From NCBI RefSeq assembly GCF_029215995.1, contig NZ_JAEMVB010000007.1, positions 1-64,000 of the forward strand: DNA of 64,000 bases, in the 5' to 3' direction. This document shows, piece by piece, positions 1-64,000 of the stretch. Position numbers and translations under genes: made by a program. The stretch comes from Sulfurimonas sp. SAG-AH-194-L11. GTDB lineage: Bacteria; Campylobacterota; Campylobacteria; Campylobacterales; Sulfurimonadaceae. Position 1 is the first letter of the stretch. Each line of letters begins with the position of its first letter. Under the pieces are notes generated by a model. It was not told the origin of the DNA. It ran no database searches and saw only the letters and a list, made by a program, of their open reading frames with translations.

Positions 1-798
1 GATATGGGTTTTGTAAATGACATCAAAAAAGTTATAGCTGTTCTTCCAAAAGAACGCCAAACACTCCTTTTTTCAGCTACATACTCAGATGCTATCAAAA
101 AACTCTCAGCTAGTTTTTTAAAGTCACCTTCTCTTATAGAAGTGGCACGTACAAATGCTTCTAGTGAAATAGTAAAACAAGCGATTTACCATGTAGATAA
201 AACTCGTAAACGCGAGCTTTTAACACACCTTATAAAAGAGGGAGATTGGAAACAAGTTTTAGTATTTACACGTACTAAACACGGAGCTAATCGCCTTTGT
301 GGGCAGTTAGAGACTGATGGTATAACTGCAGCTGCTATCCATGGTAACAAGAGCCAAAACGCAAGAACAAAAGCACTTGCTGACTTTAAAGCAGGGAAAA
401 CTCGTGTTCTTGTAGCAACTGATATTGCTGCTCGTGGAATTGACATAGACCAACTTCCTCATGTTGTAAACTATGAACTTCCAAATGTGAGTGAAGATTA
501 TGTTCACAGAATAGGACGAACTGGTCGTGCTGGAAACAAGGGTGAGGCAATTAGTCTTGTTTGTGTTGATGAAGATGAGTTTTTAGCAGGTATTGAAAAG
601 CTTATAAGTAAAGACATCCCAAAAGTATGGCTAAAAGACTTTAAACCAGATCCTAGCATCAAAGCTGAACCTATAAACATGGGTGGAAATCGTGGAGCGA
701 GAAACAAGCCTCGTGGCGGTGGAAGTCGTGGTAATGGTGGCAATAGAAACTCTAGTGGTGGTGGAAGAAATTCTGGCGGTGGTAGAGGTAGAAGATAG
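1..798 (+). CDS. DEAD-box ATP-dependent RNA helicase, C-terminal part (5' end outside window)
   Basis: The gene runs in from outside the window; about 265 C-terminal residues are visible. The fragment begins at the DMGF segment that follows the DEAD box, then carries motif III (FSAT, near residue 23), the helicase C-terminal RecA-like lobe with motif V ([11 protein letters not shown]) and motif VI ([10 protein letters not shown]). The last ~45 residues are a basic Gly/Arg/Asn-rich RGG-like tail, typical of RhlE-type cold-shock and ribosome-assembly helicases, where it binds RNA nonspecifically. The likely role is ATP-dependent RNA unwinding in the cytoplasm. The subfamily (RhlE rather than DeaD or CsdA) is an inference from the short tail. 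The gene ends at a hairpin shared with the convergent DUF302-like gene. Confidence 0.95.
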
Positions 799-802
799 AA
801 GA

Positions 803-834
803 GTAGTTACAGGGACAAAAGTCCCTAAAGCTAC
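803..834. terminator. Hairpin between convergent genes
   Basis: AGGGAC (811-816), loop AAAA, GTCCCT (821-826) form a perfect 6-bp stem, extended by an outer GTAG/CTAC pair (803-806 and 831-834). It lies between the helicase (plus) and a DUF302-like gene (minus), so it may act as a bidirectional terminator, although neither side has a strong T-run. Almost the same core occurs at 50981-50996. Confidence 0.5.
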
Positions 835-878
835 ACAACTAAAGTTTTGAGAAAAACCTTAGTATGTTAAAACAAATA

Positions 879-1799
879 TTATTCTGTAAGACCTATTAAG
901 ATAGACTCAAAGTCAGTTTGTGCTTTCATTAGTACAGCTTGTGCTTCTTTATCTTTAATCTTCGTAGAACTTAACCAATTATATACAGCTGGAAATCCAA
1001 TAACAATCTTATCTTCATCTTTTTTCTTGTAAACCATAGTCGTACAAGGGGCAAATGCTGAAGCTTCTGGACGAGACTTTGCAACTGTATAGATAACTTT
1101 TAGTTTACAGATAGAGTATGTATCGTAAAAATCATAAGGGCTATCAACAGTTCCCTCTTGTGTAAGTTCTTCGTTTAGGTCAAGAAAAGATGGCATAACA
1201 AAACCAAAAGGCTCAAACTCACCCTCTAAAGTCATCTCAAACTCCTCTTTTGCATCTTCCCAATCTTCACCATCTAAATCCATCTCATATCTTGTAACAA
1301 GCTGGCGAGACTCTTTTAAACTATCTTCACTATATGCAAATTTAGCTTTTGGAAAACTCTTTTTAAAAACAGCTAATAGCTCTGCTTCGATTTTTTTCAA
1401 AATTGAAGTTTCAATATCTAAAATCTTTCCCTGTGCCTCTGCTGTAAGAACAGAGATGTGGAGTGTGTCTTCATTCTTACTTTGGTAAATACCAATACCC
1501 ATAGGAGTCAGAACACCTGCTTGTGGATACTTCTTTACAAGTTCAAGTGCTAAAGTGTTATGATGAAAAGTCATCAGTGTAAAAACTTTAAAACTAGTCT
1601 CTTTAAACTGCTTGTTAAATGGAAGGTTCATCTCGCTGTTAAGATCAACTGCAAAACCATTTGCTACTAGAGCATCTTCTATCATAAGTGGTGTTACTGC
1701 TCCGTCTTTATTTTCTACACTGATTAAGTGTAAGTCACCTTGTGCTTGAAGTGATAGTGCACATAAGAGTGCTATCGCTACGATTATTATTTTTTTCAT
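879..1799 (-). CDS. Secreted DUF302-like protein, tandem copy 1
   Basis: The protein has 306 residues when started at the ATG at 1799, which has AAGGA six bases upstream and matches the start of its paralogue; a longer frame to 1853 is less likely. Residues 1-19 form a Sec signal peptide (MKKIIIVAIALLCALSLQA). Two halves follow, each resembling a DUF302 fold: an N-terminal one around 'TPMGIGIYQ' and a C-terminal one around 'SAFAPCTTMVYKKK', with a single Cys. The function of DUF302 is unknown. The protein is probably periplasmic. It is the last gene of the MBL-DsrE-DUF302 operon and a tandem duplicate of the next gene. The domain assignment is by pattern memory, not by search. Confidence 0.75.
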   Translation of the reverse strand: MKKIIIVAIALLCALSLQAQGDLHLISVENKDGAVTPLMIEDALVANGFAVDLNSEMNLPFNKQFKETSFKVFTLMTFHHNTLALELVKKYPQAGVLTPMGIGIYQSKNEDTLHISVLTAEAQGKILDIETSILKKIEAELLAVFKKSFPKAKFAYSEDSLKESRQLVTRYEMDLDGEDWEDAKEEFEMTLEGEFEPFGFVMPSFLDLNEELTQEGTVDSPYDFYDTYSICKLKVIYTVAKSRPEASAFAPCTTMVYKKKDEDKIVIGFPAVYNWLSSTKIKDKEAQAVLMKAQTDFESILIGLTE

Positions 1800-1872
1800 T
1801 TGTAATCCTTGTTTTATGTCTCTTTTTCTTAAAATGGAATAATACTTAATCATAGTAAAATTAGTATAAATT

Positions 1873-2787
1873 TTATTCTGTAACCTCTTTTAAAATAGAC
1901 TCAAAATCATTTTGTGCTTTTATAAGAGCATCTTCTGCAGCTTTGTCTTTAATCTTAGCAGAACTTAACCAGTTATAAACAGCTGGAAACCCAACAACTA
2001 TTTTATCTTCATCTTTTTTCTTGTAAACCATAGTCGTACAAGGGGCAAATGCTGAAGCTTCTGGACGAGACTTTGCAACTGTATAGATAACTTTTAGTTT
2101 ACAGATAGAGTATGTATCGTAAAAATCATACACTTCTTCAATCTTTTCATCATCTAAAAAAGTCAAATCTTGTGTAGCAGCAACAATAAAACCAAATGGT
2201 TCAAAACTACTCTCTAAGTTCATTTCAAACTCATCTTTTGCATCTTCCCAATCTTCACCATCTAAATCAAGTTCATATAGAGTAATTAAGTCACGAGACT
2301 CTTTTAAACTATCTTCACTTATCTCAAACTTAGCACTTGGAAAATTTTTCTTAAAAAGTGTAAGTAACTCTGTCTCTATCTCTTTAAAAAGAGGAGTTTT
2401 TATCCCAAGTATTTTTTCTTGTGCTTCTGCTGTTAAGATAGATATATGTAATGTATCTTCATTAATACCTTGGTAAATACCAATTCCCATAGGGGTAATA
2501 GCACCTACCTTAGGGTACTTTATGATTAGCTCAGTTGCTAATGTTTTATGATGAAATGTCATTAGTGTAAATACTTTAAAATCAGTCTGCTGAAATTGCT
2601 TCTTAAATGGTCCATTCATTGGGCTATTTAAGTCTACTGCAAAGTTATCTGCATTTAACATTTTTTCAATTTGCTTTGCAGTAACTTTTCCATCTTTATT
2701 ATCTACACTTATTAAATGTAAATCACCTTGTGCTTGAAGTGACAGCGCACATAAAAGTGCTATGGCTACGATTATTATTTTTTTCAT
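1873..2787 (-). CDS. Secreted DUF302-like protein, tandem copy 2
   Basis: This 304-residue paralogue of the adjacent downstream protein has the same signal peptide (residues 1-19) and the same two DUF302-like halves. The proteins are collinear throughout, but the DNA divergence is uneven: positions 2003-2130 are identical to 1009-1136 over 128 bp, while flanking coding sequence has many changes. That suggests local gene conversion or selection. An acidic stretch in the middle (LDGEDWEDAKDEFEM) is shared by both copies. The gene lies 8 bp downstream of the DsrE-like gene and is probably cotranscribed with it. Periplasmic location is inferred; function is unknown. Confidence 0.75.
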   Translation of the reverse strand: MKKIIIVAIALLCALSLQAQGDLHLISVDNKDGKVTAKQIEKMLNADNFAVDLNSPMNGPFKKQFQQTDFKVFTLMTFHHKTLATELIIKYPKVGAITPMGIGIYQGINEDTLHISILTAEAQEKILGIKTPLFKEIETELLTLFKKNFPSAKFEISEDSLKESRDLITLYELDLDGEDWEDAKDEFEMNLESSFEPFGFIVAATQDLTFLDDEKIEEVYDFYDTYSICKLKVIYTVAKSRPEASAFAPCTTMVYKKKDEDKIVVGFPAVYNWLSSAKIKDKAAEDALIKAQNDFESILKEVTE

Positions 2788-2795
2788 TTCTTTTC

Positions 2796-3230
2796 CTATG
2801 GTTTAATATATGTCCAACCGGACTTCACACTCTCAAGTAGTTCAACTACACCAGCTGTTACTATCGTAGAGCCTTCAACAAGATCTTCTTCTTTTACTTT
2901 ATATGTTCTCATGGTATTTCCACAAGCGACAAACTCTACATCTAACTGCATAAGTGCATCTACTCTAGCTGCTGTACTTTTGTTGTTTTTATAGAGTAGT
3001 TTTAAGCCTTTAGAATAGGCAACTATTTTCATGTTAATGTTATCCACTCCATAGTACTTAACAACATTACTCGCAACACTTAGTATATGGTTAAAAGCAT
3101 GCTCGCTATCCTCTGTAACCGAGAAGACTACAAGTCTAGGGTTATCAAATGACGGTTTTGGTTCTGCATACTCAGTTTCTGCAATTGTAACAATACAAAA
3201 GCTTAGTAAAATTAGTATAAATTTCTTCAT
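2796..3230 (-). CDS. Periplasmic DsrE/DsrF-like protein
   Basis: The protein has 144 residues from the ATG at 3230, preceded by GGAG; a start 15 bases further upstream would overlap the previous gene. Residues 1-18 are a signal peptide (MKKFILILLSFCIVTIAE). The rest resembles the DsrE-like fold: a 'PRLVVFSVTED' beta strand, then 'IKIVAYSKGL'-type and 'VEFVACGNTM' segments with one conserved Cys in the position used by DsrE-family sulfur carriers. DsrE relatives relay sulfur or form small hexamers. A role in periplasmic sulfur handling is likely from its place beside the MBL and sox genes, but this is inference. The gene begins 2 bp after the MBL gene stop. Confidence 0.75.
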   Translation of the reverse strand: MKKFILILLSFCIVTIAETEYAEPKPSFDNPRLVVFSVTEDSEHAFNHILSVASNVVKYYGVDNINMKIVAYSKGLKLLYKNNKSTAARVDALMQLDVEFVACGNTMRTYKVKEEDLVEGSTIVTAGVVELLESVKSGWTYIKP

Positions 3231-3232
3231 AT

Positions 3233-4138
3233 TTAGTTCTCCCATTCTAACATTCTATATGCCGTCTCTACATTTTGTCTATGCATAGAGTCATATAGAT
3301 GTATATTTTTAAATTTGTCCATAGTAAGAGTGTTAACAACATCACCGATATCCATACCCTCATCAATAAGTGTTAGTACTGATTCTCTAAGAGTTTTAAG
3401 ATACTCATAAGTCATTTTCACACTTTCTCTTGAGACCATTGTACCATGTCCACCTACGATATACTTAACATCCAGTAAAAGTATCTCATCAAGTGCTTCC
3501 AACCAGCCTTTTAAATCACCATCTCTTATAGAGGGGAGTCTATCATTAAAAACCAAGTCTCCTACAAAAACTATTTTCTTACTTGGTATATAAACATAAA
3601 TATCACTATTTGTATGTGCTTTATGACCAATATTTTTAATGATTACTTTTTTATGTGCAAGATAAAGCACCATCTCTTCATCAACAAAGAGTTCCGGATG
3701 CAGTTGCATTGTCTTTTCATATGCCTCTGGTGATATTCTGCGTTTCATTCTAGGCATCTCTTCTATTGCTAAGTCTTTAAAGGCAGAGGATCCTATTATC
3801 TTTGCACCTTGACTCTTATAGTAACTGTTTCCTAACCAATGGTCATCATGCACATGCGTATTTATGACATACTTTACTGGTAAGTCAGCTATTTTTTTCA
3901 TCTGCATATATGCTTGCTCGGCATACTGATATGTTGGTCCACTATCTATGACTATATAGCTACTACCCATATTTACAAAGCATGAGTTCGCCATATTTCC
4001 ATTGTTTTGAGTGTTCATCGCTTGGGGTAAACCAAAAAAACAGTGTATAGGACTAGAGCCAATTTTTACTGGTTTAAGTTGATAATCAAAGGAAAAAAGA
4101 GTTAAAGAGAGTAGTAAAGTAAAAAAAATAGTCTTCAA
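3233..4138 (-). CDS. MBL-fold metallohydrolase, SoxH-like, secreted
   Basis: The protein has 301 residues and starts with TTG at 4138, with AAGGA six bases upstream. An N-terminal signal peptide (MKTIFFTLLLSLTLFS) sends it to the periplasm. The metal-binding motif HVHDDH (around residues 95-100) lies in 'NTHVHDDHWLGN', with further ligands in 'GHKAHT', 'FVGDLVF' and 'VGGHG'. This is the glyoxalase-II/beta-lactamase fold, close to SoxH and to the 'quinoprotein relay system zinc metallohydrolase' group. Its substrate is unknown; thiol-ester or persulfide hydrolysis is plausible. It heads the DsrE-DUF302 operon, and a TTTTACA direct repeat stands upstream. Confidence 0.85.
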   Translation of the reverse strand: MKTIFFTLLLSLTLFSFDYQLKPVKIGSSPIHCFFGLPQAMNTQNNGNMANSCFVNMGSSYIVIDSGPTYQYAEQAYMQMKKIADLPVKYVINTHVHDDHWLGNSYYKSQGAKIIGSSAFKDLAIEEMPRMKRRISPEAYEKTMQLHPELFVDEEMVLYLAHKKVIIKNIGHKAHTNSDIYVYIPSKKIVFVGDLVFNDRLPSIRDGDLKGWLEALDEILLLDVKYIVGGHGTMVSRESVKMTYEYLKTLRESVLTLIDEGMDIGDVVNTLTMDKFKNIHLYDSMHRQNVETAYRMLEWEN

Positions 4139-4178
4139 AAAATGTCCTTTTCTTTATTATATATCAATAATTATAAGG

Positions 4179-4211
4179 ATAGTACTTGAATATTGTAAAA
4201 GGAATGTAAAA
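4179..4211 (-). promoter_or_regulatory. Candidate regulated promoter of the MBL/DsrE/DUF302 operon
   Basis: On the minus strand: TTTTACA (4211-4205), 4 nt, TTTTACA (4200-4194), 9 nt, then TACTAT (4184-4179). The 7-4-7 direct repeat and its distance to the -10-like hexamer are the same as upstream of soxX. A second -10-like TATAAT at 4161-4156 lies closer to the gene. The layout resembles OmpR/PhoB-class boxes; the periodic T-rich promoter signal of Campylobacterota is an alternative. Confidence 0.45.
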
Positions 4212-4221
4212 AACTAAAAAG

Positions 4222-4260
4222 TGTAAGCCGCTATCTATCTCAAGATAGGCTTGGCTTACA
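4222..4260. other. Two-part stem-loop in the 311-bp gap between the porin and MBL genes
   Basis: TGTAAGCC (4222-4229) pairs perfectly with GGCTTACA (4253-4260), and inside it CTATCT (4231-4236) pairs with AGATAG (4243-4248). It could be a terminator of the sox-porin transcript or a structured RNA. The rest of the 4139-4449 gap holds the MBL promoter and a hairpin at the porin end; I see no further gene in it. Confidence 0.5.
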
Positions 4261-4434
4261 GACTAACAAGTGTATTTTCACACACTATTGTTATGCTCAT
4301 CAGTCATTTCTGAAAGACTTTCTCAGAGTATAGTGGTTCAAGCTATACCCTTTGAAAGTTAAAGTTTGTACTTAAAAGAAAAGGAAGAATGAATAAAACA
4401 AACTCAAGCATTATGACATCAAAGCATAAAGGTT

Positions 4435-4458
4435 AAATTCTAGGAAACCCTAGAATTT
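4435..4458 (-). terminator. Hairpin overlapping the porin stop codon
   Basis: AAATTCTAGG (4435-4444), loop AAAC, CCTAGAATTT (4449-4458) form a perfect 10-bp stem. The stem includes the TAG stop of the porin gene (4452-4450 on the minus strand) and its last Phe codons. The downstream T-tract is weak (AACCTTTATG). Confidence 0.55.
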
Positions 4459-5679
4459 GAATTGGTACTGAGCAATCCATGCATCTGCTCTATATCCACT
4501 TAAACCAGTAAACTTTTCAGCACCTTCAGTAGCACCTGAACCACTTGCAACGATGTAGTTAAGAACAACTTTATGTTGATTTCTCATACGTTTAGCTTTA
4601 CGAGAAAAGTCTTGGTAAGGAGTAGAGATAAAGATGTTAAGACCTAGGTATGTATTTCCTAAATTAGTTGTATTAGCACCTGTACCCTTAATAGCAGAAG
4701 CTTGAATATGCTTACCAACAACTTCTAAAGTAGGAGTAACAAAATAAGCTGCAGTTACAGTAGCTGCTTGTTCATCATAACCCTCTACACCTTTAATATT
4801 TGAAGCATCAAAATACTCAGCTTTAATACTTAACTTACCTAAGTTAGAATCTAAACCAAGGTTAATATTTGAGTAATTAACACCATTTGTAGTTAATGCA
4901 TCTTCACTATCTGCATTTTCAGATAAAGCATAAGAAGCTTCAATATGAAGTTTCTCAGTATAATCAAACATACCACGAACTACATATGAATTTCCACCAA
5001 ATGCAGTTGCAGCATCTCCACCAGAACCTTTAGCGACAGCTTTAGAACGACTCGCTTGGTTAGCAATCATAATATCATAACCAAATCCTTTCCATGGACG
5101 TTCATGACCCATTTCAAAACCATTTACTTTTCCATTATTACCTAAGAACATGTCACGTCCAGAAATCATTAAACCTGTATTTCTTTCGAGAACAAGTTGT
5201 TTATCCATACCACGTTCCGCAATATCAAGATTCCATCCTGGCATTGTAAAGCCCATACCATTTGGCATTTTAATAAGACCAGCTTTTACAACAAATGCAG
5301 GATCAAATACATAAGAGATAAATGCATCTTTTACTAATTTTGGAATAGCATCACCACTAGCATCCTTACCATTTCCTGTTGCTGCTTGGTTAAAGTCTAA
5401 GAAAACCTTACCACGAAGTTTTCCAGCTACATATTTCCAACCAAGACGAATACGTTGTGCTCTAAAACCAATATTTGTATTGGCCTTATCAACAGAACCT
5501 GCTTTCTTGATTTGCATACCTTCACCACCAATTGCATCTAATTGTGCAAAACCGTAAAATATAAGCTTCGTATCAATATCACCAACTTTTTTCTTCATTG
5601 TATAACCAGCTTCCGCTGATGTAGCCATCATTAATAGTGCTGCAGCTCCCGCCGCTAACTTAATCATATTTCTTTTCAT
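4450..5679 (-). CDS. Outer-membrane porin, phosphate-selective porin O/P-like
   Basis: The 409-residue protein starts at the ATG at 5679 with AAGGGA upstream. Residues 1-24 are a signal peptide ending in 'TSAEA'. The mature part shows alternating amphipathic strands ('LIFYGFAQLDAIGG', 'GKVFLDFNQAA', 'WIAQYQFKF') and ends in aromatic Phe, the usual outer-membrane barrel signature. Length and pattern fit 16-strand OprO/OprP-like porins. The substrate is unknown; the position just downstream of soxB suggests entry of thiosulfate or another anion, which is inference. A 9-bp-stem hairpin separates it from soxB, so its expression may be partly uncoupled from the sox genes. Confidence 0.85.
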   Translation of the reverse strand: MKRNMIKLAAGAAALLMMATSAEAGYTMKKKVGDIDTKLIFYGFAQLDAIGGEGMQIKKAGSVDKANTNIGFRAQRIRLGWKYVAGKLRGKVFLDFNQAATGNGKDASGDAIPKLVKDAFISYVFDPAFVVKAGLIKMPNGMGFTMPGWNLDIAERGMDKQLVLERNTGLMISGRDMFLGNNGKVNGFEMGHERPWKGFGYDIMIANQASRSKAVAKGSGGDAATAFGGNSYVVRGMFDYTEKLHIEASYALSENADSEDALTTNGVNYSNINLGLDSNLGKLSIKAEYFDASNIKGVEGYDEQAATVTAAYFVTPTLEVVGKHIQASAIKGTGANTTNLGNTYLGLNIFISTPYQDFSRKAKRMRNQHKVVLNYIVASGSGATEGAEKFTGLSGYRADAWIAQYQFKF

Positions 5680-5730
5680 TTTTTTCCCTTATTATTAAAT
5701 AAATTCGAACCTTGAAAGGATTCTTTTGAA

Positions 5731-5752
5731 ACAGTAGCTTAAGAGCTACTGT
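5731..5752 (-). terminator. Hairpin between soxB and the porin gene
   Basis: ACAGTAGCT (5731-5739), loop TAAG, AGCTACTGT (5744-5752) form a perfect 9-bp stem just after soxB. On the minus strand it is followed by TTTCAAAAG, a poor T-run. It may attenuate read-through into the porin gene or stabilise the sox mRNA 3' end. Confidence 0.5.
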
Positions 5753-5764
5753 CGGCCTACTTCC

Positions 5765-7525
5765 CTAACAGCTACGAGAGCCTTTAACCGGACAACCACA
5801 GTCATAATCAACTAAAGTAACATTCCCTGCGTTACTTACATCAACTACACCCTGACGTTTAATATAGTCACGAGTTACATCATATACAGGACGAATTTTA
5901 TCTTTTTGAAGGTTTTCACCCGCATTTTGAAGGTTTCCACCCCATGATGAAACTACATATGTCTTGTCCAAATCTATCGGCTTACCACCGATCATAAGCT
6001 TAGAGATTCTCTCTCCAGCTTTACCGGCTACTGCGATAGAATATGTAACACCACCTAAGCGACTCATGTCACCACCTTGTTGATAAAGAGGATTTGCATT
6101 AAATACATTATCCGCGATATCTTCAAGTAGGTTGGCGATTTGTTTCCCTTTCAAATCAAATGTATAAACACTAGGGTAAGTAATACCACACATCTCATAT
6201 ACATTATCCATTAAAATATCATCACCTGCAAGTACAGTTGTTCCCCATCTATAACCAGGAGTGAATGACATGTCGCATTTCATCTCGTCCATGATTGCAT
6301 CATTAATGAGCTGATCAAAAGTTGAGAAGAATGTATCACGCTTATAAAGAGTACCTTTAGTTTTACCTAAAACCTCATTTAACTCTTTATCAAAAGGTGC
6401 ATATAACTCATTTACTAGCTTAACACCCTCTGGATCTGCTGGAATAATGTTAGAAGCCATAGGTACAAGCTTATACTCATAACCATGAACTTTACCATTA
6501 CTCGCATCTATATCTAAACGTCCAACATACTTACCATGACTACCAGCAATAACGATAACTGTACCCTCAACCGTAATAGGTTGTGGAGAAGGGTCATGTG
6601 TATGACCACTTAAGATAAAGTCGATACCGTGGACCATACGAGCCACTTCTTGATCAACTGAGAAACCATCGTGAGAAATCACAACAACACAATCAACCTT
6701 ATGCTCATTTCTAAGTTCATTTACATAGTCTTGAAGTGTTTCAGGTCTAATTCCGAAGCTCCAACCCTCTGTAAACTCTTTAGGATTTGCAGTAGAAGTA
6801 AATGGGAATGCCTGACCGATAACACCGATTTTAGCACCACCACGCTCTTCTATAGTATATGGTTCAAATATTAACTCTTCATACTCATCTTCAAAAGGAT
6901 CATTTCCGATTACATTTTGAGCAACGAACTTAGCATCTAGCATTTCGATAAGTTCAAGAACTCTCTCTTTACCATATGTAAATTCCCAGTGACCAGTCAT
7001 AATGTCAACACCAAGATAGTTTTGAGCCTTAACGATAGCCTCCCCACGAGTCTTAAGTGCAACACCAGTACCTTGCCAAGTATCTCCAGAGTCAAGGAAA
7101 AGAACATTTTCATTTCCACGCTCTTTACGAACATGATCAAGATATGTTTTCATATGGGCGATACCACCCATCTTTCCAAACTTTTTAGCTAAAGCTTCAA
7201 AGTCCATATATGTATCAAAATATGCATCTAAACTTGATGGCTCTAGTCCATAATGTTTTGCAAAAGCTTCACCACATAAGAAACCAGGTGTACCAACTAA
7301 ATTAGGAGCAGAGATTAATGTAGAAGGCTCTCTCCAATACAGTGGTTTAATATGGGCATGAATATCACACATATGTAACAGTGTGAAATTTCCCATAGAG
7401 TTAAATTTATAAATATCTTGTGCAGATAATTTATTTATTGTTTTAGTACTAGCAACTCCACTTGTTGCAGCTCCTAAACCTAGGATTGCTGCAATATGCA
7501 TAAAGTCTCTTCTTGAAATATCCAC
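5765..7525 (-). CDS. soxB: Thiosulfohydrolase SoxB
   Basis: The protein has 586 residues. It starts with GTG at 7525, with AGAAGG about eight bases upstream. A Tat signal (SRRDFM, residues 4-9) exports it folded to the periplasm. Family motifs are clear: the metallophosphoesterase-type ligands in CDIHAH (53-58), DSGDTW (145-150), the SoxB hallmark GHWEFTYG (178-185), SHDGF (284-288) and SGHTHD (306-311), then a 5'-nucleotidase-like C-terminal domain. SoxB hydrolyses sulfate from the SoxY-bound thiosulfonate using two Mn ions. The C-terminus carries three extra cysteines (CGCPVKGSRSC). It is the fifth gene of the sox operon, 12 bp after soxA. Confidence 0.97.
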   Translation of the reverse strand: MDISRRDFMHIAAILGLGAATSGVASTKTINKLSAQDIYKFNSMGNFTLLHMCDIHAHIKPLYWREPSTLISAPNLVGTPGFLCGEAFAKHYGLEPSSLDAYFDTYMDFEALAKKFGKMGGIAHMKTYLDHVRKERGNENVLFLDSGDTWQGTGVALKTRGEAIVKAQNYLGVDIMTGHWEFTYGKERVLELIEMLDAKFVAQNVIGNDPFEDEYEELIFEPYTIEERGGAKIGVIGQAFPFTSTANPKEFTEGWSFGIRPETLQDYVNELRNEHKVDCVVVISHDGFSVDQEVARMVHGIDFILSGHTHDPSPQPITVEGTVIVIAGSHGKYVGRLDIDASNGKVHGYEYKLVPMASNIIPADPEGVKLVNELYAPFDKELNEVLGKTKGTLYKRDTFFSTFDQLINDAIMDEMKCDMSFTPGYRWGTTVLAGDDILMDNVYEMCGITYPSVYTFDLKGKQIANLLEDIADNVFNANPLYQQGGDMSRLGGVTYSIAVAGKAGERISKLMIGGKPIDLDKTYVVSSWGGNLQNAGENLQKDKIRPVYDVTRDYIKRQGVVDVSNAGNVTLVDYDCGCPVKGSRSC

Positions 7526-7537
7526 TTGTCTAACCTT

Positions 7538-8311
7538 CTATCTTTTTAAACCAGGTACTGCTATTTCAGCACCTTTAGCTTCACTTGTTAAGTAAACCTC
7601 TAAAGCAACCATTTCAGGTGAACCAATAGGAATAACTTTTAAAAGTGCATTTTTCATACAACCCTGGAAACGACGTTGTAATGTTCTTAGAGATGACTTA
7701 GTCATTCTATATGCTGGCCAAGTCGCTGCAACGGCAACACCTTTAGCACTTAAGTCTGGTAGTGGTTGTGTTCTTAAAACACTTCCAATAACAGCGTCAG
7801 AGTGACATGAGTTACAAGATAAACCTCTACCACCACGTTTAGTCATGTAAGTTTTCTCACCAAGGGCATATGCTTCTTTCATCTGTTTGTTAGCATTAAC
7901 ATCAATGTTAGACTTTTCACCATTTGCAAGAGACTTAACATATGAACTCATATCAAACATATCTCCACTCTTAAGCTTAAATGGTTTGTGACCATTTTTA
8001 TACATTAAGCCTTGAAGTACTTGATCTATTCCAACAACTTGTTTAAACTCTGGTAAGTAGCGTGGAAAACCTGCTAAGTAAGCTGGTAGGCTATCTTCAG
8101 TTTGCTTTAAAAATGCAGCAATACCTTCATCGCCACCACAATACTCAGCTAAAAGTTCTTCACCGTTAGCAACCATTAAATCTGCTGGGTTGTTTTCTAA
8201 CATCTCAGCATACATAGCACGGTCAGCATCACTCATTGCAAACTGCTCTCCACCAAACGATAGTGTAGAAAGTAGTGCAACAGATAAAGCTATTTTAATT
8301 CCTGTTTTCAT
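7538..8311 (-). CDS. soxA: Sulfur oxidation c-type cytochrome SoxA (mono-heme form)
   Basis: The protein has 257 residues when started at the ATG at 8311 (AAAGGA eight bases upstream); an upstream Met would overlap soxZ. Residues 1-20 are a signal peptide. Only one heme site, CNSCH, is present (about 166-170). The Cys in 'RFQGCMKN' (about 218) is the expected cysteine persulfide heme ligand. The position of the second heme in di-heme SoxA reads 'YCGGDEG', with no CxxCH, so this is the mono-heme type. With SoxX it links thiosulfate oxidatively to SoxY in the periplasm. A 4-bp gap separates it from soxZ. Confidence 0.95.
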   Translation of the reverse strand: MKTGIKIALSVALLSTLSFGGEQFAMSDADRAMYAEMLENNPADLMVANGEELLAEYCGGDEGIAAFLKQTEDSLPAYLAGFPRYLPEFKQVVGIDQVLQGLMYKNGHKPFKLKSGDMFDMSSYVKSLANGEKSNIDVNANKQMKEAYALGEKTYMTKRGGRGLSCNSCHSDAVIGSVLRTQPLPDLSAKGVAVAATWPAYRMTKSSLRTLQRRFQGCMKNALLKVIPIGSPEMVALEVYLTSEAKGAEIAVPGLKR

Positions 8312-8315
8312 CTGA

Positions 8316-8654
8316 CTATCCTTTTGGTTTAATCTTTTTACTTTTCTCATTTACTTCACCAGTATTATCTGTGTAAGTAACAGTTAATTTACCCTTACCA
8401 TTTATTTTCATGTAAGTTGTAAACACAGGGTTTGTAGAAAGAGCTTCCCAAACAGTCATGTTTGTAATCTCTTTACCGTTGTAGTTAAACTTAACACTGT
8501 TAATAAACTTAGCAGGAATAAGCTGCTTTGTTTTTTTATCTTTAGTTGTACCAGTAGCCATAGGGTGCATTACCATAAAACTTACTTTAACAACTTCCCC
8601 ATCTTTGAATTTTTTTGGTTTGATTTTAATCAGTGACTTTCTTTTTTGTGCCAT
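8316..8654 (-). CDS. soxZ: Sulfur-carrier complex subunit SoxZ
   Basis: The 112-residue protein matches SoxZ in length and in segments such as 'MVMHPMATG' and 'FTTYMKINGKG'. It has no signal peptide, as expected, because SoxZ is co-exported with Tat-dependent SoxY. It forms the SoxYZ heterodimer that holds sulfur intermediates on the SoxY cysteine arm. It lies 53 bp after soxY and 4 bp before soxA. Confidence 0.96.
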   Translation of the reverse strand: MAQKRKSLIKIKPKKFKDGEVVKVSFMVMHPMATGTTKDKKTKQLIPAKFINSVKFNYNGKEITNMTVWEALSTNPVFTTYMKINGKGKLTVTYTDNTGEVNEKSKKIKPKG

Positions 8655-8707
8655 CTTTTCTATCCTTAATTTTTATATTTTTATATCTCTAAAGTTTGGG
8701 GTTAGAA

Positions 8708-9175
8708 TCAACCACAACCACCGATTGTTACTTTTACACTTTGAGTAGCGATTAAAAAATCACCATTGCTAAGTTCAACTAATGCACTTACTTCTTGAGT
8801 TCCACCAAGTTTTATACGAGTTGAGAACATTGCTTTACCATTTGCAGGTGTAAGATTTACATCAATACAACGTGCGTTAAAGTTTTTAGAAGCTAAGATA
8901 TGAATAGCTTTTACATAATCACTTGAAGTCATTGGAGACTCTACATTTACAGTAACTGGAACAACAGCACCATTTTCAGCAATCTCTGGAACTTTAAGTT
9001 TTACTTTTGCTGATTTCTTAGCAGTTTTACCACCTGTAATTGCATGTACTGCTGTCGCATATGACATTGCATTTTTACTTTTTGGCTTGTCGCCTGCGAA
9101 ACTCATTACTGGAGCTACAGCACTTACAGCTGCTACAACACCTAATTTTTTGAAAAAATCTCTTCTTTGCATCAT
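8708..9175 (-). CDS. soxY: Sulfur-carrier protein SoxY
   Basis: The 155-residue protein has a Tat signal (QRRDFF, residues 3-8, followed by a hydrophobic stretch) and ends in GGCG, the swinging arm whose Cys (residue 154) carries the thiosulfate-derived sulfur. The usual end is GGCGG, so one Gly is missing here. Two adjacent ATG codons (9175 and 9172) are possible starts, with AAGGA just upstream. SoxYZ is the shared substrate carrier for SoxXA and SoxB in the periplasm and needs its arm kept reduced, a likely job for the DsbD/thioredoxin genes upstream. Confidence 0.96.
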   Translation of the reverse strand: MMQRRDFFKKLGVVAAVSAVAPVMSFAGDKPKSKNAMSYATAVHAITGGKTAKKSAKVKLKVPEIAENGAVVPVTVNVESPMTSSDYVKAIHILASKNFNARCIDVNLTPANGKAMFSTRIKLGGTQEVSALVELSNGDFLIATQSVKVTIGGCG

Positions 9176-9187
9176 TCTATTTTCCTT

Positions 9188-9742
9188 CTATTTTGGAGAT
9201 ACGATATATGAAGTAATATCACATATTTCTTTTGGAGTAAATAACTTAGTTGTTAAGTTAACTGTCATGTGTGTGTCTGGATTGTCAACACGAGGATCGG
9301 CAATTTTTTGGAAAACAAACTTGTTATCTCTTACACCAGTATCCATAAACATAGACTTGTAGCCTGTTAAGTCTGGACCAATATTACCAGCTCCACGAGC
9401 ACCTTCAATATTGTGACATGCAATACAGTTACCATATTGCTTCGCAGGAATTTTCATTCCTGGTAAATATGTTTTACCTGGTTTCATTTGTTTACGAGCT
9501 AAACCTTTTGGTGGGTTCTTCTTCGCTTTTTTACCATTTAAGTTATGGAATATAAAAGCACCTCTAGCTATTGACTCAGGGTTTGTTGTTACACAACCAG
9601 CAGGCATTTTAAATACTGTTGCAGGTGCTAATAAATCTTTTTCAATCAGCTTACTTGCATTTGGTTTTTCAATAACACCGCTATAATCAGCAGCGAAAAC
9701 AGATGCACTTACAAGTAGTGACATAATCAAAGTTTTTTTCAT
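9188..9742 (-). CDS. soxX: Sulfur oxidation c-type cytochrome SoxX
   Basis: The 184-residue protein has a signal peptide (residues 1-18), one heme site CIACH (106-110) and a likely axial Met in 'DTHMTV' (about 159). It forms SoxXA, which couples thiosulfate to SoxY and passes electrons to the respiratory chain. AGGAG lies eight bases before the ATG. It is the first gene of the sox operon; the promoter region upstream contains a TTTTACA direct repeat and a TATACT -10 candidate. Confidence 0.96.
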   Translation of the reverse strand: MKKTLIMSLLVSASVFAADYSGVIEKPNASKLIEKDLLAPATVFKMPAGCVTTNPESIARGAFIFHNLNGKKAKKNPPKGLARKQMKPGKTYLPGMKIPAKQYGNCIACHNIEGARGAGNIGPDLTGYKSMFMDTGVRDNKFVFQKIADPRVDNPDTHMTVNLTTKLFTPKEICDITSYIVSPK

Positions 9743-9771
9743 TCTCGTTTCTCCTATGTAATTTCAGAGTA

Positions 9772-9804
9772 AGTATAACTTTGCAATGTAAAATTTATGT
9801 AAAA
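9772..9804 (-). promoter_or_regulatory. Candidate sox promoter with response-regulator-type direct repeat
   Basis: On the minus strand: TTTTACA (9804-9798), TAAA, TTTTACA (9793-9787), 9 nt, TATACT (9777-9772), then soxX at 9742. The repeat overlaps where a -35 box would be, as in PhoB-type activation. The OmpR-class regulator encoded upstream is the natural candidate binder. No protein binding can be proven from sequence. Confidence 0.5.
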
Positions 9805-9820
9805 TTAGATTTATTTATAT

Positions 9821-10978
9821 TTATTTGTTGAAATTTGCTGGAAAGATGTATAAAAAGAGCGTGCCTTTTTTAGGTATTGATTCTATTTCAAGGTCTATAT
9901 TGTCTTCATTAATAATTGACTTAACTATGTTGAGGCCTATACCAAAGCCTCCTTTAGCTGTATCTTCACGATAATAACGACTAAATATTTTTTCAGTTTT
10001 TTTAATACCAACACCATAATCTTTAAAACTCAGATGACAGCGATCATCTTGCATATATAGTGTTATATCTATAGTAGAGTTCTCATATGAGTACTTAATT
10101 GCATTAGAAATATTGTTATCAATTAACCTTTGCAACTGTTTATCATTCATATAGACAATTTTGCACTCAGAAAGTTTCGTATTTATGATGATATTTTTCA
10201 TTTTAGCAACTTCACTAAAGTACTCAACTCTCTCTTTGAGAAACTCTTTTATGTCTATTTCATGTTTTTTATACTCAAGTCGTTCATGTTTTATAAGGTA
10301 ATCCATATCATCATAGATATTTGATAGTACTTTTGTCGCAGCTTTCATTCTCTGCATATACTTATTCTCTTCATTCTTTCTATTATAAAGATCTATATTT
10401 ACATTTATTATAGAAAGAGGTGTATTTATCTCATGCATCGAGTCTTTTATAAAGTTATCGAGCTGTTTGTTCATTTTTTGAAAAGGTTTGGCAAAACTAC
10501 GCAAGAAAAATACACTGAGGATAAAAACAAATATAACGATGGCAAAAAGAATCATTAAAACTTTCTCATATACCGTTGCAAAAGATATAGTATTTTTAAC
10601 GATGAGATACTTCGCACCAAAATATCTTCTATGTGGTAGTTTTACTATTATGTAAGCATTGTTATCATCAAGATGATATCCATCTTTAAAATACTTTAAG
10701 TTGTAATCAAGTAGTGAAAAAATTGGTTTAAAACTTTCATCATAGAGTCCTGATGTAAAAGTTTTATAACGAGGGTATTCAAAGTACTCCTCTGCTTGGT
10801 TATAGTCTTGCATCGCTTTTACTATAAGTAGAGACTTTTCTTTGAGAAACAGCTCATTTTGAATAGAGTGAATGTGTTTCATATATGTAAAATAATAAAA
10901 CAGAGGAGCAAGTAAGACTAAGGCAACCAATCCGGTATAAATAAGTGCATACTTTGTCGAGTAGGTATTATCGTTCAA
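9821..10978 (-). CDS. Membrane sensor histidine kinase
   Basis: The 385-residue protein has two membrane segments (about 10-30 and 139-160) around a ~110-residue periplasmic sensing part. The H-box 'MHEINTPLS' has the phosphorylated His at 182. The ATPase domain has an N-box (NNISNAIKY, near 288), G1 (DYGVG, 320-324) and G2 (GGFGIGL, 343-349). It should autophosphorylate and signal to the response regulator, whose gene overlaps its start by 11 bp. It is the last gene of the dsbD-trx-sensor-regulator-kinase operon, and soxX begins 78 bp beyond it, so control of sox is likely. Confidence 0.93.
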   Translation of the reverse strand: MNDNTYSTKYALIYTGLVALVLLAPLFYYFTYMKHIHSIQNELFLKEKSLLIVKAMQDYNQAEEYFEYPRYKTFTSGLYDESFKPIFSLLDYNLKYFKDGYHLDDNNAYIIVKLPHRRYFGAKYLIVKNTISFATVYEKVLMILFAIVIFVFILSVFFLRSFAKPFQKMNKQLDNFIKDSMHEINTPLSIINVNIDLYNRKNEENKYMQRMKAATKVLSNIYDDMDYLIKHERLEYKKHEIDIKEFLKERVEYFSEVAKMKNIIINTKLSECKIVYMNDKQLQRLIDNNISNAIKYSYENSTIDITLYMQDDRCHLSFKDYGVGIKKTEKIFSRYYREDTAKGGFGIGLNIVKSIINEDNIDLEIESIPKKGTLFLYIFPANFNK

Positions 10979-11621
10979 TAATATACCCTAAACCACGTCT
11001 ATTTTGAATCGTACCAATAGGGAGCTTCTTCTTAAGGTTATTGAGTTGAACACGAATGGTAGCAGGTTCTACATAGTCACCCCATACCTCATCTTGAAAC
11101 ATTTCAGTTGAGACAATTGCATTTTTATTTTTTATAAGTACTTCTAGCATATCTTTTTCCGTTTTACGAAGTACTATCTCTTTTTCTTTTAAGAGTAACT
11201 GACTACGTTTCAAATCATATGTAAGAGAATCACCTAAATCAATCACATTGCTATCGTTATTAAGATAACTTGCAAGTGCCTGATCTATTCGTAACTCTAA
11301 CTCCATCAGGTCAAATGGTTTTCGCATATAGTCACAACATCCGCGTTTATAACCCTCTTTTAAATCATTTACATCTGTCATAGATGTTAAAAAGATAGCA
11401 GGAATAGTAATATCATCAAGACGTAATCTTTTTAAAAGCTCAAAACCTGTTAAAGTTGGAACATTTACATCTAAAAGTAGTAAATCATAACTTTTATCAT
11501 AAATCGCATCATATGCTTCTAGTCCATCCATAAAACCATCTACTTCATAACCTAAGTCTTCTAAAAACTCTTCTATACTAATACGAAGAGAGTATTCATC
11601 TTCTAAAAGCAAAATTTTCAT
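10968..11621 (-). CDS. OmpR/PhoB-family response regulator
   Basis: The 217-residue protein has an N-terminal receiver domain with acidic pocket E7/D8, phosphoacceptor D51 (in LLLLDVNVP) and K101 (in MRKPFD). A C-terminal winged-helix DNA-binding domain (about 125-217) ends in 'NRRGLGYII', typical of the family. It overlaps the sensor gene upstream (4 bp) and the kinase downstream (11 bp). Members bind tandem 7-bp repeats spaced by 4 bp; repeats of that form stand before soxX and before the MBL operon. Confidence 0.95.
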   Translation of the reverse strand: MKILLLEDEYSLRISIEEFLEDLGYEVDGFMDGLEAYDAIYDKSYDLLLLDVNVPTLTGFELLKRLRLDDITIPAIFLTSMTDVNDLKEGYKRGCCDYMRKPFDLMELELRIDQALASYLNNDSNVIDLGDSLTYDLKRSQLLLKEKEIVLRKTEKDMLEVLIKNKNAIVSTEMFQDEVWGDYVEPATIRVQLNNLKKKLPIGTIQNRRGLGYIIER

Positions 11622-12712
11622 TTAATTCTCCCGTCTACTTTTTTAATTATTTTTCTATTGAGCATAATCTGTATAAGTTCATCTTTAGAGTACTTATCAA
11701 ACTTACTATATGCCTCATCGAAAAAAATCTCTCTATCTTCTTTTTCTATTACATTTTCAAAATCTAAAAGATCACTTGCACTAAATGCATCGTAAACATT
11801 GTTTTTATACTTATCTTCTTTTACTACATCATATAATGAACTTCTTGTAACATTGATTAAAAAACTGATATCGTCGTTGGGATTTCTAAAGTAATCTAAA
11901 TAACGCTCAGGTAGAACAAAGATATATCCACCAATCACTTCTGAACTTCCGTTATACATATTTTCATAAAAAATGTATTTATTATTTTTATACATCATTC
12001 CATCATGTTTTAAGGTCTTTAGTTTTAGGTTTTGAAGTGTCTGTACATGTGAGTAGTTATAGTTTCTATTTGCTACTACACTCTGACAGATAGAAAGGTT
12101 TTGTGTCATTAGTACCGCAGAGTCCATATGTTTAAAGTCCAGTAAAACATACAAATCAACACCTAGTGTACTAAAAAACTCAGTAATACCCTTAAAAAAA
12201 GAGATAACTTCCACATAGCCTAGAAGTTCACCATCTTTATAAATGGGAACTGTAGACTTTAGTCCTAAACGCCGTCCAATCTCGATGGAACTTCTTGGTG
12301 TTTTATGTGTTTTAAAGTAATCTAAATCACTCCTAGCATCTCCTATTGGCATACCTGCATACATATCATCCCAACTTCTAGTAAATATATTTAGGTCTTT
12401 AGTGATAATTTGTGCACGGGTATGGATGTCTGTATTTAACTCAATTGTATTTAAGATATCTGCGAGGAGTGTATACCCTAAATCTTCATCATCATTCTCT
12501 AATGCCCGCGCAAGAGCTTCATTTTTAGAGAGGGATATTGCAGTTTTAAGATCATCCATCATGTGTGTTTCTAGTTGGTTTTCAAGGGTAATGGAAAGTT
12601 GATCCATGATAGCATTGATTTTTTGCTCTTTGAGTGTCTTTTTTACATAAAAAGTAGAAATAAGTATAATAGATAAGAGTACCACAAATGCGATAATTAT
12701 TTTATTTAACAA
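11618..12712 (-). CDS. Membrane-anchored Cache-like sensor protein without kinase domain
   Basis: The 364-residue protein has one N-terminal membrane segment (about 4-22), then a large periplasmic region resembling a double Cache sensor: a long helix (residues 25-75), 'DLNIFTRSWDDMYAG', 'PIYKDGELLGYVEV' and 'GGYIFVLP'. No kinase, GGDEF, HAMP or methyl-accepting domain follows, and the C-terminus is a charged tail. It lies in the same operon as a kinase and a regulator (4-bp overlap with the regulator), so it may pass a periplasmic signal to the kinase as a third component. That role is inference. Similar sensory parts normally belong to chemoreceptors or kinases. Confidence 0.7.
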   Translation of the reverse strand: MLNKIIIAFVVLLSIILISTFYVKKTLKEQKINAIMDQLSITLENQLETHMMDDLKTAISLSKNEALARALENDDEDLGYTLLADILNTIELNTDIHTRAQIITKDLNIFTRSWDDMYAGMPIGDARSDLDYFKTHKTPRSSIEIGRRLGLKSTVPIYKDGELLGYVEVISFFKGITEFFSTLGVDLYVLLDFKHMDSAVLMTQNLSICQSVVANRNYNYSHVQTLQNLKLKTLKHDGMMYKNNKYIFYENMYNGSSEVIGGYIFVLPERYLDYFRNPNDDISFLINVTRSSLYDVVKEDKYKNNVYDAFSASDLLDFENVIEKEDREIFFDEAYSKFDKYSKDELIQIMLNRKIIKKVDGRIK

Positions 12713-12715
12713 AAA

Positions 12716-13111
12716 CTACTCTTCTTCTTTATGTTTGTTTAACTCTTGCAGAACTTCTATAAAGTCTTTTATATGTAAGCCACCATTTAATCTCTTAAGT
12801 ATTTTTTCATTTTTATCTAAAAAGTAAAATGTAGGAGTCGCAAAATACTCTAGGTTTTGAGGTACAAAGTCTTGGTTTACATCTAAGTCAACGGCCAAAA
12901 AACTATCGTTTAGAAGTTTATTGACTTTTTTATCTTCAAAAACGACATTATGCATATACTCACAGCCGGGGCAGCCTTCTCTTGAGAGCATGACCATTAC
13001 TATCTTGTTACTCGCCTGTGCATCATCAAAAACATCGAACATATCATTCCACTCTACTTTTGCGGATAAAGATGAGATGAAGATAAAAAGAAGTAAAAAT
13101 ATTGTTTTCAT
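12716..13111 (-). CDS. Periplasmic thioredoxin-like protein
   Basis: The 131-residue protein has a signal peptide (residues 1-17) and a thioredoxin fold with active site CPGC (47-50) and the cis-Pro loop 'ATPTFYF'. It lies 12 bp after dsbD. DsbD can pass electrons from cytoplasmic thioredoxin to such a partner, and the two may reduce SoxY or cytochrome maturation proteins, like SoxW. It is shorter than SoxW of Paracoccus and lacks other domains, so 'SoxW-like' describes context, not proven family. Confidence 0.85.
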   Translation of the reverse strand: MKTIFLLLFIFISSLSAKVEWNDMFDVFDDAQASNKIVMVMLSREGCPGCEYMHNVVFEDKKVNKLLNDSFLAVDLDVNQDFVPQNLEYFATPTFYFLDKNEKILKRLNGGLHIKDFIEVLQELNKHKEEE

Positions 13112-13123
13112 GTTTATCCTTGA

Positions 13124-14872
13124 CTACAGAGTATTTAAGTGTGCTAAAAACTCATCTGGTGCTATAAAGCCTATGATTGTTTTTGCTTTTTTAACCTCTC
13201 CATTTTCATCAAAGAAAATTAGAGCAGGAGGTCCAAAAACACCATACTTTTTACTGAGTAATTTTTCTTTTTGAGTGTTTTTTGTTACATCTGCCCGTAC
13301 TAAAACAAATTCACTCATTTTTGCCTTAACATCTGCATCTGCAAATGTTATCTCTTCGAGTTCTTTACAAGATGTACACCAGTCTGCTGCAAAATCAAGT
13401 AAAATCTTTTTTCCCTTATTTGCTGCTAAAATTGCATCTAACTCTTCTATAGAGTGCACTACTTCAAAGCTTATCTCTTTTAGCTCTTGAGACGCCACTC
13501 CTTGAACTACTATGGGTTGATTTAGAAATCCTAAAGGTTTTAGCATACTTGATGAGCCTGCTAAAAACCCTATAAATAGTGAGATAGAGTATATAAAAAT
13601 TATCATAGCAACACTATGTTTGAAAAAATGATGATCTTTTTCAAAAACACCAAGGTATAAGGAGAAACCAATTCCTAAAATACTGTACATAATCATAATG
13701 ATAGATGGGTCCAGAATCTTCTCAAGCATCCAAATAGCTACCCCAAGCATCATCACACCAAAAATAGCACTTACCATAGTCATCCATGCACCAGGTTTAG
13801 GCATAAACTTCCCTGCACTCACCCCAACAGCAATAAGAGGAAGCCCCATACCTATACTCATAGAAAACAGAGCCATTCCACCAAGAACAGCGTCACCAGT
13901 TTGACCTATGTAGACAAGAGCTCCAGCAAGAGGAGCTGCGACACAAGGCCCAACTATAAGAGCTGATAAAAAGCCCATAATAGCAACACCAATATAGCCT
14001 CCACGATTACTTCCTGAACTTACTTTTGTTACTAAAGAGTCTGGTAGTTTTAACTCATAAAAACCAAACATACTAAAAGCAAGTGCTACAAAAACTAAAG
14101 AAAATGAGTAAATCACCCAAGGCATTTGGAGTGCTGCTTGAAGATTTGCTCCAAAGAGTCCAGCTAAAACCCCTGCAATAGTATAAGCTACAGCCATTGA
14201 TAAGACATATACAATTGAAAGTGCAAAAGCTTTCTTTGTCGTCAGTCCTTCTCCCTGAGAGACAATAACACCCGAAATAATAGGAATCATAGGAAAAACA
14301 CAAGGTGTCATTGCAAGTAAAAGACCAAAACCTAAAAATGTCAAAAGAATGATTCCAATACTTCCTGACTTGATAGTATCTGCAATAGCATCACTCTCTG
14401 AGAGCTCTACTTGCGAACTCTTTGGTGTAGTTTGAGTAGTTTGAGGGGAAAGTTTGGAAACATCAAGTGAAAGAGGAAACTCTTTTACATATGGGTTATA
14501 GCATAGACCCATTTCAGAACAACCTTGATAAGATAAAACAAGAGTAAACTTCTGTACTCCGCTTAGGTTTTCAGGATTTTCTAATGTAAGAATAAACTCT
14601 GGAGAGAGAGTATAGACCTGTTCTCCTTCATGATCTACTGACACAGGTTTTTGTGTCTCTTTTATCTTGAGTGTAGTGCCTTTTAATGTAGCACTCATTT
14701 TCTCAGCATAAATATATATATCTTTACCAAGGATTACACCTGTTTGTATTTGAGCATTTTCATTTACCTTTGCATAAGGTTTAAAAGCCTCATCAGGCAT
14801 CAAAAAATCTCCTGAGTATAATGCACTCATTGTAAGTGACATTAGTATAAATATCTTAATTATAAATCTCAT
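13124..14872 (-). CDS. dsbD: Thiol:disulfide interchange protein DsbD
   Basis: The 582-residue protein has all three DsbD parts: a signal peptide and periplasmic alpha domain with a Cys pair (C118, C124), a membrane domain with about eight helices and the redox cysteines in 'TPCVFPMIP' and 'VGPCVAAPL', and a C-terminal thioredoxin domain with CTSC (about 499-502). It carries reducing power from the cytoplasm to the periplasm. It is the first gene of an operon with a thioredoxin and a two-component system that reads into sox, which suggests it keeps SoxY or cytochrome c biogenesis partners reduced. Confidence 0.95.
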   Translation of the reverse strand: MRFIIKIFILMSLTMSALYSGDFLMPDEAFKPYAKVNENAQIQTGVILGKDIYIYAEKMSATLKGTTLKIKETQKPVSVDHEGEQVYTLSPEFILTLENPENLSGVQKFTLVLSYQGCSEMGLCYNPYVKEFPLSLDVSKLSPQTTQTTPKSSQVELSESDAIADTIKSGSIGIILLTFLGFGLLLAMTPCVFPMIPIISGVIVSQGEGLTTKKAFALSIVYVLSMAVAYTIAGVLAGLFGANLQAALQMPWVIYSFSLVFVALAFSMFGFYELKLPDSLVTKVSSGSNRGGYIGVAIMGFLSALIVGPCVAAPLAGALVYIGQTGDAVLGGMALFSMSIGMGLPLIAVGVSAGKFMPKPGAWMTMVSAIFGVMMLGVAIWMLEKILDPSIIMIMYSILGIGFSLYLGVFEKDHHFFKHSVAMIIFIYSISLFIGFLAGSSSMLKPLGFLNQPIVVQGVASQELKEISFEVVHSIEELDAILAANKGKKILLDFAADWCTSCKELEEITFADADVKAKMSEFVLVRADVTKNTQKEKLLSKKYGVFGPPALIFFDENGEVKKAKTIIGFIAPDEFLAHLNTL

Positions 14873-14896
14873 TCTTGTACCTTTTGTTTGTATCTT

Positions 14897-14902
14897 ATTA
14901 TA
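14897..14902 (-). promoter_or_regulatory. -10 candidate for the dsbD operon
   Basis: TATAAT on the minus strand, 25 bp before the dsbD ATG, with AAAGGT as ribosome-binding site between. It sits in a 152-bp AT-rich gap between divergent genes; no TTTTACA repeat is seen here. Confidence 0.45.
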
Positions 14903-15024
14903 TTACTATAAAAAGTGTGTATTCTTTGTGTAATTATAAAGCGAAGAGACTTTTATTATCTTTATACTCTTTTTAATGCTTATTTGTCTAGAATAATACT
15001 AAAATTATATAAAAAAAGAGTAAA

Positions 15025-15246
15025 ATGATTGATTTAAACACAGAAATATGTGCTTGTAATTCATTGACTATAGAATGTATTGCAACATGTATCAAAAAAA
15101 ATAATTATAACACTTTAGATGAACTTTTAGAGAACGATGTATGTCCTATGGGAGACAAGTGTGAATCTTGTCGAGATGAGGGTATAAACAACGATGGTTT
15201 AAATATCCCCTTTGTTCTAGCTCGTGTTCAACGCGGGGAATTTTAA
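15025..15246 (+). CDS. BFD-like [2Fe-2S]-binding protein
   Basis: The 73-residue protein has a Cys pattern like the bacterioferritin-associated ferredoxin domain: CAC near residue 9 ('ICACNSLT'), then a helix-loop segment and CESC at about 53-56, with other cysteines at CIATC and VCPMGDKC. A [2Fe-2S] cluster is the likely cofactor; the partner is unknown. It is longer at the C-terminus than canonical Bfd and has extra cysteines. It precedes the YyaL-like gene by 26 bp and is probably in one operon with it. Confidence 0.65.
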
Positions 15247-15272
15247 TCAATAAATTTAATAAAAGAGAAACT

Positions 15273-17207
15273 ATGTCAAACAGATTAGTAAATGAAGATA
15301 GTCCTTACCTTCAACAACACAAAAACGATCCAGTCGATTGGTGGCCTTGGTGTGAAGAGGCATTTAGTAGAGCAGAGAAAGAAAATAAAGCAATTTTTAT
15401 AAGCATTGGCTATTCCTCTTGTCACTGGTGCCATGTGATGCAAGAGACTGTTTTTCAAAATCAGGAGTGCGCGGAGATACTCAACCGTGACTTTATCTCT
15501 ATAAAGGTAGACAGAGAAGAGCGTCCTGACATCGACAAACATTATCAAGCAGTACACCAACTTCTCAACCGACGCGCAGGTGGTTGGCCAACATCTGTTT
15601 TTACTACACCAGAGAACAAACCTTTTTTTGCTGGAACATATATTCCCCCTGAATCAAACAGTGGAACTATAGAGGGAATGGGTTTTAAAGAACTTACTGC
15701 ACTTATAACTACAAAGATAAAAGCAAATGATGAACAACTCTTTAAAAATGCAGATGAAGCTGAAGATTTTTTAAAAAATATACAACACCCTAAAGAGGCA
15801 ACTGTTTTAAATGAAGACTTTACAAAAAACTTTATGCTTCAAGCAAAAAATAACTTCGATACAAAAAATGGTGGTTTTTCTCTTAAACCAAAATTTCCTC
15901 ATGCCTCAACACTCAACACTTTACTTACTATAGATAGACTTTATGATGATAAAAGTGCAAGAGCCATGGTAGAAACTACTCTCAATAGTATGAAAAAAGG
16001 TGGTATGTATGACCTAGTAGATGGTGGTTTTTGTCGCTACTCTACAGATGAGAAGTGGATGGTACCACACTTTGAAAAAATGTTATATGATAATGCCCTT
16101 TTATCAAGTGTATATATAGATGCTTACCTTAGTTATGGGGATGTAAGCTATCTTACTACAGCTAAAGAGTGTGTTGATTTTTGGTATAACTTTATGAGTG
16201 AAGATGAACTTTTCTACTCTGCTAGTGATGCTGATAGTGAGGGGCATGAGGGCACATACTTTGTTTACACTTATGATGAACTCTTTGAAGCACTTAAAAC
16301 AGCAAATATAGAAGAAGTAGAGAGTAAGCTTGCTCAAATGTCTGTAACGCACGAGGGGAACTTTGAGGGTAAAAACATCATTCGTTTTGAGAATGCTCTT
16401 GTTCCGCAATGGTTTGAAGATGTTAGACCTCTGCTTTCACAGATTCGTTCAAAAAGAGTCTATCCCTTTATAGATAAAAAAATACAAACTTCATGGTCTG
16501 CTATGATGATTCACTCTATGTTTAAACTCGGAAGCATTGATGCAAAGTATAAAAAAAGAGCCATCAAGCATCTTGACAAACTACTTAACACTATGTTTCG
16601 TAATGGCATACTCTATCATACAACTTTAATCCATAAAACACCAAAAGTTGAAGCATTTTTAGAGGACTATGCCTTTCTCTCTCAAGCCCTTCTCACAGCC
16701 TATAAATATACACAAGATGAAGTCTATTTAGTCTATGCTCACAGGTTTGTAAACAAAGCACTTGAAGAGTTTTATGACAAGGGTGTTTGGAACTTTAGCG
16801 CAGGTAAGTTTATGACAAAAGCTGAGATTAGTGACAACACATATACAAGCTCTGTTAGTATAATGCTTGATGTTTTACTGAGTATAGGCACACTACTTGA
16901 AGATGAAAAGTATACACACTTTGCCTTTAAAACTATGGAGTACAACTCCTATGAACTTGGACGTAAACCTATCTACTCACCCTATATGTTAACACAAGTA
17001 CTCAGACACTTAAAAGGCGATAGAGTTATAAAAACATCTTTAGAAAACATCGATATAAATGCCTTAACTTTAGCAAAGATAGAATACCCTTTTGTTTTAC
17101 TCAAGGCAAGTGAAGAAAATGACTATATGATATGTGGAGAGAAAAGCTGTTTTGCACAAACTTTAAACGCAGAAGATGTAAATGCTTTAGTATCTAACTC
17201 TTTTTAA
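15273..17207 (+). CDS. YyaL/SSP411-family thioredoxin-domain protein, cytosolic copy
   Basis: The 644-residue protein has the DUF255 thioredoxin-like N-terminal domain with CHWCH (C50, C53) in '[10 protein letters not shown]', followed by an (alpha/alpha)6 N-acylglucosamine-epimerase-like barrel ('KFPHASTL', '[10 protein letters not shown]', 'SASDADSEG'). No signal peptide is present. The enzymatic function of the family (YyaL, human SPATA20) is not settled. A secreted paralogue of the same length is encoded at 26831-28765. A ribosome-binding site AAAGAGAA precedes the ATG. Confidence 0.9.
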
Positions 17208-17218
17208 AAGGTAAGTAT

Positions 17219-18049
17219 ATGAACAAAACAAAAGTCAAACATAGTAATGGTGACAGAGTCGCAGTCTGGACAAAAAAAGAGACACTAGCATATGAAAATG
17301 AACTGCATCGTTTGCAGATAGAACTTTTAAAAATGCAAAACCATGTCAAAGATACTGGGAAAAAAGTACTTATGATTTTTGAAGGTCGTGATGCTGCTGG
17401 AAAAGGTGGTACGATTAAACGTATAACTGAGCATCTCAACCCTCGTGGTGCAAGAGTAGTCGCACTTGATAAACCAAGTGATGTTGAACGTTCACAGTGG
17501 TACTTTCAGCGATATACTCAGTTTCTTCCCTCAGCAGGAGAGATAGTCCTTTTTGATAGAAGTTGGTATAACCGTGGTGGTGTTGAGCCTGTCATGGGCT
17601 TTTGTACACAAGAGGAGCATAAAGAGTTTTTACATGAAGTGCCAGAATTTGAGAAGATGCTTATAAACTCAGACATTATTATCTTTAAGTTTTACTTCTC
17701 CGTGAGTAAAGATGAGCAAAAAAGACGCTTTGATAAACGCCGAACAGACCCTCTTAAACAGTATAAACTCTCCCCCGTAGATGAAAAATCTCAAGAGATG
17801 TGGGATAAGTACACTATAGCAAAGTACTCGATGTTACTTGCTTCACATACAGACCATGCACCCTGGACTGTCATCCGCTCAGATAATAAGAAAAAGGCTC
17901 GTATAAACTGTATAAAGCACATATTGACACATATTGATTATCCTGATAAGATTAGTATGAAAAAGCTCAAAGCTGACCCTGAAATTCGTATCTTTGCAAA
18001 CGATGAGATAAGAACTATGGAATCAGAGATGACTCTAAAAAAAATCTAA
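17219..18049 (+). CDS. ppk2: Polyphosphate kinase 2
   Basis: The 276-residue single-domain PPK2 has Walker A GRDAAGKGG (56-64), the lid motif around 'NPRGARVVALDKPS', and Walker B 'VLFDRSWYNRGG' (D113, R114). These enzymes phosphorylate nucleoside diphosphates (or monophosphates) from polyphosphate. The length and 'GVEPVMGFC' segment suggest a class I enzyme (NDP to NTP), but the class cannot be settled by eye. It lies 11 bp after the YyaL-like gene and is likely cotranscribed. Cytoplasmic. Confidence 0.93.
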   Translation: MNKTKVKHSNGDRVAVWTKKETLAYENELHRLQIELLKMQNHVKDTGKKVLMIFEGRDAAGKGGTIKRITEHLNPRGARVVALDKPSDVERSQWYFQRYTQFLPSAGEIVLFDRSWYNRGGVEPVMGFCTQEEHKEFLHEVPEFEKMLINSDIIIFKFYFSVSKDEQKRRFDKRRTDPLKQYKLSPVDEKSQEMWDKYTIAKYSMLLASHTDHAPWTVIRSDNKKKARINCIKHILTHIDYPDKISMKKLKADPEIRIFANDEIRTMESEMTLKKI

Positions 18050-18062
18050 CAAAGGAAAATAT

Positions 18063-18176
18063 ATGAAAGCTTTAATAATCACAACAATAATTGCGATAGC
18101 AACAATGAGTGTACTTGCAGGATGTGAAAAACCAGATTATCAAGACCCAAGATATAGAAGTGGTCAAGTAAAATAG
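18063..18176 (+). CDS. Very small lipoprotein, 37 aa
   Basis: An ATG at 18063 with AAAGGA six bases upstream opens a 37-residue frame that is a short signal peptide ending in the lipobox LAGC (residues 18-21), followed by 16 polar residues (EKPDYQDPRYRSGQVK). Signal peptidase II would leave a 17-residue lipid-anchored peptide. It lies 13 bp after ppk2. The good ribosome-binding site and intact lipobox support a real gene. Function is unknown. Confidence 0.65.
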   Translation: MKALIITTIIAIATMSVLAGCEKPDYQDPRYRSGQVK

Positions 18177-18227
18177 TCGATTTGTTACTGTTTTTAGCTA
18201 TAATTTGCCTTTATTAAAAGGTAATAT

Positions 18228-18944
18228 ATGCTAAAAACTTTCTCTCTTAAAAATATTGGTAAATTCATATTTATGGTTGAACTTGGTCTCAAATATGTTC
18301 AAATCTTCAAAAAAACTTTTTTCCATCCCTTTATAACTCTCAAACCCGCATACGAAGAACTCTCAAAAGAGCGTCAAAACTACTCTAAAGAAGTTTTAAA
18401 TTTTTTAAATATTGATGTAAAAGTACATGGTTCTCTTCCAGACGAAAACAGAATCCTTTATGCGATAAATCATCGTTCACTCTTAGATATAATGATAATG
18501 GAGTCTATTTTTGCTCGTAAAAATAAAAATGGTGCATGGATAGCAAAACAAGAACTTTTTGAGTCTACTATTTATGGTAAGTTTTTTGAGTATAGTGGTT
18601 GTATCAGTGTAGACCTTGACAACAAACGCGGTCTTCTTAGCTTTTTTAAAACAATCAAAAAAACATTTAAAAAAGTTGATAATATGAATCTTTATATGTT
18701 CCCAGAAGGTGAGCGTTATAAGGGTGAAGGTATTACAAGTTTTCAAAGTGGTGCTAGTAAGATAGCAAAAGCCAACAAACTCACAATCATTCCAGTCTAC
18801 ATCAAAGGAAATAATGAAAAAATCTTTGAAGATGCGCCTTATGAAGAGAAGATGACTGTCGAAGTATATATCGGTAATGCGCTCAAGAGCGAAACACTAG
18901 AAGAAGAGTACACAAAGTTTTATAAAAGTATAGGTGCTAAGTAA
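18228..18944 (+). CDS. plsC: 1-acyl-sn-glycerol-3-phosphate acyltransferase
   Basis: The 238-residue protein has the acyltransferase motifs NHRSLLD (81-87, the NHx4D catalytic box) and FPEG (158-161), with a basic membrane-associating N-terminus. It makes phosphatidic acid from lysophosphatidic acid at the inner membrane. It ends directly at the pdxJ start codon. AAAGGT precedes the ATG. It is distinct enough from housekeeping PlsC that a paralogous lyso-lipid acyltransferase role is possible. Confidence 0.88.
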   Translation: MLKTFSLKNIGKFIFMVELGLKYVQIFKKTFFHPFITLKPAYEELSKERQNYSKEVLNFLNIDVKVHGSLPDENRILYAINHRSLLDIMIMESIFARKNKNGAWIAKQELFESTIYGKFFEYSGCISVDLDNKRGLLSFFKTIKKTFKKVDNMNLYMFPEGERYKGEGITSFQSGASKIAKANKLTIIPVYIKGNNEKIFEDAPYEEKMTVEVYIGNALKSETLEEEYTKFYKSIGAK

Positions 18945-19736
18945 ATGGATACAATGACTTTAGGTGTAAACATAGACCATGTAGCAGTTCTTCGTGAAGC
19001 TAGACGTGTAAATGACCCAGATATACTCCAAGCCCTTTATGTTGCTTGTGAAGCAGGTGCTGATCAGATAACAATTCACCTGCGTGAAGATAGACGCCAT
19101 ATCCAAGATAGTGATGTTAAAAACATCATGGCTCACTCAAAACTCCCTATAAACTTAGAGTGTTCTATCAACAAAGAGATTTTAGATATAGTCTCAAGTC
19201 TGAAACCACACCGTGCAACTCTTGTTCCTGAAAAACGCGAAGAGGTAACTACAGAGGGTGGACTTGATGTTTTTGGCTATGAAGATGAGATTCGTTTTGC
19301 TATAGAGCAACTCCATGATAGTATCATTCCCGTGTCTCTTTTTGTAGACCCGACTATAGAAGCTATGGATAAAAGTAAGGAGTTAGGTGCTGAAATGGTT
19401 GAACTCCACACTGGACTTTTTGCTAACCTCTGGGCGATGCTCAACTCTAACCTAGCACACTCAAACCACTCTGTAAAAGAGTTAGAACTCCCACGTTACG
19501 AGTTAAGTCAAAGACTTGAGGAGTCACTAGAGCAGATACAAGCAGCCGCAACCCATGCAAAGACAATAGGTCTCCAAGTAGCAGCAGGACATGGTCTAAA
19601 CTACCACAATGTGCACGAGATGATGAATATCAACGAAATAACAGAGTTAAACATCGGTCAAAGTATCATAGCTCGAAGTGTTTTTACGGGTCTGAGTGAA
19701 GCGGTAAAAGAGATGAAAAAGCTTACTACTCGATAA
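18945..19736 (+). CDS. pdxJ: Pyridoxine 5'-phosphate synthase PdxJ
   Basis: The 263-residue protein shows the family's N-terminal 'LGVNIDHVAVLREARR', 'THLREDRRHI'-type loop ('IHLREDRRHIQDSD') and 'GHGLNYHN', and has normal length. It condenses deoxyxylulose 5-phosphate with the product of PdxA to give pyridoxine 5'-phosphate. The ATG directly follows the plsC stop; an alternative ATG is three codons later. pdxJ and pdxA are usually adjacent in Campylobacterota, but here a broken gene lies between them. Confidence 0.95.
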   Translation: MDTMTLGVNIDHVAVLREARRVNDPDILQALYVACEAGADQITIHLREDRRHIQDSDVKNIMAHSKLPINLECSINKEILDIVSSLKPHRATLVPEKREEVTTEGGLDVFGYEDEIRFAIEQLHDSIIPVSLFVDPTIEAMDKSKELGAEMVELHTGLFANLWAMLNSNLAHSNHSVKELELPRYELSQRLEESLEQIQAAATHAKTIGLQVAAGHGLNYHNVHEMMNINEITELNIGQSIIARSVFTGLSEAVKEMKKLTTR

Positions 19737-19815
19737 AAAATATATCACTGTGCCATATTATTTAAAAAAGTAACTTTTTATATTATGATGTTTAAAAATA
19801 TCTAGGATTTATACA

Positions 19816-20640
19816 ATGAATCAAGAAAATACTATCAAAATATTTAAAGAAAAAAATGTCCGTACTGTTTGGGATGAGGATAAAGAAGAGTGGTTTATAT
19901 CTATTATTGATGTAATCACAGTATTGACAGAGAGTAAAAACCCTCAAGTATATTGGAGAAAGCTAAAGCAACGACTTAAAGAAGAGGGAAATGAAACCGT
20001 GACAGTTTGTCACGGTTTGAAAATGAAAGCTTCTGACTCAAAAATGCGCCTTACTGATGTAGCTAGTACAGAACAACTTTTTAGACTTATACAGTCCATA
20101 CCCTCACCAAAAGCAGAACCATTTAAACTTTGGTAAACGACTTTAGCCAAAGAGCGACTCGATGAGACGCAAGACCCTGAACTTACTATAGATAGAGCAT
20201 TAGAACAATACTTAGAGCTCGGCTATTCTCAAAACTGAATAGACCAAAGATTAAAAAGTATAAAAATCAGAAAAGAGCTCACAGATGAGTAGAGGGAAAG
20301 AGGAGTAAAAGTAGGTCTTGAGTTTGCGACTTTAACAGATATCATAACAAAAATTTGGACAGATAAAACGACAAAAGAGTATAAAATTCTCAAGGGACTA
20401 AAAAAAGAGAACTTACGAGATAACATGACAAATACAGAGCTCATTTTAAATATGTTAGCCGAAGCTTCTACAAAAGACATATCTCAAGCTACAAATCCAC
20501 AAAATCTCCAAGAAAACAAAACTATAGCTAAACAAGGTGGAAATGTTGCTAAAATAGCGAAAGAAGAACTTGAAGCACAAACAGGTAAAAAAGTTGTAAC
20601 TAGTTTAAGTGCTAAAAAAATACTGGAAGATAAAAAATGA
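19816..20640 (+). pseudogene. Bro-N/antirepressor-type gene with three nonsense codons
   Basis: One open frame of 275 codons reads through this segment, broken by TAA at about 20134-20136, TGA and TAG further on, with no frameshift. The N-terminal part ('VRTVWDEDKEEWFISIIDV', 'LIQSIPSPKAEPFKLW') and the rest ('QRLKSIKIRKELTDE', 'LKKENLRDNMTN', 'KQGGNVAKIAKEE') match the Bro-N phage-antirepressor-like family, from memory. At the TGA and TAG the family normally has Trp (YS.xWIxQRL and LTDEW), so both are TGG changes by G-to-A. The final TGA overlaps the pdxA ATG. Two internal stretches, 19816-20136 and 20425-20640, could still be translated. Confidence 0.82.
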
Positions 20641-21560
20641 CAAGAAATATTGCAATAAGTATAGGTGATTTAAACGGTGTAGGAATTGAAATAGCACTCA
20701 AGTCTCACGAAGAAGTAAAAAAACTTTGTAATCCTATCTACTGTATAAATAGAGACCTACTTTTACAAGCAAGTAAACTTTTAAATGTGACTGTACCTGA
20801 TGACTTTACACTTCAAGAAGTAGCAGGCTCATTTGAGATACAGGCAGGAGTTGTAAATGCTGAGTCTGGTCGCTATGCCTATGACTCTTTTATGACAGGT
20901 ATCAAACTCTGTGAAGAAAAAAAGGCAGACGCTGTTGTTACTATGCCCATACATAAAGAGGCATGGATGATGGCTGGCTTAGAGTATAAAGGGCATACCG
21001 ACCTACTCCGTCAACACTTTGATGCTGATGCTATTATGATGCTTGGGTGTCCTGAGATGTTTGTAGCACTTGTTACAGAGCATATTCCGCTAAGAGATGT
21101 AACAAAAATTGTTAAGTACAAAATGCTCAAACAGTTTTTACTTACCCTCTCAAAAGAGATTCCACAAGAGAGAGTGGCAGTGCTTGGTATCAATCCTCAT
21201 GCAGGTGACAATGGTGTTTTAGGGCATGAAGATATGCGAGTACTCAAAGCAATAAAAAGTGCTAACAAACAGCTTGGATACGAGCAGTTTTTTGGTCCTA
21301 TAGTTCCTGATGTTGCATTTACTCCTCACTTTCGTAAGGGCTTTAACTATTATGTTGCAATGTATCATGACCAAGGACTCGGGCCTCTTAAAGCACTACA
21401 CTTTGATGAGAGTGTAAACATCTCTTTAAACCTACCAATTATTAGAACATCAGTAGACCATGGAACTGCATTTGATATTGCATATAAAGGTAAAGCGAAG
21501 ACTCTTTCATATATAAATGCCATAAAGAGTGCTATACTACTACATAAAAGGAAAAACTAA
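20637..21560 (+). CDS. pdxA: 4-hydroxythreonine-4-phosphate dehydrogenase PdxA
   Basis: The 307-residue protein has the family signatures 'SIGDLNGVGIEI', 'MPIHKEAW', 'GHTDLL', 'MYHDQGLGPLKAL' and 'RTSVDHGTAFDIA', including the His residues that bind the divalent metal. It oxidises 4-phosphohydroxy-L-threonine for PdxJ in vitamin B6 synthesis. Its ATG overlaps the stop of the broken Bro-N gene (ATGA), so the original translational context with pdxJ has been replaced. It overlaps the nitroreductase start by one base (TAATG). Confidence 0.95.
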   Translation: MTRNIAISIGDLNGVGIEIALKSHEEVKKLCNPIYCINRDLLLQASKLLNVTVPDDFTLQEVAGSFEIQAGVVNAESGRYAYDSFMTGIKLCEEKKADAVVTMPIHKEAWMMAGLEYKGHTDLLRQHFDADAIMMLGCPEMFVALVTEHIPLRDVTKIVKYKMLKQFLLTLSKEIPQERVAVLGINPHAGDNGVLGHEDMRVLKAIKSANKQLGYEQFFGPIVPDVAFTPHFRKGFNYYVAMYHDQGLGPLKALHFDESVNISLNLPIIRTSVDHGTAFDIAYKGKAKTLSYINAIKSAILLHKRKN

Positions 21561-22195
21561 TGAAAACAGAAAAAACATTTCAAGAGGCTATGGCGTTTCG
21601 TCATGCTTGTAAAATATTTGATGAAACTAAAAAGATAAGTAAAGAAGATATTCACTTTATACTTGAAGCAGGAAGAACTTCACCCTCCTCTTTTGGTATG
21701 GAGGCTTGGAAATTTCTTGTCATAACAAATGAAGATTTAAAAGCAAAACTAAGACCTGCTTGTTGGGATCAAGTTCAAGTTACATCTTGTTCACATTTAG
21801 TTATAGTTTTAGCGGGTATAGACTCACTTAAACCTGAGAGTGGAGAAGTCAGAAAACGTTTTGCACGACGTGATATGCCACAAGAAAATCTTGATTTTTA
21901 TCTTGATCTTTATACTAATCACTTAAAAAAAGTACTTTCAAGTGATGAGAACATTTACTCTTGGAGTGCGAGACAGACTTATATCGCTACTGCAAATATG
22001 ATGACCGGTGCTGCTGTTTTAGGAATTGATTCTTGTCCTATTGAAGGGTATGAGAAAGAAAAAGTTGAAGAGATTTTAGGGCTAGATACGTCGAAGTATC
22101 AACTCTCTGTAGTTTTACCTTTTGGATATAGACTAAACGAACAGTCTACACAATTAAGACTTCCACTAGAAGATGTAGTAGAGTTTATAGATTAA
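21560..22195 (+). CDS. NAD(P)H nitroreductase family flavoprotein
   Basis: The 211-residue protein has the FMN-binding 'RHACKIFD' at the N-terminus and 'SPSSFGMEAWKF' typical of NfsB/FRase-like nitroreductases, ending with 'LRLPLEDVVEF'. It reduces nitro compounds, quinones or flavins with NAD(P)H, substrate unknown. It is the last gene of the plus-strand run; a fold-back element starts one base after its stop. Confidence 0.9.
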   Translation: MKTEKTFQEAMAFRHACKIFDETKKISKEDIHFILEAGRTSPSSFGMEAWKFLVITNEDLKAKLRPACWDQVQVTSCSHLVIVLAGIDSLKPESGEVRKRFARRDMPQENLDFYLDLYTNHLKKVLSSDENIYSWSARQTYIATANMMTGAAVLGIDSCPIEGYEKEKVEEILGLDTSKYQLSVVLPFGYRLNEQSTQLRLPLEDVVEFID

Positions 22196-22196
22196 C

Positions 22197-22463
22197 TAAG
22201 TAATAGGACATAAATAACTTCATAATCAATGAGAAGAGAAGTTATGAGATGTGAGGCAAAAATGTGTAGGAGCTACTGGTATCTTTAAGTGTTTTTAACG
22301 AAGCAGATTATGACTTATCTTCTCACCCGTAGGGCAACATAGAAAAGAATTACCTGCCTTCGTTGAACTTTACTTAACGATACTAGTATCGCAAAGCAAA
22401 CTTCGCCTTGCCTAAACCTTTTCTATATTGTTGAATATAAATTTATTTGTGTCCTATTACTTA
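22197..22463. mobile_element. Fold-back, MITE-like element filling a convergent gap
   Basis: The ends are inverted repeats: 22197-22217 and 22443-22463 match at 20 of 21 positions (TAAGTAATAGGACAYAAATAA read inward). TA stands at both outer edges, compatible with a Tc1/IS630-like TA target. Inside, 22280-22305 and 22358-22385 are also inverted copies with few mismatches, and CGATACTAGTATCG (22378-22391) is a perfect palindrome. The whole 267 bp can therefore fold on itself. No protein is encoded. The right repeat includes the stop codon of the methyltransferase. A transposase for it is not in this window. Confidence 0.65.
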
Positions 22464-23147
22464 CAACTTCTTTTTGAAGATAAGCAGTGTCTTATCTTCT
22501 GTATCATACAAAGAGAAAGTCTGTTTCTCAATAAGTTTTAACTTCTCTAACTTTTGAAAAGTTTTTATCTTATGAAAATACTGTATGATTGAATCTTGGT
22601 ATTTTGTAAATGAACCATCTTTATTTTTTTCAAACAGTGTAAACTGTGTATCTAACTTCTCATTTTGAAATATTGCATCTACACAAAGAAATTCATCATC
22701 CCTATCTTTACTCATAGTTCCCTCTGCGACATCAGAGAAACCATACAGAGTGTTAATGTCTGCTATTAAAATGCCACCGTCATTAAGTTTATCAGCCATA
22801 GCATTTAAAAAAGTAACTAATGTTTCATTATCCATAAAGTTGAGTACATCGAAAATACTTACAATAGCATCATACTTACCCTCAACATCAACTGCATCTA
22901 TACACTCAGCATCAAGACCTTGTGCCCTGCACTCATCAACCATAAGGGCAGACAAATCAACACCCTTACACTTTACACCATCACTTATCATACGTTGCAT
23001 AAAACCACCACGACCACAACCTACATCAAGAAGTGTTTTTACTTCCTTGCCATCAAGTTCTGAACGATAGAGGTCATAAAGAGCTTCTGTTGCCTCTTCT
23101 ATACCTAAAAGGTGTTCTGCTTTTGCATAGAGGTCTAAGTTAGTCAT
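22461..23147 (-). CDS. Class I SAM-dependent methyltransferase
   Basis: The 228-residue protein has motif I 'LLDVGCGRGGF' (39-49), an acidic residue at the end of strand 2 ('KGVDLS') and motif post-I/II 'YDAIVSIFDVLNFM'. The substrate is unknown. Its start overlaps the hisG stop by 8 bp, so the two are translationally coupled, but no known link to histidine synthesis exists. Its stop codon lies inside the right inverted repeat of the neighbouring fold-back element. Confidence 0.88.
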   Translation of the reverse strand: MTNLDLYAKAEHLLGIEEATEALYDLYRSELDGKEVKTLLDVGCGRGGFMQRMISDGVKCKGVDLSALMVDECRAQGLDAECIDAVDVEGKYDAIVSIFDVLNFMDNETLVTFLNAMADKLNDGGILIADINTLYGFSDVAEGTMSKDRDDEFLCVDAIFQNEKLDTQFTLFEKNKDGSFTKYQDSIIQYFHKIKTFQKLEKLKLIEKQTFSLYDTEDKTLLIFKKKL

Positions 23148-23763
23148 TTTCTGCTTTTATAACTTCGTTGATTTTTTCATAAATATCAAGCACTTCATCT
23201 TTTTTAGCGATATAAGAGTTTTTGTTTGCGATTAGATATGTAGAACTTGTCATGATATCTTGAACTACTTCAAGACCATTTTGCTTCATCGTAGCACCCG
23301 TTTCTACAACATCTACTATCATGTCAGCAAGACCTATTAGCGGTGCAAGTTCAACTGAACCATTGAGTTTAATGATCTCTACACTTACAGCACGTTCTTC
23401 AAAGTAGCGTTTAGTAATGTTTACCATCTTTGAAGCCACTTTTAACTCAGGCTTAGTAAGGTCAAGTTTTTCGCCTACTTTCATACCGATAGAGACTTTA
23501 CAAACACCACGTTGCAAGTCAAGTAGACGTACAACATCAAGGCCTTGCTCTTCTAAAGTGTCAAGTCCTACAACACCGATATCAGCTGCTTGATGAAAAA
23601 CATAAGTCGCAACATCTTGGTTACGAACAAGTAAAAAACGAAAATTTGGTGTCTCTAAGATGAGTTTTCTATCATCAAACTTAAAACCATCTCCAAAGAG
23701 TGTTTCAAATATTTCTAGTGTTTCTTTAGCGATACGACCTTTTGGAAGTGCAACTGTTAGCAT
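23140..23763 (-). CDS. hisG: ATP phosphoribosyltransferase, short form
   Basis: The 207-residue protein starts 'LTVALPKGRIAKETLEIFE' and has the 'DVVETGATMKQNGL' PRPP-binding segment. It lacks the C-terminal regulatory domain of long HisG, so it should need the HisZ subunit; no hisZ is in this window. It performs the first step of histidine synthesis. The ATG at 23763 is preceded by AAAGGGC. Confidence 0.95.
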   Translation of the reverse strand: MLTVALPKGRIAKETLEIFETLFGDGFKFDDRKLILETPNFRFLLVRNQDVATYVFHQAADIGVVGLDTLEEQGLDVVRLLDLQRGVCKVSIGMKVGEKLDLTKPELKVASKMVNITKRYFEERAVSVEIIKLNGSVELAPLIGLADMIVDVVETGATMKQNGLEVVQDIMTSSTYLIANKNSYIAKKDEVLDIYEKINEVIKAEND

Positions 23764-23836
23764 TTTAGCCCTTTATGATTCTTTATAATTTTTGCATTTT
23801 ACCCAAAAGTGGCTCAAAGAATGCTAAAGTTAATAC

Positions 23837-24964
23837 CTAAACGATATATTTTCTGAATTTTAAAATACTTACAATGCAAAAGAATATACTAAAACCAAAA
23901 AGGACTAGATAATCAAATAGCAAATCTACAAAAAGTGTCTCTTTTATAAGTAAACCTCGAATAATCTCATTAAAGTAAGTAAGGGGAAAAAGATAAGCGA
24001 CTGGGCGAATAAACTGAGGCATCGCTTCTATGGGAAATATCATCCCCGAAAGTAGTATAGAGGGAATAATAATAAAAATAGCTATAAACATCGCTTGTTG
24101 CTGCGTTTGAGAGATTATAGATATAAAAAGACCCATCGCAATCATGGAACCTACATAGACTACACTCAGTAAAAGGAGTCCAACTGCGGCACTTGCTGGG
24201 ACTGGCAGTTCAAATAAAAAATATCCTAAAAAAAGTATGAAAAAGAACTCAAAAAAGCCTATAAGTGTATAGGGAAGTATTTTGGCAACTATGAGTTGTG
24301 TTTTACTAATGGGGGCGACTAAAAGTTGTTCTAGTGTATTTGCTTCCTTTTCTCTCACCATGGATATACCTGCTAAAATAAGAGATATTTGCATAATCAA
24401 AACGCCAATAACGGCGGGAAGAAAGAACCAAGTCTCCTTCTCATCTTTATTAAACAAGACCTCTGTATCAAGAACAAAAGGATCTTGTGCAATAACAACA
24501 TTCGCAGCATCTTCATCTAAAAAGTACATATCGTTTGTAACACTTGAACCATTTATGGCGTCTGAGTTATTTTTCATGCTTGTAGCGAGTGAGGGCATAG
24601 TTCCATCTACATAAAAGTGTACTGTGGGTTGTGCATTATCTGTCAGTTTTCGTGAAAAATCTTTGGCTATGTACATTCCAGCATGAGCACGACCAGAACG
24701 AATCTCTTCAATGATTTGTGTAGTAGAGTTCACCTCATAAAGTTTAAAATACCCCTCCGACCAAATATTAGTTTTGATAAGGTTTGAGAAGTAAGATTTA
24801 TCTGCATCTACATATGCCATTTTTACATCTTTTGGTTCAAGCTTCAGTGCATAACCAAATAAAAGCAGCATCATCAAAGGCATAAAAATCAAAAATCCAA
24901 TAAGTCGTGGTTCACTTTTAAGTTGCATAAACTCTTTTTTTGCTATTGCTTTTACAATATTCAT
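23837..24964 (-). CDS. ABC-2 type exporter permease
   Basis: The 375-residue protein follows the ABC-2/YhhJ plan: one N-terminal membrane segment (about 22-42), a large extracytoplasmic domain (about 45-170) and five further helices in the C-terminal half ('FLPAVIGVLIMQISLI', 'EANTLEQLLVAPIS', 'IIPSILLSGMIFPIEAMP'). It overlaps the ATPase gene by 4 bp. It is likely the membrane half of a drug or lipid exporter; it shows only one permease gene, so a homodimer is expected. Confidence 0.9.
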   Translation of the reverse strand: MNIVKAIAKKEFMQLKSEPRLIGFLIFMPLMMLLLFGYALKLEPKDVKMAYVDADKSYFSNLIKTNIWSEGYFKLYEVNSTTQIIEEIRSGRAHAGMYIAKDFSRKLTDNAQPTVHFYVDGTMPSLATSMKNNSDAINGSSVTNDMYFLDEDAANVVIAQDPFVLDTEVLFNKDEKETWFFLPAVIGVLIMQISLILAGISMVREKEANTLEQLLVAPISKTQLIVAKILPYTLIGFFEFFFILFLGYFLFELPVPASAAVGLLLLSVVYVGSMIAMGLFISIISQTQQQAMFIAIFIIIPSILLSGMIFPIEAMPQFIRPVAYLFPLTYFNEIIRGLLIKETLFVDLLFDYLVLFGFSIFFCIVSILKFRKYIV

Positions 24965-25866
24965 GAGTTATCCTGTGTCAGTGCGATAAAAACATCTTCT
25001 AAGTTTGCTTTTACCTCTTTGAGCTCTATATTTTCTTGAATATATGCTTGCATTAGCTCTTCTAGTTTTACTTTTGTTAACTCTTTTTTTATTACTACAC
25101 GCAACTCTTCTCCAAACTGATTAACAAGATGCACACCACTTGTAGTATGTAAAACATGAAGGAGTTTATAGTCGAACTTTTGTCTTGTACTATAAATGCA
25201 GAACTCAGATAAAGAGTTTTCAACCTCGCTAGGTGTTCCCTCTATAACCTTTTTACCATGATTTAAAAATGCTATTTTATGACAACGCTGTGCCTCTTCC
25301 ATGTAGTGTGTTGTTACAAAAAGAGTTTTTCCCTCTTGTGAAAGAGAGTAAAATATATCCCAAAGAGCTTTTCTAGTAGAGGGGTCTATACCTGCTGTTG
25401 GTTCATCAAGAAATATCACTTCAGGATTATGTACTAAGGCACAACATAAAGAGAGTCTGCGTTTATACCCACCACTCAAACTTCCAGCCTTAGTATCTTT
25501 AAAGTCAATAATTTGGTATTTTTTAAGTAGTTCTAAAAGTTTTTGCTTCTCTACATCTCCATATAAAGAGCTATAAAATTCTAAGTTTTCATATACACTT
25601 AAACTTTTATAGAGTCCAAAGTACTGAGCTACATACCCTATAGTTCGTTTTAATGCATCAGAGTTTTTGCTTAAATCATACCCTGCAATAGTTGCACTTC
25701 CACTACTTATCTCTAAAAGAGAACAGAGCATTCTAATAGTAGTGGTTTTACCTGCAGCATTGGGACCAAGCAGTCCAAATATTTCACCTTTTTTAATATC
25801 TAAAGAGAGCCCATCAACAACTTTTACACCTTTAAAAGATTTACTCAGAGCTCTTAGTTGTATCAT
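24961..25866 (-). CDS. ABC transporter ATP-binding protein (DrrA/CcmA-like)
   Basis: The 301-residue protein has Walker A GPNAAGKTT (34-42), signature LSGGYKRRLSL, Walker B 'EVIFLDEPT', and the D- and H-loop 'TTHYMEEAQR'. The ~80-residue C-terminal extension is typical of DrrA-type exporter ATPases. Its start overlaps the coaX stop by 4 bp, and its stop overlaps the permease start. Confidence 0.94.
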   Translation of the reverse strand: MIQLRALSKSFKGVKVVDGLSLDIKKGEIFGLLGPNAAGKTTTIRMLCSLLEISSGSATIAGYDLSKNSDALKRTIGYVAQYFGLYKSLSVYENLEFYSSLYGDVEKQKLLELLKKYQIIDFKDTKAGSLSGGYKRRLSLCCALVHNPEVIFLDEPTAGIDPSTRKALWDIFYSLSQEGKTLFVTTHYMEEAQRCHKIAFLNHGKKVIEGTPSEVENSLSEFCIYSTRQKFDYKLLHVLHTTSGVHLVNQFGEELRVVIKKELTKVKLEELMQAYIQENIELKEVKANLEDVFIALTQDNS

Positions 25867-26474
25867 AAGTTTTTCTCTATAATTTTGTGCATTGCATTAA
25901 AAAGTAAGTGGGGATTTATGGTAGCATTTATAAAAAGAGCTTGCAACTTATCTGCATCGCCCCCTGTAAGAATTATGGGTAGTTTATGACTCAGTACTTC
26001 ACTATAAAGTAGTTTTAAATAACCATAACTTATCGCATCTTGAGAGTTTTTTGCTAAGGAGTTGGGATTTAGAGAGAAGTTAAATGCATAGTCGAGTGCA
26101 GGAGAGATATCTTTGTAAGTTTTCTGCATTGCATTAACTCCAGGGTAGATAAATCCACCCTCAAATGTAGACTCTCTCACTACATCCACTGTAATAGCAC
26201 TTCCTGCATCTATTATAATGCCATTATTAACAGCTTCGCAGGCTACAATTCTATCTATACCCATAGTTTCATAATAGCTATCTCTATTGACAAAGGAACT
26301 TAAATCTATCCAGTTATCTAGTAGTGCTAGTTTAGAGTTAACACTGCTATTTACAGAGATATAATAAACTTTTTCTTTAATAGTTTCAGGGTGAAACACT
26401 CCAACACTTCTCTTATACTCATCAGATTCATCTAAAAAGTGATACGAAGTATTACCAATGTCACAAAGAAGCAT
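25863..26474 (-). CDS. coaX: Type III pantothenate kinase
   Basis: The protein has 203 residues from the ATG at 26474; that ATG forms a TAATG with the upstream stop, while a GTG 15 bases earlier is a weaker option. It shows the ASKHA phosphate loop 'LLCDIGNTSYHF', 'GIDRIVACEA' and 'IIDAGSAITVDVV', then 'GGFIYPGV'. It phosphorylates pantothenate in CoA synthesis using K+/NH4+ and ATP. It is short for the family (usually about 220-255 aa), but all motifs are present. Coupled to the ABC exporter genes by overlap, without functional link. Confidence 0.93.
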   Translation of the reverse strand: MLLCDIGNTSYHFLDESDEYKRSVGVFHPETIKEKVYYISVNSSVNSKLALLDNWIDLSSFVNRDSYYETMGIDRIVACEAVNNGIIIDAGSAITVDVVRESTFEGGFIYPGVNAMQKTYKDISPALDYAFNFSLNPNSLAKNSQDAISYGYLKLLYSEVLSHKLPIILTGGDADKLQALFINATINPHLLFNAMHKIIEKNL

Positions 26475-26794
26475 TACTGAATTTTCCACCCTGCTTCTTT
26501 AAACGCCAACTTTGCTTTTGAGCATAAAGGAGCATCAATAAAGATAATCTTATGTTTAAAGTTATGCTCACAATAGAGTGTAAGTTTTGCATAAATCTCT
26601 TGAAACTTATGAACATCTTTCATCAAAATTCTACTCTTTTGACTCACTGCAAATATAGCCCAAAAGTAACCTTTGATATCAGTTGCTTTATAGATTTTTA
26701 TCTTATTTCTTATACCCAACTCTTTTGGAGCTATCTCTAACATCTTTTTATAAATTTTCCCTTTTTTTCTAAGGGAGTCTACTACCATTTGCAT
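26474..26794 (-). CDS. Conserved-looking hypothetical protein, 106 aa
   Basis: The 106-residue protein is basic (many Lys) and shows no signal peptide or membrane segment. Residues 10-30 look like a helix, with later beta-like stretches ('YFWAIFAVSQKSRILM', 'HKIIFIDAPLCSKA'). The family is not recognised. It ends in a TAATG junction with coaX, so it is probably real and cotranscribed. DNA-binding cannot be claimed. Confidence 0.6.
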   Translation of the reverse strand: MQMVVDSLRKKGKIYKKMLEIAPKELGIRNKIKIYKATDIKGYFWAIFAVSQKSRILMKDVHKFQEIYAKLTLYCEHNFKHKIIFIDAPLCSKAKLAFKEAGWKIQ

Positions 26795-26830
26795 ATTTAT
26801 GTTTTTGCCTTTAAAACTGTTTGGGCTATT

Positions 26831-28765
26831 TTACCATCTTCTCTTTGAATTTATCGCCTCGATCACATTTTTTAAGTTTTTATCTTTAGAAAAACAGAGT
26901 CTAATTGTACAGGCCAAATAGTCATCATACTTCTCTTCTTTAGTAAGTACATAAGGATAGTTAATCCTTTTTATCTCTTGTTTATGTTCTAACAAGTTCT
27001 TTTTCTTACTTTTTAAAGTAGTAACTTTTAACTGCTGCATAAGATATGCTTTTGCTAACGCCGGTGCATCTGAGAGTTTAAACTTAAGTGCATCTTCTTG
27101 AAGTTCAAGTGTTGCTAATGCCAGCTTTTCATAACGGAATGAAGCCTTTAATGATGCTATATTTATAATGTTTTGTAGCATCTTAGAGAGTGGTGAAATA
27201 TAGTACTTATCTATCAAACCTGCTTTAATATTTAACTTGTCATCACTTAAGTACCAAACTCCTTTTTTATAAAACTTAGAGTTAGCATGGTTGAGAAGAT
27301 ACTCAGCAAAATCTAGTCTGTTTTTATCATAATCTACTTCATATCCAGCTATAAGTGCCCCTATAAAAAAGCTATAGTCTTCTAAAAGACCTTTTTGAGT
27401 TGGTGTGACTCCGATGATAGTCTGATGATATAAGTCATAGTTTTTAAACATAAGGTCTGTTAAGGCTTGGAGTGTTTTGTCTGCTTTTTTCTTATACTTT
27501 TTATCTATATATGAGGCACTATAGAGTGCTTCAATCATCAAAGCATTCCATGCAGTATTTATCTTTTTATCTATAAAGGGATACTCTTTTTTTGCACGCA
27601 CTTTAAGAAGTTTTTTTCGCATCTTTTCAAAGTTTTTAGGGCGTGCATCATCATAAATGTTAAGATGCATTTTCCCCTCAAAGTTTTCAATATACTTCAC
27701 ACCACTCCCTTGCAACTCTTTTTGTGAAAACACAAAATATGCACCCTCCACATGCTTAGTATCTGCATCACTAGCAGAATAGTATAAGTTATTTTTCACA
27801 TAGCGTTTATCTAGCATCGATATAGTTTCAGTTACTACATTTTTATAGAGTTTTTTACCGGTTTTAAGATATGCTCTCACATAAAGGGGAATTAATTCGG
27901 CTTGATCATACAACATTTTTTCATAATGAGGTATCTCCCATGCTGCATCTACTGTATAGCGGAAAAATCCACCCTCAACTTGGTCGTACAAACCTCTCAA
28001 AGCCATAATATCTAGCATTTCATAGGCATACTCATCTAAATCTTCATCACCATTTATCTCAGCTAAGTCCATCATTAAAGAGAGTTTTGCAGCCTCAGGA
28101 AATTTTCGTCCTTGTCCAAAACCACCATATATTTCATCAAAGTTTTCTTTTAAAGATTCACTCAATGTATTGACAGAGATATCTGAATCTTCTGCTGTTT
28201 CATATACTACTGGTGCATTTATGACTTTTTGAATTTGGGCTAACTCTTTTTGAAAAGTAGCATCATTCTTTTTATACTTATCACCTAATCTTTTTAAAAG
28301 AGTATCTAGCCCCTCTGAGTAAGACTGCCTATGTGCAGGTATATATGTTCCAGCATAAAAAACTTTTTTATCCGCTGTCATAAACATACTTAGTGGCCAA
28401 CCACCAGCATGATGCTTCATTTTAAGATAGACTTCTTGATAGAGCGTATCTAAATGAGGCATCTCTTCACGGTCAACTTTGATAGATATAAAGTACTTGT
28501 TAAAAAGTTTTGCAAGTTTTTTATCAGAAAAAGACTCCTCTTGCATCACATGGCACCAGTGACAAGTTGAATATCCTAGTGATAAAAAGATAGCCTTATT
28601 CTCTTTTTTTGCTCTTTTAAATGCAGCATCACCCCATGGCATCCAATCTACGGGGTCATGCTTATGTGCTAGCAGATAAGGAGAAGTTTCTTGTGCGAGA
28701 GCATTCGTAAATTCTTTGGCATTGAGTGTAAATAGAAGTAGTGTGATTAAAAGTAATATTTTCAT
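26831..28765 (-). CDS. YyaL/SSP411-family thioredoxin-domain protein, secreted copy
   Basis: The 644-residue paralogue of the cytosolic protein at 15273-17207 has a signal peptide (residues 1-16, [16 protein letters not shown]), then the DUF255 thioredoxin domain with CHWCH (C68, C71) and the epimerase-like barrel. It should act in the periplasm. Upstream lies a TTTTACA copy, 9 nt from TATAAT; that -10 would start transcription only a few bases before the ATG, so the mRNA would be nearly leaderless. No clear ribosome-binding site is seen. Confidence 0.88.
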
Positions 28766-28773
28766 AGTATAAG

Positions 28774-28806
28774 ATTATACATTTCAATTGTAAAATATGT
28801 GTTAAG
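28774..28806 (-). promoter_or_regulatory. Promoter candidate of the secreted YyaL gene, partial TTTTACA repeat
   Basis: On the minus strand: CTTAACA (28806-28800), CATA, TTTTACA (28795-28789), 9 nt, TATAAT (28779-28774). Spacing is the same as at the two other candidate sites, but one half-site matches only 5 of 7 bases. Weaker than the sites before soxX and the MBL gene. Confidence 0.35.
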
Positions 28807-29488
28807 TTGACACAATTTTTTTATGCTCAATCTTAAGTATCCTATCGCATAGAGGAAGCATCGCCTCATCATGTGTCACCATAATGACTGCTACATTTTG
28901 ATCAATTGCTATACGTTTGAGCATCTTTACAACATCAACGGAGCGTTCACTATCAAGAGCAGCAGTTGGTTCATCTGCTAAAATAATCTCTGGTTTATTT
29001 GCTAAAGCTCGAGCAATAGCGACTCTTTGGTTTTGTCCTCCTGAGAGTGACGAAGACATTTCATACGCCTTATCTGCGATATCAAAATACTCTAATAACT
29101 CCATAGCTTCTCTCTCTGACTCCTCTTTTGAGACACCATTTACCTGTGAAACTAAGGTTACATTCTCGATGATATTTAAAAAAGGGATGAGATAGTGAGA
29201 CTGAAAAATAAAACCAATTTTTTCACGGCGAATTTTTCGTGTCTCGTTCGTGAGCCACTCATTGTCATACACTTTCTCATCTCCTAGCCATATCTGCCCA
29301 CTCGTAGGCTCTTCAACACAACCTATCATCATAAGAAGTGTAGTTTTTCCTGCACCACTAGGTGCGATAAGTGCTACTAACTCCCCTTTGTTGACAAGAA
29401 AATCTGCATTATCTATTACATGGACTTCACTCTCACCCTTACCAAACTTTTTGACAAGATTTGTTACCTTTATACTCTGCTCTTTCAT
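28802..29488 (-). CDS. ABC transporter ATP-binding protein, MacB/LolD type
   Basis: The protein has 228 residues from the ATG at 29488; a longer upstream frame overlaps the permease and is not natural. Walker A APSGAGKTT (about 43-51), signature LSGGQNQRVAIA and Walker B 'EIILADEPTAALD' are intact, with His switch 'VTHDEA'. It is a stand-alone nucleotide-binding domain of the MacB/LolCDE class. It follows the permease by 2 bp, in an operon with adaptor and outer-membrane genes, so it should drive export or lipoprotein-like extrusion across the envelope. Confidence 0.93.
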   Translation of the reverse strand: MKEQSIKVTNLVKKFGKGESEVHVIDNADFLVNKGELVALIAPSGAGKTTLLMMIGCVEEPTSGQIWLGDEKVYDNEWLTNETRKIRREKIGFIFQSHYLIPFLNIIENVTLVSQVNGVSKEESEREAMELLEYFDIADKAYEMSSSLSGGQNQRVAIARALANKPEIILADEPTAALDSERSVDVVKMLKRIAIDQNVAVIMVTHDEAMLPLCDRILKIEHKKIVST

Positions 29489-29490
29489 AA

Positions 29491-30636
29491 TCAACCACCT
29501 ATTGCAGCTGCTGGATCTGCACTTATAACTTTTTTTACACCAACAAATGAAGATATAATAGACGCAATGATGACAACTAAAAAGAGCATCCATGCATCAG
29601 AAATCTCTAAAACTACTCTCTTTGGAAACTTTGAGTAGATGAGATGTGAGAAAACATTGCCAAATATAAATGCTAAAAAACCTAAGAGTAGTGTCTCTTG
29701 CACAATCATCTTTGTAATTACACTATTTGGTATACCAATTAACTTCATAATAGAAATCTCTTTCATCTTTTCTAAGGTCATAGTGTAGATGATAAGAGCA
29801 ATAATAATGGTAGAGACAAGCACTAGTATACCGGTAAAAAGTCCTATCTGTTTAGATGCTCTCTCTATAAGATTTTTTGTGAGTATATCTCTTTGTTCAT
29901 CTTTTGTATAGACACTATTATGTTTATAGCGTTTAATATTTTGTGCCACACTATCAACAGAGTATCCATCTTTAAGTGTCGCAACTATTGTATTTACCAT
30001 GGTGGCGTTTGTTGTCTGTATACCTCTGGCTCTATCACTACGTATACGAGAGTTTGAGTAGAGAAACTGTAACTCTTGTGCATCTTTAAGTGTAATGTAG
30101 ACAAGTGGGTCACCACCTGAAGATACTGTTCCCTTTGTAAGCCCTACTACCTTGTAACTGTTTCTTCCTAGTTTAATAGAATCATGCAGTTTGAAACCTA
30201 TCTCCTTACTTACCACTATCTCATAATGACTTCTTCTAATTTTTCTACCCTCTATAAGTCTTTTAGGATTTATAGCCTCTATCTCACCATAAGGGTCATA
30301 CCCTACAGCTACGACTCGAACAGGCTTATCTCCTTGAGGAAGTTGTATGTTTTGAAAAGTAAGTGCCGCGGTTTTATCGACTCCATCTATGACTCTTATA
30401 CTATTTTTAAGATCCTCATGCACACGTGATGCCTCTGCAAAGGGTCCTAGTGTGTTCTCTTGTACTATCCAAACATCAACAGCTAAGTCATCGAGTAGTA
30501 CTTCAGCATCTACAATCATCCCACGATATACACCTATCATGATAAGTACAATTCCTAAGAGCATGCCAACACCCATCGCAGTGACTATAAACTTACCAAA
30601 TGTATGTACTACATCTCTTTGTGCTAAATTTATCAT
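29491..30636 (-). CDS. FtsX/MacB-type permease
   Basis: The 381-residue protein has one membrane segment near residues 16-36, a large periplasmic domain (about 40-260) and three C-terminal helices ('LFTGILVLVSTIIIALIIYT', 'LLGFLAFIFGNVF', 'LFLVVIIASIISSFVG'), the four-helix MacB/LolC plan. The ATPase is separate, unlike MacB of E. coli. The operon order TolC-adaptor-permease-ATPase suggests a MacAB-TolC-like tripartite pump. Confidence 0.9.
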   Translation of the reverse strand: MINLAQRDVVHTFGKFIVTAMGVGMLLGIVLIMIGVYRGMIVDAEVLLDDLAVDVWIVQENTLGPFAEASRVHEDLKNSIRVIDGVDKTAALTFQNIQLPQGDKPVRVVAVGYDPYGEIEAINPKRLIEGRKIRRSHYEIVVSKEIGFKLHDSIKLGRNSYKVVGLTKGTVSSGGDPLVYITLKDAQELQFLYSNSRIRSDRARGIQTTNATMVNTIVATLKDGYSVDSVAQNIKRYKHNSVYTKDEQRDILTKNLIERASKQIGLFTGILVLVSTIIIALIIYTMTLEKMKEISIMKLIGIPNSVITKMIVQETLLLGFLAFIFGNVFSHLIYSKFPKRVVLEISDAWMLFLVVIIASIISSFVGVKKVISADPAAAIGG

Positions 30637-30637
30637 C

Positions 30638-31777
30638 TTAGTATACTTTCATGCCCTCTGTAAGAGCTCTTTTCTTTGACGAAGGTAGTAAAATATTTTG
30701 AATATCTTTTTTTTCCTCTATAGCAACCTCAGCATTACTAATCGCTAAAACCTTCACCTCTTTAAAGTGAGCCCGCATACCCTCTCTCACCCAAACACCA
30801 CTCTTTTTATCTTTATATATAAGTACAGATGTAGGAATTTTTACAACATTATGAAGATTTTTTGTGCTAATAATAACCTCTGCTTGCTCGTTCATATAAA
30901 AAGGAAGAGGGAGTTTCTCAAACGCCACATCTACTTCTCTTTCACCTGTAATAGCATCACTCTGAGCCACTATGCGTTTTACCCTACCTTTGTACTCTTT
31001 GTCTGAATGTGAACGCAGGGTGATAGTAGCTTTTTGGTTTAGTTGTACATCGCCACTTATCTTCTCGTCTATATAGGCCTTAACCCATACATCTTCTGGG
31101 TTTACAAGAGTGAGAATACTTTGTGACATCGCCACACTCTGTGCCACCTCTGCATCTTTAGAGATAATATACCCATCAACGGGAGCATATACCTTGTAGT
31201 TTTGTAGTTTGACTTCCAATGATTCAACACTCTTTTGTACACGTTTAATCTCTGTTTTAGCAGAGTCTATATGTGCGAGTGTAGCTGCCATCTGTGCCTC
31301 TATAGCTTTAAGGTCTGCTTTTGCTTTATCATACTCTGACTGCGAAGCAAAAGACTGTTTTTTAAGTTTTTTGTATCTATTGTATGTAACAAGGGCTAAA
31401 TCTCTTTGTGCATAGAGAGAATCTAGCTCTTTTTTTGAAGCGATAAGTTCTGATTCTGCTTTTACAACAGAGATTTTACTTTGTTGAAGTAAAATCGGTA
31501 AATCAACACTATCAAGCAGTGCTAAAAGATCACCTTTTTTCACCCACTCTCCCTCATCATATTTTATCTCTAAAATTTTAGCATTCACTCCTGCGGATAT
31601 TTTATAGATATTTTTTGCACCCACATTTCCTAGACCAAATACAGAGACATCTAACTCCCCTCTACTTGAGTCTATCATTTCATAACTGTTTTTAGGGATA
31701 AAAACTTTGTTATAAAAGAGAAATGCACCAAAAATTATGATTCCTAAGAGTATAAGATATTTGCTATATTTTTTCAC
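30638..31777 (-). CDS. HlyD/MacA-type periplasmic adaptor subunit
   Basis: The 379-residue protein has an N-terminal membrane anchor (about 7-24), a lipoyl half-motif pair ('AKILEIKYDEGEWVKKGDLL' and 'VYAPVDGYIISKDAEV'), a long coiled-coil hairpin (about 90-190) and beta-barrel domains. It should bridge the FtsX-type permease to the outer-membrane factor. Stop and start overlap the TolC gene by 4 bp, and the permease follows by 1 bp. Confidence 0.92.
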   Translation of the reverse strand: MKKYSKYLILLGIIIFGAFLFYNKVFIPKNSYEMIDSSRGELDVSVFGLGNVGAKNIYKISAGVNAKILEIKYDEGEWVKKGDLLALLDSVDLPILLQQSKISVVKAESELIASKKELDSLYAQRDLALVTYNRYKKLKKQSFASQSEYDKAKADLKAIEAQMAATLAHIDSAKTEIKRVQKSVESLEVKLQNYKVYAPVDGYIISKDAEVAQSVAMSQSILTLVNPEDVWVKAYIDEKISGDVQLNQKATITLRSHSDKEYKGRVKRIVAQSDAITGEREVDVAFEKLPLPFYMNEQAEVIISTKNLHNVVKIPTSVLIYKDKKSGVWVREGMRAHFKEVKVLAISNAEVAIEEKKDIQNILLPSSKKRALTEGMKVY

Positions 31778-33027
31778 TTTATTCTTCCTTGTAGATAGTG
31801 TAATCTGTTAATAGACATACTTTTTGAGTAGTAAGCCTCAAGTAGTCCTAACTCTGCATTTAAGACTAAAGATGTTGCATCTAAGACCTCAATATAAGTA
31901 GACAAGCCCTCTTCATAACGCCCATCAAGAACCTTTTTTGTCTCTGTTGCAGAGAGAAGTTGTGCCTCTTTAGCCTCTATGGTTTTCTTATAGCGTTGTA
32001 TGTCAATGAGAAGATTTTCTAACTCCTCTTTAAGAGCCAACTCTTGAGATGCTATCTGCTGTTTTGTAATTTGAGATGCTATCTCTGCCTTTTGTGTCTC
32101 AGCACTCACTCTTCCACCACTATATAGAGGAATATTAAGTGTCACACCGAGAAGTTTTGAGTCATAACTATTAAGGGTATCTATGTGACTATACGATGCA
32201 ATAGCATCTATCGAACCATAGTGAGATGCCTTTGTTGCCTTGTGTAGGAGTATATTTTTATCTCTATTTTGTGTGAGTATTTTAAGTTGATAGTTATTTT
32301 GTAGTATCTCTGACTCTATCGTATCTGCTTGAGATAACTCTCGTTGGAGTATACCCTCTTCTAAAGAGACATCATCTTGTATTTTTTCTCCCATATATAA
32401 AGAGAGGGAGTTTTTTGCCTTGTTAAAAGAGGCCTTTGCTGTAGAGAGATTCTCTTTAGCTATATAAACAGCAGATAAAAAACGACTTGCATCTGCCTTT
32501 GTCTTAAGTCCTTGTTCAACTAATGCCATAGCCTGTTCATAGTAGGCTTCTTTTGATTGTAAATCTTTTTGACGCACTTGTATCGCTTCATTTTGTACAA
32601 GCATCAACTCGTAAAATGAGTGTACCTTATAGACAAGAAGAGCCTTAAACTCTTCGAGTGAGAGCTTAGTTATATCCTCATCAATTTTACTTGCATCTAC
32701 CCTGTTTGTAGTAGTCGAAAAGTCCCAAATTTTCTGCTTGAGAGAAGCTCCAGCACTCCAACCACTATCGTCTATTGTATTAAAAGAGCCATTTACAGGA
32801 AATACAAAAGTCTGTAAAGCATTATAGTTTGCTTGAAGGTTTATCTGTGGTAAGTATGCTGAGAATGCAGACTTATAAGAGGAGTGTGACTGCTTTATTT
32901 TAAGTGAAAAAGATTGAACATCTGGATGGTTTTTTAGTGTCTTCTCTACTGCATGCTGAAGTGTAAGTGTTTGAGCACTTAATATTACTCCAAACAAAAG
33001 CAAACAAGATATCCTTATCATTTTCAT
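31774..33027 (-). CDS. TolC-family outer-membrane efflux protein (MacAB-type operon)
   Basis: The 417-residue protein has a signal peptide (about residues 1-18), repeated OEP domains with long helices (e.g. 'DVQSFSLKIKQSHSSYKSA') and 'GVTLNIPLYSGGRVSAE', a typical TolC barrel strand. It would form the outer-membrane exit duct. It is the first gene of the minus-strand exporter operon and divergent from a second TolC-family operon; the 240-bp gap between them holds the promoters. Confidence 0.92.
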   Translation of the reverse strand: MKMIRISCLLLFGVILSAQTLTLQHAVEKTLKNHPDVQSFSLKIKQSHSSYKSAFSAYLPQINLQANYNALQTFVFPVNGSFNTIDDSGWSAGASLKQKIWDFSTTTNRVDASKIDEDITKLSLEEFKALLVYKVHSFYELMLVQNEAIQVRQKDLQSKEAYYEQAMALVEQGLKTKADASRFLSAVYIAKENLSTAKASFNKAKNSLSLYMGEKIQDDVSLEEGILQRELSQADTIESEILQNNYQLKILTQNRDKNILLHKATKASHYGSIDAIASYSHIDTLNSYDSKLLGVTLNIPLYSGGRVSAETQKAEIASQITKQQIASQELALKEELENLLIDIQRYKKTIEAKEAQLLSATETKKVLDGRYEEGLSTYIEVLDATSLVLNAELGLLEAYYSKSMSINRLHYLQGRIK

Positions 33028-33055
33028 AACTCTACCTTTTAATTTTTCTATCCAT

Positions 33056-33076
33056 ATGATATTCTTTTAACGTTAA
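33056..33076 (-). promoter_or_regulatory. -10 candidate with adjacent palindrome in divergent efflux gap
   Basis: TATCAT (33061-33056, minus strand) is a -10 candidate for the MacAB-like operon. Five bases upstream lies the perfect palindrome TTAACGTTAA (33067-33076), followed by a further TTGTTAATAG half-site-like stretch. This is a plausible repressor site between the two efflux operons; no regulator gene is adjacent. Confidence 0.35.
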
Positions 33077-33198
33077 GTAATTGTTAATAGCCTTTACTGA
33101 TAAAATCTCTAGTTTAAGTAAAAAAACAGTATCCTAAGTGTTAATTTTAGGCTCTCCTCGTGATAAAAATAAAAATTAGCTTAAGTTTTTAAATGTTA

Positions 33199-33237
33199 TA
33201 TAATTATGATATATGTTTACAAATTATAAGTTATAAT
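33199..33237 (+). promoter_or_regulatory. -10 candidates for the RND efflux operon
   Basis: TATAAT occurs at 33199-33204 and again at 33232-33237; the second would start transcription about 24 bases before the ATG at 33268. The surrounding 33028-33267 gap is strongly AT-rich and shows no gene. Confidence 0.35.
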
Positions 33238-33267
33238 TTCGCCTTAATATACATATAAGGGATTCAA

Positions 33268-34626
33268 ATGAAAATAGTATTAATTTTGATGATAATACAA
33301 CAGTTATTGAGTGCTTCAACAGATTCACTTACACTTGATGAAGCTATTGTTTTACTTCAATCAAAAAACTTAGAGATAAAGGCTGCCTCGCTTGATGTAG
33401 ATATAGCCCAACAGGATGAGAAAAGTGTTTCAGGAATGGTTTGGGGTAAACTTGACTTTGTTCAAGATGCAGCACGAAGTAACGATGCTGGAAATGTTTT
33501 TGGTTTTAAACTTACTTCTCGTGAAGCTACTTTTGGGGACTTTGGGTTTGCAGATTCAAATTTACCTGTACAAACTGACCCCGCATATATGACTACACCG
33601 CCAGATAGTTTAAACTATCCTGACTCAAGAAACTTTTTTCAAAGCAAACTTCGTTATGAAGTACCACTTTTTACAGGTTTTGCACTCAGTTCGTATAGTG
33701 ACATCATGCACTCGATGACACAAATGAACAAGCTCAAAAAAGAGGAACTCATTAGTGCAAAAATATTTGATTTGAGAAAATCATATTACAATATGGCACT
33801 ACTTGAGAACTCTATCAAAAATTTATCTGTTATCCTCAAAAACATTGAAACATTAGAGGAGACAACTCAGAGTATGATAGATGTTGGTTATGCAAAAAAA
33901 ATAGACCTTTTAGAGGTAAAAGCAAAAAAAGGAAATGTTGAGAGACTTCTTGTACAGATGAAATCAAACCAAACACTTCTTTACCACTACATTAGCTTTT
34001 TACTCAATCAAAAAGTTTCAAATATCATAGCTCCTGACTCAGAAGTACCTATGCCTACTTTTAGTGATGAGAATATTCTAGCATCTAATCTAGATATTCA
34101 AAAAGCTGCTCTTGGTTTAGATATGAAAAAAAATGTACTCTCAGTTGACGAGGCTGCTTACTATCCAACTGTAGGAGCATTTGCTGAACTAGCGACTGCT
34201 GATAATACATTTTTGGGTGATGCAATAGATCACAAATCTTATACAGTAGGTGCAAGGTTACAATGGAATATCTTTAATGGTGGAAGTGATAGTGCTAAAA
34301 TCCAAAAGTCAAAGTTAGAACTACTAAAGATGCACTCTCAAGTTGCACTTGCTAAACATGGAGTTACACTTAAAGTAGCGAAGATAAGAACACAAATCAA
34401 AAGTGTAGAAGAGGAGATAAAATCTCTTAAAAAAGAGTTAGCACTTGCTGATGCTATCTATGAAAACTATGAAGGTCGATATAGAGAAAAACTTTCATCA
34501 ATGAATGATGTTATAATCAAGCAATCTCAACAGATAGAAAAAATACTACAACTACAAATTGCAAAAAACAAAAGAAATGAAAAAATCTTTGCTTTAGAAA
34601 AACTAGCAAACACAAAAGGAAATTAA
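33268..34626 (+). CDS. TolC-family outer-membrane efflux protein (RND operon)
   Basis: The 452-residue protein has a signal peptide (about 1-17), OEP-type helices and a barrel strand 'SYTVGARLQWNIFNGGSDS'. The N-terminal part (about 60-130) includes a longer barrel/loop segment than usual ('GNVFGFKLTSREATFGDF'). It should be the exit duct for the RND pump encoded next. It lies 1 bp before the adaptor gene. AAGGG lies upstream of the ATG. Confidence 0.92.
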   Translation: MKIVLILMIIQQLLSASTDSLTLDEAIVLLQSKNLEIKAASLDVDIAQQDEKSVSGMVWGKLDFVQDAARSNDAGNVFGFKLTSREATFGDFGFADSNLPVQTDPAYMTTPPDSLNYPDSRNFFQSKLRYEVPLFTGFALSSYSDIMHSMTQMNKLKKEELISAKIFDLRKSYYNMALLENSIKNLSVILKNIETLEETTQSMIDVGYAKKIDLLEVKAKKGNVERLLVQMKSNQTLLYHYISFLLNQKVSNIIAPDSEVPMPTFSDENILASNLDIQKAALGLDMKKNVLSVDEAAYYPTVGAFAELATADNTFLGDAIDHKSYTVGARLQWNIFNGGSDSAKIQKSKLELLKMHSQVALAKHGVTLKVAKIRTQIKSVEEEIKSLKKELALADAIYENYEGRYREKLSSMNDVIIKQSQQIEKILQLQIAKNKRNEKIFALEKLANTKGN

Positions 34627-34627
34627 G

Positions 34628-35374
34628 ATGAAGAAACTATTACTACTACTAGCATTAACAGGCTCACTTTTAGCAGAAACACTTACACTATCAGGAAGTG
34701 TAATATCTGATAATCAAAAAATGATAACAAGTCGTTTTATGGGCTTTGTAACAAATGTATATGTGAGTGAAGGTGAGAAAGTAAAAAGAGATCAAATTTT
34801 GTATACTATTGACTCACGAGAGATAGATTCAGCAGCACGTCAAAGTGAACTTAGTCTTCAAATGTATCAAAACCAGTACACAAATGTAAAACTAAATCTT
34901 GAACGCTACAAACGACTCTTAAAAAAAGATATGGTTTCAAAGTATGAAGTAGAAAACCTAGAACTAGCAGCACTCAACTTACAAGATATGATTAATATTG
35001 CTAAAGCAAGACTCCAAGAGGTAAAAAATCAATATAAATACTTAAATATAAAAGCTCCAAACAATGGTGTTATTGTTGCTAAAAATATTAAAGTCGGTGA
35101 GATGGCGATGCCAGGTATGCCTGCTGTAATTCTCTCAGATCTGAGTGACTTAAAAATTAGTGCAGAGATTCCAGAGAGTAATCTTTCACGTATTACTCAT
35201 GGGAAAAAAGTTATTATAAATATCCCATCACTCAAACTTAAAGCTATTGGAAAGATTTCAGCAATTATTCCTAACTCAAACCCTATGACACATACCTTTA
35301 AAATAAAAGTCTCTTTTAAAACAAATAATAAATCTGTATACCCAGGTATGTATGCAACTATCAGTATAAACTAA
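34628..35374 (+). CDS. RND-type periplasmic adaptor subunit (short)
   Basis: The 248-residue protein has a signal peptide (residues 1-16) and lipoyl halves ('VTNVYVSEGEKVKRDQILY' and 'IKAPNNGVIVAKNI'), a short coiled-coil hairpin (about 70-130) and a beta-barrel part. It is much shorter than AcrA (~380 aa) and seems to lack the membrane-proximal domain, as in some heavy-metal-type adaptors. It is likely coupled to the split RND pump downstream. Confidence 0.9.
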   Translation: MKKLLLLLALTGSLLAETLTLSGSVISDNQKMITSRFMGFVTNVYVSEGEKVKRDQILYTIDSREIDSAARQSELSLQMYQNQYTNVKLNLERYKRLLKKDMVSKYEVENLELAALNLQDMINIAKARLQEVKNQYKYLNIKAPNNGVIVAKNIKVGEMAMPGMPAVILSDLSDLKISAEIPESNLSRITHGKKVIINIPSLKLKAIGKISAIIPNSNPMTHTFKIKVSFKTNNKSVYPGMYATISIN

Positions 35375-35384
35375 GGTGCCTACA

Positions 35385-36971
35385 ATGAAAAAGCATAAAG
35401 AATATATACCGACAGACTCTGCAGGAAAACTAGCAAAAACTTTTATACGAAATCCGCTAACAGCTGTTTTAGGCTTTTCTCTTTTCGCTATTGGCTATCT
35501 CGCACTTATAATGATGCCAAGAGAAGAGAACCCTCAAATGGTAGTAAGTGGTTCAACTGTAATAGTTGCACTTCCAGGGGCTAGTGCAAAAGAGGTAGAG
35601 AAGATCATCGTAAAACCTTTAGAGAGAAAACTCAAAGAGGTAAAAGGTGTCGAGCATATCTACGGTATGGCTATGGATAATGTAGGAATAGTTACGGCTG
35701 CTTTTTACATAGGAGAGAAGAAAGAAGACTCTAACCTTAAGATATATGACAAAATCATGCAAAACAGAGGTATGTTTCCAGAGGGTGCTATGAAACCTCT
35801 TATAAAACCACTTGATATAGACATTGACATTCCAATAGTTTCTATCGCTTTTTATGCAAATAAAGAGATGTCCAAAACAGAACTTTATGATAAAGTCAAA
35901 GAGATTCAACATCATATAAATGGACTTGAGAATGTAGCTGTTACAGAGATAAAAGGTGGGTCTAAACATCAGTTTAACATAGAAGTAGATATAAATAAAC
36001 TCTCTGGTTACAACCTCTCTATGGGACAAATTATGCAAGCTGTGGAATCAATCGCTTACAATGTTCCTGAGATTAAAAACAGAACTAAAGATAATAAAAT
36101 CGTAATGATGAGTATACAAAATGCCATTGAAGATGCATCTGATGTTGGAGATATTATTGTCGCACAGTATATGGGTTCTCCAATCTATCTTAAACAAGTT
36201 GCAGATGTTACTAACTCTTATGATATTCAAAATTTTCAATCAGCAAATATAAGTACACGAAGTGAAGATGGAAAGTTCTTTAAAGCTAAAGATCAGGTTA
36301 CTCTTACTGTCTCAAAACTCCAAGGAACAAATGCCGTAATTATTGCGGATGAAGTAAAAAAAGAGCTTTTCGAATATAGAGAGTATCTTAATAAAAATGG
36401 TATTAATTATGTAATTACAAGAAATGATGGTGAACGTGCTGATGAAGCAGTAAATGAGCTTGTCAAACACCTTCTACTCTCTATTGCTATTATCGCTATT
36501 TTACTTATTTTTGTACTTGGTTGGAGGGAGTCTCTCATTGTTACCCTTACGGTACCTGCTATTTTGGCCATTACACTTTTTATCGCCTACCTAACAGGAC
36601 AGACTATTAACCGGATTACACTGTTTGCATTTCTGCTCTCGCTTGGGCTACTTGTAGATGCTGCCATTATTGTTATTGAAAACATACATAGACACTACCA
36701 CTCTGCTGAGTCTACACATGAATCACCAGATGAACTTATGGTAAAAGCAACAGATGAAATTGGTGCTCCGACAAATATAGCAACACTAGCTATTATCATG
36801 ACTATGGTTCCCATGGCGTTTGTTGGTGGAATGATGGGACAATTTATGAAGCCTATTCCTGCAAATGTGCCAGTAGCACTTATAGCATCACTTTTTGTTG
36901 CTTATATATTTACACCCTATTTAGCTGTTAGGATATTAAAACGTCCTGATCATTCAAAAGGAGAACACTAA
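35385..36971 (+). CDS. RND efflux permease, N-terminal half
   Basis: The protein has 528 residues from the ATG at 35385, preceded by AAGG; a GTG nine bases upstream is possible. It covers the first half of an AcrB-type pump: TM1 (about 27-47 'AVLGFSLFAIGYLALIMMPRE'-like region), the porter subdomains with 'EVEKIIVKPLERKLKEVKG', and TM2-6 including 'RITLFAFLLSLGLLVDAAI', the TM4 segment where the proton-relay Asp lies. It ends after TM6. The stop overlaps the ATG of the C-terminal half (TAATG). Confidence 0.92.
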   Translation: MKKHKEYIPTDSAGKLAKTFIRNPLTAVLGFSLFAIGYLALIMMPREENPQMVVSGSTVIVALPGASAKEVEKIIVKPLERKLKEVKGVEHIYGMAMDNVGIVTAAFYIGEKKEDSNLKIYDKIMQNRGMFPEGAMKPLIKPLDIDIDIPIVSIAFYANKEMSKTELYDKVKEIQHHINGLENVAVTEIKGGSKHQFNIEVDINKLSGYNLSMGQIMQAVESIAYNVPEIKNRTKDNKIVMMSIQNAIEDASDVGDIIVAQYMGSPIYLKQVADVTNSYDIQNFQSANISTRSEDGKFFKAKDQVTLTVSKLQGTNAVIIADEVKKELFEYREYLNKNGINYVITRNDGERADEAVNELVKHLLLSIAIIAILLIFVLGWRESLIVTLTVPAILAITLFIAYLTGQTINRITLFAFLLSLGLLVDAAIIVIENIHRHYHSAESTHESPDELMVKATDEIGAPTNIATLAIIMTMVPMAFVGGMMGQFMKPIPANVPVALIASLFVAYIFTPYLAVRILKRPDHSKGEH

Positions 36972-38686
36972 TGTTTGATAAACTTGAAAAACTTGTTTTA
37001 AAAGGTATTCAAAGTGCCACACAAAGAAAAATAATTCTCATCGGTACACTCATAGCATTTATCCTCTCTGTTTTAATGATAGCACCAACAGAAATGGTAC
37101 TTGCGAAAATGCTTCCAGGAAAAAATAATGATACTTTTAATATTTATGTAAAACTAGCCAATGGAAGTTCTATAGAACAGACACAACAAGTAACAGAGTG
37201 TGTAAGTAGTTTTATCGTTGAGGAGGGAGAAGTTGTAGATACAGAAGTTTTCTTAGGTATGGGTTCTCCTCTTGATTTTGCTGGTCTGATCAAAGGAAGT
37301 CAATTTAAAAATGCTGAAAATGTTGCAGAAATAGTTGTAAACATTACAAAAAAACACCATAGAGAAGAGCCGTCATATTTAATGGTACAACGTCTTCGTC
37401 CAACTATTCAAAATAGCTGTGAAAGACTCTATCCAAATACTCAAATATCTTTTGTAGAGCCTCCTGCAGGCCCTCCAACTATGGCAGCCATAGTAATGGA
37501 AGTATATGGAAATAATCCGCAATCACTTCGTAAAATTGCAAATAAAATTGAGAAGATTTTTAAAGAGACGGATGGTCTCGTAGATATTGGAATAATGCAA
37601 GATGATATTTATGATACATTTGAAGTGATAGTAAATAGTACAAAAATTGTAAAATCTGGTGTAGATGTTAAACAACTTAACAATATCCTTTATTTAGCTT
37701 TTGAAGGGATGCAAATTGCTGTTAAAAATTCTGATAAATATAATGATCAAGTGCCAATTTATTTATCACTTTCAGAGGATTCTAAACGATTTACAAACAA
37801 AGACTTAGATTCACTTAAAGCAAAATTAACATCACTTAAGCTTATGAATAAAAAGGGAATGATGATTCCTATTATGGAACTTGTAAACATAGTACCTAAA
37901 AAATCAAACCCTATGATTATGACTAAAGACTTGCACCTTATGGTAAATGTTCTTGCAGAGACAGATATGGTATCTCAAGTTTACCCACTTATAGAAGCTA
38001 AAGGAAAAATTATAGAAGCCTTCTCTGATGAATATAATGTCGAAGAAGTTGGTCTCTTTAACCTTGAAATAGTGGATAAAAAGAGTGGTGAAAGATATAA
38101 ACTTAATTGGGATGGTGAGATGAAAGTTACTATAGATACTTTTATTGATTTAGGTGCTGCATTTATTGCAGCCCTTGTACTTATCTTTTTACTTATGGTT
38201 ATCTACTATAAAAGCTATACACTCAGTGGTATCATTCTCCTAGGTTCATTCCTTTCAATCATTGGGGTTATAGTAGGACATTGGATTATGGATATATTTA
38301 CAGTTGATACATTCTTTCTTACAGCAACTTCGCTAATTGGCTTTATTGCTCTTATTGGTATTAGTTCTCGTAACTCTCTGCTTCTTATAGACTTTACAAA
38401 GTCACTTATGCAAGATAAAGGTCTTCACAAGGCAGAAGCAATAGCATACTCAACAGCAACCCGTGCAAAGCCTATCTTTCTTACTGCAGTAGCTATTATG
38501 TTAGCTTCAACACTACTAGCTGGTGATGCAGTCTTTGGTGGACTTGGTGTTTCACTTATATTTGGAACTGTTGCTGCTGTGATTGCTTCACTTGTGGTAG
38601 TTCCTGTACTTCTTTATATGTCAGACTTAGAAGCACACTTTGGCTTTCATGAGAAAAAAGCAGTCTCTATAGAAGAGCCTCTTTAA
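36971..38686 (+). CDS. RND efflux permease, C-terminal half
   Basis: The 571-residue protein supplies TM7 (about 22-42), the second porter region ('FVEPPAGPPTMAAIVMEVYG') and TM8-12 with 'SLIGFIALIGISSRNSLLLID' and 'ATRAKPIFLTAVAIMLA'. Together with the upstream half it totals about 1100 residues, the size of one full RND subunit. The split lies in the cytoplasmic loop between TM6 and TM7, and the TAATG junction suggests coupled translation, so it looks like a natural fission. A hairpin follows at 38706-38731. Confidence 0.92.
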   Translation: MFDKLEKLVLKGIQSATQRKIILIGTLIAFILSVLMIAPTEMVLAKMLPGKNNDTFNIYVKLANGSSIEQTQQVTECVSSFIVEEGEVVDTEVFLGMGSPLDFAGLIKGSQFKNAENVAEIVVNITKKHHREEPSYLMVQRLRPTIQNSCERLYPNTQISFVEPPAGPPTMAAIVMEVYGNNPQSLRKIANKIEKIFKETDGLVDIGIMQDDIYDTFEVIVNSTKIVKSGVDVKQLNNILYLAFEGMQIAVKNSDKYNDQVPIYLSLSEDSKRFTNKDLDSLKAKLTSLKLMNKKGMMIPIMELVNIVPKKSNPMIMTKDLHLMVNVLAETDMVSQVYPLIEAKGKIIEAFSDEYNVEEVGLFNLEIVDKKSGERYKLNWDGEMKVTIDTFIDLGAAFIAALVLIFLLMVIYYKSYTLSGIILLGSFLSIIGVIVGHWIMDIFTVDTFFLTATSLIGFIALIGISSRNSLLLIDFTKSLMQDKGLHKAEAIAYSTATRAKPIFLTAVAIMLASTLLAGDAVFGGLGVSLIFGTVAAVIASLVVVPVLLYMSDLEAHFGFHEKKAVSIEEPL

Positions 38687-38705
38687 AAGCTTTCCACAAA
38701 AATAC

Positions 38706-38731
38706 ACCTCTACACTTTATAGTGTAGAGGT
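38706..38731 (+). terminator. Hairpin after the RND operon
   Basis: ACCTCTACACT (38706-38716), loop TTAT, AGTGTAGAGGT (38721-38731): a perfect 11-bp stem 20 bp after the RND stop codon. No T-run follows, so its strength is uncertain. Confidence 0.6.
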
Positions 38732-38778
38732 ATCCCTATAAAACAATATAATCAACATTAAAAAAAATAAAAAGAGAG

Positions 38779-38800
38779 TTCCATATCAAAAGATATGGAA
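38779..38800 (-). terminator. Rho-independent terminator after serA
   Basis: On the minus strand TTCCATATC, loop TTTT, GATATGGAA is a perfect 9-bp stem followed by a T-rich tail (CTCTCTTTTTATTTTTTTT), 10 bp after the serA stop. Confidence 0.75.
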
Positions 38801-38810
38801 TAAGAAGAAG

Positions 38811-40400
38811 TTAAACGCGAGCGTAGTTAACAGAGATACATGCATCAAGTGCAGCTAACTCTGTTAGAGATTTTTCAGAGACTGCATTATCAACTAAGAT
38901 AACTGCAAGTGCTTCACCCTTGTCATTTCTAGCAAGTGAGAAGTCTGCTATGTTAACACTGTTGTTTGCAAGTACAGTTCCTACACTTCCGATAACACCA
39001 GGTACATCAGAGTTTTTAAACATAATCATATCGCCTTTAAGAGCAACATCAATGTCAAAACCATCTATGTTTACAAGTCTCTGTACATTATCATCAAAGA
39101 TAGTAGCACTAATAGTTGTAGTACCTTCACTTGTAGTAAGCTTAATCGTGATTAAGTTTTTATACACACTTGAATCACCACTTGCTTCAGTTTCGATTTT
39201 AATACCTTTCTCTTTTGCAACAAACTCTGCATTTACATAGTTTATAGTGTCACCAGAGTTTTGGCTCATAGCTCCAACTGCAACGAAAGTTGATAATGAG
39301 TCTACATACTCTGATATCTCACCATGACCTGTAACTTTAATAGAGATAATTTGAGACTTACTCATTTGAGACTCTAAGAAACCAATCTTTTGTCCCATCT
39401 CTAAAAATGGTTTTACAAACTTAGGAATTGTTGATTCATCTATCGGTAAGTTCATAGCATGAGGATAAGCAATCCCTTTTGCAGCTTCAATAGCATTGTT
39501 CGCAGCTTGTGTGCCGATGTTATACTGAGACTCAAAAGTGTTAGCGCCTAAGTGAGGAGAAACAGTTACATTATCTAAATCAAGTAGAGGATGATCAGTT
39601 GCAGGCTCTTTGTTAAATACATCAATACCAGCAAAACGAATCTTACCATTTTGTAAATATTTCAAAAGTGCATCTTCATCATAGAGACCACCACGAGCAC
39701 AGTTAATCACAACTACACCGTCTTTCATTTTAGCAAACTCTGCATCGTTAATCATACCAATAGTCTCTTTATTTTTAGGAGTATGAATCGTAATGATGTC
39801 ACAAGCTAAAATATCTTCAAAGTTCTTAGTATAAGTCATATCAAGATCAGTAACCTTAGATGGGTTAATATATGGGTCAAACGCCACAATATCCATCTCA
39901 AAAGCAGCTGCACGTTTCGCTACACGAGAACCAATGTTACCAAAACCAATAACACCTAGTTTCTTTCCTTTCATCTCATAACCATACCATTTCTCACGCT
40001 TCCAAATACGTTGATTTTTAAGGTGGTCGTGTGAATATGGAAACATTCTCATACATGAGAGCATATGTGTCATCGTTAGTTCAACTGCTGCTATAGTGTT
40101 TGCTGTTGGTACATTCATAACGATGATACCTTGTTTTGAACATCCCGGAATATCTACATTATCAACACCAACCCCAGCACGTACTACTGCTTTAAGATTT
40201 TTAGCATTTGCTAAAAAAAGATCATCAACATCAGTTGAACTTCTAGTAATTGCTACATCAGCTAAGGGAAGAATCTCAGTTTTTAGTTTATCTTTAGGCT
40301 CATCTGCTGCCATGATAAAGTTAATATTTTCATCATCCTCAAGCATTTTAAGTCCAGCTTTGTGAATATGGTCACAAACTACTACAGTGTATTTTTTCAT
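38811..40400 (-). CDS. serA: D-3-phosphoglycerate dehydrogenase
   Basis: The 529-residue protein is a long-type SerA: N-terminal substrate and NAD domains with 'GFGNIGSRVAKRA' (NAD loop 152-157), catalytic Arg, Glu and His in 'NCARGGLYDE', 'GIDVFNKEP' and 'SPHLGANT', then the allosteric-substrate-binding and ACT domains (about 320-529). It begins serine synthesis from glycolytic 3-phosphoglycerate, with feedback by serine expected at the ACT domain. Its start overlaps the preceding small membrane protein gene by 4 bp. The order serA-orf-rpsA-ispH-aroA-pheT-pheS matches H. pylori. Confidence 0.97.
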   Translation of the reverse strand: MKKYTVVVCDHIHKAGLKMLEDDENINFIMAADEPKDKLKTEILPLADVAITRSSTDVDDLFLANAKNLKAVVRAGVGVDNVDIPGCSKQGIIVMNVPTANTIAAVELTMTHMLSCMRMFPYSHDHLKNQRIWKREKWYGYEMKGKKLGVIGFGNIGSRVAKRAAAFEMDIVAFDPYINPSKVTDLDMTYTKNFEDILACDIITIHTPKNKETIGMINDAEFAKMKDGVVVINCARGGLYDEDALLKYLQNGKIRFAGIDVFNKEPATDHPLLDLDNVTVSPHLGANTFESQYNIGTQAANNAIEAAKGIAYPHAMNLPIDESTIPKFVKPFLEMGQKIGFLESQMSKSQIISIKVTGHGEISEYVDSLSTFVAVGAMSQNSGDTINYVNAEFVAKEKGIKIETEASGDSSVYKNLITIKLTTSEGTTTISATIFDDNVQRLVNIDGFDIDVALKGDMIMFKNSDVPGVIGSVGTVLANNSVNIADFSLARNDKGEALAVILVDNAVSEKSLTELAALDACISVNYARV

Positions 40401-40882
40401 TTTAAGTATTCCTCTTTATATGGCTTAATTGTAGCCGAAATTTTATAGTTTTTTAGTACATTAACTAAGTTTCTTAATTTATCAACATTTTGTGAATAAA
40501 TAAATAAATCTATATCTGTTTTATCTTTATTAAGATAATATTTAAGTTTATGGTTTTTTAATTCTTCTTTTAAACAAAACAGTTGATAAGGATCTAAAAG
40601 TTTTGCGGACAACTTATATGTTATAGTTTTAGTTATTTTTTCTTCTAAGTCAACTTCTACATAGACTTCATTTACTGGATAAAAGTAGCCTTTTCTTTCT
40701 GAACGACCAAAACTATCTAACCATATTTTTTCTGGTTCATCTTGTGTTGGTTTAGTCTCGATTGATAGTGGTTGTGTTTCTATAAAAACTTCATTAGAGT
40801 TAATAGAAATAAGAAAAAAGATAATAAAGATAGCCACTCCAACTGCAATGAGAGGAGTAAGCCATTTTAAAATCTTTTGCAT
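40397..40882 (-). CDS. Membrane-anchored hypothetical protein, position of HP0398
   Basis: The 161-residue protein has one membrane segment (about 8-27) and a C-terminal region (about 80-161) with beta-alpha-beta pattern ('YKLSAKLLDPYQLFCLKEEL', 'DIDLFIYSQNVDKLRNLV'), which might be SPOR-like; I do not recognise a family. A small gene occupies the same place between serA and rpsA in H. pylori (HP0398, from memory). The conserved position makes a real gene likely. Confidence 0.75.
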   Translation of the reverse strand: MQKILKWLTPLIAVGVAIFIIFFLISINSNEVFIETQPLSIETKPTQDEPEKIWLDSFGRSERKGYFYPVNEVYVEVDLEEKITKTITYKLSAKLLDPYQLFCLKEELKNHKLKYYLNKDKTDIDLFIYSQNVDKLRNLVNVLKNYKISATIKPYKEEYLK

Positions 40883-40892
40883 TTACAAATTC

Positions 40893-42548
40893 TTAGTTAA
40901 ATTTGTCTTTGATCAAGTCACCTAAAGAGTGTGACTCGTTATCATTAATCTCTTCAAGCATTGCTTGATTCTTAATGTAATCTAATTTTTTAACAGATAA
41001 ACGGATACGATCACGTTTAGTATCAATATTAGCGATAGCAGCTTCAATCTCTTGACCAGCTTCTAACTCTTCTTTTACAAGTGGAGTTAAATCTTCATCA
41101 CGAATAAGTGCATCAACACCATCTTCTAAAGATACAAATACACCGAAATCTTTGATGTCACGGATAGTACCCGTTACAACAGAGTTAACTTTATGGTCTA
41201 CAGCAAATTTATCAATAGGAGACTCTAAAAGAGTTTTTCTATTTAAAGATATTTTTTGATCTTCAGCATTGATTTTAGCAATCTTAACTTCAATCTCATC
41301 ACCAGATTTGAGTGTTTCTTTTGCTTTTGTGTTCTTATCCCAAGAGATGTCTTGGTTATGTAATAGTCCCTCAACACCAGAGATACGAACAAATGCACCG
41401 AAGTCAGCAAGTGAAGTAATAATTCCAGTAACAATATCACCTTCGTTATAGTTCTTTAAGAACTCATCAAATGGTTTTGGTAAAAGTTTCTTCAATGAAA
41501 CACGTAACTTATGAGTAGTAGAGTTAATTTCAATAACTTCAACATCAATCTCTTCACCAACAGTTAAATAATCATTAGGATTTTTAACATTTTTGTTCCA
41601 AGAAATCTCAGAAATATGTAAGAAACCTTCAATGTCATTTCCAAGGTCAACAAATACACCATAAGCTTCAATATTTGAAACAGTAACTGTAATTGTATCA
41701 CCTTCATCTAACTCAGACTCAACTTCAGCCCATGGATCTGGTAGAACCGCTTTGATTGAAAGAGATAAGTGACGCTTGTCTTTGTCATAAGAAATAGCTT
41801 TAACAGTTACAGTATCGCCCTCAGCAAAAAGCTTAGATGGATTAACTGGACCCTTGTAAGAAATCTCATTGTAATGAACAAGACCATCAACACCACCAAC
41901 ATCTACGAACATTCCGTAAGAAGTGATTTTTTTGATAGTACCTTCAACAATAACATCTTCTGCCATTAGTTGATCGATGATTTCTTTCTTTTTCTTTCTC
42001 TCTTCATTAAAAAGTTTTCTACGAGAAACAATGATTGAATTCTCAGCAGCATCAACTTTAACAACTTGAGCTTTAATCTTACGACCAACAACTTCATCAG
42101 TGTCTTTAAACGCTGCTAAAGAACGTGGCATAAAGAAAGAAACTGCATCAGCTTCTACTACATAACCACCACGGTTTTTCTTAGTAATGATACCTTCAAT
42201 GATAGTGTCTTCAAAATCATCTTTGTGTGCATCGATAAACTCAATAGTTTTCTCTTGCTCTAATACTTTCTTGTAAGAAATCTTAGGACGTTCATTATAG
42301 TAACCCATTTGCATTACTTTAATCTTATCACCACAAGCAAACTTAAGTTCACCATTTTCATCACGGATTTCGTCAAGGCTTAAAATACCCTCTAACTTAT
42401 CACCAACACCTACTAATGCTCTGTTGTCTTCTTCTTGAATCTCAACAATCTCACCTTCTACTATACGGCTTGTCTCTTGTTTTTTTTCACTTTCTGCAAA
42501 CATTGCTGCAAAATTTTCTTCATCTAATAATTCGTTATCGAACGCCAT
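40893..42548 (-). CDS. rpsA: 30S ribosomal protein S1
   Basis: The 551-residue protein contains six S1 (OB-fold) repeats, seen as recurring 'GxVxxITxYGxFVDLGxVDGLVHxSE'-type patterns (for example 'ITSYGMFVDVGGVDGLVHYN' near 205-225). Length matches epsilonproteobacterial S1. It binds mRNA on the 30S subunit, important for messages with weak ribosome-binding sites. AGAGGATAG precedes the ATG. A 115-bp AT-rich gap with an AT palindrome separates it from ispH upstream. Confidence 0.97.
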   Translation of the reverse strand: MAFDNELLDEENFAAMFAESEKKQETSRIVEGEIVEIQEEDNRALVGVGDKLEGILSLDEIRDENGELKFACGDKIKVMQMGYYNERPKISYKKVLEQEKTIEFIDAHKDDFEDTIIEGIITKKNRGGYVVEADAVSFFMPRSLAAFKDTDEVVGRKIKAQVVKVDAAENSIIVSRRKLFNEERKKKKEIIDQLMAEDVIVEGTIKKITSYGMFVDVGGVDGLVHYNEISYKGPVNPSKLFAEGDTVTVKAISYDKDKRHLSLSIKAVLPDPWAEVESELDEGDTITVTVSNIEAYGVFVDLGNDIEGFLHISEISWNKNVKNPNDYLTVGEEIDVEVIEINSTTHKLRVSLKKLLPKPFDEFLKNYNEGDIVTGIITSLADFGAFVRISGVEGLLHNQDISWDKNTKAKETLKSGDEIEVKIAKINAEDQKISLNRKTLLESPIDKFAVDHKVNSVVTGTIRDIKDFGVFVSLEDGVDALIRDEDLTPLVKEELEAGQEIEAAIANIDTKRDRIRLSVKKLDYIKNQAMLEEINDNESHSLGDLIKDKFN

Positions 42549-42663
42549 TATCTATCCTCTGTTACATAAAAATTGTCGTGATTATATCAAAATTTAGATT
42601 ATATAGCTATTAATTAATAGAATTTAGAAGAAGAAAGAAGGAAAGCATTAATAAAGATTAGTA

Positions 42664-43494
42664 TTACTTACTAATCTCTTCAATACTATTGATAACATTC
42701 TTAATAATCCAGTCGGGTGTAGATGCTCCAGCACTGAGTCCACAAAATTCTTTTCCTTCAAACCAAGATTTTTCTAGTTCAGTTTCATCTTCAACATGAT
42801 AACTACTTGGACAATTATCATAAGCTATACCAAAGAGTTCTTTTGTATTTGAAGAGTTTTTTCCCCCTATAACAATCATAACATCTGCACGTTTGGATAT
42901 CGTATCAACTGCATCTTGATTTTCAAATGTAGCATTACATATAGTGTTAAAAACTCTCACTTCTTTATATCTAGGAATAAGATAATGAGCAATAGCCATG
43001 TAGTCCTCAACTTTTCTCGTAGTTTGAGCGACAAGTGCTATTTTTTCTTTTAATTTTAACTTTTTTACATCTTCTACATTTGTAACAACTATCGCTCCAT
43101 TTGTTGCATAAGATTTGACACCTTTAATCTCAGGGTGGTTCTCGTCTCCAAATATAACAACATCATATCCCTCTTCACTCATCTCTTGACATATCTCTTG
43201 TGGTTTTGTTACATAAGGACAGGTTGCATCGACAACATCAACACCTTTTTTTAGAAGTTCAAATAGTTCATCTTTAACAATTCCATGTGTACGAACTATC
43301 GCTTTTTCTCCAGTTTTAAATGTAGAAAAGTCATCCACTAAACCAACCTTAAAATCCTTATCTAAACGAGCTATCTCTTTGGAGTTATGTATCAGTGGTC
43401 CATAAGTAGAAGCATTAGAGTTTTCTTCTGCTATTTTTATCGCGCGTTTAACACCAAAACAAAAACCATAGTTCTCTGCAAGTTCTATTTTCAT
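42664..43494 (-). CDS. ispH: 4-hydroxy-3-methylbut-2-enyl diphosphate reductase
   Basis: The 276-residue protein has the three [4Fe-4S] cysteines at C12 (FCFGVKRA), C92 (DATCPYVTK) and C186 (TICNATF), plus the His residues in 'LIHNSKE', 'RTHG' and 'ENHPEIKG'. It makes IPP and DMAPP in the last MEP-pathway step. Its ATG overlaps the aroA stop by one base. Product feeds the polyprenyl synthase gene at 58403-59290. Confidence 0.97.
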   Translation of the reverse strand: MKIELAENYGFCFGVKRAIKIAEENSNASTYGPLIHNSKEIARLDKDFKVGLVDDFSTFKTGEKAIVRTHGIVKDELFELLKKGVDVVDATCPYVTKPQEICQEMSEEGYDVVIFGDENHPEIKGVKSYATNGAIVVTNVEDVKKLKLKEKIALVAQTTRKVEDYMAIAHYLIPRYKEVRVFNTICNATFENQDAVDTISKRADVMIVIGGKNSSNTKELFGIAYDNCPSSYHVEDETELEKSWFEGKEFCGLSAGASTPDWIIKNVINSIEEISK

Positions 43495-44774
43495 TATGAA
43501 AGTTCCACCTTAGTAATTTTTTGTAAAAGCTCAAAGAAGTTTGGAAAAGAAGTATTTATGCACTCTAAATCTGTCACTTCCATACCACATTTCAGACCAG
43601 CTATTATGAAACTCATAGCAATTCTATGATCACCATCACTATCAACTACACTTGGTTTCAACTCACCACCTACTATCTTATAGCCATCTTTATACTCATG
43701 AACTTCTATAGTTGAAGCACGAAGAGCTTCAACTACAGTAGAAATTCTATCAGACTCTTTTACTCGTAATTCCTCTGCATTTTTAACAAGAGACTCACCT
43801 TCTGCACAGGCCATTGCAATTGAAAGTACTGGAAGTTCATCAATTAACCATGAGATATTATCTTCTACCGTAATACCATGAAGAGGAGCATATGTTACAG
43901 AAATATTTCCGATAGGTTCATACTTGTTATCAGTTATCTCATACGATATGTCTGCACCCATTCTCTCTAGTGCTTTAAAAGCTTCTATACGAGTAGGATT
44001 AAGTGTTACTCCCTCTAAAACTATTTGAGAGTTTGGAGTGATAGCTGCTGCAACTGCGAAGAAAAATGCAGATGAGGGATCTGCGGGAACACGAATAGTA
44101 AGAGGATTTAGTAGTTTTTTCATTGGTGTAATAGTTGTTGTAAGTCCATCAGCTTCAATATCTGCACCCATTCCCTTTAACATTCTTTCAGTATGGTCTC
44201 GTGAGAGTTCAGGTTCACTGTAGGTACAGACACCATCAGCTCTTAGGGCCGCTAAAATCATACAAGATTTCACTTGTGCTGAGGCAATTTTAGACTCATA
44301 GTTAAAAGAGTTTAAAGAGGCTCCACGGATAGAGAGTGGCGCTAAATCACCCTCATTTCTACCATCAAGTTTTGCGCCAATACTAAGTAGTGGATTTGTC
44401 ACTCGCTTCATAGGACGTGAACGTAAGTACTTATCTCCAGTCAAAACAAAATGACCATTTGCTGAACTTAAAAGTCCACAAAAAAGACGCATACCAGTTC
44501 CAGAGTTTCCACAGTCTAGGACTTCAAAACTCTCTTGTATACCATCACTAGAAATCTTAATGATTTTACCATCATCTTCTACTTTTGCACCAAGGTTTTT
44601 TACAATCTCTAAAGAGTTCATAGTATCTTCAGCACGTAAGAAGTTCTCTATTGTGCTTTCACCATTTGCAAGCATTGCGAACATTACACTACGATGTGAA
44701 ATAGACTTATCAGGTGCTATTTCACTAATGTTTAAAGAGAATGATGTCGCTGGAGATACAAAAACCTTACTCAT
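43494..44774 (-). CDS. aroA: 3-phosphoshikimate 1-carboxyvinyltransferase (EPSP synthase)
   Basis: The 426-residue protein shows 'PDKSISHRSVMFA' (phosphate-binding), 'CGNSGTGMRLFCGLL', 'LRSRPMKRV' and 'RVKESDRIS'-type ('ELRVKESDRISTV'), all EPSP synthase signatures. It joins PEP and shikimate-3-phosphate in chorismate synthesis. Start and stop overlap the neighbouring pheT and ispH genes by one base each, so the three are coupled. Confidence 0.97.
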   Translation of the reverse strand: MSKVFVSPATSFSLNISEIAPDKSISHRSVMFAMLANGESTIENFLRAEDTMNSLEIVKNLGAKVEDDGKIIKISSDGIQESFEVLDCGNSGTGMRLFCGLLSSANGHFVLTGDKYLRSRPMKRVTNPLLSIGAKLDGRNEGDLAPLSIRGASLNSFNYESKIASAQVKSCMILAALRADGVCTYSEPELSRDHTERMLKGMGADIEADGLTTTITPMKKLLNPLTIRVPADPSSAFFFAVAAAITPNSQIVLEGVTLNPTRIEAFKALERMGADISYEITDNKYEPIGNISVTYAPLHGITVEDNISWLIDELPVLSIAMACAEGESLVKNAEELRVKESDRISTVVEALRASTIEVHEYKDGYKIVGGELKPSVVDSDGDHRIAMSFIIAGLKCGMEVTDLECINTSFPNFFELLQKITKVELS

Positions 44775-47107
44775 TATCTAAGGCCTATGCCTAACTCACT
44801 TTTGAGTGCTGATAAAACAGCATCCATAGCAGAAGTGATATCTTCTTCTTCAAGTGTTTTATCATTAGACTGAAGTACAAAACGCAGACTCAGACTCATA
44901 TCTTCACCTAAAGACTCATCACTGTACTTATCAACAGGATAAAAACGAATAAGATTATCAATATCTGCTGCATTTATTACAGCTTTTACTTTTTCATATG
45001 ACATAGTTTTTGGCATAATTACACTTAGATCTCTAAAAGAAGCTTGATACTTAGATGTTTTATGTGCTATCTTCAGTCCATGTGGGATTTTTGAAAAATC
45101 AAGTTCACACATGAAAGTAACATCTAAATCATAATCTTTTTCAACAGTTGGATGCACACGAAAAAGCTCTCCGATTACATTCCCTTCAATTAAGACTTCA
45201 GCTGATTGAAAATCATGAGAAAGAGAGTGAACTGTTTTACTTTCGCGAAGTTCTACTGCACCTACTACATCAGAAATTTTTTGTACAAAGTATGCAAAGT
45301 CTACTTTTGAGGGTTTACCTGCATTTGCCAAGTTCTCATTTTCTCTGTCTCCACTAAAAATGAATGCCATCTTATAAGACTCATTACGCTCAGGTGTAAA
45401 GACAGAACCTATTTCAAAAAGTCTTACAGATGGATAACCATTTTTTACATTGTTAGATGCTGATTTTAAAAGACCTGTTAAAAGTGTAGGTCTAAGAGTA
45501 TCAAGTGTTTGCACGATTGGGTTTAAAAGTTCTAACTCTTTTTTAGTAGTCTCAAATCCATACTTATTTAAAGTTTTCTTCTCATCAAATACAAAATGAA
45601 TAGCTTCATAAAATCCATTATTAGCACCGCGATGTCTAAAAATAGAACGTTTTTTATACTCAAAGTAGTTATCTTCTAAACGATTATCTTCTGTTAAAAC
45701 AAATGGTTTTGATGGAATATTATCAATCCCAACCATACGAACTATCTCTTCAACGATATCTTGCTTATTTACAATATCGTGACGGAATTGAGGTACAGAT
45801 ATTATGAAACTATCTAGAGAAGATTTAGATGTATTAAATCCAAGATTTTTAAGTATTTTACTTACTACAATCTTATCAATCTCAGCACCAATTATCTCAT
45901 CTATCTCTTGTTTTGTAATACTTACAATTTTTTCATTATATGTATTTGTAAGTTCTATTCTTCCACTAAATGTAGATGAGACAGAGTTTGATTCTATTAA
46001 GTCTACACAGTATGAAAGTCCAGCTTCTAGTTCGGGTTCACTTCCTCTTGAAGTTTTATAAAAGAAAGGACCTGATTCTATCTTAGATTCTGACATCTTT
46101 TTACTGATAATATCTGGTGGGATATACGAAGCTTCAAGTAAAATAGTTCCCTCTTCTTTTTTAGGTTTAGAGACATCTTTTTGTACTATCCCAACAATAG
46201 ATGCGGTCTCTTTACCTTCAATAGTTGCATAACCATTCTCATCTTCACTTAAAATCACTTGTGCAATTTTATCTTCTTCACCCGTGCAGAAAAATTCATG
46301 TTCATATGCTCTTAAAATCACACCTGTACTCTGCGTTACATAAAGTAGCATCTTTTCTACTTTACATTTTCTCTCTTCTTCAATCTGTGCTAGTCTTAGA
46401 GTGATTAAAGTTGGTACCTTTAAATCTTTTAGCGAGAGTGCTTTATAACTCAGGTTTACATTTAAGTTTTTTTCATGTGAAAGAGCAAATACTCTTCCAA
46501 TCCCACGTTTATCATCATTATCAGTAACAACATACTCTTTTATCGGTCGATCAAATGCAGCAGAAAGATCACGGGCAACACCACGAATACTCAAACAGTC
46601 TCCACGATTAGCAGTCAGTTCTATATCTATTAAATCATCATTAAAGAGTGGATTTGTACTTACTTCGTCTCCGAGTTTACACTCACCCATACTATCATCT
46701 ATCTCTAAAATGCCCTTACCCGTATCAGCAAGACCAAGTTCAGATGCCGCACAAATCATACCATCAGAATCAACACCGCGAAGTTTTACAGGTTTTATCA
46801 CTAAACCACTTGGCATATTTGCACCAAGTGTCGCTACCGCTACTGTGAGCCCAACTCTAACATTAGAAGCACCACAAACAATCTGGCGTATTGATGAACC
46901 TATGTCAACTTGACATACATTAAGCTTATCCGCATCTGGGTGTTTTTCACACTCGAGAACTTTACCAAAAACTATTTTCTTTGGTACTCTATATTCTACT
47001 ATCCTATCAACTTCTAAACCTATACTATTAAAAGTCTTCGCGATTTCTTGTGTAGATATCCCACTAAGATCTATCCATTCATTTAACCAAGATCTAGTAA
47101 CTATCAT
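44774..47107 (-). CDS. pheT: Phenylalanyl-tRNA synthetase beta subunit
   Basis: The 777-residue protein has an N-terminal tRNA-binding OB domain (about 39-150, '[19 protein letters not shown]'), B3/B4 and B5 domains, the catalytic-like core ('[17 protein letters not shown]', about 430-460) and a C-terminal FDX-ACB domain (about 690-777, '[18 protein letters not shown]'). It is the full-length bacterial subunit and pairs with PheS. It overlaps pheS by 4 bp. Confidence 0.97.
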
Positions 47108-48096
47108 TGAAATTGCTCCAGTAATTTAATATCGCCTTCAAAAAGTGAACGAAGGTCGCCAATTTGATGAATAAGCATTGCAAAACGCTCGACTCCAAGT
47201 CCAAAAGCATAACCACTAACATCTTTATAGTTTACAGCTTCAAAGACATTTGGGTCTACTATTCCACAACCTAGAACTTCTAACCAACCAGTGTGTGAAC
47301 ATACACGACACCCCTCACCCTTACAAAAAACACAAGATATGTCTACTTCAGCAGATGGCTCTGTAAAGGGAAAAAATGATGGACGAAAACGCACTTCAAC
47401 CTCACCAAACATATACTTTAAAAAATCTTCTAAGATAAACTTCAAGTTAGCAAAAGATACTGTCCCTTCTTTATCTACTAAAAGACCCTCTACTTGATGA
47501 AACATAGGAGTATGAGTAAGGTCGTAATCACGACGAAAAACTGCACCTGGTGCTATCATACGAATAGGTGGTTTACTAGCCATCATTGTTCTAATCTGAA
47601 CAGGAGATGTATGTGTACGAAGCATCATTTCATCTTTAAAATAAAATGTATCTTGCATATCGCGTGCCGGATGATACTTTGGAAGATTTAATGCTTCAAA
47701 GTTGTTAAAATCATCTTCTACTATTTGACCAGTTTTAACAGCAAAGTTCATAGATGAAAAATACTCTACAATTCTATCCATTGTCTCCATGACAGGATGT
47801 AGTGCTCCTGCTTGACTAGATGTGCTAAACATAGAAACATCAATAGCTTCTGCTTTCATAGCCACCATAAGTGCCTCTGTTTGTAGCGTTATCTTTTTTG
47901 CAGTAAATTCATTCATTAGAGCAGCTTTATGAGTGTTTAACTCTTTAGCAAGCTTGCCCTTTTCTTGACCTGAAAGATCTTTCATCTTTGCAAATTCTGC
48001 GGCTAAAATGCCTTTTTTTCCGAATACACAAATACGAATCTCTTCTAGAGTTTCAACACTTAATGCATCGTTAATTTTATCATACCACTCTTTCAA
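47104..48096 (-). CDS. pheS: Phenylalanyl-tRNA synthetase alpha subunit
   Basis: The protein has 330 residues if it starts at the TTG at 48096, with GGAGA about eight bases upstream; that start lines up with H. pylori PheS, from memory, whereas a longer ATG frame to 48153 adds 19 hydrophobic residues. Class II synthetase motifs are clear: '[18 protein letters not shown]' (motif 2) and '[11 protein letters not shown]' (motif 3). A zinc-ribbon-like '[17 protein letters not shown]' lies near the C-terminus, as in other bacterial PheS proteins with this insert. Confidence 0.95.
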
Positions 48097-48264
48097 TATA
48101 GAGTCTCCATAGATAAGTATGTGTACATAAACAATTAAACTATTTATACCCACTAACTTTAATAAATTTTAAATAGATTATATAAAAACATTACTAATAA
48201 AGAGCTTCATTTACTATAATTTGTGATACAATAAGTGATACTTAAACTTAAGGAAATAAATAAT

Positions 48265-48621
48265 ATGTGTCTATTTTGTAAAATTATAAACAAAGAAATC
48301 CCTTCAAACATTATCGCCGAAAATGATGACTTTTTAGCATTTCATGATATCAACCCAAAAGCACCAGTTCATATTCTAGCAATACCAAAAAAACATGTTG
48401 ATAGTTTTATAGAAGTTTCTCCTGAGACTATGGCAGGAATGACAAGTTTTATTCAAAATATCGCTAAAACTGTAAAAATAGATACAACTGGATATAGAGT
48501 CATCACAAACATAGGAGACAATGGAGGTCAAGAGGTTAAGCACTTGCACTTTCACATTCTAGGTGGAGCAAAACTAAAGTGGGGACACTTTAGTGATGCA
48601 GACCCTAAAAACAACCTCTAA
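48265..48621 (+). CDS. HIT-family nucleotide-binding protein
   Basis: The 118-residue protein starts at the ATG at 48265 (AAGGA nine bases upstream). It has the HIT catalytic triad HLHFHILGG (about residues 100-108), and an N-terminal CxxC (MCLFCKI) of the HINT/protein-kinase-C-inhibitor-like branch. Members hydrolyse aminoacyl or phosphoramidate adenylates. Divergent from pheS with a 168-bp gap; it occupies the same position as H. pylori HP0404. Confidence 0.93.
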   Translation: MCLFCKIINKEIPSNIIAENDDFLAFHDINPKAPVHILAIPKKHVDSFIEVSPETMAGMTSFIQNIAKTVKIDTTGYRVITNIGDNGGQEVKHLHFHILGGAKLKWGHFSDADPKNNL

Positions 48622-48635
48622 ATCTATGAAAGAAT

Positions 48636-48654
48636 ACTAGAAAAAACTTCTAGT
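48636..48654. terminator. Short hairpin between HIT gene and small membrane gene
   Basis: ACTAGAA (48636-48642), loop AAAAC, TTCTAGT (48648-48654). On the minus strand the stem contains the stop codon of the 38-aa gene; on the plus strand it follows the HIT gene by 15 bp. A 7-bp stem is weak. Confidence 0.35.
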
Positions 48655-48753
48655 GTTCTCACCCCACTCCCTACCTCTAATCATCATTGTAAATTCATAA
48701 GCTATCATTCCTAAAACCACTGTTGCCATTAAGACCATTGTCATTTCAAACAT
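48637..48753 (-). CDS. Small predicted membrane protein, 38 aa
   Basis: An ATG at 48753 preceded by a strong AAGGAG, six bases away, opens a 38-residue frame with one hydrophobic, Met-rich helix (about residues 4-23, 'MTMVLMATVVLGMIAYEF') and a charged tail (MIRGREWGENTRSFF). The protein is probably an inner-membrane single-pass peptide with the tail in the cytoplasm. No family is recognised. It is convergent with the HIT gene. The 48780-48970 stretch upstream holds only a hairpin. Confidence 0.6.
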   Translation of the reverse strand: MFEMTMVLMATVVLGMIAYEFTMMIRGREWGENTRSFF

Positions 48754-48910
48754 AGGATACTCCTTGATTATTTATTACTCTTATTGTAAAGAATTATTCA
48801 AAAAAAGATGAAAAATATGGCAAAATGCAATGGAATTAAAGAAAATTTAGAAAAAATGAAAATGAATTGAGGATATCAGTAAGTTAAAAAGAACAAAATA
48901 GTTCTAGGCG

Positions 48911-48949
48911 CTCTTCATAAAAGCATGGCTTTAGCCAGCTGTTGAAGAG
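48911..48949. other. Structured hairpin in the 220-bp gap before the OsmC-like gene end
   Basis: CTCTTCA (48911-48917) pairs with TGAAGAG (48943-48949), and inside it TGGCT (48926-48930) with AGCCA (48933-48937). Next to it, at 48961-48972, stands the 12-mer AATAACTTCATA (minus strand), which also occurs in the fold-back element at 22213-22224. It could be a terminator of the OsmC-like gene or a remnant of a repeat family. Confidence 0.4.
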
Positions 48950-48973
48950 TAACGACGAAATATGAAGTTATTT

Positions 48974-49438
48974 TTAGCTTGGGCAGCTTTCGATTTCACC
49001 CATGTCTATTGTACTACCCTGACCTGAAATAACTTTCTCATTCTCACAGATAACATTACCATTATGAGTAATAGAATAAGAAAGAGCTGTAGTATCACGA
49101 ATCGTATTTAAAGTTGAACAATATGTCTCAATAGAAGCCATTACCCATCTCTTAGCCATAATATCATCAGCATCTGAATTAAAGTTATATGTTAAATGAA
49201 GAGTCTCAAATTTAGCAGGATGCGGCTCTGCACGAACTACTTCACCATCTACCACTAAATCAGTTACAGTTTTACCTTGATTTTTTGGCATCATGATTAA
49301 ATCAGTTGCACTACAAGTAATAATACCTGATAAAAAATATTCTATTGGTGAGATTGTTGGACAATCAATAATAAAACTACCTTTAGCAGTCTTAGCCTCA
49401 AATTTCATTGCATCTTTATGTGTTATAGTTACTTTCAT
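48974..49438 (-). CDS. OsmC/Ohr-family protein
   Basis: The 154-residue protein follows the OsmC fold: 'SPIEYFLSGIITCSATDLIMM' at the helix with a Cys, and 'LHLTYNF' strands with the usual middle region. The two redox cysteines of true Ohr/OsmC peroxidases are not clearly both present; a second Cys occurs in 'IETYCSTLNTI' and 'ESCPS' ends the protein. A peroxide- or thiol-related role is plausible, but substrate is unknown. It lies 5 bp after argH. Confidence 0.85.
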   Translation of the reverse strand: MKVTITHKDAMKFEAKTAKGSFIIDCPTISPIEYFLSGIITCSATDLIMMPKNQGKTVTDLVVDGEVVRAEPHPAKFETLHLTYNFNSDADDIMAKRWVMASIETYCSTLNTIRDTTALSYSITHNGNVICENEKVISGQGSTIDMGEIESCPS

Positions 49439-49443
49439 AATTT

Positions 49444-50826
49444 TTATTTTCCTTCTAAGTAGTTTTTAAAATATTCTAATTGCTCTTTCGTTCTTTGGGT
49501 CGCCGTTCCACCTTCAGATGTTCTTGCATTCATTGAGTGACGAAGACCTAAGTATGGCATCACATCTTCGTTTATACGAGCATCAATCTCTTTGAAGTAT
49601 TTAAAGTCCATTTTTGAGATGTCAGTTTTTAACTCTTCACCCTTAGCAACAGCACGGCCAGTTATAAAGTGTGCTTCACGGAATGGAATGTCACACTTCT
49701 CAACTAAGTAATCAGCTAAATCTGTAGCAGACAAATGCCCAACCCCACAAGCTGATTCCATATTATGAGCTTTTACTTCCATAGTTTTGATAGCTTCTTT
49801 AAGAATTTCAAGTGAAATAGTTGCAGTCTCTACTGCATCAAAAACACCTTCCTTATCTTCTTGGGTGTCTTTGTTATATGCTAAAGGAAGTCCTTTCATA
49901 ACTGTTAAAAGTCCCATAAGAGCACCATAAACACGACCAGTTTTACCACGAAGAAGTTCTGGAACATCTGGATTTTTCTTTTGTGGCATAATAGAACTAC
50001 CTGTTGAGTACTCATCGCTAAGTTCAACAAATCCGAATTCATAAGAAGACCACATTACAAGCTCTTCACTTAAACGAGATATATGCATCATCATCGTTGA
50101 GATATTAAAAAGAATCTCTAAAGCAAAATCTCTATCACTTACAGTATCTAAGCAGTTAATACTGACACTATCAAACCCTAAAAGTTCAGCAGTCATACCA
50201 CGGTCAACATTATGTGGAGTTCCAGCTAGTGCAGCACAACCAAGAGGAGAGATATTATTGCGTTTATGTGAGTCTTCAAAACGAGCGATATCGCGTTTAA
50301 ACATAGAAAGATAAGCACCTAAATGAAAAGCAAAATTAATAGGCTGTGCATGTTGTAAGTGTGTCATACCTGGAATAAGTGTTTCGGTATGTTTGTCTGC
50401 AACAACTATAATTTCTTGCATAAGAAGTTTGAGACCATTTACTATTTCTAAATTTTGGCGAAGAACATAACGTCTAAAATCAACTGCTACTTGGTCATTA
50501 CGACTACGTGCAGTATGAAGTTTTTTACCAGCATCACCAATAATGGCAGTTAAACGCTTCTCAATTCCCATATGTAAATCTTCATCAGCTATATTCCACT
50601 CAAACTCATCAGCTTCGATTTCTCTTCTTACTTGATTTAAACCATCTGTAATTAAGATTAACTCCTCAGTTGTTAAAATACCCTGCTTTGCAAGCATTGC
50701 TGCATGAGCTAAAGAACCTTCTATATCTTCTTTATATAATTTTCTATCATACATTATAGAAGCATTAAACTTATCTAACAGACTTGAAGCACTCGCACTA
50801 AAGCGACCTGACCACATTTTATCCAT
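49444..50826 (-). CDS. argH: Argininosuccinate lyase
   Basis: The 460-residue protein has the fumarase-family signature '[12 protein letters not shown]' (about 281-292) and '[15 protein letters not shown]' near residue 105, both with catalytic or substrate-binding roles. It cleaves argininosuccinate to arginine and fumarate. It starts at the ATG at 50826, and the upstream 190-bp gap holds a hairpin at 50977-51000 belonging to the next gene. No other arginine gene but argB is nearby. Confidence 0.97.
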
Positions 50827-50976
50827 GTTGGTTTCTCCGATTTTTAAAAGTTTGATATTTTAGCAAAATAAGGTGATTTTACAAAGAGAAAGAGAGTAAG
50901 TAGCAGTTAAATCCAAGAAAAGAATTTTTATAGCTTTTAGAGATGCTAAGTAATAGGGTATTCTGTGATAAGTAAT

Positions 50977-51000
50977 GTATAGGGACAAAAGTCCTTATAC
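50977..51000 (-). terminator. Hairpin after the small cytochrome, repeat of the 811-826 core
   Basis: GTATAGGGAC (50977-50986), loop AAAA, GTCCTTATAC (50991-51000) form a 10-bp stem with one G-U pair. The core AGGGACAAAAGTCC is the same as at 811-824. A TAAGTAATAGG run at 50947-50957 also matches the end of the fold-back element. Likely a transcription stop for the cytochrome gene at 51019-51354. Confidence 0.5.
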
Positions 51001-51018
51001 TAGAGAGAAAGGTAATCT

Positions 51019-51354
51019 TTAATTACAAGCTGGTACATTACCACTATCTTTTGCATATTCAACAAGGAATTGTTTTAAGTGTTTAGACTTTTTTGAGTAC
51101 TTTTTACTCTTAAAGTATTTCCAAGATTTTTTTGCTTTTTTCTTTTTTAAATGCAAGGTAGCTAAAGGTTTACCTTTTTTCTTCATCCACTTTTTCCACT
51201 TTCTCATTTTGTATTCTGATACAAAACTTTGCCCACCATCATGGCACTTTAAACATTTTTTAACAAAAATTCTCTGCCCTTTATAAAGAGCTGCATTCGC
51301 TGTAGTAAGCGAAAAAATAGTGAGAGATAAAAGAATTAATACAAATTTAGTCAT
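51019..51354 (-). CDS. Small mono-heme c-type cytochrome-like protein
   Basis: The 111-residue protein has a signal peptide (residues 1-21), one heme site CLKCH (about 34-38) and a very Lys-rich C-terminal half ('KKKKAKKSWKYFKSKKYSKK'). The basic surface suggests docking to an acidic redox partner or the membrane. The axial Met is not obvious, though 'YKMRKW' offers one. Periplasmic electron carrier; partner unknown. Confidence 0.8.
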   Translation of the reverse strand: MTKFVLILLSLTIFSLTTANAALYKGQRIFVKKCLKCHDGGQSFVSEYKMRKWKKWMKKKGKPLATLHLKKKKAKKSWKYFKSKKYSKKSKHLKQFLVEYAKDSGNVPACN

Positions 51355-51448
51355 ATGCTACCTTTTAAAATTATAATTCTATCTTACATTAGAAATTATT
51401 ATAAAATCCTTATATCATAAAGATATCACATATAAAGTCACAAACTAA

Positions 51449-53263
51449 TTACAATTGATACTTTTTGTTTAAATTTTCTTCTAAATCCCATAAAGACTTT
51501 TCTTTTAAAGTTTGAATAACACTCTGACTACAAATAACATCATCAGGCCACTCTCGCATAAAGCCATCTATACCCGACTTATTTGTTCCATCTATCCCAA
51601 CCATAAGGCCAGATATAAAGATATCTCTTAATGCATCCATATTATTTGTAACTCTCCAGATCAGCATATATGAGTTAAAAATATCATTTGCTTTGTCATC
51701 AACAAAGACAACTATTCGAATATGTGGACTTAACTCGATCAAGGCATCAAAGTAAACTCTTGCATTCTTAGCTTTTTTCAATGAAATAACTGTGATAGGA
51801 TTATTAGTTCGTATCATATACTGATGAAGATTAACACTCTCTGGAATAATCTCTTTTACTTTAATGAGTAGTTCACTATCGTTTAAAAGATTTGGTGCTT
51901 CTACAACTTTTGCAGCAGTTGCATCTATACCTAGTTTCCCACCCACAAGTGTCTCTGGTGAAGAGTGATCTAGTGCATCTAAAATACCTTCAGTTATAAA
52001 CATAGACTTTGGCGTAAAACGGTTCAGTACATAAGTAGCAAATGATTCATAGTTATCTAGAGAAGGAGCTTTTTCATCTACAAAAATTGCATGCTTGACA
52101 AAACTCATCTGTCCTGCACCCCAAAAAGCATGCATGAACTGCTTCGCATGCCCTTTATAAAGTGGTTGCATTTTTGCAAGTATGAGGTTGTGAAAACCTG
52201 CATTTTCTGGCATATGATAATCAAGTAAATCAGGCACAGTAGTTTTTAAGAGTGGAAAAAATATTTTGCCTGTAGCCCAGCCCATATACTTATCTTCTAA
52301 AGGTGGTTTTCCCACAACAGTTGCTAAAAAAGTAGGCTCTTTTTTCATCGTTATAGCAGATACTTCCATCACAGGGTATGGCTCTTCTAAGGTATAGTAA
52401 CCTGTATGATCTCCAAAAGGACCCTCTATCTTCATCTGGGTTGTATCAACCCAACCCTCTATAACATAATCCACATCTTTAGGAATATATAAAGGTGTTG
52501 TAAGAGATTTAACTAGTTGTGCAGGTTTTTTGGTTATAAGCCCATACATAAGTAACTCATTCACACCATAAGGAAGAGGTGCAGTTGCACACCATGTATA
52601 AAGCGGATTTCCACCTATAGCTACAGTTACAGGCATCTTTTTGCCAGCTTTTTGATACTGGTCAAAAAAGTGTGAACTATCTTTATGAATCTGCCAATGC
52701 ATTCCTAAATGATTTTTATCATACACTTGAAGTCTATACATTCCAAGGTTTACCATCTCACCATCAAGGCTTTGTGTATAAACCTGCCCCATTGTTATAA
52801 AGGGACCACCATCTTGCTCCCAAGTTGTTAAAACTGGTAGTGAAGTAAGATCTATTTCATCTTCAAAGAACTGTACCTCTTGGCATGCACCCTCACCTTT
52901 AAGTCGTTTAGGAAAGATATTTTTTAGAGAAAATAGCTCTTTTGCCATATTTAGCTTACCCATAAAGCCCGAAGGTGGTTTCATATGTAAAAGGTTTGTT
53001 ATCTCATCTGCTACAGACTCAATTGTTCTTCCAAAAAGGAGTTCACACCGTTTGTATGAACCAAAGACATTCATCAGTATCGGTTCATTGAACTTTTTAT
53101 TTGATTTTTTATCTACTACATTTGTAAAAAGAAGTGCTTTACCACCATTCTCTTTTTTCACCTCTGCATAGGCTAAGTGAGAGACTTCAAGATATATGTC
53201 TAACGCTTCATCTATAACTTTTAGTTCATCATGCTTTTTGAGTAAAGCGATAGTTGTTTTCAT
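51449..53263 (-). CDS. UbiD-family decarboxylase, probably menaquinone (futalosine) pathway
   Basis: The 604-residue protein has UbiD-family features, including 'GPFGDHTGYYTLEEPYPVM' (catalytic/prFMN region) and 'LGMYRLQVYDKNHLGMHWQ'. Its long C-terminal part and the host phylum suggest the menaquinone-biosynthesis decarboxylase of the futalosine route (as H. pylori HP0396, from memory). It would need the prenyl-FMN made by a UbiX-type partner, which is not in the window. It starts 4 bp before hemC and ends 90 bp before the cytochrome. Confidence 0.85.
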   Translation of the reverse strand: MKTTIALLKKHDELKVIDEALDIYLEVSHLAYAEVKKENGGKALLFTNVVDKKSNKKFNEPILMNVFGSYKRCELLFGRTIESVADEITNLLHMKPPSGFMGKLNMAKELFSLKNIFPKRLKGEGACQEVQFFEDEIDLTSLPVLTTWEQDGGPFITMGQVYTQSLDGEMVNLGMYRLQVYDKNHLGMHWQIHKDSSHFFDQYQKAGKKMPVTVAIGGNPLYTWCATAPLPYGVNELLMYGLITKKPAQLVKSLTTPLYIPKDVDYVIEGWVDTTQMKIEGPFGDHTGYYTLEEPYPVMEVSAITMKKEPTFLATVVGKPPLEDKYMGWATGKIFFPLLKTTVPDLLDYHMPENAGFHNLILAKMQPLYKGHAKQFMHAFWGAGQMSFVKHAIFVDEKAPSLDNYESFATYVLNRFTPKSMFITEGILDALDHSSPETLVGGKLGIDATAAKVVEAPNLLNDSELLIKVKEIIPESVNLHQYMIRTNNPITVISLKKAKNARVYFDALIELSPHIRIVVFVDDKANDIFNSYMLIWRVTNNMDALRDIFISGLMVGIDGTNKSGIDGFMREWPDDVICSQSVIQTLKEKSLWDLEENLNKKYQL

Positions 53264-53267
53264 CTAC

Positions 53268-54227
53268 TTATAATCTTTGTGGCATTTCATCTTTAAATGC
53301 TATCTTTTGTGCATCTTTTAGCAGTGTTAATGCACCTGCATCTATCATCTTTTGTGCAAGTTGTGCACCTAGATTTTCACATTCGCTTAAAGGTTTTATC
53401 ACTTTTTCTTGCATTATATTTGTTCCATCAGGAAAACCTAGCATCACTCTAAATGTAACTTCTCCTGCATTTACAACAGCGTTACACGCAACAGGGGCTG
53501 AGCACCCTGCCCCAATCTTAGAGATAAACTGGCGTTCTATCTCTGTACATGCATAAGTATCTTCATCTTTAAGTGACTGTGCAATCTCACGAATTTTCTC
53601 ATTACCTTGTACTATTTCAATTCCTAAAGCAGCTTGACCCATAGGAGGTATCATCATATCAAGAGAGAGTTTCTGTGTAAAAGGGATATCTTTTAGTAAA
53701 TCTAAACGATTTAAACCTATCCAAGCAAGAATAATAGCATCATATTGTCCCTCACTTAGCTTACGAAGTCTTGTGTTTACATTTCCTCTTAAGTCTTTTA
53801 CTTTGAGATCAGGTCTCTGCTGGAGTAGTTGCATACGTCGTCTTAGACTTGTCGTTCCAACAACAGCACCCTGAGGTAACTCTTCTAAACTCTTGTAAGT
53901 ATGCGATAAAAACACATCACTTTGATCTTGTCTTTGTGTTACTGCAACAAGCTCTAAACCCTCAGGGATATATGTAGGAACATCTTTAAGTGAATGGACT
54001 GCTATATCTGCTTCGCCCGCAAGCATGGCATCTTCGAGTTCTTTAGTAAAATGTCCTTTACCACCGATAAGGGCAAGAGGTTTATCTAAAATCTTATCTC
54101 CATTACTCACTATTTTATTAAGGACTACTTCTATACCAGGATATGAAGTCTCTATACGCTCTTTAATGTGATATGCTTGCCACAGTGCTAAATCGGAAAC
54201 TCTCGTTGCTATTGTTATTTTTTTCAT
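53268..54227 (-). CDS. hemC: Porphobilinogen deaminase (hydroxymethylbilane synthase)
   Basis: The 319-residue protein shows 'ATRVSDLALWQA', 'HSLKDVPTYIPEGL' (catalytic Asp region), 'TTSLRRRMQLL' and the dipyrromethane-cofactor Cys in 'KIGAGCSAPVAC' (C242). It polymerises four porphobilinogen units toward heme. It overlaps nothing but lies 4 bp from both neighbours. With hemA, it is part of a tetrapyrrole gene cluster that also carries proS. Confidence 0.97.
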   Translation of the reverse strand: MKKITIATRVSDLALWQAYHIKERIETSYPGIEVVLNKIVSNGDKILDKPLALIGGKGHFTKELEDAMLAGEADIAVHSLKDVPTYIPEGLELVAVTQRQDQSDVFLSHTYKSLEELPQGAVVGTTSLRRRMQLLQQRPDLKVKDLRGNVNTRLRKLSEGQYDAIILAWIGLNRLDLLKDIPFTQKLSLDMMIPPMGQAALGIEIVQGNEKIREIAQSLKDEDTYACTEIERQFISKIGAGCSAPVACNAVVNAGEVTFRVMLGFPDGTNIMQEKVIKPLSECENLGAQLAQKMIDAGALTLLKDAQKIAFKDEMPQRL

Positions 54228-54230
54228 AAA

Positions 54231-55064
54231 TTATTCTGCTGTCTTATATTTTTTTCTTGTTTTATCTATTTTACCATTAAAGTAGATAGTTGGTGTGCCA
54301 CTCACAAATAGGTTTGTAGCAAAATCAGTATCATGATTAATTGCGGCAGTCACAGATGGGTCTTTAAGATCTTTCTCTGTCACATGAGAACCTACAACTT
54401 TATTAAAAGCACTCAGTATAACACTTACATTTAGCTCTTTAGGATTCACAACTATGTCATACATATTTATATTTACATCTTTTACACCTGCTCTGTGAGC
54501 TACAACTGCTGCTCTAGTAATAATAGCTGATGCAGGGTGAATACGAAGCAGTGGAAAGTGATAGTAATAGACTGCAAATTTTTCAGGATACTTTTTCATA
54601 AACTTGAGTGCATCTGGAGCGAAATCTTTACAAAATGGACATAAGGGATCTGAAAATATTGCCACTTTGTATTTGGCATTTTCATTACCATAAATGAGAT
54701 TTTCTTTAGAGTACGCAGAAGCCTTAATATCTGGTTTAACTTCATCTTCATAGTTATCACCATTATTAAGATTTGTAAGTTTTTCTGTTATCATAGTGCC
54801 ATTTGAGAACCATATATGTTTCTGTTTTATAAGTTCTCTAGGTTTACTTTTAAGGGTTGCCTTTAAGCCTACTATATAAGCATTCCAGTTTTTCATACCC
54901 TCAAGTGGTTTTACCTCTTCAACTTTTACTTCAATAGTTTTTATATTTGGATTATCTTCATACTTCTCAGTTAAGTAACGCTCTAGTTTTTCACTTGTAG
55001 TTTTAGCATATGAAAGACTAGTTAATAGTAGTGTTATTGCTAATAATTTCAACATCAATGACAT
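54231..55064 (-). CDS. Periplasmic DsbA/DsbC/DsbG-like thiol protein
   Basis: The 277-residue protein has a signal peptide (about 1-20), an N-terminal domain of ~110 residues and a thioredoxin domain with CPFC (in 'SDPLCPFCKDFAP', about residues 141-144) and cis-Pro 'SGTPTIYFNG'. The two-domain plan resembles DsbC/DsbG, but the C-terminal fold also fits DsbA-type oxidoreductases. The ATG at 55064 has AAAGGA upstream and lies inside the end of the FxsA-like gene (47 bp overlap). Role: folding or reduction of periplasmic thiols, perhaps cytochrome apoproteins. Confidence 0.85.
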   Translation of the reverse strand: MSLMLKLLAITLLLTSLSYAKTTSEKLERYLTEKYEDNPNIKTIEVKVEEVKPLEGMKNWNAYIVGLKATLKSKPRELIKQKHIWFSNGTMITEKLTNLNNGDNYEDEVKPDIKASAYSKENLIYGNENAKYKVAIFSDPLCPFCKDFAPDALKFMKKYPEKFAVYYYHFPLLRIHPASAIITRAAVVAHRAGVKDVNINMYDIVVNPKELNVSVILSAFNKVVGSHVTEKDLKDPSVTAAINHDTDFATNLFVSGTPTIYFNGKIDKTRKKYKTAE

Positions 55065-55449
55065 CTGAATCCTTTTTTAAATTGTTTTGTGGAGTAAATG
55101 ACTCATCACATTTACCTGATTTTACATTATAACGGTTAACAAACATACTCGTAAAAACACTAAACTGCATTATAATACCAAGTATATCTGTTAAAAAACC
55201 AGGAATGATAAGTAAAATTGCTCCAAAGAGTGTAAAAAGATTTAAGCGTTGGAACTGTGCTAAGTCTATACAGTTGTATGAAACTGCCGTCATGTTTTCA
55301 ACCAGTGTTTTTCTAAAGTTTATAAGTATACTTATACCAATAAAAGCACTCATCATTATCTCTAAGAAAGTCAATAAACCTCCAATAGTAGAAGAGATAC
55401 TGACTGAAAGCAAGACTTCTAAAAAGAGATAAATGACAAAATAAATCAT
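55018..55449 (-). CDS. FxsA-family membrane protein
   Basis: The 143-residue protein has about three membrane segments, including 'LFTLFGAILLIIPGFLTDILGIIMQ' with the family's IPGFLTD motif. E. coli FxsA affects phage T7 exclusion when overproduced, but its normal role is unknown. It lies 1 bp after proS and overlaps the thiol protein gene by 47 bp. In H. pylori the hem genes and proS are adjacent, so this pair of genes is an insertion here. Confidence 0.85.
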   Translation of the reverse strand: MIYFVIYLFLEVLLSVSISSTIGGLLTFLEIMMSAFIGISILINFRKTLVENMTAVSYNCIDLAQFQRLNLFTLFGAILLIIPGFLTDILGIIMQFSVFTSMFVNRYNVKSGKCDESFTPQNNLKKDSDVIDVEIISNNTTIN

Positions 55450-55450
55450 A

Positions 55451-57154
55451 CTAAATAATGTCCATCACATAAGAAAATATTTCATCTGCACTTACTGCTG
55501 TTTTCTCCGTAGTTGTACGCTCATACACCTGCACATTTCCATTCACTAACTCTTTACCTATAATAACAGTATATGGGAAACCAATAAGTTCAGCATCTTT
55601 CATCTTAAAACCAAAGCGCTCTTTTCTATCATCAAGCATCACTTCAACATTTTGGTCTTGAAGCTCTTTATAAAGCTTTTCACCAGCTGCCATTTGTGCT
55701 TCATCTTTAATGTTACTCACCATTATATTTACCATATAAGGTGCTGTTGCCTTTGTCCAGATACAACCATTTTCATCATGATGTTGTTCTATAACGGATG
55801 CAACTAGACGCGAGATACCCATACCGTATGTCCCCATCATAAAAGGCTGTGCTTTTCCATTTTCATCTAAGTACTCCGCTTTTAAAGCTTTTGAGTAAGT
55901 AGTTCCAAGTTTAAATATATGACCAACCTCTATCCCTTTAGTAAATGAGAGTTCTCCATCGCAATGAGGACAGCTATCACCTGCATTTACTTCAGAAATA
56001 TCTGCAAAATATGCAACATCACTTATAACTGATAAATCTGCACCAACATAGTGATAATCAAGCTCATTTGCTCCGCAAACCATATGTTTTGCATCTTTAA
56101 GATTTAAATCTATTACATGTTTTGCCTTATCTTGATCGAGTATCCCAATAAAACCAGGAACTAAACCGAGAGCTTTTAGTTCTTCTTCACTTACATCTTC
56201 TATCTCTAAAGCATCTGCTGCATTAACAGCTTTTACTTCTTGAAGATTATCACAACCACGTAAAAAGAAGAGAACTACTTCAGACTCCGTTTCATAGATA
56301 AGTTTCTTTGCAACACATTTCACTGTATAGTAAGGATCTATCTTAAAAAATGCAGCTAAATCATCTATACTTTTTATATCTGGAGTTTGAAACTTATTAA
56401 ACTCTGCTTGGGGAGCATCTGGTATTACTTTTTTCTCTCCACTAATAGCAGCTTCAATATTTGCACCATACTCACAAGAAGAACAGACTGCAATCGTATC
56501 TTCTCCACTATCTGCGATTACCATAAGCTCTTTAGAACCACTTCCACCTATTGCTCCACTATCAGCTTCAACAACACGATAATCCAATCCTAAACGGCTA
56601 AGGATTCTCTTATATGCCGCTTCCATTAAGTCAAATTCACGGTCTAAATCTTCTTGGCTTGAATGAAAAGAGTACCCATCCTTCATGATAAACTCACGTC
56701 CACGCATAAGCCCAAAACGCGGTCTCGCCTCATCACGAAACTTAGTTTTTATCTGATAAAGGTTAAGTGGCAAATTTTTATATGAAGTTACACGGTTACG
56801 AATCAACTCAACCATCATCTCTTCATGAGTTGGTCCTAGAACAAACATATTGTCTTTTCTATCATGAAAACGGAGTAACTCTTTTCCAAACTTCTCAATT
56901 CTTCCACTCTTTTGCCATAACTCAGCTGGTGTTACAAAAGAGAGTTCAACCTCTTGTGCTCCAACTTTAGTCATCTCTTCATTTACGATAGCTTCTATCT
57001 TTTTGATAACACGTTTTGCTAGAGGCATATAGTTATAAAGTCCTGCTGCACTTTGAGAGATAAAACCTGCTCGTGCTAAAAATATATGACTTGCTAAACT
57101 AGCATCTGATGGTGCCTCTTTACTTGTTGGTATAAATGCTTTACTTCTTCTCAC
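55451..57154 (-). CDS. proS: Prolyl-tRNA synthetase (bacterial type)
   Basis: The 567-residue protein starts with GTG at 57154 (AAGGA upstream). It has class II motifs ('[28 protein letters not shown]'-region motif 2 within residues 130-155, and '[10 protein letters not shown]' motif 3) and the INS editing domain between them (about 225-405). C-terminal anticodon-binding domain from about 470. It is coupled with hemA and the polyprenyl synthase, as in H. pylori (HP0238-HP0240, from memory). Confidence 0.96.
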
Positions 57155-57164
57155 TTGTCTTTCC

Positions 57165-58403
57165 TTAAACTTTTTCTTTCATCATTGAAGCCATTGCTCC
57201 GCTTATTAATTCTGTTTGTTTATCTTCTTTTGTATTTCTCATATTTGTAGTAAACTCATGTAAAAAACGTTTGAGTGCTTGTTCACACATTTTTTGAGCC
57301 TCAGCTTCATACTCTGCAGGGATATAACCCGCTTTTATAGCTCTTTGTGACTCTTGTAATGCAGCTGAATCTGCACGAGTATATATCTCTTTTATCAAAG
57401 GTTCTAAATCCTGCGTACTCACCTCAAAAAACTCTATAATTGCTCGACCGATAACACTATGTGCTGCACGTGATGCAAGTTCACGCGATGAAACATTTTC
57501 ATCTACTATCATTTTTAAATCATCAATTACAAAAAGATTTATTCGCTCACCCTTGTTATAATGTATATCACGAGGTAGTGCTAAATCAAACCAATACCTA
57601 TCAAAATCTCTTGACTCAATAATATCATCAGTGATAATAGGTTCAGGTGCAGATGTAGCTGTGTAAAGTATTTCAAACTCATTTACAGCATTTGGAAGTT
57701 CACTAAAGTCTATAACATTTGCAGAACATGTTTTTGCTAAAGCTTCTGCCTTATGCTTTGTTCGGTTCATAATGTAAACATCAGCACCCGCATTCACTAA
57801 ATGTTTCGCTGTTATCTCACTCATCTCTCCTACCCCAATGATAAGAACTTTTTTAGATTTTACATCATCTACTAAAGATTTTAATTGATTCACTGCAACA
57901 CTAGCCATAGAGACTGGTTTTGAAGATATATCAGTTGCGTTTCTTACCTTTGCTGCACACTTAAATGCCGACTTCATAGCCTTAGCAATTTTTTTACCAC
58001 AAAAGTTATTGTCATATGCGAAACGAAAAGCATCTTTGAGTTGCCCAACTATCTGAGTCTCACCAATAACCATTGAGTCTAAAGATGCAGCCACAGAAAA
58101 AAGATGATGAATAGCAGAACTATCATCAAAAATATCGGCACGACCCTCAAGCTCTTCAAGAGTAATTGATGAACGTTTCTCTAACATCTCTAGTATATGC
58201 ATCGTTGCAGCTGAGACATCATTGCAGTAACACAAAACTTCCATTCTATTACAAGTTGAAATAAGCATAGCTTCAGATATGGCATCACAACTTAGGAGTT
58301 TAGTTAAACAACCGCGTTTATTTTCATCATCTGGGTATGAGAGTTTTTCTCGTATCTCAAGTGTGGAGTTTCTGTGTGTAAAGCTTATGTTTAAGTAGTG
58401 CAT
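57165..58403 (-). CDS. hemA: Glutamyl-tRNA reductase
   Basis: The 412-residue protein has the catalytic Cys in '[13 protein letters not shown]' (C51), the NADPH motif '[17 protein letters not shown]' and a C-terminal dimerisation domain. It makes glutamate-1-semialdehyde for tetrapyrrole synthesis. It overlaps the polyprenyl synthase stop by one base and ends 10 bp before proS. Heme demand is high in an organism with these cytochromes. Confidence 0.96.
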
Positions 58404-59290
58404 TAAAAAGTTCTCTTTATCATAGTTTCTAAAATTAGGACAAGTTCAGCATCCTCACTCATCGCAGCTTGTGCTTCGTTTGAAAGCTTTTGTGCAAGTT
58501 CAAAAGACTTTTCAATCGTTTTATGTTCTTGCATTTTTTCTTTTATCCAAAGTGTGTCATCTTTACTTATCTCTTTAGCATGAAATGATACAAAACGCTC
58601 TTTATCTTCTGTGTTTAACTCTTCGTACAGATATATATAAGGAAGTGTACATTTCCCCTCTACGAAATCATTCATAGCAGGTTTACCAAGTACTTCCTCA
58701 CTCGCAGTAATATCTAAAATATCATCTATAATCTGAAAAGAGAGTCCAAGATTTCGACCATAAAGTGCATGTTTCTCAGCATCTTTACCTACAAGAAGCG
58801 CACTCGCTTTTGCTGCCGCTTCGATAAGTGTTGCAGTTTTAAGATAGAGCATATCTAGATAAAGTTTCTCATCTGAGTTAAATGTCTCAGCCATCTTAAC
58901 ATCCATCATCTCACCCTTTGAGAGTGCTGTAACAGAAGATGCTACAGTTTGTGCTACATCTTTGTCAAACGCCACAAGCTCAGTAAAAGCTTTTGAGTAG
59001 AGAATATCACCAAGCATTACGGCTATTTTACTACCACTGCTGGCGTTAACTGAGACAACACCCCTGCGAGTCATAGCATCATCAATCACATCATCATGTA
59101 GGAGTGAAGCACCATGTATAAGCTCAACTATAGCGGCTAAGAGAGGTGCATCTTTATGATTAGGAGCAATTTTTAAGATAAGTTTTGCTCGTAAGCGTTT
59201 ACCCCCACTTAGAGTACTAAAAAGTTTTGTAACTTCATCATAGTCTATCTCTTGTATTAGTCTCGCTATCTCTTTTTCTACTCTTTGCAT
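58403..59290 (-). CDS. Polyprenyl diphosphate synthase
   Basis: The 295-residue protein has the first Asp-rich motif 'LLHDDVIDD' (D66-D71 region, consistent with FARM) and the second 'FQIIDDILD'. Length and pattern fit octaprenyl/geranylgeranyl-type synthases (ispA/ispB branch), not short-chain ones with certainty. It probably builds the side chain of menaquinone or undecaprenyl carriers. It overlaps the hypothetical secreted gene upstream by one base. Confidence 0.93.
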   Translation of the reverse strand: MQRVEKEIARLIQEIDYDEVTKLFSTLSGGKRLRAKLILKIAPNHKDAPLLAAIVELIHGASLLHDDVIDDAMTRRGVVSVNASSGSKIAVMLGDILYSKAFTELVAFDKDVAQTVASSVTALSKGEMMDVKMAETFNSDEKLYLDMLYLKTATLIEAAAKASALLVGKDAEKHALYGRNLGLSFQIIDDILDITASEEVLGKPAMNDFVEGKCTLPYIYLYEELNTEDKERFVSFHAKEISKDDTLWIKEKMQEHKTIEKSFELAQKLSNEAQAAMSEDAELVLILETMIKRTF

Positions 59291-59709
59291 TAGCTCTTCT
59301 TCTTAATTTTTTCTATTTTTATTTGAGATTTTTTATCAGATAAATAAATTTCAAATTTCGCTCTATTTTCCTTAAAATCAAACTCTTTAAATTTTACTAA
59401 AAGATAAGGTGCTTCATACAGAGCACTATCTTTTTGCTTTAAAGAAACCTTAAAACTTTGATTTTTTGTATTTAGATACAGTATAGTTTGTGCAAGTTTA
59501 GTATCATATGAATGAAATAGTACTAAACCTTCATTTACATAAAGTGTCCAACGAAACTTAAACTCCCTCTCATAATTACTATATCTTACAAGAAACTTTG
59601 TTGATTCATCCTTTTTAGAAGATATTTCATACATATCTGTAAATTCAATAGCATTAAGTGTGTTAAAGAGTAATGCCACTGCGATAAAAATGCGTACAAA
59701 AGCTCGCAT
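59290..59709 (-). CDS. Secreted hypothetical protein, 139 aa
   Basis: The 139-residue protein has a signal peptide (about 1-21, MRAFVRIFIAVALLFNTLNA) and a basic beta-rich remainder ('SKFLVRYSNYEREFKFRWT'-like strands). No known family is recognised. It lies between argB and the polyprenyl synthase, 2 bp from argB, and overlaps the synthase start; it is probably cotranscribed and periplasmic. Confidence 0.65.
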   Translation of the reverse strand: MRAFVRIFIAVALLFNTLNAIEFTDMYEISSKKDESTKFLVRYSNYEREFKFRWTLYVNEGLVLFHSYDTKLAQTILYLNTKNQSFKVSLKQKDSALYEAPYLLVKFKEFDFKENRAKFEIYLSDKKSQIKIEKIKKKS

Positions 59710-59711
59710 CC

Positions 59712-60563
59712 TTATCCAATTATCTCCGTTCCAACACCTTCAGAAGTAAAAAGTTCTAAAAGCATAGAGTGTTCTAAGCGACCATCTATTATGTGTGCTT
59801 TAGCAACACCACCATCTATAGCTTCAAGACAAGCATCCACTTTTGGAACCATTCCACCATAAATCGTTCCATCTGCTTTAAGAGCTTCTACTTCTGCTTT
59901 TGTTAAAGATGAAAAAAGTTCTTTGTCATTGTTTAAAACGCCAGAAGTATCTGTTAAGAAGATGATTTTATTTGCACCGATAGCTTTTGCAACATATGAA
60001 GCACAAAGGTCTGCATTTATGTTAAAACCAGGATGACCCATCTCAGAACCCGCGGCAATAGGAGCGATAACAGGGATAAAACCCTCACGAATAAGGTTTA
60101 GAACAACATCAGAATCTACATCTGTGATATTTCCAGTAAGCCCCCACTTAGCAAAGTCTTTTGCCTCAGCTTTAATGAAATGAGCATCTTTTCCACTCAC
60201 CCCAATAGCTTTGGCAGAGTGCGAGTTTAAAAGTGAGACAATCTCTTTGTTTATCTCTCCACTTAAAATCATCTCAGCAATTCGCATAACCTCTTTTGTA
60301 GTTACACGCTGACCCTCTATAAACTTAGTCTCTATCTTTAAAGCATCAAGCATCTCAGTGATTTTTTTACCACCACCATGAATGATAACTGGTTTAATCC
60401 CAACAAGATACATAAGTAAAATATCTTCAGCAAATTTCTCTTTTAACTGAGGTGATGTTTGTGCTGAACCACCATACTTTATAACAACTATCTCTTTACG
60501 AAACTCTTTTATAAATGGAAGGGCATCAAGGAGTGTTTTTACTGTTTCTATTTTTGCTTGCAA
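59712..60563 (-). CDS. argB: Acetylglutamate kinase
   Basis: The 283-residue protein starts with TTG at 60563 (AGGA seven bases upstream). It has 'KYGGSA' (29-34), 'VIIHGGGKKITEML' (HGGGKK 62-67) and 'GGMVPKVDACLEAI', all typical. It phosphorylates N-acetylglutamate in arginine synthesis. It is separate from argH in this window. Confidence 0.96.
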   Translation of the reverse strand: MQAKIETVKTLLDALPFIKEFRKEIVVIKYGGSAQTSPQLKEKFAEDILLMYLVGIKPVIIHGGGKKITEMLDALKIETKFIEGQRVTTKEVMRIAEMILSGEINKEIVSLLNSHSAKAIGVSGKDAHFIKAEAKDFAKWGLTGNITDVDSDVVLNLIREGFIPVIAPIAAGSEMGHPGFNINADLCASYVAKAIGANKIIFLTDTSGVLNNDKELFSSLTKAEVEALKADGTIYGGMVPKVDACLEAIDGGVAKAHIIDGRLEHSMLLELFTSEGVGTEIIG

Positions 60564-60614
60564 TATTTTTCCTATATCTATCTATATAATTTTGTTATTT
60601 TATCTAAATATAGG

Positions 60615-61499
60615 TTATTCTTTTATAAAAGGATGCACTAGCTCTATTTCTAAATCAAGTAAAGAGAGAGGTAAGTTAAAGTTCTCTACTTTTACAAAAT
60701 CCTTATAAGTAACTAAAAGTGAGTCAGCATTATCACGAAGGAGTATCTCTTCTAACTCCTCTTTTTTAAAAGAATGATGGTCTGCAAAGTAGTTTTTACT
60801 CACAAGGTCAGGCAAAAACTCATCGAGTCGTTCTGGTCTTGCTATGGCTGTAACAAGTGACATTTTTTGTGTCGCATATTTGAGTTCTACTCTGCGTTTA
60901 AAGTCTACACCATCTACTAAAACTGATACATCTTTTCCTCTCCAAAGCCTCTCACGAAATGGACCGGAGGGAAGACATCTATTGTTTATACTATTCACTT
61001 CTATGAGAATATCTCTCTTTTTTATATCATGTTTGGAGTATGCATCATCTAAGAAAATGCTCTTTACACCCATCTCTTTAGCTTTAAGTATCCCCTCTTT
61101 TCTATCTTCACTCACGATAACTACTGCATTTGGAAGTTTATGGGCATATATCATCGCTTCATCACCGCTAATACTAACATCGTAAAGGATTTTTGTTTTA
61201 TCTTTTACTACATAAAGTCCGCTAGAATCTCGACCGTAACCTCGTAGTATTATCGCTGTGTTTTCATGAGACGAAGCAAGGGCTATTACTAAAGGAGTTT
61301 TACCACTGCCACCAACTGTTAGGTTTCCAACACTTACGATGTCTATGTTAAACTCCTCAGCCCTTTTACTCTTAAAACGTAGCCACATTAAAAAGCAGTA
61401 CAGATACGAGAGAGGAAGGAGACAAAAGGAGATGAGTTTTTGGAAGAAATTTGGGTTGTAGAAGTACTTCTCAACCCAAAATACAAGAGAATTTTTCAA
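60615..61499 (-). CDS. lpxK: Tetraacyldisaccharide 4'-kinase (lipid A kinase)
   Basis: The 294-residue protein has a Walker A 'NLTVGGSGKTPL' (GGSGKT 63-68), preceded by the conserved 'EKYFYNPNFFQK' and a membrane-facing N-terminus. The start is TTG at 61499; the AAGGG lies farther away than usual, so the start is uncertain by a few codons. It phosphorylates the lipid A precursor, supporting a Gram-negative outer membrane. It is shorter than E. coli LpxK (328). Confidence 0.92.
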   Translation of the reverse strand: MKNSLVFWVEKYFYNPNFFQKLISFCLLPLSYLYCFLMWLRFKSKRAEEFNIDIVSVGNLTVGGSGKTPLVIALASSHENTAIILRGYGRDSSGLYVVKDKTKILYDVSISGDEAMIYAHKLPNAVVIVSEDRKEGILKAKEMGVKSIFLDDAYSKHDIKKRDILIEVNSINNRCLPSGPFRERLWRGKDVSVLVDGVDFKRRVELKYATQKMSLVTAIARPERLDEFLPDLVSKNYFADHHSFKKEELEEILLRDNADSLLVTYKDFVKVENFNLPLSLLDLEIELVHPFIKE

Positions 61500-61506
61500 G
61501 AAAAAT

Positions 61507-62628
61507 CTATACCCTTGTTTTAGCTATTTTTTTAATTTTGTCTATGACAGATTTTACCTCAGCATCACTCATGTTTGCATAGATTGGAAGTGAAAGTACT
61601 TGTTGATATGAACGCAGTGCTACTGGATAATCATTTACTCTCAAAGAGTACTTTGTTTTATAGTACGAGAGTAAATGCAGTGGAATATAATGAAGTCCCG
61701 TACCAATACTGACATTTTTAAGTTCAACTGCAAAAGAGTCACGATTTTTATCAATTTTTATAATATACAAAGAGAAAGGATTTTCTTCATTATCCATCGT
61801 TGGAACAGTAACATGGTCTATACTTTCAAGTGCATTTGAGTACATACTAGCAATATGGCGTTGTCTCTTTATAACTGCATCTTGGTCAGCCACCATAGCA
61901 CGGATATATGCTGCATTTAATGGGCTTAAAGAGTAGTCATTTCCAATATCTACAACATCATAAATATAATCAAGTGCATTTTCATTACGTACTATTGCAT
62001 GATTCATCAGAAGTCTTGCTCGCTCAATAATCTCATCACTATTAGTAACTAGCATACCACCATTACAGATATTTTTCTTGAGATGTGGTGAGAAGTTAAA
62101 ACATACTATGTCTGCACCAGTTGAACCTATTTTTTCACCCTTATATGTTGCACCTAGAGCATCACTTGCATCTTCTACTATTTTTACATTATAATTTTTA
62201 GCCATTGCATATACACGTTCTAAATCAACTGTAGCCCCACCGAGGTGAGTTATTATGACAGCCTTGAGCTTTTTACTTTTGTTTTCATCAAGGTAAACAT
62301 CTAGTTTATCTAGGTTAATGTTGTACGAATCTGCATCTATATCTATAAACACAGGTTCCGCATCAAAATGACGTACAACTTCAGGTACACTTGGATGAGC
62401 ATTTACTGAACAGACTACCTTGTCACCGCGTTTAAGGTCAAGTGCTAGCATAGCTAAGTGTAGTGCTGATGTTCCATGAGAAGTTGCAAGCACATGATCT
62501 GCTCCAACATACTGGGCAAACTCTCGCTCAAGTTCTTCTACCTGGTTTATATCTTCTCCATCAAGAGTATCGCTTACATGTGAATGCGCATCTCTAGAAC
62601 TCTCATATCTACTAAATGGTATTTTCAT
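61507..62628 (-). CDS. DegT/DnrJ/EryC1/StrS-family aminotransferase
   Basis: The 373-residue PLP enzyme has 'VEDASDALGATYKG' (PLP-binding Asp153) and 'FNFSPHLKKNICNGGML', where K184 or K185 is the likely Schiff-base Lys. Such enzymes transfer amino groups to nucleotide sugars, e.g. PseC or PglE in Campylobacterota. The substrate cannot be read from sequence; glycan or surface-sugar synthesis is likely. It lies between nadE and lpxK, 7-10 bp apart from each. Confidence 0.88.
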   Translation of the reverse strand: MKIPFSRYESSRDAHSHVSDTLDGEDINQVEELEREFAQYVGADHVLATSHGTSALHLAMLALDLKRGDKVVCSVNAHPSVPEVVRHFDAEPVFIDIDADSYNINLDKLDVYLDENKSKKLKAVIITHLGGATVDLERVYAMAKNYNVKIVEDASDALGATYKGEKIGSTGADIVCFNFSPHLKKNICNGGMLVTNSDEIIERARLLMNHAIVRNENALDYIYDVVDIGNDYSLSPLNAAYIRAMVADQDAVIKRQRHIASMYSNALESIDHVTVPTMDNEENPFSLYIIKIDKNRDSFAVELKNVSIGTGLHYIPLHLLSYYKTKYSLRVNDYPVALRSYQQVLSLPIYANMSDAEVKSVIDKIKKIAKTRV

Positions 62629-62638
62629 TTTGTTTCCT

Positions 62639-63445
62639 TTATAAAGTTATATCTCTTGGATAGTTAAAATCATGTCCTACTGTTCTTGATGTTAACTTTG
62701 CGATAACAGGCATCTTTCTCTTAAAGTGGTTACGAAAAATTCTCTGTATTATCATATCTAACATCTTTGCATCTACACCTTTTGCTATTATCTCCTCACG
62801 AGAGAGTCTCTCTTCTACATAGAGCTTCATAGCAGCATCTAGCTGAGCATAGCTATAACCTAAATCATCTTCATCACTCTGTCCATCCCATAAATCTGCA
62901 GAGGGAGGCTTTTGAATGATAGACTTGCTTACACCCAGATACTCTGCAAGCTCAAAGACTTCACTCTTGTACAAATCCCCGATGGGATTAACAGCCGAAG
63001 CCAAATCACCATAGAGTGTTCCATATCCAAGCATCAACTCACTCTTATTGCTTGTACCTAAAACTAAAGCACCCTCTCTAGCACTTATATCAAAAAGAGT
63101 AGCCATTCTCATGCGTGAAGAGAAGTTTCCTTTTCTTAAGTTATTAAGTTCAGGGTTTAACACTTCATATGCTCTGAGCATTGGTTCAATAGAAGCGGTG
63201 ATTGTGTTAAGAGAAAAGTCACTACATAACTCATCAGCATCATCAAGTGAACTCTTAGAAGAGTACTGCGATGGCATTTTTACACATAAGAGGTCATTTT
63301 TAAAGACAGCCTCTGCCAAAACAGCTACAACAGCCGAATCCAATCCACCACTCAAACCAACTACAACTTTTTTAAGTCCTGTTTTTTTCACTTCATTTTC
63401 TAAAAAAGATTGTAGATACTCGGTGATTTGACTATATTTACTCAT
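62639..63445 (-). CDS. nadE: NAD+ synthase, ammonia-dependent type
   Basis: The 268-residue protein has the P-loop 'VVGLSGGLDSAVVAV' (SGGLDS 32-37), 'GTSNKSELMLGYGTLYGD' and 'KPPSADLWDGQSDE', all typical. It lacks the N-terminal glutaminase domain, so it uses ammonia. It adenylates and amidates nicotinic acid adenine dinucleotide. First of the minus-strand genes nadE-degT-lpxK, with its promoter in the 125-bp gap upstream. Confidence 0.96.
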   Translation of the reverse strand: MSKYSQITEYLQSFLENEVKKTGLKKVVVGLSGGLDSAVVAVLAEAVFKNDLLCVKMPSQYSSKSSLDDADELCSDFSLNTITASIEPMLRAYEVLNPELNNLRKGNFSSRMRMATLFDISAREGALVLGTSNKSELMLGYGTLYGDLASAVNPIGDLYKSEVFELAEYLGVSKSIIQKPPSADLWDGQSDEDDLGYSYAQLDAAMKLYVEERLSREEIIAKGVDAKMLDMIIQRIFRNHFKRKMPVIAKLTSRTVGHDFNYPRDITL

Positions 63446-63570
63446 TTAAAAACAAAACCTTTACAAATTATTAACTAATATTATTATAACTAAGTTTGGT
63501 AACAAATTAAACTTTAAGATTAAAAGAACTACTATAGTATAAATATTACTTATCTAATTGGAGTTTTAAA

Positions 63571-63849
63571 ATGTATAAAAAATTATTACTTATTTCATCT
63601 TTACTTTTTACTACAACACTATTTTCTCAGCACCAAGAGGCAAAAGAACTGTTTACAGATGCTGAGTGTATGTCTTGTCATAACAACGAAGATTTCGTGC
63701 CAAGAGAAAAAAAAGTTCATAACTTCAAAAAATTATCAAAAGCTGTAGATGCTTGTCGTTTTAACAATGAAGCGGGCTGGTTTGATGATGAGAGTCTTGA
63801 TGTTTCAAAATATCTAAACCATAAATTTTATAAATTTAAAGAAGAGTAG
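63571..63849 (+). CDS. Small mono-heme cytochrome c-like protein
   Basis: The 92-residue protein has a signal peptide (about 1-20), and one heme site CMSCH (about 33-37). A later Cys ('AVDACRFNNEAGWF') and 'YLNHKFYKF' near the end resemble small periplasmic cytochromes of Campylobacterota. Start ATG is preceded by TTGGAG. It is convergent with the next gene, with no gap. Confidence 0.85.
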   Translation: MYKKLLLISSLLFTTTLFSQHQEAKELFTDAECMSCHNNEDFVPREKKVHNFKKLSKAVDACRFNNEAGWFDDESLDVSKYLNHKFYKFKEE

Positions 63850-64000
63850 TTAACACACCTCTTTTTTTGCCATATATTTTAACTCTTTACAAGAGAAGCC
63901 GGCCTCCTTTCTTGCCTCTATATTTAAATCATTTGGTCTTAAAAAACTTCGTGGATAATATTTTGCGATTATATCAAAAAAAATATCTGTTGAAAGAGCT
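63850..64000 (-). CDS. 3' end of an unidentified protein gene (5' end outside window)
   Basis: The minus-strand frame leaves the window at 64000 and ends with TAA at 63852-63850, giving 49 C-terminal residues ('IIAKYYPRSFLRPNDL', 'EARKEAGFSCKELKYMAKK', ends VC). I do not recognise the family. The stop directly abuts the stop of the cytochrome gene. Confidence 0.6.
   Translation of the reverse strand, partial: ALSTDIFFDIIAKYYPRSFLRPNDLNIEARKEAGFSCKELKYMAKKEVC

Follow-up and report, generated by a model that had tools for sequence, protein, structure and literature searches.

A tandem direct repeat, TTTTACA-N4-TTTTACA, stands ahead of soxX in the DNA analysed here, a 64,000-nucleotide stretch from Sulfurimonas sp. 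SAG-AH-194-L11 (the window). It is probably the site at which the OmpR/PhoB-type response regulator of the neighbouring sensor cassette would bind as a dimer and activate the sox genes (probability about 0.85). A first, sequence-only reading of the window had proposed a response-regulator box at this place, and the rarity of the motif, its conservation at soxX across the order and its tracking with the regulator all support that prediction. The second exact copy, the dCache_3 component and the wider candidate regulon described below go beyond that reading.

The soxX promoter and its gene neighbourhood

Box 1 (TTTTACA-TAAA-TTTTACA; positions 9787 to 9804, minus strand) is an exact copy of the motif and the candidate tandem regulator site of soxX. 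Along the minus strand the order is ctaa-TTTTACA-taaa-TTTTACA-TTGCAAAGT-TATACT, with the box read from 9804 to 9787, the proposed soxX -10 hexamer 9 nt further on (9777 to 9772) and the soxX ATG 3' of both at 9742; the arrangement is thus present as first described. The soxX gene (9188 to 9742, minus strand; TIGR04485 above cut-off) is the first of soxXYZAB and is followed in transcription order by soxY, soxZ, soxA and soxB (5765 to 9175, minus strand; TIGR04488, TIGR04490, TIGR04484 and TIGR04486 above cut-off), with which it is proposed to form one operon. SoxX, SoxY, SoxZ, SoxA and SoxB equivalogs all score above the NCBIfam cut-offs, as in a Sox thiosulfate-oxidation cluster. A porin gene (Porin_O_P, PF07396; 4450 to 5679, minus strand) lies after soxB, and no ArsR-type soxR was found among the scanned proteins of the cluster.

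The OmpR-class regulator and kinase that the sequence-only reading had placed in the adjacent upstream genes were identified by domain analysis. The proposed box binder (10968 to 11621, minus strand) carries Response_reg (PF00072) and Trans_reg_C (PF00486) domains above cut-off, its fold matches agree with the OmpR/PhoB family, and the receiver residues E7, D8, D51, T79 and K101 are invariant in 11 regulator orthologues. Its gene is overlapped by that of a membrane histidine kinase (9821 to 10978, minus strand; HATPase_c above cut-off, HisKA just below) and, at the regulator start, by that of a membrane dCache_3 protein without a kinase domain (11618 to 12712, minus strand; PF14827). The sox-linked cassette consists of three genes, for a kinase-less dCache_3 membrane protein, a response regulator and a kinase; where the contig is intact, the dCache_3 gene almost always stands before the regulator.

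With respect to further boxes in the cluster, a second exact copy (box 2, TTTTACA-TTCC-TTTTACA; 4194 to 4211, minus strand) is followed after 9 nt by TACTAT, a proposed -10 (4179 to 4184, minus strand). The first gene 3' of it encodes a SoxH-like metallo-hydrolase (3233 to 4138, minus strand; PF00753) whose best NCBIfam model is TIGR04559, SoxH-related, at a score below cut-off; a DsrE-like gene (2796 to 3245, minus strand; PF02635) and two DUF302 genes (879 to 2787, minus strand; PF03625) also stand 3' of box 2. Both halves of box 2 are kept with a changed spacer in two close relatives, and a third relative has one mismatch. A weak, degenerate box, TTTTACTCTTTTTTTATA (15008 to 15025, minus strand), lies 9 nt before TATTAT and 136 nt ahead of the DsbD-thioredoxin-dCache-regulator-kinase genes, and scores 12 to 13 of 14 letters in close relatives; it may possibly serve autoregulation of the sensor operon. 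Ahead of the sensor cassette, genes for thioredoxin-like and DsbD-like proteins span 12716 to 14872 (minus strand; Thioredoxin_2 at 12716 to 13111, DsbD by sequence reading).

Rarity, conservation and tracking with the regulator

A search of the draft genome (79% complete, 1.81 Mb) gave no exact copies of the motif besides boxes 1 and 2, both in the sox cluster. When one mismatch was allowed, 17 sites were found against 12 for a reversed-pattern control, so that within this genome only the exact form is informative; the one-mismatch matches were set aside as mostly intragenic and close to background in number, and a site before a hisS-like gene was taken as chance. Across 135 genomes of the genus, ATTTTACANNNATTTTACA was found in 53 places, 45 of them soxX promoters, with 6 for the reversed control. 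As the sequence-only reading had suggested, the search was carried genome-wide: the motif was not common before unrelated genes, and sulfur-oxidation genes follow most of those additional, well-placed sites that were inspected.

The comparison covered 144 distinct soxX promoters, taken from Sulfurimonas, Sulfuricurvum and other Campylobacterales. At least 12 of the 14 motif letters were present in 132 of them (92%; 14/14 in 88, 13 in 32 and 12 in 12), a level that dinucleotide-shuffled versions of these promoters reached in 1.6%, and the first TA...T started exactly 9 nt past the box in 124 of the 132. A profile was built from 63 promoters whose identity outside the box is below 60%. In it, two blocks at a distance of 11 bp and a TA...T are conserved and the spacer varies, with the ACA ends of the half-sites as conserved as the T runs; conservation of the box columns is in part due to the selection of matches on them, while the -10 columns were unselected. 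In upstream sequences of the genus the repeat is largely constant and the flanks and spacer vary, and three genomes carry three repeats at the 11-bp period. The dCache-regulator-kinase-box-soxX order is kept in Sulfuricurvum, in Arcobacter-labelled MAGs and in other families of the order, and in distant relatives the half-site loosens to about [AT]TTTA[CT]A. The motif is thus present and conserved at the sox promoters of relatives in several Campylobacterales families, where the sequence-only reading had advised looking for it. Because this comparison reveals conservation beyond the surroundings, box 1 is taken to be a regulatory site. Two MAGs (G074 and G043) carry extra, divergent soxX copies like those of other families (L131; L132 and L133), possibly through contamination.

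Presence of the box followed presence of the regulator. Among the 135 genus genomes, regulator orthologues (about 65% identity or more, fragments counted) were found in 51, SoxX in 53 and both in 48; in one regulator-only genome (G018) the contig ends just past the box and an apparent soxX start. A strict pattern that included the -10 was searched in 399 genomes of the order, with a profile E-value of at most 1e-60 defining regulator-positive genomes, and gave 83 matches in 63 genomes (5 for the reversed control). It was present in 54 of 127 regulator-positive and 9 of 272 regulator-negative genomes; the Fisher P of 2.9e-22 is only a guide, because the test ignores shared ancestry. Since most boxes share a locus with the regulator, much of the tracking could reflect joint inheritance.

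These comparisons bear on whether the repeat is a chance texture of T-rich Campylobacterota promoters with no regulatory meaning, a caveat raised in the sequence-only reading that we now consider very improbable. The genome is AT-rich, and with two mismatches allowed the window holds 8 sites against 4 expected, a count reached by 9 of 100 shuffles. Against this stand the two exact copies in 1.8 Mb, the conserved ACA ends, the 1.6% of shuffles that reach 12/14, and the near absence of the motif from genomes without the regulator. The box could instead be read by another OmpR-type regulator of the cell, with the neighbouring system a bystander: at E<=1e-30 the genome encodes two additional members of the regulator's family, and paralogous cassettes elsewhere use the same word. 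We judge this improbable, since the box and the adjacent regulator co-occur across genus and order and soxX genomes without a detected regulator lack a good box (none in G141, and only an 11/14 sequence in G407 and G460).

Loci in which the kinase is separated from soxX led us to reject the idea that the box is conserved as a passenger of the kinase gene's 3' end. In G006 the cassette is on a separate contig and the box is still at soxX; in G289 and G156 the regulator is remote from soxX and a box-like sequence is retained; and in L197 and L210, where about 2.5 to 2.7 kb separates kinase and soxX, the box is at soxX, in degenerate form in L210. That the box stays with soxX where the kinase lies elsewhere suggests a cis element of soxX. 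G049 (L103, at about 5940 in the oriented sequence) lacks all three of regulator, kinase and box, and the regulator's first 20 codons run in frame into soxX; either a genuine deletion or a fault of assembly may explain this. G411 is only an apparent exception to box conservation, since its box is intact ahead of an element inserted between it and soxX. The insert (L238) is about 270 bp long and has inverted ends (GGCACCTCTAAAAACCCTGCATG), as in a small mobile element. In G058 a group II intron end (Rfam RF00029; L107:24-125) lies just upstream of soxX where the contig begins, and no box was seen between the intron end and soxX.

Candidate regulon and paralogous cassettes

The box and its spacing also occur elsewhere, and a small sulfur-oxidation regulon beyond sox is proposed to share them. 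They precede DUF302-type genes at several loci (L329-L334 and L344, with a DUF302 relative in L345), Sulf_transp (YeeE-type), rhodanese, DsrE and SoxH-like genes at other sites, and dCache_3 chemoreceptors in two Sulfuricurvum-group genomes. One of the DUF302 loci (L329; G269:C1:1763000-1774000) contains three box-plus-DUF302 copies at 3,883-bp spacing, an apparent tandem triplication near sox genes. In the genome of the window, intergenic sites with one mismatch are found before a stand-alone dCache_3 protein, where the 9-nt spacing is kept in orthologues, and an OprD porin, where the site is kept in three relatives and has no -10 at 9 nt. Identities of 22 to 30% relate this stand-alone protein, the chemoreceptor and the dCache protein of the sox cassette to one another. 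Two sites in G002 did not fit: one lies before a short OmpR-type DNA-binding protein and the other before a gene which we take to encode a MoxR-type ATPase, with no obvious sulfur link.

Paralogous dCache-regulator-kinase cassettes were found beside cytochrome-like genes (L315-L317 and L320; several CxxCH motifs, read by eye), and TTTTACA-N4-TTTTACA precedes neighbours of several of them. Their regulators share the recognition helix DPAN(I/V)RVQINNLRKK with the Sulfuricurvum sox regulators (DPANIRVQINNLRKK), and this helix resembles that of the window's regulator (EPATIRVQLNNLKKK). No box was found next to cassettes with a different recognition helix, (E/Y)ADIR(V/M)CIK (L322, L327 and L328), two of which lie beside a SoxA/TsdA-like cytochrome gene. 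The correlation hints that the TTTTACA word goes with the recognition helix.

Tentatively, and at somewhat less than even odds, we suggest that the Campylobacterales share three-component cassettes (kinase-less dCache_3 protein, OmpR-type regulator and kinase) which read TTTTACA-N4-TTTTACA and control periplasmic sulfur and cytochrome genes, with dCache_3 chemoreceptors and stand-alone dCache_3 proteins in the regulon. If this is true, sox expression and chemotaxis may both be set by a single sulfur compound that the cell senses.

Proposed mechanism and comparison with known systems

In the proposed mechanism, reduced sulfur would be sensed via the dCache_3 protein and the kinase would phosphorylate the OmpR/PhoB-family regulator encoded two genes upstream of soxX. 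Two regulator molecules in head-to-tail orientation would then occupy the direct repeat of 11-bp period, which overlies the -35 region at 9 nt from the -10, and would bring in RNA polymerase to transcribe soxXYZAB. Through box 2 the same regulator in the same geometry would act on the SoxH-like, DsrE and DUF302 genes, and on a small regulon elsewhere. A periplasmic reduced sulfur compound is suggested as the signal because of the place of the dCache_3 protein and the content of the regulon. The motif, its spacing and conservation, its tracking with the regulator and the content of the regulon are seen in the sequences; binding, phosphorylation, activation rather than repression, and the sensing of reduced sulfur through dCache_3 are what we infer.

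The 18-bp pho box repeat of E. coli phoA lies 10 nt from TATAGT, and PhoB activates at phoA; activation is favoured here because the geometry is the same. A regulator that reads the box could instead repress sox when no reduced sulfur donor is present, with the signal releasing expression. The sequence evidence for pairing of box and regulator fits repression equally well, the SoxR proteins known to regulate sox genes act as repressors, and polymerase can also be blocked from a site that overlies the -35 region. However, the constant 9-nt gap to the -10 is expected from polymerase contact, whereas a repressor would tolerate other positions, and the layout equals that of the phoA pho box. We consider repression unlikely and retain activation by the cassette regulator.

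Members of the Campylobacterota rank among the main oxidisers of sulfur at vents and redoxclines, and together the regulator, site, spacing and candidate regulon make their sensing of reduced sulfur directly testable. Chemoreceptors are also brought into view by the motif, as are additional sulfur genes whose function is not known (DUF302, DsrE, porins). A search of the open-access literature gave no regulator of sox in this phylum, so priority is uncertain; a review of respiratory regulation in Campylobacterota (PMC6682613) names none, nor do the Sulfurimonas papers examined.

Regulators of sulfur-oxidation genes described in other bacteria include the ArsR-type SoxR, whose sox-linked form is reported from Proteobacteria only, and the CsoR-type TTHA1953 (PMC10451225, PMC10318464). 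Both are one-component and cytoplasmic, whereas a membrane-linked phosphorelay would exert the control here. In Acidithiobacillus caldus, two-component systems are described next to sulfur-oxidation genes, namely RsrS-RsrR and TspS-TspR, the latter upstream of a sox cluster (PMC5093147). According to the parts of that paper used here, RsrR controls tetH through a 19-bp site that differs from the TTTTACA box, TspR is sigma54-dependent, and a dCache_3 third component is not mentioned for either system. The RsrR site (AACACCTGTTACACCTGTT) is termed an inverted repeat in PMC5093147 and, as printed there, reads as a 9-bp direct repeat (ACACCTGTT twice).

Within the OmpR/PhoB family, the regulator's best matches in structure and in sequence include PmrA/BasR on tandem boxes, with the PmrA-DNA complex 4s04 among them. 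PmrA/BasR differs in DNA word, sensor and genes, and the window's regulator scores 108 against a PmrA cut-off of 330. An assignment to PhoBR was rejected on scores (regulator, TIGR02154, 97.9 against a cut-off of 296.2; kinase, TIGR02966, 114.6 against 334.2) and on the half-site. PhoB on the pho box nevertheless shares with the present system its regulator family and a 7-4-7 direct repeat of 11-bp period that ends 9 to 10 nt before the -10, but there the half-site is CTGTCAT and the genes serve phosphate, whereas here the half-site is TTTTACA and the genes serve sulfur.
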